In this document: positions 1 to 24,613 of the stretch, one piece after another | Position numbering within the stretch: position 1 is the first letter of the stretch | How the letters are laid out: every line of letters begins with the position of its first letter | Assembly: GCA_023512255.1 (NCBI GenBank) | Contig: JAILZY010000053.1 | Location: 1 to 24,613 of the forward strand | DNA: 24,613 nucleotides | Source of the DNA: a bacterium | GTDB taxonomy: Bacteria; SZUA-182; DTGQ01 | Reading direction: 5' to 3' | Translations under genes and position numbers: made by a program | The notes under the pieces: generated by a model | Seen by the model: the letters and a program-made list of their open reading frames with translations, nothing else | Databases searched by the model: none | What the model was told of the DNA's origin: nothing

Positions 1-92
1 AACTTTCTTCTCTCTTTATTTTCTCTCCTCCCCTTTATATTTTCAACATTATTTTTTCAACATGGGGAACATCTGCCCAAGGTTATAAAAAG

Positions 93-196
93 TTCGCTCT
101 TATTTATTAGCTACCATTGAGAGACATAACCCTAATAATAGCTAATAAGAGCTAAGCCCCTTCGAGGGTTTATGGTGTCTGATATATAAGAGCGAA
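93..196. repeat. nested inverted-repeat element, possible structured RNA
   Basis: The outer arms TTCGCTCTTAT (93-103) and ATAAGAGCGAA (186-196) form a perfect 11-bp stem. Inside, AGACA (122-126) pairs with TGTCT (176-180) and AACCCT (128-133) pairs with AGGGTT (165-170), leaving a loop that holds a small AGCT/AGCT hairpin (140-153). The 1-289 stretch has no gene. On the minus strand this lies downstream of the secreted-protein gene that ends at 290, so it could be a processed 3' end, a small RNA or a palindromic repeat. The pairing is visible in the sequence; the function is unknown. Confidence 0.45.
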
Positions 197-219
197 AAAG
201 TTTTAGGAAAGGGGTTTCA

Positions 220-256
220 AAGGGGAAAACCCTTGCTCGATAAGGGTTTTCCCCTT
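220..256 (-). terminator. perfect 15-bp hairpin after the 290-868 gene
   Basis: AAGGGGAAAACCCTT (220-234) and AAGGGTTTTCCCCTT (242-256) form a perfect 15-bp stem with a 7-base loop, 33 bases past the stop codon of the minus-strand gene. There is no uninterrupted T-tract on either side, so it may act as a weak intrinsic terminator or as a 3'-end stabilising hairpin. The position favours the minus strand; the symmetrical stem does not settle direction. Confidence 0.5.
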
Positions 257-289
257 AAAGTTCAGGATTTTTCCCCTTAATTGCCCAAT

Positions 290-868
290 TTACAAGATTA
301 GCGCTGTGGCCGTCAGCAGTGAGGTGATAGTTGGCTGGGGAAGGAGTGAAGCCGAGGGAGCCGCGGCCGCATAGCTTGGATAAGCTACAAGGTATGACCA
401 ATTGGCTGGGGGGACATAGTTAGACAGCCACCAAGCCGGGGTAGGGAGCAAGGAGGAGTAGCCGGCTGGCAAGGTGATGGTAATTGGCAGACCAGTGATT
501 TGATTGATAAGGATTGGTGGCGGCCAGAGGTTGATCCCAGAAAGGGGCTCATAGTAGGCCAGCCCTAGAGGAGTATTGTAGAGCAGCCAGGGATTTCTCA
601 AACCAGGATGCCAGGTCAAACCAGGCTGCACGGGTAAAACGGTGTTAGGGGTAAGGTTGCTGACCAGAGGGGTAGGAAGCCCTGTAGTGGTATTGACTGG
701 AGAAAGTATTGAAGACCAAAGCGGCCACAGGGTATTGTAAGGGGGAAGCGCGGCCCAGTTTTGAGCTTTGGCTATCCCTGATCTGGACAGGATACTAACA
801 CTTAGTCCAATCAGGAAAATGACTAATAGAGGGGATAATTTCTGTTTATCATTTTTTTCTTTCTTCAT
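290..868 (-). CDS. secreted Pro/Trp/Leu-rich protein of unknown function
   Basis: A 192-residue protein that I do not assign to a family. It starts with a basic N-region (MKKEKNDKQK), a hydrophobic core at about residues 12-27 and a likely signal-peptidase site after AKA (about residue 35). The mature part is rich in Pro, Leu, Trp, Tyr and Asn with short LPP, WPP and LLP stretches, almost no charged residues and no cysteine. That composition suits an exported surface or matrix protein rather than an enzyme. There is no C-terminal membrane anchor or basic tail, so it is not an evident exosortase substrate. The 183-residue protein at 14892 has the same style, though I see no clear alignment. 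A strong sigma-54 promoter match lies about 100 bases upstream, with three short repeats in the presumed leader. Confidence 0.75.
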   Translation of the reverse strand: MKKEKNDKQKLSPLLVIFLIGLSVSILSRSGIAKAQNWAALPPYNTLWPLWSSILSPVNTTTGLPTPLVSNLTPNTVLPVQPGLTWHPGLRNPWLLYNTPLGLAYYEPLSGINLWPPPILINQITGLPITITLPAGYSSLLPTPAWWLSNYVPPANWSYLVAYPSYAAAAPSASLLPQPTITSLLTATALIL

Positions 869-893
869 GGCTTTCTCTTCTTTCCTTATCTTT

Positions 894-947
894 GAGGTTA
901 TATTTTTTCGAGGTTATATTTTCACCTTATCTTCGGGGTTATATTTT
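894..947. repeat. three direct copies of a GGTTATATTTT motif
   Basis: GAGGTTATATTTT occurs at 894-906 and 910-922, and GGGGTTATATTTT at 935-947. They lie in the presumed 5' leader of the 290-868 gene, between its sigma-54 promoter (966-981) and its start codon. On the minus strand each unit reads AAAATATAACC. Possible roles are binding sites for a repressor or for an RNA-binding protein; nothing in the sequence tells which. Confidence 0.6.
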
Positions 948-965
948 GGGGCCAAAACTTTAAAA

Positions 966-981
966 AGCATATCGAGTGCCA
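966..981 (-). promoter_or_regulatory. sigma-54 (-24/-12) promoter for the 290-868 secreted protein
   Basis: The minus strand reads TGGCACTCGATATGCT. The -24 element is a full TGGCAC, the -12 element is ATGCT against the TTGCW consensus, and the GG-to-GC spacing is exactly 10. The predicted transcript start is near 955, giving a leader of about 88 bases. A perfect palindrome, GTTTCA-N4-TGAAAC (1044-1059), lies about 90-105 bases upstream of the start site, a usual distance for an activator site. Transcription would depend on RpoN and an AAA+ activator. Confidence 0.7.
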
Positions 982-1043
982 GTATAAAATTAATATTTTT
1001 CAAATAGTTATCTTTAATAGAGTGGGCAGAAAAGAAGATTTTA

Positions 1044-1059
1044 GTTTCAAAAGTGAAAC
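1044..1059. promoter_or_regulatory. palindrome upstream of a sigma-54 promoter, possible activator site
   Basis: GTTTCA (1044-1049) and TGAAAC (1054-1059) form a perfect 6-4-6 palindrome. It sits at about -90 to -105 from the predicted start of the promoter at 966-981, where enhancer-type activators often bind. The rest of the 869-1226 gap holds only this, the promoter, the leader repeats and the hairpin at 1111-1146. The role is inferred from position alone. Confidence 0.35.
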
Positions 1060-1110
1060 ATTGGGCCAGATGCGAAACAAGGTCATGTTTACTGGTTGAA
1101 AATTATATTG

Positions 1111-1146
1111 AAGATGGGGGGCAAGATTAACATCCGCCCCCATCTT
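1111..1146 (-). terminator. hairpin terminator after the large secreted protein gene
   Basis: AAGATGGGGG (1111-1120) and CCCCCATCTT (1137-1146) form a perfect 10-bp GC-rich stem with a 16-base loop, about 80 bases past the stop codon at 1227. On the minus strand it is followed by an A/T-rich stretch (CAATATAATTTTC) rather than a pure U-tract. It is a plausible intrinsic terminator that separates this gene from the 290-868 gene. Confidence 0.55.
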
Positions 1147-1226
1147 GCAGCCTGGACTGAACTACATCGAACTAAATACTATTCGTATTCATGCGGCGGC
1201 CCACAAAGCCTATAAGTTTACATGGG

Positions 1227-3485
1227 TTAGTATGACCACCAGGGTTGGACATCAATCGGGAATTCCGAAACTGCCCACCCTCCGCGTTGATCAAAGGCGG
1301 TGATTTGTACCCAATAGAGACCTGGGAAATTTGTCTGGAAGGTCCAGAAAGCTCTTGGAACACCATCCCCATCTTTATTGACCATAATAGAGCCGATATT
1401 GCAGGAGTAGTAGAGCTCCTCTCCATCTGGGTCATGGAAGTCGAGCATGGGCGGGCCGAGAATGAATAGCTGGCCCGCTTTGATTACCAGTGGGGCAGCA
1501 TCATTAAAATCTCCCATGATATAGGGGCGGTGGTTGAGCCAGGTGCCAGGTAAGGCAGCTAAAATGTCAATATCACCCGCAGCCACAAAGCCTCGCGAGT
1601 CGCTTACCTGGACAATTACATGGAAGACTCCCTCAAATGGTGGAGTAAAGGTTATCTCTCCGGTCATTGGATTGATGATCGACTCTGACCAGGGACCATA
1701 TTGAAAAGCCGGCAGCCCATCAATGGTTGCTTTCCAGGTGAGATTTAATTGATCGGCAGTGAATGATCCATCCGGGCCGAACCAGTCCTGGTCAGTAGCC
1801 ACCATCTGATACCGATAAACCTGCCCTACTTCCACCGCTTGCTCATCCAGGTTTTCAAGCTTAGGCGGATGGTTAGTGACCGGATAATTGACTACGGTCA
1901 GCGGGAAGGTCTCAAGGTCTGTCCGACCGCTTGAGTCTTGTACCCGAACCGTAATCACAAGATCTTCAAGATACTGGGGAACGAAGAAGAGCCGGGCTAG
2001 TTGCGGCCAGGTTTTAAAGCCCAGCCTCAGGAGGTAGCTTCCATAAGCAGCCACGGCTTTAGGATCATAGATTCTTACCCCACCCGTACCTTGAGGCAGG
2101 TGAGGGATCGTTTCAGGGTCATAGTCTGAAATCCTTGCCGGTGCATCCTCAGGCTCATCAGGATCATAGGGTGGCTCCCACAGGGTAGGCAGATCTACCA
2201 TGCAGGGTTTATATGGGCAGATCCAAAGCTGGGGAATCTGTTTGATTATCTCTGGATCACAATCATTCAAGCGTCCATCACCATCAAGATCCACAGAGGC
2301 CACAGGGATGTGGACCTCACTCAGCATGGTGTTTGGCGCGCCATAAGCGCCCCATCCACCAACCGTGCAGGTCCAAAATAGCTTATCCCTACTCGGATTA
2401 ATGGCATCAGGATCGGAGAGATGGCCATTTTGGCTGGAGAATTTCTGGTCTCTTATATATCTTCGGGTTAGTTTCTCCACATAATCAAAATCGGGCTCAA
2501 CCCCTGTAGCCTCATATTCATTTTGCCAAATATCCATAAATACCCGATAGGTCAAATCCGGATCCTTGGCATAGCAGTAATATTCAAAGGGCTGAAAGAG
2601 TTGAACGAATTGAGGCCCGATCTTGAAAAGATAAGGAGGCTCTCCGTTGATAAGACTGTCATCTTTCAGTAGCCAGATATTATCCAGGCGGTATTCGTTT
2701 CCGAAAACTCTGATCGCAGTTATGATCAGAGGCTCTGAGGGGTTGTTAAGATTGACAAGGGCGGTTTGGTCATCTTTGGCTGCTTTGCGGATAATTTCCA
2801 CCAGATTGGCACTGATAGTGTGCCAGGTGCCATCTTGGTAATTTCGCCCAAGGGGCATAGTGATAGTATAAACTTGAGGAGGGGTATTTTCTGGCCCCAA
2901 AAGGTCGTACTGGTCAGGGACTACTCCCTCTAAGTCGGTATTTTGATTGAAGCCAGCCGGCACGAAGCGAATGGAAAACGGGATTGGCCGATCACTCCGG
3001 TTGATAGCTCCTATGACTTCAAATTTAAAGAGAGCAAATTGCTCAACTTCAAGCGGTGCTCTGATGCTGGCCCAAAGCTGATTGGCCGCAATAGCTGGAG
3101 TAATTGATTTTTCAATCACCAGCTGCATGTTGTAAGCTGGTAAAAATATCGAATAGGGCATATGAGCCTCCAGGACGCGGCTTCCCTGATTAAAATCAAG
3201 CACTGTCAGGATTTCTCCATAGCCGACCCCCCTGCCCCATATCGGATAGGGTGGTTCATAGGTCCGCCAGCCATGATTGCGAGGGCTATCCCAATATTCG
3301 AAGTTATCTATCAATACTCCCTTGTCAGTCGGGAAGGGGAGAATCATAGGTGACTGGGTGGTTAATACATTGGCATACATCTGGTTTTGGGCATAGGCCA
3401 ATCCCTTGAACCCCAAAATTGCTACTGCGGATAATAAAAATACGATCAATAAGATCTTTCCTAACCTCTCGACATTCATTCTCAT
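1227..3485 (-). CDS. large secreted protein with calcium-type loop and cadherin/Ig-like C-terminal domains
   Basis: A secreted protein of about 752 residues. It has a signal peptide with hydrophobic core about residues 10-25 and a cleavage motif AYA|QN. The N-terminal part (about 55-275, beginning DNFEYWDSP) looks like an all-beta, carbohydrate-binding-like or lectin-like region. A DLDGDGRLNDCD stretch (about 399-410) matches the DxDxDG calcium loop of dockerin or thrombospondin-3 type. The C-terminus carries two cadherin/Ig-like modules at about 540-645 and 655-752, the first ending in the typical TGEITFTPPFEG and VSDSRG pattern. No catalytic motif or C-terminal anchor is visible, so it is probably a surface or matrix adhesin. 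The start is chosen at the ATG with GAGGTG 6 bases upstream; an in-frame GTG lies at 3494 and another ATG at 3479 with AGGAG at good spacing. It lies 129 bases downstream of the 205-residue gene and may be cotranscribed with it. Confidence 0.8.
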   Translation of the reverse strand: MRMNVERLGKILLIVFLLSAVAILGFKGLAYAQNQMYANVLTTQSPMILPFPTDKGVLIDNFEYWDSPRNHGWRTYEPPYPIWGRGVGYGEILTVLDFNQGSRVLEAHMPYSIFLPAYNMQLVIEKSITPAIAANQLWASIRAPLEVEQFALFKFEVIGAINRSDRPIPFSIRFVPAGFNQNTDLEGVVPDQYDLLGPENTPPQVYTITMPLGRNYQDGTWHTISANLVEIIRKAAKDDQTALVNLNNPSEPLIITAIRVFGNEYRLDNIWLLKDDSLINGEPPYLFKIGPQFVQLFQPFEYYCYAKDPDLTYRVFMDIWQNEYEATGVEPDFDYVEKLTRRYIRDQKFSSQNGHLSDPDAINPSRDKLFWTCTVGGWGAYGAPNTMLSEVHIPVASVDLDGDGRLNDCDPEIIKQIPQLWICPYKPCMVDLPTLWEPPYDPDEPEDAPARISDYDPETIPHLPQGTGGVRIYDPKAVAAYGSYLLRLGFKTWPQLARLFFVPQYLEDLVITVRVQDSSGRTDLETFPLTVVNYPVTNHPPKLENLDEQAVEVGQVYRYQMVATDQDWFGPDGSFTADQLNLTWKATIDGLPAFQYGPWSESIINPMTGEITFTPPFEGVFHVIVQVSDSRGFVAAGDIDILAALPGTWLNHRPYIMGDFNDAAPLVIKAGQLFILGPPMLDFHDPDGEELYYSCNIGSIMVNKDGDGVPRAFWTFQTNFPGLYWVQITAFDQRGGWAVSEFPIDVQPWWSY

Positions 3486-3614
3486 ACTCCTCACCTCTAC
3501 GTTTTTTGCGCTTTTTACATTCCCTTACGCCAGTTCTCAGTTAAAGGGATCGAGCTAAAGACGAATAATTGCTTGGACTTGTCGTTTAGTAGTGTTAATC
3601 TTTTAGGAATACTT

Positions 3615-4232
3615 TCAAGATCTAATGACGGAGGTAGTTATGAATTTAAGGGCTTCTGAAGGTAGGCTGTTTATCCCTGAAGGGAGAGTAAGCCGAGGAT
3701 TCGGTTGGATAAAAAACTTGCTGCCCTCACCAGGGGGCAGCAGCAATGCCTTTTGGGTAGAGTTGTTGATATATCTGACCATAACATGGCCATCCCAGCC
3801 CAGGTTTGGCCAGGCAAGATGCTGAATGCCAGCCTCCTTATAATGAATAAAATTATGAATCAGCTCTTGTACGGGTTGATCAATTGTGGCCAGTAGAGAT
3901 AATAAGAGGGTATGGTTTAATAAGAGGGTATGGTTGGAAACAAGGATTGAGTTATTATGAATTAAGCTATGGATCAACTCTCTCCCAGGCTGATCCATAG
4001 CGGTTAACATCATTGATATGATATAGATATAGGTATCGCCTAGGTTATGGCCGAGATTGGCACAGATTTCCAGGAATTCACAAACACCGATATGGTCGCA
4101 TCGAGCATATTCTGGGGCATCCAATCCGTTTATAGTAAAAAGCAGGGCACTGAGAAAAACTACCAAACCTAGAGTAAAGAGCTTTGATTTCATAATAATA
4201 CAGCCGTATTTTTTTAGATAGCCAAACACCAT
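3615..4232 (-). CDS. secreted protein of unknown function with an internal duplication
   Basis: A 205-residue exported protein not assigned to a family. The N-terminus has a hydrophobic segment at about residues 18-34 after a Lys-containing region. Met1 (4232) is preceded directly by AAGGGGGG; the internal ATG at 4193 (MKSKLF) gives a tidier signal peptide but has no clear ribosome site. Two related helices, LTAMDQPGRELIHSLIH (about 77-93) and LATIDQPVQELIHNFIH (about 112-128), flank an NHTLLL doublet that is encoded by an 18-base tandem repeat near 3900-3935. The C-terminal third is Pro/Leu-rich with no anchor. Two cysteines follow the signal region. A sigma-54 promoter match about 240 bases upstream (4474-4489) probably drives it. 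Confidence 0.7.
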   Translation of the reverse strand: MVFGYLKKYGCIIMKSKLFTLGLVVFLSALLFTINGLDAPEYARCDHIGVCEFLEICANLGHNLGDTYIYIISMMLTAMDQPGRELIHSLIHNNSILVSNHTLLLNHTLLLSLLATIDQPVQELIHNFIHYKEAGIQHLAWPNLGWDGHVMVRYINNSTQKALLLPPGEGSKFFIQPNPRLTLPSGINSLPSEALKFITTSVIRS

Positions 4233-4307
4233 CCCCCCTTGATGACCCTTTAAATTTTGCCTTGTTTAATCTCCCCTTGACTCCAAGGGATCATCTCATA
4301 CCGTGGT

Positions 4308-4350
4308 GCAGGAGGGAATGAAGATGGCCCAATATCTTCATCCCGCCTGC
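4308..4350. other. long imperfect hairpin in the leader of the 3615-4232 gene
   Basis: GCAGG followed by GGGAATGAAGAT pairs with ATCTTCATCCC followed by CCTGC. The stem is about 16 bp with one mismatch and one bulged A, around an 8-base loop (ggcccaat). On the minus strand it lies in the presumed leader between the sigma-54 start site near 4463 and the start codon at 4232, so it could act as an attenuator or stabiliser. On the plus strand nothing is transcribed into it that I can see. Confidence 0.4.
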
Positions 4351-4439
4351 TGTGGCCCTTCTTTTAACTTTTCTAATGTCCAGTTGTTTGTGTCAGCGGA
4401 AAGGCTTCTTTTTTTCTGCCACGGTTTGATGAATAAATA

Positions 4440-4501
4440 GCCTAATCTTGGCGTATTAGGCATTTCTTTCTTTTGCACGGAGTATGCCATTCTTGGCGTA
4501 T
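4440..4501. repeat. inverted repeat and paired direct repeats around a sigma-54 promoter
   Basis: GCCTAAT (4440-4446) and ATTAGGC (4455-4461) form a perfect 7-bp inverted repeat. The loop contains part of TCTTGGCGTAT, which recurs as a direct repeat (4446-4456 and 4491-4501, period 45). The two copies bracket the -24/-12 element at 4474-4489. They could be binding sites for a regulator acting at that promoter. Confidence 0.45.
4474..4489 (-). promoter_or_regulatory. sigma-54 (-24/-12) promoter for the 3615-4232 secreted protein
   Basis: The minus strand reads TGGCATACTCCGTGCA: TGGCA at -24, GTGCA at -12, and exactly 10 bases between GG and GC. The predicted start is near 4463, with a leader of about 230 bases that includes the hairpin at 4308-4350. 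No competing -35/-10 pair was seen nearer the gene. Confidence 0.6.
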
Positions 4502-4899
4502 GTAAGTAATAGAATGAGTTAACTTCAGTTGGGTAAAAATTCTCTCTGAATTATCAGGGTGGTTTGTTTCAAGTTTGCATCAAGGCCAGAATTTCTCTTC
4601 TCTATATGAGCCGTAATCACCAACTTAGCCCTATTTTAAAAATGATAATCCCCAAAGCTGGCTGTCGGATAAAAAGAGAATCGGGATTGCACATCTGGAA
4701 TATTAATTCCATTTGTGAAACATTATCGGCCTGGAGATGACCGTATATGAGCCGATAAAAAGATGGGTTGATAAATTTTTTAATATCCCACTTTATTTAT
4801 TACAATTGTGATGCTATCCTTAAAATTATTCTCATCTTCACTTTTCAAGAGAGAGAGGGTGGAGGTCACCGGAAGGGATGAGGGAATTTAGGGGTTTGT

Positions 4900-4984
4900 T
4901 CGCTAAGTACGGAATCACTAATTAAAGGCCAATCTTAAGATTTTGGCTTTAAGAGTTTATCATTAATGTATATTTACTTAGCGA
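4900..4984 (+). ncRNA. structured 5' leader of the nickel/cobalt permease gene
   Basis: TCGCTAAGTA (4900-4909) pairs perfectly with TACTTAGCGA (4975-4984) to close a domain of 85 bases. Inside it TTAAAG, a bulged G and CCAA pair with TTGG and CTTTAA around the self-complementary AATCTTAAGATT (about 4922-4952). The domain ends 24 bases before the GGAGGTGAT ribosome site of the CbiMN gene. A regulatory leader such as a metal-responsive attenuator is conceivable. I could not match it to the cobalamin or NiCo riboswitch cores. The rest of 4233-5025 holds the sigma-54 promoter and hairpins listed, plus A/T-rich sequence without a gene. Confidence 0.35.
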
Positions 4985-5008
4985 TAAAACCATTATATGG
5001 AATAAAAT

Positions 5009-5017
5009 GGAGGTGAT
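5009..5017 (+). promoter_or_regulatory. strong ribosome binding site that fixes a GTG start
   Basis: GGAGGTGAT is a near-perfect Shine-Dalgarno sequence, with 8 bases between it and the GTG at 5026. It decides the start of the permease. This matters because the metal site of this family uses the N-terminal Met and the His directly after it. Confidence 0.85.
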
Positions 5018-5025
5018 AGGAATAA

Positions 5026-5964
5026 GTGCATGCTCCAGATGGGTTTTATTCTAACAGCCTTTGTCTAATTATGGATATGGCCTGCACCGGCGTGCTGGCC
5101 TACAGTGTGGTCAAAATCTGGAAGAGGATCAGCTCCAGAGAGGTTATCTTGGCCAGTGCGGTAGGGGCTTTCAGCTTTGCTTTGCAGTTGGCTAATTTTA
5201 AAGTCTCGCGTGGCTCTTCCTGTCATTTTATGGGAGGGATTTTTGCCTCTATAATTTTGGGGCCGTACTTAGCTACACTGGTTATGACCTTTGAACACCT
5301 TATTCAGGTTTTTCTCTTTCAGGACGGCGGCATAATGGCTCTTGGCCCCAATTTGCTGACCATTGTCTGTATTAGCACCTTTGGGGGCTACTACATCTAC
5401 TCGCTGCTCAAAAATTTTGTCATTGAGCCTTATGGCAGCTATATCAGCGCCTTTCTTTCCGCTTGGCTTACCCTGCTGATTACCAGCCTGACCGTCTGTA
5501 CTATGCTCGCTATCTGCGGGATTCAGGGATTTTTCGCCACCCTTGGTCCTATGGTCGGCCCCCATGTCGAGGTAGGGATTGCCGAAGGGATGCTAACCGT
5601 GCTTCTCCTGGTCGGGGTCCGGCTTTGGGCTCCGGACTTATTTAGCAGCCAGCCAAGACCTCAGCCAATATCGGCCCAAAAGATTGCCTATGGGCTTCTT
5701 GGGCTTGCCCTGCTGATTAGTCTGGCCATCTCTCCCTTTGCCTCCCGATCAGCCGAAGGGCTTGAGAGTTTGGTTCTGGATCGAGGGCATATCCACCCTC
5801 ATCGAATTACGATCCCATATAGGGCACCGATACCGGCTTATCATCTGCCAGGGATTCGTGATCAGGAGATCGCCAAAATTCTTGGAGGAACACTTGGAAC
5901 CGTGGCTACCTTCGGTGTCTGTATGTTAGCTCTTTCCCTAATCAAGACTAGGGCTGAATCTTGA
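5026..5964 (+). CDS. cbiM: CbiMN/NikMN-type nickel/cobalt ECF transporter substrate-binding permease
   Basis: A 312-residue inner-membrane S-component that captures Ni2+ or Co2+ for an ECF transporter. It begins MHAPDGF against the family's MHIPDGF. In known NikM structures Met1, His2 and His67 bind the metal, and here His67 falls in CHFMGG exactly at residue 67. The conserved block HFMGG...LGP...FQDGG..ALGPN (67-109) and HVEVGIAEG (180-188) also fit CbiM. After about six helices (to about 200) comes a linker, then a CbiN/PDGLE-like part: a helix at 222-238, SPFASRSAEGLES (236-248), a loop with several His, and a last helix at 286-306. No cbiQ or cbiO lies nearby, so energising subunits must be encoded elsewhere, or it works alone as reported for some CbiMN units. 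Same strand and 37 bases upstream of a membrane sigma-54 activator. Ni versus Co cannot be decided. Confidence 0.9.
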   Translation: MHAPDGFYSNSLCLIMDMACTGVLAYSVVKIWKRISSREVILASAVGAFSFALQLANFKVSRGSSCHFMGGIFASIILGPYLATLVMTFEHLIQVFLFQDGGIMALGPNLLTIVCISTFGGYYIYSLLKNFVIEPYGSYISAFLSAWLTLLITSLTVCTMLAICGIQGFFATLGPMVGPHVEVGIAEGMLTVLLLVGVRLWAPDLFSSQPRPQPISAQKIAYGLLGLALLISLAISPFASRSAEGLESLVLDRGHIHPHRITIPYRAPIPAYHLPGIRDQEIAKILGGTLGTVATFGVCMLALSLIKTRAES

Positions 5965-5969
5965 AAGAA

Positions 5970-6005
5970 GAGGCCACCTCATGAAATAAAGAGACCACCT
6001 CATGA
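5970..6005. repeat. 15-base direct repeat at the permease-activator junction
   Basis: GAGGCCACCTCATGA (5970-5984) recurs as GAGACCACCTCATGA (5991-6005) with a 21-base period and one mismatch. The second copy contains the ATG of the downstream gene. The first contains an ATG-AAA-TAA mini-frame. Neither copy offers a good Shine-Dalgarno sequence, so the repeat may affect translation coupling between the two genes, or it may be a simple local duplication. Confidence 0.6.
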
Positions 6006-8872
6006 GCAGGAAACCAAATACGATTCTGAAAAGCATAGCCGTGCCTTTCTTGCTGGTATTCGTTACTCTTTCCCTGACCCATATCGGTATGCAAACTCAG
6101 CTGATGGACAGGGAGCTGAATAAGCTTATTGGCCAGAGCGCCATCGGGATGATGAATATCATTTGGAATTATTTTGTTACTGAAGAGGTGAGAGGGCCGA
6201 TGCGAAGACTTATTTCTGACCCCTTGCTGCTGAATATTTTGGATACTGCCCGCAAGGGGCAGAAAGAGGCAGGTCCATCTCCTCTTATCTTTCCTCAGCA
6301 ATGGGAGATATTGAAACATGACCTTTTGCTGGATAACGGCCTCAATTACTTTGCTCTCTTTGATCGAGACGGCCGACTGATTGTCCAGGAAACTTTTATC
6401 ACTTCATCCGCTGTTGGGGAGATTGGGGCTGAATTCCGTGATCTGATTAGGCAGCAAAAGGTGTCGGATGAAGCATTTGGCTTTGATAACTCACCCTATG
6501 ATGCTAACGGCCTGGTGGTTAAGATGCTCTTTCCTATTCGAAACCAGCACGGGGGAATCATCGGTTTTTTGTCTGCTATTCGATCTTTTGATCAAAGGTT
6601 TTTTGAAAAGGTTTATCAACTAAGTGGCCTCCATGTTTTAATTTTCAGCGATGGGAGGCCGATTTTTATTACCTTGCCGGATCAGTCTGGTGGGCAGCTT
6701 GAGGTGCCCCCAAGGATTCGCGAGAGGATCTATCACTCCCATGAGTATCAGCTATCAGAATCAGCCGAGCGGGTTTTCATCTTAAACAGTGAGTATCAGG
6801 CCGTTTTTTTCCCTTTTAAGAACCTACGGGGCAAGGTTACAGGGGCTCTAATGCTTCTTTGCAATTTGAGGGACAAAGAGCAGAGCCTAAAAAAAATCGT
6901 CCTGAACCTTCTGTGGGCAAGCCTTATGGGAGGCATATTGCTTTCCTTTTTCGGCTTTCTCATAAGCCGCGGCATAACACTTCCCATCAATCAACTGATT
7001 CAGGCTACTCGCCGTGTCTCAGCCGGTGATTTTGATACTAGAGCCGATGTCCAATCACACCGTGAATTGATCACCCTATCTTGCGCCTTCAATGCTATGA
7101 CTGAAAATCTGAAGCGGACCTCGATTTCCCGGAATTATTTTCAGGCTATCCTAGATACCATGAATGACCTTTTGATTATTATCTCTCCTGATCGGAGCAT
7201 CAGATTTGTTAATCGGGCTACCTTGAGTGTTTTTGGATATGTCAAGGAAGAGCTGATCGGCAAATCATTCGATCAGCTTTTTCATCATGATTGCCCCTTT
7301 AAGGGAGGGGATTTTGAGAGCATGATCCAGAAGGAAGCAGCAGTAGCAGGGGTTGATTGCTCCTGTACCATGATTAGCAGGGCCGGTGAGCCTATTGCGG
7401 TGAGTTTTTCATGGGCTGTCATGCGGAATGAGAAAAACCATTTAACGGAAATTGTCTGCGTCGCTCGTGATATTCGGGAGAAGGCTGAAGCTGAGCAGAA
7501 AATCAGAGAGGAGAGGGATAAATTGAATACCCTAATCAATACTACCAACGATCTGATTTTTATACGCAATCTCAAAGGAGAGATTACCTTTGTCAGCCAT
7601 GCCGTTCAGCGTATTCTTGGCTATTCTCCCGAGGAATTTAAAACCCTTCCGCCTGAAAAAATCTTAAGCTCAAATCCCTTGAACCAGCGCTTTAAAGAAG
7701 CCCCAGGCCGCTTGAGCAGCAGTGGAGAGAAGCTGGAGCCTTACTGGGTTGAATTTTTGACCAGTGATGGCCAGCCTATTTTTTTGGAAATCAACGAAAC
7801 CCCCATTCAGGGAAAACGTGGGGAACCTAGCCAGCTCATGGGAATCGGCCGGGATATTTCGGAGAGGCGGCGGCTGGAAGAGCAATTGCGGGAGTGGCAT
7901 GAGAAACAGGCTAAAACGAGTCAGGAAATCTGCCGCTTCGGCGATCTGGTCGGCAAGAGCAAAAGAATGCAGGAAATTTATGAGTTTATTCAGGTTGTTT
8001 CCCAGAACAACAGCACTGTGCTGCTCAAAGGGGAAAGCGGCACCGGAAAAGAGATGATTGCCCAGGCTATCCACAAGTGCAGTCCGCGGCGCAATTATCC
8101 CTTTATTGAAGTAACCTGCTCGGTTCTGTCCGAGTATCTGCTCGAGAGTGAGCTTTTCGGGCATGTCAAAGGGGCTTTTACCGGCGCCATCAAGGATAAG
8201 GAGGGAAGGTTTGAGCAGGCTTCTGGAGGCACGATCTTTCTTGATGAAATAGGCGATATCAGCCTCAATGCCCAGATCAAATTGCTGCGAGTGTTGCAGG
8301 AGCGGGAAATAGTGCGGGTAGGTGGAGATGAGCGGATTAAGGTTGATGTGCGGATCATTGCCGCGACCAACAAAAGCCTAGAGGAAGCTGTAGCCAAGGG
8401 GACGTTTCGGGAAGATCTATATTATCGCCTGAATGTGGTGCCGATTGAGGTTCCAGCCCTGCGGGAGAGGAAGGAGGATATCCCTTTGCTGGTAGAGCAT
8501 TTTATTGACAAGATAAGCCGAAAGGTCGGAAAACAGGTTACGGATATTTCTCAGAAGGCGATAAATATCTTGCTAGAATATCACTGGCCAGGTAATATAC
8601 GGCAGCTTGAGAACGCTATCGAATATGCCATTATTCGATGCCAGGGTTCGCAAATCAGGGTGCAGGATCTCCCACTGGAAATTCGAAGAAGTCAGAAGGT
8701 GGGAAAAGCCTCGGTGCAAGAGCTGATAGCTAATACGGAAAAGGCGGCTTTGATTGAGGCTTTGCGGGAATGCCGCTGGGATTTAACTCAAACCGCTCGG
8801 CAGCTTAATATCAGCCGAACCACGCTCTGGCGGAAAATCAGAAAGTATCGGATTGAGAGGCCAAGGGGATAA
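6002..8872 (+). CDS. membrane-anchored sigma-54 activator with extracytoplasmic sensor, HAMP and two PAS domains
   Basis: A 956-residue one-component regulator. A helix at about 11-30 and another at about 300-322 bracket a probable periplasmic sensing domain of some 270 residues (Cache-like by layout, inferred). HAMP follows (323-375), then PAS domains at about 380-490 and 505-625. The AAA+ sigma-54 interaction domain (about 645-885) is complete: Walker A GESGTGKE (677-684), GAFTGA loop (724-729), Walker B GTIFLDEIGD (743-752), and the arginine region FREDLYYRL (802-810). The C-terminal Fis-type helix-turn-helix (about 912-950, ending NISRTTLWRKIRKYRI) should bind enhancer DNA. It would open RpoN promoters in response to a signal outside the membrane, while tethered to that membrane. 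It follows the Ni/Co permease by 37 bases, suggesting one operon and possibly a linked signal. The ribosome site at ATG 6002 is weak. Most activators of this class are soluble, so this architecture is uncommon. Confidence 0.9.
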   Translation: MSRKPNTILKSIAVPFLLVFVTLSLTHIGMQTQLMDRELNKLIGQSAIGMMNIIWNYFVTEEVRGPMRRLISDPLLLNILDTARKGQKEAGPSPLIFPQQWEILKHDLLLDNGLNYFALFDRDGRLIVQETFITSSAVGEIGAEFRDLIRQQKVSDEAFGFDNSPYDANGLVVKMLFPIRNQHGGIIGFLSAIRSFDQRFFEKVYQLSGLHVLIFSDGRPIFITLPDQSGGQLEVPPRIRERIYHSHEYQLSESAERVFILNSEYQAVFFPFKNLRGKVTGALMLLCNLRDKEQSLKKIVLNLLWASLMGGILLSFFGFLISRGITLPINQLIQATRRVSAGDFDTRADVQSHRELITLSCAFNAMTENLKRTSISRNYFQAILDTMNDLLIIISPDRSIRFVNRATLSVFGYVKEELIGKSFDQLFHHDCPFKGGDFESMIQKEAAVAGVDCSCTMISRAGEPIAVSFSWAVMRNEKNHLTEIVCVARDIREKAEAEQKIREERDKLNTLINTTNDLIFIRNLKGEITFVSHAVQRILGYSPEEFKTLPPEKILSSNPLNQRFKEAPGRLSSSGEKLEPYWVEFLTSDGQPIFLEINETPIQGKRGEPSQLMGIGRDISERRRLEEQLREWHEKQAKTSQEICRFGDLVGKSKRMQEIYEFIQVVSQNNSTVLLKGESGTGKEMIAQAIHKCSPRRNYPFIEVTCSVLSEYLLESELFGHVKGAFTGAIKDKEGRFEQASGGTIFLDEIGDISLNAQIKLLRVLQEREIVRVGGDERIKVDVRIIAATNKSLEEAVAKGTFREDLYYRLNVVPIEVPALRERKEDIPLLVEHFIDKISRKVGKQVTDISQKAINILLEYHWPGNIRQLENAIEYAIIRCQGSQIRVQDLPLEIRRSQKVGKASVQELIANTEKAALIEALRECRWDLTQTARQLNISRTTLWRKIRKYRIERPRG

Positions 8873-8900
8873 AAAACAGGCGACGTGATTATCAATATTC

Positions 8901-8934
8901 ATGCCAATCAAAACCTAACCTTTGAACGAGTATA
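8901..8934 (+). repeat. dispersed repeat, copy 1
   Basis: ATGCCAATCAAAACCTAAC is followed by TTGAACGA and TATA with small spacing differences. The same block occurs on the opposite strand at 19952-19986. It lies between the membrane activator gene and the exosortase fusion. The sequence is non-coding as far as I can see. A mobile repeat, a shared regulator site or a small-RNA piece are all possible. Confidence 0.55.
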
Positions 8935-9099
8935 CGCCTTTTTATGGGATTGAGGCAGGACATGGCTCAGGATGTAGAGGCAACTATTAATAAAAATAGG
9001 GTAAGTTACTACACTTTTGCAGAACTCTCCCCATGCCTTGAACTTCTTGAAAGTTATCTTTCATACCAAACCCACTAAAATCAAGGGGTCAGAGAAAAA

Positions 9100-11061
9100 G
9101 TGCAAAAGTATAGGGTAAGTTATAAAAATAAGGTAATCAAAAACAAAGACCTTATCATCTCATCTTGCTTATTTGCTCTCCTTGTAGGCTTATTTTGCTT
9201 TGTGAACAAAAGCTTTGAAGAGTATTCCCCCTCAGCGGTCCAGATGGCTAACCAGATAACCGCACGGGGGGTCTTCGCTCTGCTCAATCTCCTCAGGGTT
9301 AAGTCAAGGCTCTCCGGCAGTACAATCAGTATGCAGCAAGGAGGCGCCTTGAAGATCATCTATGAGTGCACGGGAGTATATATCTTTCTCATTTTCACTG
9401 CCTTTATCCTCTCCTATCCAGCCCTTATCCACCAAAAACTCCTGGGACTTTTGATCTTCATTCCCACTTTCGTTTTTTTCAATCTAGTTCGCATTCTCTC
9501 TCTGGCCATTATTCAGCTCCATTGGCCTTCCGCCCTTGAGTTTGTTCACCGCTATCTCTGGGAGGCTACATTCATGGTGCTGGTTATGGCGGCAGTCTAT
9601 CTCTGGCTCCTGTGGATTGATGGCCGCTTGAGTAGCAGATTTCGTCGCGGTCGCAATATTTTGAAGACAGCAGTCAAGTTTATCCTTTTCTCCTGTCTGG
9701 GGTATGGAGCCCTGATGGGCTTTTTCCGGCTTTATCTTTTTCTTTTGCAGGGGGTAGTCAATGCGGCTTTGGCCCTGAGCTGGAGATATTGGCTGGATTA
9801 TTGGCCGATGCGACTTGTGGTTGAGCAAAATGATCTGTGGCTGGTTTATGCTCGGGGGAGGGTGCATATTCAGGATGTTCCCTTCATGATCCCAAATCTG
9901 ATACCTTTTATCTCCCTGATGCTGGTGAGCAGATTACGGCCAAGGGTTAAGGTGGTGGGGATTGTGGCCGGCAGTATGATTCTCTTTGGCTATCACGCCG
10001 CTACCCTCATCCTGGTGATTCAAAAGATGGCCCAAAGATGGTTGTATCTCTACACCTTTTTCCGTATTTATCTTCTCTTTCTCCTGCCAGTTATACTGTG
10101 GGTAGCATTTTTCTTCTTCTTTAGGGAAAGAGAGAAACAGGTGGGAGAAATAGCCCAAAGCTGCCACCAAAGCAGCAGCCTCGACCCTCAGGCTCAAAGC
10201 CGCACAAGGCGACGGCTGGCCAAAGGCCCATCTTTAGCTTCTGCAGAGCGTTCAGCTCGGCTCACCGATCCTGATGGGACTCATGTTTCATCTTCCGCTT
10301 CTGCAAAGCGCTCCAGCGATAATGCCGCCTCCGCATCAGCCGCAAGTGGCGGCAGTATCGCCCTGGTTTTGTTTGGCCCGGCTCTTTCCCTGCTCATCCT
10401 CCTTTTTGCTCATGAGCCAGGACCAGGGTACTATCTTGGGTTTTTACTGTGGCTGGCTGCTTTGGTGCTTATTATGCCCAAATCTACCTTTTTGTCGAAT
10501 GCTCAGGGGAGGAAGCGGACTTTGCGCTTGGCTCTCCTGGCTGTCCTTTTTTGGCAGGGGACGATAACCGCAAGCTCTCTGATCTATGTACCAGAGGGTA
10601 AGATGGCCTTGTTTCTCAGGGGCGACCAGCCATCATCATGGGCTGATGCCGGATTTCATCTGGGATTTTATCTAGCTCAGAAACCGATTTTCTTTGACCT
10701 CCAGGATCGGAAAATTCGCCTCCAGATCAGGGTCGAGCTCAGAAAAGATCCTAAACCTCTTTTAGCTGCTGAGCTTGTAGTCGGCTACCGTTTATCTGAA
10801 AGGTGTGATCTAGCCAGGATTTATACTGATCTTGGGAGCAGCATGGAGGCGATTGATCAGTCTTTGATCGACAGGCTCAAGCAGCGAATCAGCGCTGAGC
10901 TTCAGGCATCTTTGCCAGATATTATCTCTGGACGGCTTGGAGGAGGCAGCCAGATTCGCTCCCTGCTTATGAAAGTTTTAGAACAGGCTCTTTCTCCATA
11001 CAGAATCGAAGTCCGCGGCTTAGAGATTGTCAATCAGGAGAACTCCCGCATAAATCTGTAG
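9100..11061 (+). CDS. exosortase-family membrane protein fused to a C-terminal SPFH/band-7-like domain
   Basis: A 653-residue polytopic membrane protein. Residues about 17-175 match the exosortase/archaeosortase core: Cys90 in YECTGVY, Arg131 in NLVRIL and His150 in FVHRYLW are the expected catalytic triad, each at the edge of a helix. Such enzymes cleave C-terminal sorting signals at the membrane and transfer the protein onward. A second membrane block (about 187-343) resembles in layout the small membrane proteins that accompany some exosortases. A Ser/Ala/Arg-rich linker (about 345-415) follows, then three helices (about 418-495). The last part (about 496-644) reads like a prohibitin/SPFH domain: VPEGKMALFLRG, the LVVGYRLSERCDLARIY strand-helix, and the closing YRIEVRGLEI. 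Start is GTG 9100, with AGGGG about 13 bases upstream; spacing is poor. The exosortase call is firm, the SPFH call is probable, and I know of no described protein joining them. No exosortase substrate is visible nearby. Confidence 0.8.
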   Translation: MQKYRVSYKNKVIKNKDLIISSCLFALLVGLFCFVNKSFEEYSPSAVQMANQITARGVFALLNLLRVKSRLSGSTISMQQGGALKIIYECTGVYIFLIFTAFILSYPALIHQKLLGLLIFIPTFVFFNLVRILSLAIIQLHWPSALEFVHRYLWEATFMVLVMAAVYLWLLWIDGRLSSRFRRGRNILKTAVKFILFSCLGYGALMGFFRLYLFLLQGVVNAALALSWRYWLDYWPMRLVVEQNDLWLVYARGRVHIQDVPFMIPNLIPFISLMLVSRLRPRVKVVGIVAGSMILFGYHAATLILVIQKMAQRWLYLYTFFRIYLLFLLPVILWVAFFFFFREREKQVGEIAQSCHQSSSLDPQAQSRTRRRLAKGPSLASAERSARLTDPDGTHVSSSASAKRSSDNAASASAASGGSIALVLFGPALSLLILLFAHEPGPGYYLGFLLWLAALVLIMPKSTFLSNAQGRKRTLRLALLAVLFWQGTITASSLIYVPEGKMALFLRGDQPSSWADAGFHLGFYLAQKPIFFDLQDRKIRLQIRVELRKDPKPLLAAELVVGYRLSERCDLARIYTDLGSSMEAIDQSLIDRLKQRISAELQASLPDIISGRLGGGSQIRSLLMKVLEQALSPYRIEVRGLEIVNQENSRINL

Positions 11062-11104
11062 AGGTGTAGAGGATAAGGGTATGATTTTTATGATTATTAT
11101 TGAT

Positions 11105-11194
11105 ATGCAAGGGAGTGCACTATAGCTTATGCACAAAGGGGCTTGATGCGCAAGGGGGTGCACTACAGCTGATGCGAAAAGGGGGCACTACAGC
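11105..11194. repeat. three imperfect tandem copies of a GTGCACTA-containing unit
   Basis: Units of about 25-30 bases start ATGC, run through a G-rich block to (G)TGCACTA(T/C)AGC and end near the next ATGC: 11105-11132, 11146-11175 and 11172-11194. They lie between the exosortase fusion and the THUMP gene. GTGCAC is itself palindromic. Unit and spacer lengths are too irregular for a CRISPR array. They could be a regulator-binding array or decayed duplication. Confidence 0.55.
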
Positions 11195-11257
11195 ATGTTT
11201 TTTCGATTTCGATGGTAACTGTGGCTGCCTTGAATATCCGATTTATTGGACGATGCC

Positions 11258-11286
11258 AAGGCCAAATCATACAAGGCCAAATCATA
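11258..11286. repeat. tandem AAGGCCAAATCATA pair before the THUMP gene
   Basis: AAGGCCAAATCATA occurs at 11258-11271 and again at 11273-11286, a perfect 14-base repeat with a 15-base period. It ends directly before the ATG at 11288, and about 15 bases before the GGAGG ribosome site of the preferred start. It may be a small operator or a slippage product. Confidence 0.6.
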
Positions 11287-11314
11287 GATGAATTTAATCC
11301 GGAGGTTATATCTG

Positions 11315-11896
11315 TTGGAACCTGAAGGGTCACTAACCAAAGGTGCAAGTGCTGGGATGGCTAAGCTTATTGTTACCAGCCGAGATCTTGCCTACAGGCG
11401 CCAGACCGTCTTGGCGCTCAAAAGGGCGGTGCCACAGGCGAGAATACAGTCTACGGCTTTTCGGGCCATATTTACCATTGAGGCCGAGGCTGATCCAAAG
11501 GAGCTGGCTAAGAGAGTGTATCAGGAGTGTTCTAGGCAGATCGGGCATCTGACTGCTGTGCTCTATGAGGTTGAAAGCAGCTTTGATTCCATAATGGAGG
11601 CCGCGGTAGCGGTCGGACTTGAGCATATTGGCGAGCATGAGCAATTTTCTTTTAGGTTGTATAAGCGAGGTGCCCACCGGCTGGAGCAGGATACGCCCAA
11701 GATCGAATATGAAATAGGGGGGCAGATCTGGCAGGCACTCAAAGGAAAATACGGGATAAGGCCAAAGGTTAATCTCACAGACCCTGAGGTAGCGGTCATC
11801 GCTGAAGTCTTAGGCCCGATCACCGCGGTTGGAATCTGGAGAAAGGATTGGCAGGCCAGTTGTCCTTCTCACCCCGACGACTCTATATCCAAATAA
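11315..11896 (+). CDS. stand-alone THUMP domain protein, probable RNA-binding
   Basis: A soluble protein of about 193 residues without a signal peptide. The C-terminal two thirds match a THUMP domain with its N-terminal companion fold: the block FSFRLYKRGAHRLE (about 111-124), then IGGQIWQALKGKYGIRPKVNL and DPEVAVIAEVLGPITAVGI (to about 174). THUMP domains bind the acceptor end of tRNA in modifying enzymes such as ThiI, Trm and Tan1. No methyltransferase, deaminase or acetyltransferase domain is attached, so it most resembles Tan1-like adaptor proteins. TTG 11315 is chosen because GGAGG (11301-11305) lies 9 bases before it; ATG 11288 lacks a site, and ATG 11357 (MAKLIVTS) is the shortest option. 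It follows the exosortase fusion on the same strand after a 253-base repeat-rich gap, so cotranscription is uncertain. Confidence 0.75.
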   Translation: MEPEGSLTKGASAGMAKLIVTSRDLAYRRQTVLALKRAVPQARIQSTAFRAIFTIEAEADPKELAKRVYQECSRQIGHLTAVLYEVESSFDSIMEAAVAVGLEHIGEHEQFSFRLYKRGAHRLEQDTPKIEYEIGGQIWQALKGKYGIRPKVNLTDPEVAVIAEVLGPITAVGIWRKDWQASCPSHPDDSISK

Positions 11897-12009
11897 AGAT
11901 AAATATCAAAATATACAGCTACTTCACAGCGGCTCCAATCTACAGCTACTAATAAACGATATTTAGCCATCTTTTAGGCGATAAAGAAAGCATAGAAAGG
12001 AGGCAAATC

Positions 12010-12732
12010 ATGCACACATTATTCATTCAGATAGTATTAATAATTTGCATGATTTTAAGTAGCTTGATGGGGGCTGCCAGAGCACAGATTGATCTTGGAA
12101 TTTCAGTGGGTAATCAGGGCTTAGAGGGGTTTTACCTGGCCGCTGGAGACTACTATCGCGTGCCTAAGAAGGAGGTAATTATCATAAAGGAGCGACAGAT
12201 ACCGGATGAAGAGATACCGGTGGTACTATTGATTGCCAGGGCGGCTCGCGTTTCTCCTGAGGCTGTCATTGACCTTAGACTAAAGGGTAATACATGGATG
12301 GATATTACCCTTCACTTTGGCCTTGGCCGTGAAATATTTTGCCTGCCAGCCAGCCCCACGACCGTCTATGTGCCGGTGATTGTGGACAAGGGCCCACCTT
12401 ATGGGAAGGCGCACGGTTACTACCAGAAAAAGCCAAAAAAGGAATGGAGCAGAGTGGTGCTGCGGGATATTGATGTGATAAATCTGGTGAATCTGAAATT
12501 CACTTCGGAATATTACCATCTTTCACCGGATGAGGTGATCAGAATGAGACAAGCAGGGCACAGCTACCCGCAAATCAGCCGCAAGCTCAGGGAAGCAGGA
12601 AAAGGGGGCGCAGCCCCAGAAGCAGCAGCCGAGGAACGAGTGAGGAAAGGCCTAAAGAAGGACTTGCCTCACGGGCATAAAAGAGAGATGAAGTCGATCG
12701 GGCACAAGGGGAAGGGCCGGGGGAGGGGATAG
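12010..12732 (+). CDS. secreted two-repeat protein with a basic C-terminal tail
   Basis: A 240-residue protein of unknown function. AAGGAGG six bases before the ATG supports this start. The signal peptide has a core at about residues 4-20 and an ARA|QI cleavage site near 25. Two related helical repeats are visible: residues 70-104 (VSPEAVIDLRLKGNTWMDIT) and 157-194 (LSPDEVIRMRQAGHSYPQIS), sharing the pattern (V/L)SP-x-x-VI-x-x-R-x-x-G. Between them is a Pro/Tyr/Lys-rich stretch. The tail from about 197 is rich in Lys, Arg and Gly (ending GKGKGRGRG-like) and may bind polyanions such as nucleic acid or polysaccharide. The gene is transcribed towards pgi, which is convergent. I found no sigma-54 match upstream. 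Confidence 0.75.
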   Translation: MHTLFIQIVLIICMILSSLMGAARAQIDLGISVGNQGLEGFYLAAGDYYRVPKKEVIIIKERQIPDEEIPVVLLIARAARVSPEAVIDLRLKGNTWMDITLHFGLGREIFCLPASPTTVYVPVIVDKGPPYGKAHGYYQKKPKKEWSRVVLRDIDVINLVNLKFTSEYYHLSPDEVIRMRQAGHSYPQISRKLREAGKGGAAPEAAAEERVRKGLKKDLPHGHKREMKSIGHKGKGRGRG

Positions 12733-12761
12733 AGCTTTCTTTATAATACCCTTGATCTTGA

Positions 12762-12834
12762 CCCTTGGTCTTGCGGGATAAGCTGGCTTTGGCGCGTCGG
12801 GCTAGATTAATCCCTTGGTCTTGCGGGATAAGCT
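12762..12834. repeat. 23-base direct repeat between convergent genes
   Basis: A perfect 23-base block starting CCCTTGGTCTTGCGG and ending ATAAGCT occurs at 12762-12784 and 12812-12834, a 50-base period. A diverged ACCCTTGATCTTG piece lies just before the first copy. It fills most of the gap between the 12732 stop codon and the pgi stop codon at 12881. No good terminator hairpin is visible here. Confidence 0.65.
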
Positions 12835-12880
12835 CTTCTATCCTGTTTTTAAGCTTTCCCCAACCCCTTGGGCTATCCTA

Positions 12881-14542
12881 TTATCTTCGATTCCCATCGA
12901 GAAAGATTTGCAGCAGGGCATTAGTGGCCGGGTTGAATTCTGCTACCTTGCGGGTAGGATCACGGTTATAGTCGATCATTCTGGCTCGGATGTTTTTCGC
13001 CAGCACCTTGCCAAGCTCTACGCCCCACTGATCAAAGCTGTCTATTCCCCAGATGAACCCTTCGACTGCTGTCCGATGCTCGTAAATTGCTAGCAGCATA
13101 CCGGTAGTTTTGGGAGTCAGCTCAGGGAAAAGCAGAAGGGTTGAAGGCCGATTGCCGGGAAAGGTCTTGTGCGGGATCAAAAATTCCGGCACTTCCTCCT
13201 GGCGTAGCTCTTCTTCTGTTTTGCCGAAAGCCAGGGCATCGGGCTGGGCAAAGAAATTGGCCATCAATTCCTGGTGATGATCGACAGAATTTTCTGATTT
13301 TTTGCCGACCTGGTATTGGGGTCTGATGAAGCCGATGAAATCGGCTGGAACCACCTGCCCTTGATGAAGTAGTTGATAGAATGAGTGTTGTCCGTTGGTG
13401 CCTGGCTCGCCAAAGATGATCGGTCCGGTGGTTACCGGAACGGGGTTACCCTCAACATCCACTCGTTTGCCATTACTTTCCATATCAAGCTGCTGAATAT
13501 GGGTGGCAAAGCGCCAAAGGGCCTGGCTGTAGGGGAGAAGCGCTCGGCAGTTGTATCCCAGAAAGTTATTATTCCAGATCCCCAAAAGGCCCATAATGAC
13601 CGGAATATTTTTCGGAAAAGGTGCTTGGAGGAAATGGCGGTCGATCAGATACTCGCCGGCCAGCAGGCTGTGAAAATTTTCATATCCAAGGTAGAGAGAA
13701 AGAGGCACTCCACCGACTGCTGAGCTGACACTGAACCGCCCTCCCACCCAATCCCAAAATCCGAAGCTGTTAGCCGGATCAATACCGAATTCGGCTACTG
13801 CCGCCAGGTTGGTAGATACGGCCACAAAGTGTTTTTTCACCGCTTCGGGATGGTGCCTTAGCCGGCTAATCATCCAGTCTCTGGCTGTTTTGGCATTCAT
13901 CATGGTTTCAGTTGTAGTAAAGGTTTTTGAAATAATCACAAAGAGGGTTTCCTCAGGGTCGAGCCCTTCTGTCTTTTGCACAAAATCAGCTCCATCCACA
14001 TTGGCTACAAAGCAGAGCTTCATCCCTGGCTTGGCATAAGCTCGATTGGCCTCGGCCACAAATTCAGGGCCAAGGTATGATCCACCGATACCAACAGCCA
14101 CGATGTTTCGGATCAGCCTGCCAGTTACTCCTCGCCACTCTCCCTGATGAATACGCCGGGCAAAATTCTCTATTTGGGTCAAGACAGCCCTAACCTGCGG
14201 CATGACATCCTGGCCGTCCACTTCGATAGCTTCATCTCCCAGGTTGCGCAGGGCTACGTGCAGTACGGCTCGGTTTTCAGTTACGTTGATTTTTCTCCCC
14301 TGAAACATCTGCTGGATTTTCTCCTTAAGATGCCGAGCCTCAGCCAGAGCATAGAGCAACCTCATGGTTCGGCTGGTTACGAGCTGACGGGAAAAGTCGA
14401 GGATCACCTCTCCGTCCAGAGAAACACTCAGCGTCTGGTAGCGATTTGGGTCCTTAGCAAACTCCTGGCGAAGGCTCATCCTTTTAGCCTCTTGAGCTTC
14501 CTTCTCAAGCTCCTTCCACTGCGCAAGTTGGGTAATCATCAT
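12881..14542 (-). CDS. pgi: glucose-6-phosphate isomerase
   Basis: A 553-residue cytoplasmic enzyme that interconverts glucose 6-phosphate and fructose 6-phosphate in glycolysis and gluconeogenesis. Its length fits the long E. coli/eukaryote-type family (about 550 residues). Signature stretches are visible: VAVGIGGSYLGP (148-159), SKTFTTTET (205-213, phosphate site), GGRFSVSSAVG (267-277, with the catalytic-site Arg), MESNGK (354-359, catalytic Glu), FGEPGTNGQHSF (377-388, with the ring-opening His386) and QWGVELGK (505-512, with Lys512). Nothing essential is missing. GGAG lies 5 bases before the first ATG and 8 before the second, so either Met1 or Met2 may start. It is a monocistronic gene with its own -35/-10 promoter, and a housekeeping island among the secreted-protein genes. 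Confidence 0.97.
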   Translation of the reverse strand: MMITQLAQWKELEKEAQEAKRMSLRQEFAKDPNRYQTLSVSLDGEVILDFSRQLVTSRTMRLLYALAEARHLKEKIQQMFQGRKINVTENRAVLHVALRNLGDEAIEVDGQDVMPQVRAVLTQIENFARRIHQGEWRGVTGRLIRNIVAVGIGGSYLGPEFVAEANRAYAKPGMKLCFVANVDGADFVQKTEGLDPEETLFVIISKTFTTTETMMNAKTARDWMISRLRHHPEAVKKHFVAVSTNLAAVAEFGIDPANSFGFWDWVGGRFSVSSAVGGVPLSLYLGYENFHSLLAGEYLIDRHFLQAPFPKNIPVIMGLLGIWNNNFLGYNCRALLPYSQALWRFATHIQQLDMESNGKRVDVEGNPVPVTTGPIIFGEPGTNGQHSFYQLLHQGQVVPADFIGFIRPQYQVGKKSENSVDHHQELMANFFAQPDALAFGKTEEELRQEEVPEFLIPHKTFPGNRPSTLLLFPELTPKTTGMLLAIYEHRTAVEGFIWGIDSFDQWGVELGKVLAKNIRARMIDYNRDPTRKVAEFNPATNALLQIFLDGNRR

Positions 14543-14593
14543 CGTTTCTCCTTATTTTCAGGGATGTTTGGGGATGGATGATTTGATTTGGCT

Positions 14594-14623
14594 ATTCTAT
14601 AATGGGAATATATCTTTTGACAA
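14594..14623 (-). promoter_or_regulatory. sigma-70-type promoter for pgi
   Basis: On the minus strand TTGTCA (14618-14623) is followed after 18 bases by TAGAAT (14594-14599), overlapping TATAGA. The predicted leader to the pgi ATG is about 45 bases. This supports constitutive expression. The 14543-14891 gap otherwise holds the opposite-facing promoter of the 14892 gene. Confidence 0.6.
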
Positions 14624-14773
14624 GAGTCGATTTGCTTTTTGAGGCTCTCAATCAGTTATTACTATTCTATTATTGTCGGATAAGACTAAACAGTAGATTA
14701 ACAGGTAGACTAAAGTTTCCCTGAAGATGAAGATGTTTTTGGCGGTTTGAGAAAAAATTTAGATAGAAAAAAA

Positions 14774-14803
14774 TTGTATTTAGTTATCTCTTTTTGTTAT
14801 AAT
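14774..14803 (+). promoter_or_regulatory. sigma-70-type promoter for the 14892-15443 gene
   Basis: TTGTAT (14774-14779), an 18-base spacer and a perfect TATAAT (14798-14803). The predicted start near 14811 gives a leader of about 80 bases. No -24/-12 match was seen upstream of this gene, in contrast to the other short secreted proteins. Confidence 0.6.
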
Positions 14804-14891
14804 ATTATTAAACTGAAACCACAAGATAAAGGTATAGTTTTTCGGCAGTATTTGAAAATATAATGGTTTAACAAGAAAGGAGTGTCCAACT

Positions 14892-15443
14892 ATGAGTACG
14901 AGGAATGCAAGATTATCATGGGCAGCAGCAGCTCTTTGTTTTCTGGTCTTCCTGGTGTCGATTTGCTCACTCAGCCAGGCAGGGACAATTTACTGGGGGC
15001 TTCCAGGGATTTACTCCTCCTGGGGGCCAGGAAACTTTATCGCTGGAAGTCTCAGCAATATGACTGCTCGCGCTTTTGGAGCCTACGCCTTTACCGATTA
15101 TGCCAGCGCCTGGGGGCTTAATAATTATGCGACCGGCGGCCTCCTTGGAGCAGGCGCTATGACCCCCTGGATGCAGATGTACTCACTGGCTCCGATGTTT
15201 GGATATAGCTCTGCTCTCTTTAACAACCCCTGGCCCAATTCTTCGATCTTTTTATCTTCCTACTCTCCGCTCACCTCCTCTTTGTTCTCTTATCCCTATT
15301 CTTATTCTTATCCTGCTACCTATACTTATCCAACTTTAGATTTTGCCCAGTGGCCGAGCCTGAGCTTGCCCCAGCTAACCACATCGCTATCCAACATTAC
15401 TACGACTGCAACCCCTGTAGCTACTACCATCGCTGCTCCCTAA
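14892..15443 (+). CDS. secreted Tyr/Ser/Pro-rich protein of unknown function
   Basis: A 183-residue protein with no recognised family. AAAGGAG lies 9 bases before the ATG. The signal peptide has a core at about residues 10-26 and a likely cleavage after SQA (about 30). The mature part is Gly, Trp, Tyr, Asn, Ser and Pro rich, then carries a short tandem YPYSYSYPATYTYP stretch (about 134-147) and ends in a Thr/Ala-rich tail. It has very few charges, no mature cysteines and no C-terminal anchor. Composition and size recall the 192-residue protein at 290-868; both look like exported low-complexity, matrix or coat proteins. It has a sigma-70-type promoter. It faces the convergent 15488-16246 gene with a 44-base gap. 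Confidence 0.75.
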   Translation: MSTRNARLSWAAAALCFLVFLVSICSLSQAGTIYWGLPGIYSSWGPGNFIAGSLSNMTARAFGAYAFTDYASAWGLNNYATGGLLGAGAMTPWMQMYSLAPMFGYSSALFNNPWPNSSIFLSSYSPLTSSLFSYPYSYSYPATYTYPTLDFAQWPSLSLPQLTTSLSNITTTATPVATTIAAP

Positions 15444-15487
15444 AAGAGAAATACTGCTGCCTACAAGCCACAGCCTTTGATGATGAG

Positions 15488-16246
15488 CTAGGGTGAACTG
15501 TCGCAGTTGCCTAAAACATCGTTAATAATGGTAACGGTATAGCGGAGTGTTTCATTCACGGCTTTTTGCAGCTCCGCGATCCTGATCTTTTGATCACATT
15601 CGAAGTAGTCGCGGATGCAGAACCAGGGGACGTAAGGGTCTAAGATAGTGTATTTTATGCTCGTATCTCCCCCAGTTCGATCGTCAAGCTGATACCAATA
15701 CGGGGGCCACTCATTCCCGTAGAACTGATTTTCATCGGAAAGGTGCTCATGAACCTCAATCACTAACTTTATCCGACCGCCAAATCGGCTGATGAAATCG
15801 CGAATCTCCCGATTTGAGGCAGGAGAATCATCACCGGTGAGAATATCGTTGTTGTTGATTTCTAGAAAGAGCACCCGCCCCCTGGGATCAGCCACATGTT
15901 TTTCAAATTCTGTCTTGAAAATCTTACCCCAGGGTTTCTCAAGATAGTGGTATCCAACCACAATCAAGGCATAGTCTTGGCCTTTAGCCTCAATTCTGCC
16001 CTTATACGGAGCCAAATTATTCCTTCCAATCTGATAGGTACAAGAGGTCAACCCCAGAAATCGCTCCCGTTCTTTTAGTATCTTTCTGGTAACTTGAATT
16101 GGAAGAGAGGACTGTGATGAGTTCGATGAAAGAAAACTACTACGTCTAGCTGGCCGCTGAGCCCCATTCATGCTTTGGCTCAAAGAGGCGCCTGGGAAGA
16201 TAAATTGTCCGGCTATGATTACACAAACTAGCAGTATATTGAACAT
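15488..16246 (-). CDS. secreted protein of unknown function
   Basis: A 252-residue exported protein. The hydrophobic N-terminus (about 3-20) ends in a signal cleavage region near GASLSQ. A Ser/Arg-rich linker (about 26-50) follows, then a compact domain from about 55 with strands such as DYALIVVGYHYLE (91-103), GRVLFLEINNND (123-134) and IKLVIEVHEHLSD (159-171). The His/Glu-rich strand ends recall zinc-dependent peptidase or deacylase folds, but a clear metal-binding set such as HxxE is not evident, so no enzyme is assigned. Five mature cysteines (69, 210, 217, 248 and possibly pairing) suit an extracytoplasmic location. The ribosome site is weak. A good sigma-54 promoter lies 64 bases upstream of the start codon. 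Confidence 0.7.
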   Translation of the reverse strand: MFNILLVCVIIAGQFIFPGASLSQSMNGAQRPARRSSFLSSNSSQSSLPIQVTRKILKERERFLGLTSCTYQIGRNNLAPYKGRIEAKGQDYALIVVGYHYLEKPWGKIFKTEFEKHVADPRGRVLFLEINNNDILTGDDSPASNREIRDFISRFGGRIKLVIEVHEHLSDENQFYGNEWPPYWYQLDDRTGGDTSIKYTILDPYVPWFCIRDYFECDQKIRIAELQKAVNETLRYTVTIINDVLGNCDSSP

Positions 16247-16309
16247 AGGATCGTTAACCTGTTACCAAATTTATTAGGTTGGATGGGCAGGAATATTGGA
16301 AATAAAAGA

Positions 16310-16325
16310 CGCAATTGTTATGCCA
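16310..16325 (-). promoter_or_regulatory. sigma-54 (-24/-12) promoter for the 15488-16246 secreted protein
   Basis: The minus strand reads TGGCATAACAATTGCG, preceded by TT: TGGCA at -24, TTGC at -12, and 10 bases between GG and GC. The predicted start is near 16299, giving a 53-base leader. The GTTCAA-TGT-TTGAAC palindrome at 16447-16461 lies about 150 bases upstream, a suitable activator position. Confidence 0.7.
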
Positions 16326-16446
16326 AATTAGTTGCAGGGTTTAAAAAAATCTATAAGTAATTGTTTTTTTATGCTTAATAGAAAGGTGAAAATTTAGAAG
16401 CCAGACTCATAATTTTCTTTAATATGTTCAAAATTAGAGCTATACG

Positions 16447-16506
16447 TTCAATGTTTGAACAGAAGCGATTTGGAAGGAACCCTTTTGAAAAAGGGTTCCT
16501 TCCAAA
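16447..16506. other. small palindrome plus perfect 18-bp hairpin in a divergent intergenic region
   Basis: GTTCAA and TTGAAC around TGT form a perfect palindrome (about 16447-16461). Eight bases on, TTTGGAAGGAACCCTTTT (16469-16486) and its exact complement (16489-16506) form an 18-bp stem. The gap 16247-16684 separates divergent genes, so this is not a normal terminator site. The small palindrome may be an activator site for the sigma-54 promoter at 16310. The hairpin may be a DNA cruciform or the end of an unannotated small RNA. Confidence 0.5.
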
Positions 16507-16610
16507 CCATCCTCCTAAAACTTTAATTTAACTTAATGACAATTATCCGTCTCAAAAAACGCATTTTCACTTCACAAACCAGATTCAGATTGTTTATAAT
16601 TTTCGATATT

Positions 16611-16638
16611 GATAATTATTGATAATTATTGATAATTT
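16611..16638. repeat. 10-base tandem repeat upstream of the beta-helix gene
   Basis: GATAATTATT is repeated at 16611-16620 and 16621-16630, with a partial third copy GATAATTT at 16631-16638. One helical turn per unit would place A/T blocks in phase, which favours bent DNA or an UP-element. It lies 75-100 bases before the preferred ATG of the beta-helix protein. Confidence 0.6.
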
Positions 16639-16711
16639 GGGTAGGGATCGATTTTAGCCGATTAAAAATTTTTAGCTGCTCACCTTGAAAAAGCATGGAG
16701 ATTATTTTACT

Positions 16712-19700
16712 ATGGGTAGGAAAAGAGAGTTTTTGCTCGGTAGTCTGCTCTGCCTGGTGTTGCTTTTTTTCGATCTAATGAGCCATCCTTACATAGCATT
16801 TGGTCGTGATCTGCGCGTCCCTCGTGACTATCCCCTGATTCAGCGGGCAATTGATGCTTCATCTTCCGGCGATCGGATTCTGGTAGCTGAGGGAACCTAC
16901 CTGGAGCAGGTGCGGCTGAAGCCGGGAATTAAGCTCGAGGGAGGCTGGAGCAAACAGTTCACCCAAAGAGATCCTCAAAAATATCAAACTATTATTGACG
17001 CCAAGGGGAAAGAGGGGTGGGCAGTCTTGGCTGCCAGTAATACGGTTTTTGACGGCTTTATTGTCCAGAACGCTACCCAGGTCAAGACAGAAAAGGAAGA
17101 GTATGGGAGTGGCCTATACTGTCTTTCGGTTCAGGAGGTAATTATTCGAAACAATATCTTCCGGCAGAATGAGCCAAGCGGAATCTATGCCGGCAGCAGC
17201 CAATTGACTATTGTCGGCAATCATATTTTGAAAAACGCCAAGGCCGGAATACATCTTGAGAAAGGATCGACTCTCCTTATCCGGTCAAACATTATCGAGA
17301 GTAACAAGGAGGCTGGAATTTCCACCCTGAGCAAGATTCCTAACCGGATAGAGGTCTTTGGGAACAGGGTTTTCCACAATGGCCGGGGCGGCATCGATTG
17401 TCAGAATGCTACGGGCAAGGTTTACAATAACGTTGTCTATGAAAATAAGGAGGCCGGTATCCGTGGCTGTATTGTTCCTCTTGAGGTGATCAATAACACG
17501 GTGGTCGGCAATGCTCAGGCTGGAGTATCTATTGATGATCAGAGTAAGGAGATTATTATAAAAAATAATATCATTGCCTTCAACGGCGAATCCGGGATCA
17601 TGTCCGCTCAGCGAGGCTATAGCTATAATCTTTTATTTGCCAATGCAGAAGGGGAATACTGTGATCCTAACCTCCTGCCCTGCATTCGTAGCCAACATGC
17701 AGGGTATGAGGACGAGGAGAGTTTTCGCAAGATCGGACACATCATCGCTGATCCTATGTTTGTGGACGCTAAAAGTCACAATTATCATCTTTTGCCAGGC
17801 TCGCCGGCTATTGACGCCGGAGATGGCAATCCTGTCTATGCGGATAAGAATTTTCCTCCCTCCTTGGGCTCTGAGCGGAACGATCTGGGGGCTTATGGAG
17901 GCCCATATACTGTGGCTGAGGAGCGAGCAGCAGCCAATCGCCCCCCTCTGGCCAGGGCTGAGATCTCCTCCCCAATCTTTGTCGGAGACACTGTCCGCTT
18001 GGATGCTAGTGCAAGTTCTGATCCTGATGGTGATGCTCTGAAAATTCAATGGGCTCTACTTTCTGCCCCTCCGGGGAGCAAGGCCAAAATATTTCGAGCC
18101 GATGGTCCCAAAAGCAGTTTCCAGGCTGATCTTGCTGGCGAATATCGGGTCAGTCTGAAGCTTGTGGATCGGTGGGGAGCACAAGCCGAAACAATCCTTT
18201 CGGCTAAGGTAGAGAAAAATCACCCTCCTACTGCCTATGCCGGCGAGGATCTTGAAGCAGTAAGTGTGGGAGATACAATTAAAGTGTCTGGTGAGGTCAG
18301 CAGTGATGATGATGGGGATCGTCTCAGCTTCTGGTGGGAGTTTGCAGCCAAGCCTGAAAAGAGCCGGGCTAGGCTTTCTGATCCCACCTCAGCCTCGCCC
18401 TTTTTTATCGTTGACCAGCCGGGCTGCTATATTCTTAGGCTTACGGTAGACGATGGACAGGTGAAGAGCCTTCCAGATGAAATCCTGATTAATACCGTCT
18501 ATGAGGCTCCTGATCGAATTAGGCATGTGCCGGCCCAGTATCCTACCATTCAGAGCGCGGTTGATGCCGCTCGAGCAGGAGATACTATTTTGGTTCAAGC
18601 TGGAACTTATCGGGAAAATGTCTATATCGACAAGCAGGTCAACCTAAAGGGAGTTGGCTGGCCAGTGATTGATGGAGGGGGCAAGCCGGGAAATGTGGAT
18701 ACGGTAAAAATTGACTCTCTGGGTGAGCAGGCCGGGCGGATAGAAGGATTTGTTATTACTGGAGGAGGCTCTGGGCCACTGGCCCACGGGCTAAGCGCCT
18801 GGGATTCTGCCCCCACTATCTGCAACAATCAGTTTACCGGCAATCTCAATAACGGCCTTGGGCTGCATGGCCGACAGCTTCTGACCGAAAAAGCCCAAGT
18901 TTACGGCAATTTGGTCTATGGAAATAAGGGGGGCATCGGCAATGGCCGAGGAAGCTGCGCTAATATCCACCACAATTATATCTTTCGCAATTCGGTCTTT
19001 GGCATCGGCTGCCGAGGATTCTCTGCTCCACGGATAGAGCATAACTACATCTTTGAGAATGATATCGGCATCGGTATGAGGGAGGTATCTTCTCCGAAGA
19101 TTGTCGGCAATTATATCTATCATAACAAGCGAGGTATTGTCTTAAGTCCGGTATCAACCGTCAAGGCTTCGGCAGGAGAGGATATTTTAGTCCAGAATAA
19201 CCTGATCTTCCAGAACCAGAAAAGCGGCCTTATGGCTAGCTCTTTTAACCTCTCTCGACTGTTGATAATCAATAATACAATTGATTCCAATGGCCGGGAA
19301 AAACCAAGCCGCCAAGCAGGCGGCATTATTCTGGGCTGGCCCTGGCCAGCAAGATTCGAAGCCGTTATCCAAAATAACGTGATCACCAATAATAGCGGAG
19401 CAGGAGTGCTGAATTACCCCGGCCCTCAGGATGTTCGCGGCGCAGGGGATGAGGCTGGGGCGGAGGTCCGCAGCGCAGCAGCCCCAGCAGGGGAATCCAA
19501 GCGGCTTGGAGGAGCAAAGCTTTTGCTGAGCCACAACAATCTGTGGAACAATACTGAAAACTACTCAGGCTGTTTGGCGGCAGATCAAGACATCTTGCAA
19601 GATCCCCTCTTTATAGCCAAGGGGCCACAGCCTTGGATGTGCTATTTTCTGAGTCAGACCTCGGCCGGACAATCCCGAAACAGCCCCTGTGTGGATGCAG

Positions 19701-19879
19701 CAGTCCAGGTGGCCGCCACGCTCAGTCCTTACCTCAAAAACCTTGCCCAATACACCACCAGAGCTGACCTGAAGCCGGATGCCGCAGCTTTAGACCTTGG
19801 TTTTCACTACCTGGCGGCTGAATGCGGTCAGGATCTGCCGGCTTTAGTCAAAGAGAAACTTGAGGGTGGCTCAAAATAG
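16712..19879 (+). CDS. secreted duplicated right-handed beta-helix protein with two PKD-like domains
   Basis: A secreted protein of about 1055 residues. A hydrophobic segment at about 7-22 and a cleavage region before GRDLRV act as signal peptide. First block (about 35-405): a DYPLIQRAID...GDRILVAEGTY opening of the NosD/PbH1 family, then many NNI/GI/NN coils of a parallel beta-helix. Two PKD/Ig-like domains follow (about 410-597), each with a DPDGD or DDDGD turn (about 436 and 530). A second beta-helix block (about 600-1045) restarts with QYPTIQSAVDAARAGDTILVQAGTY, so the helix module is clearly duplicated. Such folds usually bind or cleave polysaccharide; I see no confident catalytic site. 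There is no C-terminal anchor or sorting signal. ATG 16712 is preferred because GGAG lies 11 bases upstream; TTG 16685 would add nine residues and has no ribosome site. A low-complexity Ala/Gly/Glu insert sits at about 910-930. Confidence 0.85.
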   Translation: MGRKREFLLGSLLCLVLLFFDLMSHPYIAFGRDLRVPRDYPLIQRAIDASSSGDRILVAEGTYLEQVRLKPGIKLEGGWSKQFTQRDPQKYQTIIDAKGKEGWAVLAASNTVFDGFIVQNATQVKTEKEEYGSGLYCLSVQEVIIRNNIFRQNEPSGIYAGSSQLTIVGNHILKNAKAGIHLEKGSTLLIRSNIIESNKEAGISTLSKIPNRIEVFGNRVFHNGRGGIDCQNATGKVYNNVVYENKEAGIRGCIVPLEVINNTVVGNAQAGVSIDDQSKEIIIKNNIIAFNGESGIMSAQRGYSYNLLFANAEGEYCDPNLLPCIRSQHAGYEDEESFRKIGHIIADPMFVDAKSHNYHLLPGSPAIDAGDGNPVYADKNFPPSLGSERNDLGAYGGPYTVAEERAAANRPPLARAEISSPIFVGDTVRLDASASSDPDGDALKIQWALLSAPPGSKAKIFRADGPKSSFQADLAGEYRVSLKLVDRWGAQAETILSAKVEKNHPPTAYAGEDLEAVSVGDTIKVSGEVSSDDDGDRLSFWWEFAAKPEKSRARLSDPTSASPFFIVDQPGCYILRLTVDDGQVKSLPDEILINTVYEAPDRIRHVPAQYPTIQSAVDAARAGDTILVQAGTYRENVYIDKQVNLKGVGWPVIDGGGKPGNVDTVKIDSLGEQAGRIEGFVITGGGSGPLAHGLSAWDSAPTICNNQFTGNLNNGLGLHGRQLLTEKAQVYGNLVYGNKGGIGNGRGSCANIHHNYIFRNSVFGIGCRGFSAPRIEHNYIFENDIGIGMREVSSPKIVGNYIYHNKRGIVLSPVSTVKASAGEDILVQNNLIFQNQKSGLMASSFNLSRLLIINNTIDSNGREKPSRQAGGIILGWPWPARFEAVIQNNVITNNSGAGVLNYPGPQDVRGAGDEAGAEVRSAAAPAGESKRLGGAKLLLSHNNLWNNTENYSGCLAADQDILQDPLFIAKGPQPWMCYFLSQTSAGQSRNSPCVDAAVQVAATLSPYLKNLAQYTTRADLKPDAAALDLGFHYLAAECGQDLPALVKEKLEGGSK

Positions 19880-19923
19880 GGGGCAAAAGCAGGCTCGGAA
19901 AAGAAAAATTCATGAAAAATGCG

Positions 19924-20026
19924 CCAGGCATGATCACCCTACTTTTTTACCTATAATCGTTCAAGTTAGGTTTTGATTGGCATTATAAATTTTCACCAAA
20001 ATAGCTAATCAAAAATCATGCCTGGA
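19924..20026. repeat. 103-base element with 11-bp inverted arms containing dispersed repeat copy 2
   Basis: CCAGGCATGAT near 19924-19934 and ATCATGCCTGG near 20016-20026 are perfect inverted arms. Inside, TTTTGATT (about 19971) and AATCAAAA (about 20008) form a second inverted pair. The minus strand at 19952-19986 carries ATGCCAATCAAAACCTAAC, TTGAACGA and TATA, shared with 8901-8934. The element lies between convergent genes and could be a miniature mobile element, a bidirectional terminator or a small RNA. The 20040-20160 remainder shows a small AATAG/CTATT hairpin followed by a T-rich stretch, a weak terminator candidate for the beta-helix gene. Confidence 0.45.
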
Positions 20027-20160
20027 AAAACCAAAGTTGAAGCACTATACTGTTTAATAGTAAAGCTATTGCCTTACTTTTCTTACTTTTTTTGTTGGGG
20101 GGAAAGCCTTGGGGGGAGCAAGGTAGCCGCGGTGGCTGGGAAGATATAGGCTCTCTTCTC

Positions 20161-20787
20161 CTAATTCATAATTGAGCAATAAATAGTGTTATTCTCACTG
20201 CCTCGAGAGCATTCTAGCATGTGAGATGCGTTTTTAATGAGCTCATCAATTACCCTAGCATCGGTAGGATACGAGGTAATGCCAATGCTGATAGAAATGT
20301 TCTTTTTGGCAGTGGTCGATTCAAGGTCGATACCCGAAAGGGCGAACAGGACCTGATCCTTCAGCCGCTCAGAAAGACAGACAGCCCCCTCGATATTCGT
20401 TTCCGGCAAGATCAGGGCTAGGACATCTTCATTGTAGAGAGAGAGAATATCCGTGTCTCGAAGGTTTGCTTTGATGAACTCACCGAGCTTTTTCATAAAC
20501 ATAGAGCCTCTTTCCTCAGAGGTCTGGCCAAGCTGTTCTTCTGATGGTGAGGTTACACTGACCAAAACAAGCGACAGGAACTGATTATACCGCTTAGCCC
20601 TTTTCATCTCCTCATCAAGTCTGATGTTGAGATATCGGGAGTTATAGAGCCTTGTGTTTTCATCGATAAAAATATTTTCCATTAAATCCTTATTCATCTT
20701 TTTTAAAGAACTATATGCAGTTGTAAGATTTTTTAATTTTGTCTTTAATTTTGAATTTTCATCTCTCAAGCGATCAACCTCGCTCAT
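20161..20787 (-). CDS. degenerate GGDEF domain protein with retained I-site, probable c-di-GMP receptor
   Basis: A 208-residue cytoplasmic protein. Residues about 1-38 form a coiled coil (MSEVDRLRDENSKLKTKLKNL). A GGDEF fold follows: DENTRLYNSRYLNIRLDEEMKRAKR (42-66) corresponds to the D-x-LT-x-L-x-NRRYL helix, LALILPET (123-130) follows the active-site loop, and ISISIGITSYP (164-174) is the usual late strand. The signature YGGDEF is replaced by YNEDVL (118-123), so two glycines and the key acid are lost and cyclase activity is unlikely. The RxxD I-site is kept as RDTD (110-113), which points to c-di-GMP binding. It lies downstream of the NtrC-type regulator on the same strand, but after a 425-base gap with its own sigma-54 promoter. 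GAGGGGGG and GAGAG precede the ATG. Confidence 0.8.
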   Translation of the reverse strand: MSEVDRLRDENSKLKTKLKNLTTAYSSLKKMNKDLMENIFIDENTRLYNSRYLNIRLDEEMKRAKRYNQFLSLVLVSVTSPSEEQLGQTSEERGSMFMKKLGEFIKANLRDTDILSLYNEDVLALILPETNIEGAVCLSERLKDQVLFALSGIDLESTTAKKNISISIGITSYPTDARVIDELIKNASHMLECSRGSENNTIYCSIMN

Positions 20788-20882
20788 GCTCTCTCAGCCC
20801 CCCTCATCTGTCGCTACACTCTCCTTATCAAAAGGAATTTAATAATCCATCGTCCATACTTTTCCTTTTTTGACATTGGATA

Positions 20883-20938
20883 TTAATCATTAATAATTAA
20901 TTAATTAATTAATTAGTTAATTATTAATTAATGATTAA
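20883..20938. repeat. A/T-only palindrome with TTAA core
   Basis: TTAATCATTAAT (20883-20894) and ATTAATGATTAA (20927-20938) are perfect 12-base arms around a TTAA-repeat core, 56 bases in total. It lies in the leader of the degenerate GGDEF gene, between the sigma-54 start near 20966 and the ATG at 20787. It can form a long weak hairpin or a cruciform, or bind an A/T-recognising nucleoid protein. Confidence 0.6.
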
Positions 20939-20976
20939 ATCATTCTGAATAGAATCATACTGATACATTTTCACTT

Positions 20977-20992
20977 TGCAAAATAAATGCCA
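20977..20992 (-). promoter_or_regulatory. sigma-54 (-24/-12) promoter for the degenerate GGDEF gene
   Basis: The minus strand reads TGGCATTTATTTTGCA: TGGCA at -24, a perfect TTGCA at -12 and 10 bases between GG and GC. The predicted start near 20966 gives a leader of about 180 bases. This is the best match in the window apart from T in place of C in TGGCAC. The overlapping palindromes at 21124-21167 lie about 160-200 bases upstream of the start. Confidence 0.75.
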
Positions 20993-21123
20993 TCTTAAAG
21001 ATCGGTCTTTCACAAACCAAAATGTACTCCTATATTTTATTTTTCAGGAAAAAACAATGTGTTTTCTCCCCTCGCTAGATTTGTAATTCCTTTGAGGAGA
21101 AAGAAGGCTTAAGGCTGGCGAGA

Positions 21124-21167
21124 AATTATGAATCTTGGTTCATAATTATGAAATCACTTTCATAATT
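21124..21167. promoter_or_regulatory. overlapping alternating palindromes upstream of a sigma-54 promoter
   Basis: AATTATGAA (21124-21132) pairs with TTCATAATT (21139-21147). The end of that arm overlaps AATTATGAAA (21144-21153), which pairs with TTTCATAATT (21158-21167). There are therefore four arms of one motif, ATTATGAA or its complement, in alternating orientation. They are a candidate activator-binding array for the promoter at 20977-20992. Alternatively they are mutually exclusive hairpins after the stop codon of the 21213-22586 gene. The rest of the 20788-21212 gap shows no gene. Confidence 0.5.
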
Positions 21168-21212
21168 TGCCCTACTCAATACTCTCTTCAGCGTCCCTAA
21201 CTAATTATTCAC

Positions 21213-22586
21213 CTATTCCCGAATCTGATACTCTTTGATCTTACTTAACAGAGAGCGATAGCTGACCTGGAGAAGCTTGGCAGCCTGTATCCGGTTCCAA
21301 TTGGTCTTGGCCAGAACACTTTTAATGGTAGCTTTTTCCGCTTTTTGGATAGCCAGTCGACTGACCTCCTTCAAGGGAATGATTTTGGTATTCTTGTAAA
21401 CCATCTTCCCTTCAACCACATCGTGGGGAATGACGGTATAAACCACTTCCTCACTGCCTAGAACGATGATTTTTTTTATTAAGTTCTCTAGCTCTCGAAT
21501 ATTTCCAGGCCAATCGTAGTTCATAAAAATATTCATGATCTGAGGAGATATTGAAGTTATTTCTTTCCCATACATAGCGGAATATTTTTTGAGAAAATAA
21601 TCCACCAGAAGGTAGATATCCTCCTTATGTTCCCTTAGCGGGGGGAGAAAAATGGTTACCTCATTCAGCCGGTAGAACAGATCCTCCCTGAAGCTGCCAT
21701 TCCTGATCCCCTCTTCTAAGTCGCGGTTTGTGGCCACGATGATCCGCACATCGACCTTGACGCTTTTTTTACCACCCAGACGGCTGAATTCTTTTTCTTC
21801 CAGAACCTGAAGGAGCTTGGCCTGAAGGGAAGGGGGCATTTCGCCGATTTCATCCAGGAATATCGTCCCTTCATTGGCAAACTCAAACCGCCCCGGTTTA
21901 GGGCGTTGAGCACCGGTAAAGGCTCCCCGCTCATAACCGAAGAGCTCGGACTCAAGGAGGGTCTCTGGCAGGGTGGCGCAATTGACCTTGATAAAAGGTT
22001 TATCACGGCGGTTAGAGAGGGAATGAATGGCCCGAGTTACTAGCTCTTTCCCTGTTCCACTCTCTCCTCTTACCAGAATGGTTAACTCGGTGTCGGCCAC
22101 CTGCTCGATCATCTTCTTGATGTTCAGAATGGGATTGCTGTCTCCAATAAAATTTTCATACTCAGCTCGAGATTTTAACTTTTTTTTCAAAGATTCGTTC
22201 TCGCAGGCCAGGGCCTTGCGTTCCAAGACCTTGCTGATCGTGATTTTCAACTCATCAATATCAAACGGCTTGGTAATAAAGTCATCAGCCCCCGCATGCA
22301 TAGCCTTGACTACATTTTTGGCCTCTCCATACGCCGAGAGCATCACCGCCGATATCCGCCTAGAGATGGCCTTGATCCTCCCCAGAAGCTCGATCCCGTT
22401 AATATCGGGCATGTTTATATCCATCAATACTAGATCAGGAGCCTCATTTCTGACTTGTTGAATAGCTGTTTTCCCATCTTCAGCAGACAAAACCCTATAA
22501 CCTTCCTTAGTCAGCGCCTCGGTCAGTATCCAGATCAATTCAGGATCATCATCGACTAATAAAATCGTTACTTTCTTGTCTTTCAT
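21213..22586 (-). CDS. NtrC-family sigma-54 response regulator
   Basis: A 457-residue DNA-binding regulator. The receiver domain (about 5-118) has the acidic pair Asp12/Asp13, phospho-acceptor Asp56 in VLMDINMP and Lys106 in ITKPFD, so it is complete. The AAA+ domain (about 145-380) has Walker A GESGTGKE (174-181), an intact GAFTGA loop (221-226), Walker B TIFLDEIGE (241-249) and FREDLFYRL (299-307). A Fis-type helix-turn-helix closes the protein (about 418-452, LLQVSYRSLLSKIKEYQI). It should contact RpoN and fire -24/-12 promoters when phosphorylated. AGGTGAG lies 8 bases before the ATG. The histidine kinase gene ends 193 bases upstream on the same strand, so the two form an apparent two-component pair. 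The domain layout is that of the NtrC/ZraR/PrsR group; the exact subgroup is not determined. Confidence 0.95.
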   Translation of the reverse strand: MKDKKVTILLVDDDPELIWILTEALTKEGYRVLSAEDGKTAIQQVRNEAPDLVLMDINMPDINGIELLGRIKAISRRISAVMLSAYGEAKNVVKAMHAGADDFITKPFDIDELKITISKVLERKALACENESLKKKLKSRAEYENFIGDSNPILNIKKMIEQVADTELTILVRGESGTGKELVTRAIHSLSNRRDKPFIKVNCATLPETLLESELFGYERGAFTGAQRPKPGRFEFANEGTIFLDEIGEMPPSLQAKLLQVLEEKEFSRLGGKKSVKVDVRIIVATNRDLEEGIRNGSFREDLFYRLNEVTIFLPPLREHKEDIYLLVDYFLKKYSAMYGKEITSISPQIMNIFMNYDWPGNIRELENLIKKIIVLGSEEVVYTVIPHDVVEGKMVYKNTKIIPLKEVSRLAIQKAEKATIKSVLAKTNWNRIQAAKLLQVSYRSLLSKIKEYQIRE

Positions 22587-22657
22587 TTACTTAACTCACC
22601 TATACGCTTTCTTTTAATGATTGGGATTGCTCTATAACTGTCAAAATTATTAAAGCC

Positions 22658-22670
22658 TATGGTTACCATA
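22658..22670. promoter_or_regulatory. TATGGT-T-ACCATA palindrome upstream of the response regulator gene
   Basis: A perfect 6-1-6 palindrome in the 193-base gap between the kinase stop codon and the regulator ATG, 72-84 bases before that ATG. It is a possible operator. A weak -24/-12-like match (22693-22708, AGGAAC and TAGCT) is nearby, not strong enough to call. Confidence 0.3.
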
Positions 22671-22779
22671 CCACAACCAACGGTCAAGAGTCAGCTACCG
22701 TGGTTCCTGAATATCTAGGGGAATTTCACGCACCACCCCAGTCAGAGGAGTGGGCAGAAATTCCCGAGACGCCGGGTAA

Positions 22780-24405
22780 TTACTCTTTAATTATTGGAAT
22801 ATACACCATAAAGGTGCTCCCTTTACCTACCTCACTTTGAACCTCGATGTGGCCATTATGAGCCTGGATAATCTGATTGGCCGCAGCCAATCCTAATCCA
22901 GTGCCCGATTCCTTAGTGGTGAAAAAATGCTCAAAGATTTTTTTTTGAATTTTGCGGGGAATCCCGCAGCCAGTATCAGTAAATGTTACCAACACATATT
23001 TTTGTTGAGAGCCGTCCGGGCAGAAGTTTCGGGCCGAAACCCGAAGCTCTCCTCCCCTGGGCATAGCCTCAATAGCATTAACAATGATATTGAGGAAACA
23101 CTCCTTAATCCGCTCCTCATTGACGTAGGTAGGACTGACATTCTGATGCGGCTCGCGGATAAGGGAAATCTTATGTCGAGAAAGATCGTTTTTTACCAGG
23201 CTTAACACCTGATCAAGGACAGTGTTCAAATCCACTATCTTTCTCTGAAATTGTCCTGGAGTTGAAAACAACAGCAGTTCCTTCACCAAGGCATTGAGCT
23301 GAAAGAGGCTGTTATTCATAACCTCCAGGGACTTATTCCGAAAATCATCCTCATACCAGCGGTCTTCCAAATTCTGTAAGGCTCCCTTGATCTTGGTGAT
23401 CGGATGCCGCAGATCATGAGCAATTTCAGAAATCATCTCACCCATAGTGATAAGCTGGGTCGATTTGGCAATGCAGGAAGCCCTTTCGTATAGAGAAACC
23501 GCTTGTGAGGCAATGATCGACAAAAATTGACGCCGCTCAGCCAAAGAAAACGCATCCTTGACCGCACTGCCAAGGCAAAAGATTCCATCTAGGTCATGAT
23601 TAATCGTTATCGGCAAACAGAAAAAGGATTCAAGAAGAAACTCCTGAAATCCATTTTCCCGAAAGTAGGCCAGCAGAGGCTCGCTCAAGCAATCGCTGAT
23701 CTCTTCTCCCTGGGCATTTTGCTGCCTGAGGCATTTTATCCCTTCGGCTGGAATTTTCCCCAGACTGAGCCTCTTGAGACTATCTTCATTAATACCATGA
23801 GCGAATCGCAAGCGCAATCCTTGAGTTTCGCTCTGAAAGGAAAACCATAGGAAATAGTCGATCGGCAGAACCTGCTTGATCGCCGTCGCCAGCCGATCAA
23901 GAGCCTTATCGAGATTGCTCTGAAGGCCGAAAGTGCGGGCGATCTCATACAGTACGGAGAGCTCCTTGATCTTCCATTCTAATTCCTGATTTTTAGCCTG
24001 CAATTCGCTTACCAATTGCTTATTCTTGAGACCTAGCTTGCGGCGCTCCAGGCTCTTTTTTACTACGAACCGGATCTCATCCAGAGTGCATCCCTTGACC
24101 AGAAAGTCATAGGCCCCTTTGCGGGCTGACTCGACTGCTAGCTCTCTTGAGTCTCGGCCTGAAATCATAATCACTGGGATTTCAGGATAGAGCTGCTTGA
24201 TCTGCTCAAGGAACTCCATGGTTTTTCTTTCAGCCCCTTCTAATTCGAGGTCCAAAAAGATCAGGCTGAAGACTGTAAGTTTAATTTTATCCAAGGCTTG
24301 TGAGGCAGAGGCCGCAGTCGTAACTTGATAGCCATCTTCGGCCAGGTGCGCCTTGAGATAATCGGTATATTCCTGATTACTGTCAATTATGAGGATATTG
24401 TCCAT
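22780..24405 (-). CDS. soluble REC-GAF sensor histidine kinase
   Basis: A 541-residue cytoplasmic kinase without membrane helices. An N-terminal receiver domain (about 1-118) has Asp52 in IFLDLE and Lys104 in FLVKG, but the acidic pair near the first strand is reduced to Asp8-Ser9. A coiled linker (about 120-150) leads to a GAF-like sensor (about 155-305). The HisKA dimerisation helix carries His330 in EIAHDLRHP. The ATPase domain has the N-box NIIVNAIEAM (439-448), DTGCGIP (477-483), the F-box FFTTKESGTGLGL (494-506) and GKGSTF at the end. It should phosphorylate the NtrC-type regulator encoded just downstream. The N-terminal receiver lets another kinase tune it, or it may act as a pseudo-receiver. 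No Shine-Dalgarno sequence is visible before the ATG, but a strong promoter lies about 80 bases further upstream. Confidence 0.92.
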   Translation of the reverse strand: MDNILIIDSNQEYTDYLKAHLAEDGYQVTTAASASQALDKIKLTVFSLIFLDLELEGAERKTMEFLEQIKQLYPEIPVIMISGRDSRELAVESARKGAYDFLVKGCTLDEIRFVVKKSLERRKLGLKNKQLVSELQAKNQELEWKIKELSVLYEIARTFGLQSNLDKALDRLATAIKQVLPIDYFLWFSFQSETQGLRLRFAHGINEDSLKRLSLGKIPAEGIKCLRQQNAQGEEISDCLSEPLLAYFRENGFQEFLLESFFCLPITINHDLDGIFCLGSAVKDAFSLAERRQFLSIIASQAVSLYERASCIAKSTQLITMGEMISEIAHDLRHPITKIKGALQNLEDRWYEDDFRNKSLEVMNNSLFQLNALVKELLLFSTPGQFQRKIVDLNTVLDQVLSLVKNDLSRHKISLIREPHQNVSPTYVNEERIKECFLNIIVNAIEAMPRGGELRVSARNFCPDGSQQKYVLVTFTDTGCGIPRKIQKKIFEHFFTTKESGTGLGLAAANQIIQAHNGHIEVQSEVGKGSTFMVYIPIIKE

Positions 24406-24491
24406 GAAATCAATTATATGAAAGCAGTTAAACAGGCTCGAGGCATTATGATAGAGTTTACCTATTTGTAAAAATGTGTTACTTTTTTTTC

Positions 24492-24520
24492 ATTCTAATC
24501 AAAACTTTGCTTTTTGTCAA
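24492..24520 (-). promoter_or_regulatory. sigma-70-type promoter for the kinase-regulator pair
   Basis: On the minus strand TTGACA (24515-24520), a 17-base spacer and TAGAAT (24492-24497): a full -35 element and a near-consensus -10 at ideal spacing. The predicted start is near 24485, about 80 bases before the kinase ATG. The two-component genes thus appear to be expressed from a housekeeping promoter. The rest of 24406-24613 shows no gene. Confidence 0.75.
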
Positions 24521-24613
24521 GATATTAAGCTAGCTCTCAGATGTTCCCCATATTTAAAATTAGGAGAAGTAGATAAGCTGCAGGGGAAGGGTATTGAGGT
24601 AAAAGACAATAGT

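Follow-up and report, generated by a model that had tools for sequence, protein, structure and literature searches.

One 653-amino-acid reading frame in a bacterial genome (GTDB lineage Bacteria; SZUA-182; DTGQ01) raises the question of whether an exosortase can be joined in a single chain to an SPFH domain, and what such a protein would do. The frame lies on a contig of 24,613 nucleotides (JAILZY010000053.1, assembly GCA_023512255.1), the whole of which is called the window here. It opens with a GTG codon preceded by a purine-rich GGGG stretch, and its parts are located in Table 1. An earlier, sequence-only reading had described an exosortase core carrying extra membrane helices and a C-terminal prohibitin/stomatin-type domain, and had suggested that sorting might be organized in ring-like or raft-like assemblies. 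The analysis below points, with moderate confidence, to a one-chain XrtH-like sorting enzyme that carries its own partner together with a periplasmic SPFH docking or regulatory module.

Table 1. Positions in the window of the fusion gene, its predicted parts and two upstream genes.
Feature	Position	Strand	Remark
Whole gene	9100..11061	+	653 aa: exosortase, putative dead exosortase-like module, linker, three TM helices, SPFH domain
Catalytic exosortase domain, residues 17-177	9148..9630	+	TIGR04178, Pfam EpsH; profile match to free exosortases
Cys90 codon, predicted nucleophile	9367..9369	+	Conserved in at least 90% of aligned exosortases
Arg131 codon, predicted catalytic triad	9490..9492	+	Conserved in at least 90% of aligned exosortases
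His150 codon, predicted catalytic triad	9547..9549	+	Conserved in at least 90% of aligned exosortases
Middle module, residues 186-345	9655..10134	+	Predicted exosortase-like fold without catalytic residues; hhalign and model
Variable basic linker, residues 346-417	10135..10350	+	Predicted cytoplasmic; low model confidence
Three TM helices before SPFH (419-437, 446-464, 477-495)	10354..10584	+	Hydropathy, K/R bias
SPFH1+SPFH2 domain, residues 491-650	10570..11049	+	Predicted extracytoplasmic; not followed by a coiled coil
Membrane sensor-PAS-sigma54 activator, directly upstream	6002..8872	+	Possible regulator; Pfam; same order in G001
CbiM-PDGLE metal transporter component, upstream	5026..5964	+	Context; Pfam; same order in G001

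The N-terminal domain exceeds the cut-offs of two exosortase models, TIGR04178 (53.9 bits, cut-off 23) and Pfam EpsH (PF09721; 36.3 bits, cut-off 25.7), and its profile matches 11 free exosortases with an E-value of 3e-36. Cys90, Arg131 and His150, placed exactly where the sequence-only reading had put the triad, hardly vary when aligned with eight free-standing exosortases. Among subfamily models the highest score is that of ArtB (TIGR04144; 77.3 bits, under the cut-off of 150), and the XrtH model (TIGR04177) gives 71.6 bits, under its cut-off of 86. Judged by these profiles, residues 17-177 are an exosortase nearest to the XrtH and ArtB types and below both subfamily cut-offs. No solved exosortase structure was found by sequence.

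The membrane helices that follow are indeed present, but they are not mere helices, since hhalign and structure prediction place a dead exosortase-like module among them. Taken alone, this middle module has no match in Pfam or NCBIfam, and the model of the XrtH-associated membrane protein (NF041730, cut-off 35) does not recognize it (E up to 1). The relevant comparison comes from 14 stretches with free XrtH-type genes, most of which are followed by a membrane protein of 160-256 amino acids, often with overlapping reading frames. One of these neighbors exceeds the cut-off of the NCBIfam ‘exosortase H-associated membrane protein’ model (36.8 versus 35) and others match it weakly, while one matches the XrtH enzyme model itself (E 2e-5). 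When compared with the neighbors of nine or ten free XrtH-type genes, the middle module scores 95.6% in hhalign (E 1.2e-8; the hhalign comparisons are pairwise, so that this is not a database E-value). The match holds at 87-96% each time one sequence is left out, versus at most 1.2% for reversed controls and 27% for the best of 40 shuffles. The neighbor family in turn matches exosortases by profile at 93.3%, or 92.7% with all sequences pooled (shuffles at most 0.7%). Direct comparison of the window’s exosortase domain with its middle domain, using three sequences each, gives a non-significant 3.1%, and the relation appears only through the larger families.

A model of the middle module alone (mean pLDDT 89.8) has the series H-H-E-E-E-H-H-H, which is the series of the exosortase domain, and in the profile alignment the places of Cys90 and Arg131 hold no Cys or Arg. 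Against the PDB this model finds nothing above Z 6.2. The module stands directly after the exosortase, just as the membrane partner stands after free XrtH. Residues 186-345 therefore read, from profiles and model, as a catalytically dead exosortase-like module that is fused here and free elsewhere. In our own reading, the XrtH_assoc family as a whole looks like a degenerate, catalytically dead exosortase. This reading draws on the partner proteins behind XrtH-type genes at L091, L092, L093 and L096-L101, which look like catalytically dead exosortases.

A genome of the same genus, G001, encodes one unbroken 629-amino-acid protein of the same architecture, again downstream of CbiM and sigma-54 activator genes, with 73% identity over residues 7-364 and 60% over residues 416-653. 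Values of dN/dS between the two genes are 0.16 for the exosortase, 0.18 for the middle module, 0.29 for the TM part and 0.26 for the SPFH part, ratios that are rough because dS is high (0.7-1.0). Purifying selection acts on all structured parts of the gene. In G003, which belongs to another genus of the family and is a cold-seep MAG according to its isolate prefix, the halves are encoded as separate adjacent frames, the kind of split that the sequence-only reading had proposed to look for. A stop codon ends the 379-amino-acid frame of enzyme and middle module (L041 2698-3837), and an ATG 90 bases after the stop (L041 3928) opens a TM and SPFH frame interrupted by a single frameshift, which may reflect decay, assembly error or strain variation.

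Beyond these, G002 of the same family gave no match and lacks the gene; nor was there a match in five members of the phylum that are more distant. A search of 386 genomes, 377 of them outside the phylum, returned matches in 19 outside genomes, 18 of which cover the exosortase part, mostly as short free-standing frames. Exosortase and SPFH occur in one frame in none of the 377, so that the fusion is known here only from one family. Two scans of genome contigs for related loci yielded nothing in the first and only the G003 record in the second, and a search round on G066, whose phylum comprises a single genome, added nothing. Another exosortase in G001 (633 aa; L013:409-2310, G001:C10) is apparently fused, as read by eye, to a polysaccharide-deacetylase-like domain; in G002:C194 (L011) an exosortase and a polysaccharide-deacetylase-like gene are separate and adjacent.

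Candidate cargo was recognized by its C-terminal tails. In G003 a protein that has repeats of the YAWSENIGWINF type and whose tail reads VPLLSSFGIILLIALLGFFAVLQLKKKRR (VPLLSSFG) is encoded ~1.1 kb upstream of the enzyme gene. A profile built from this tail and three XrtH-type tails found a G001 protein that ends exactly in VPLLSGWGGIAAAAFLLLVLTVYVERKIG (VPLLSGWG; E 0.007). Two free XrtH loci are adjoined by IPTL-CTERM proteins, both over the cut-off of that model, which stays at noise level across the phylum here, though it picks up the G003 tail. The tails of VPLLSxWG type likely belong to the fused enzyme. This assignment is no firmer than likely because profile searches found no VPLLSxWG/FG-type tail in the window’s own genome, G000, whose second exosortase is of an XrtA-like type. 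Two PEP-CTERM-like tails lie near that XrtA-like exosortase (L043:13039-13839 and 15038-15742; G000:C20).

Other features of the window can be noted. A scan for sigma-54 promoters found 11, versus 12.1 expected, which is no excess over chance. A two-copy 43-bp tandem repeat lies just downstream of the fusion gene (11100-11184). A probable secreted parallel beta-helix protein of 1064 amino acids, with NosD-like and choice-of-anchor Q matches and without a sorting tail, is encoded at 16685-19879 (+). A sigma-54 response regulator and a receiver-histidine kinase at 21213-24405 (-) resemble the PrsR/PrsK pair of PEP-CTERM systems and score below the cut-offs of those models.

The middle module and the SPFH part are separated by a linker that is only 25% identical to its G001 counterpart. 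It changes fast, with in-frame changes of length, and the reading frame is kept; it contains only a two-copy 25-nt repeat, and no mobile element was seen. The whole protein has eleven TM-like segments, with basic stretches at the N-terminus and at residues 111-113, 174-190, 278-287, 342-418 and 465-476. Because the N-terminus and these loops are basic, the N-terminus is predicted to be inside, and the catalytic face and the SPFH domain outside, the cytoplasmic membrane. In that arrangement the SPFH domain would share a side of the membrane with Cys90, Arg131 and His150. A full-length AlphaFold model, built on a 12-row alignment, has a mean pLDDT of 66, and its quality is low except in the exosortase and SPFH parts.

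The C-terminal assignment of the sequence-only reading is borne out by the predicted structure, whereas sequence searches agree with it in part. The SPFH part falls just under the cut-off of Pfam Band_7 (PF01145; 21.9 bits versus 23.6, E 2e-4), and a three-sequence family profile matches prohibitin 1 in the PDB (E 0.0016). Over residues 491-650 the AlphaFold model has pLDDT values mostly of 75-93, and Foldseek relates it to human prohibitin (E 2.7e-6) and HflK/C (E 5.3e-6). VIA-align superimposes it on prohibitin with Z 13.5 (rmsd 3.7, 155 residues) and on HflK/C with Z 11.5. Both profile and model mark residues 491-650 as a divergent SPFH domain.

These components suggest how the one-chain enzyme might work. 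Secreted precursors would arrive with a C-terminal tag, [VI]P-x-LS-x-[WF]G, followed by a TM helix and basic residues, and the tag would be the site at which the active exosortase domain cuts or transfers them. The dead module might act as a built-in pseudoenzyme partner that holds either the active domain or the tag helix. Beside the active site, the SPFH domain may serve as a periplasmic docking or gating module that contacts cargo, lipid or the cell’s own HflK/HflC-type assemblies and would build no ring alone. A role in sorting for this domain is suggested by three genomes of a single family, two with the fusion and one with adjacent frames, of which the SPFH frame is broken. A more specific version, in which an active exosortase and a covalent dead partner make up a self-contained sorting machine with a periplasmic SPFH module, the latter positioning cargo or gating the active site, is put forward tentatively, as we consider it somewhat less than an even prospect. 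If correct, the XrtH-associated membrane protein would generally be a pseudo-exosortase that forms a heterodimer with XrtH.

An unlikely but not negligible alternative is that the SPFH domain tethers the exosortase to FtsH-HflK/HflC, thereby linking sorting to the clearance of tag helices after cleavage or of failed precursors. HflC- and HflK-like genes exist in the same genome, the predicted membrane side fits, and HflK/C modulates the membrane protease FtsH (PMC12624060, PMC13220708). However, no FtsH or HflK/C gene was recognized beside the fusion gene in the window.

It is rather improbable that the SPFH domain places the enzyme in a ring or raft of its own, with sorting occurring inside an SPFH cage or microdomain, even though nothing is missing from the SPFH1/SPFH2 core, which matches proteins that form cages. 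Solved SPFH complexes continue beyond this core with CC1, CC2 and C-terminal parts that shape the cage (PMC12624060), and in models of SPFH complexes the same parts build it (PMC10153343). The model of residues 491-650 aligns to residues 24-176 of PHB1 and the chain ends about three residues later. In each of the three homologues the domain reaches only to the SPFH2/CC1 boundary, and CC1, CC2 and the C-terminal cap are lacking. The chain is therefore without the coiled coils that build cages, which weakens the ring-like or raft-like assembly proposed from sequence; the protein itself does not support it. A ring of 22-26 would also accommodate eleven TM helices per subunit only with difficulty. 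A ring formed by the fusion protein alone is unlikely; the same genome encodes full-length HflK/HflC-type proteins, and co-assembly with these is possible.

The SPFH part could also be a passenger, acquired through accidental joining of two neighboring genes and without a role in sorting. The separate frames of the sister genus, with the SPFH frame broken, are in keeping with this view, as are the absence of the gene from G002 and the lower conservation of the SPFH part (60% identity to G001, versus 74-79% for the enzyme). Against it stand the SPFH dN/dS value between the two fused genes and the preservation of the frame through a fast-changing linker, and we regard a passenger as distinctly improbable. 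Finally, an assembly or frame artefact that joins two genes, for which the split and frameshifted G003 copy might speak, is largely refuted by the intact, syntenic and diverged fusion in the independent G001 assembly and is given next to no credence.

The one-chain enzyme with its built-in partner bears on a wider problem, as the helpers of exosortases are poorly understood. A natural fusion would indicate that enzyme, dead partner and SPFH domain belong together, and it makes the question of the partner directly testable in a single expressible protein. With it, SPFH proteins would for the first time be linked to C-terminal protein sorting. The sequence-only reading knew of no protein that joins a sorting transpeptidase to an SPFH scaffold, and in the open-access literature we found no description of an exosortase together with SPFH, stomatin or flotillin.

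Among known systems, XrtH (TIGR04177) has the same catalytic triad and an enzyme part of the same size, and with its associated membrane protein (NF041730) it shares the order of enzyme and then membrane partner. The cargo-like tails also carry the P-x-LS-x-[WF] motif of the XrtH/IPTL-CTERM system, but those of the fused enzyme’s relatives read VPLLS whereas XrtH tails read IPTLS. Unlike the XrtH system, the fusion protein combines both parts in one chain with an SPFH domain and scores under the XrtH cut-off. Of the subfamily models, that of archaeosortase B (TIGR04144) scores highest on the enzyme part (77 bits), far below its cut-off of 150, and the fusion is bacterial.

Prohibitin, HflK/HflC and stomatin have the same SPFH1+SPFH2 fold after a TM helix, and in HflK/HflC the domain is known to be periplasmic, the side predicted here. 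However, the fusion protein lacks their coiled coils and cap, and its SPFH domain is preceded by an enzyme as well as ten more TM helices. A second fusion in this genome joins a heavy-metal P-type ATPase to HflK (1021 aa; L042:3148-6210, G000:C49; TIGR01525 614 bits, TIGR01933 202 bits). HflC- and HflK-like genes lie behind it, and four sister genomes have similar SPFH triplets with a first frame of 749-1052 amino acids. This second fusion likewise has an SPFH domain behind a polytopic membrane enzyme in the same lineage, but matches the full HflK model and carries an unrelated enzyme. Each part of the exosortase fusion is known from such systems, whereas the combination, and the reading of the partner as a dead exosortase, are new as far as we have checked.
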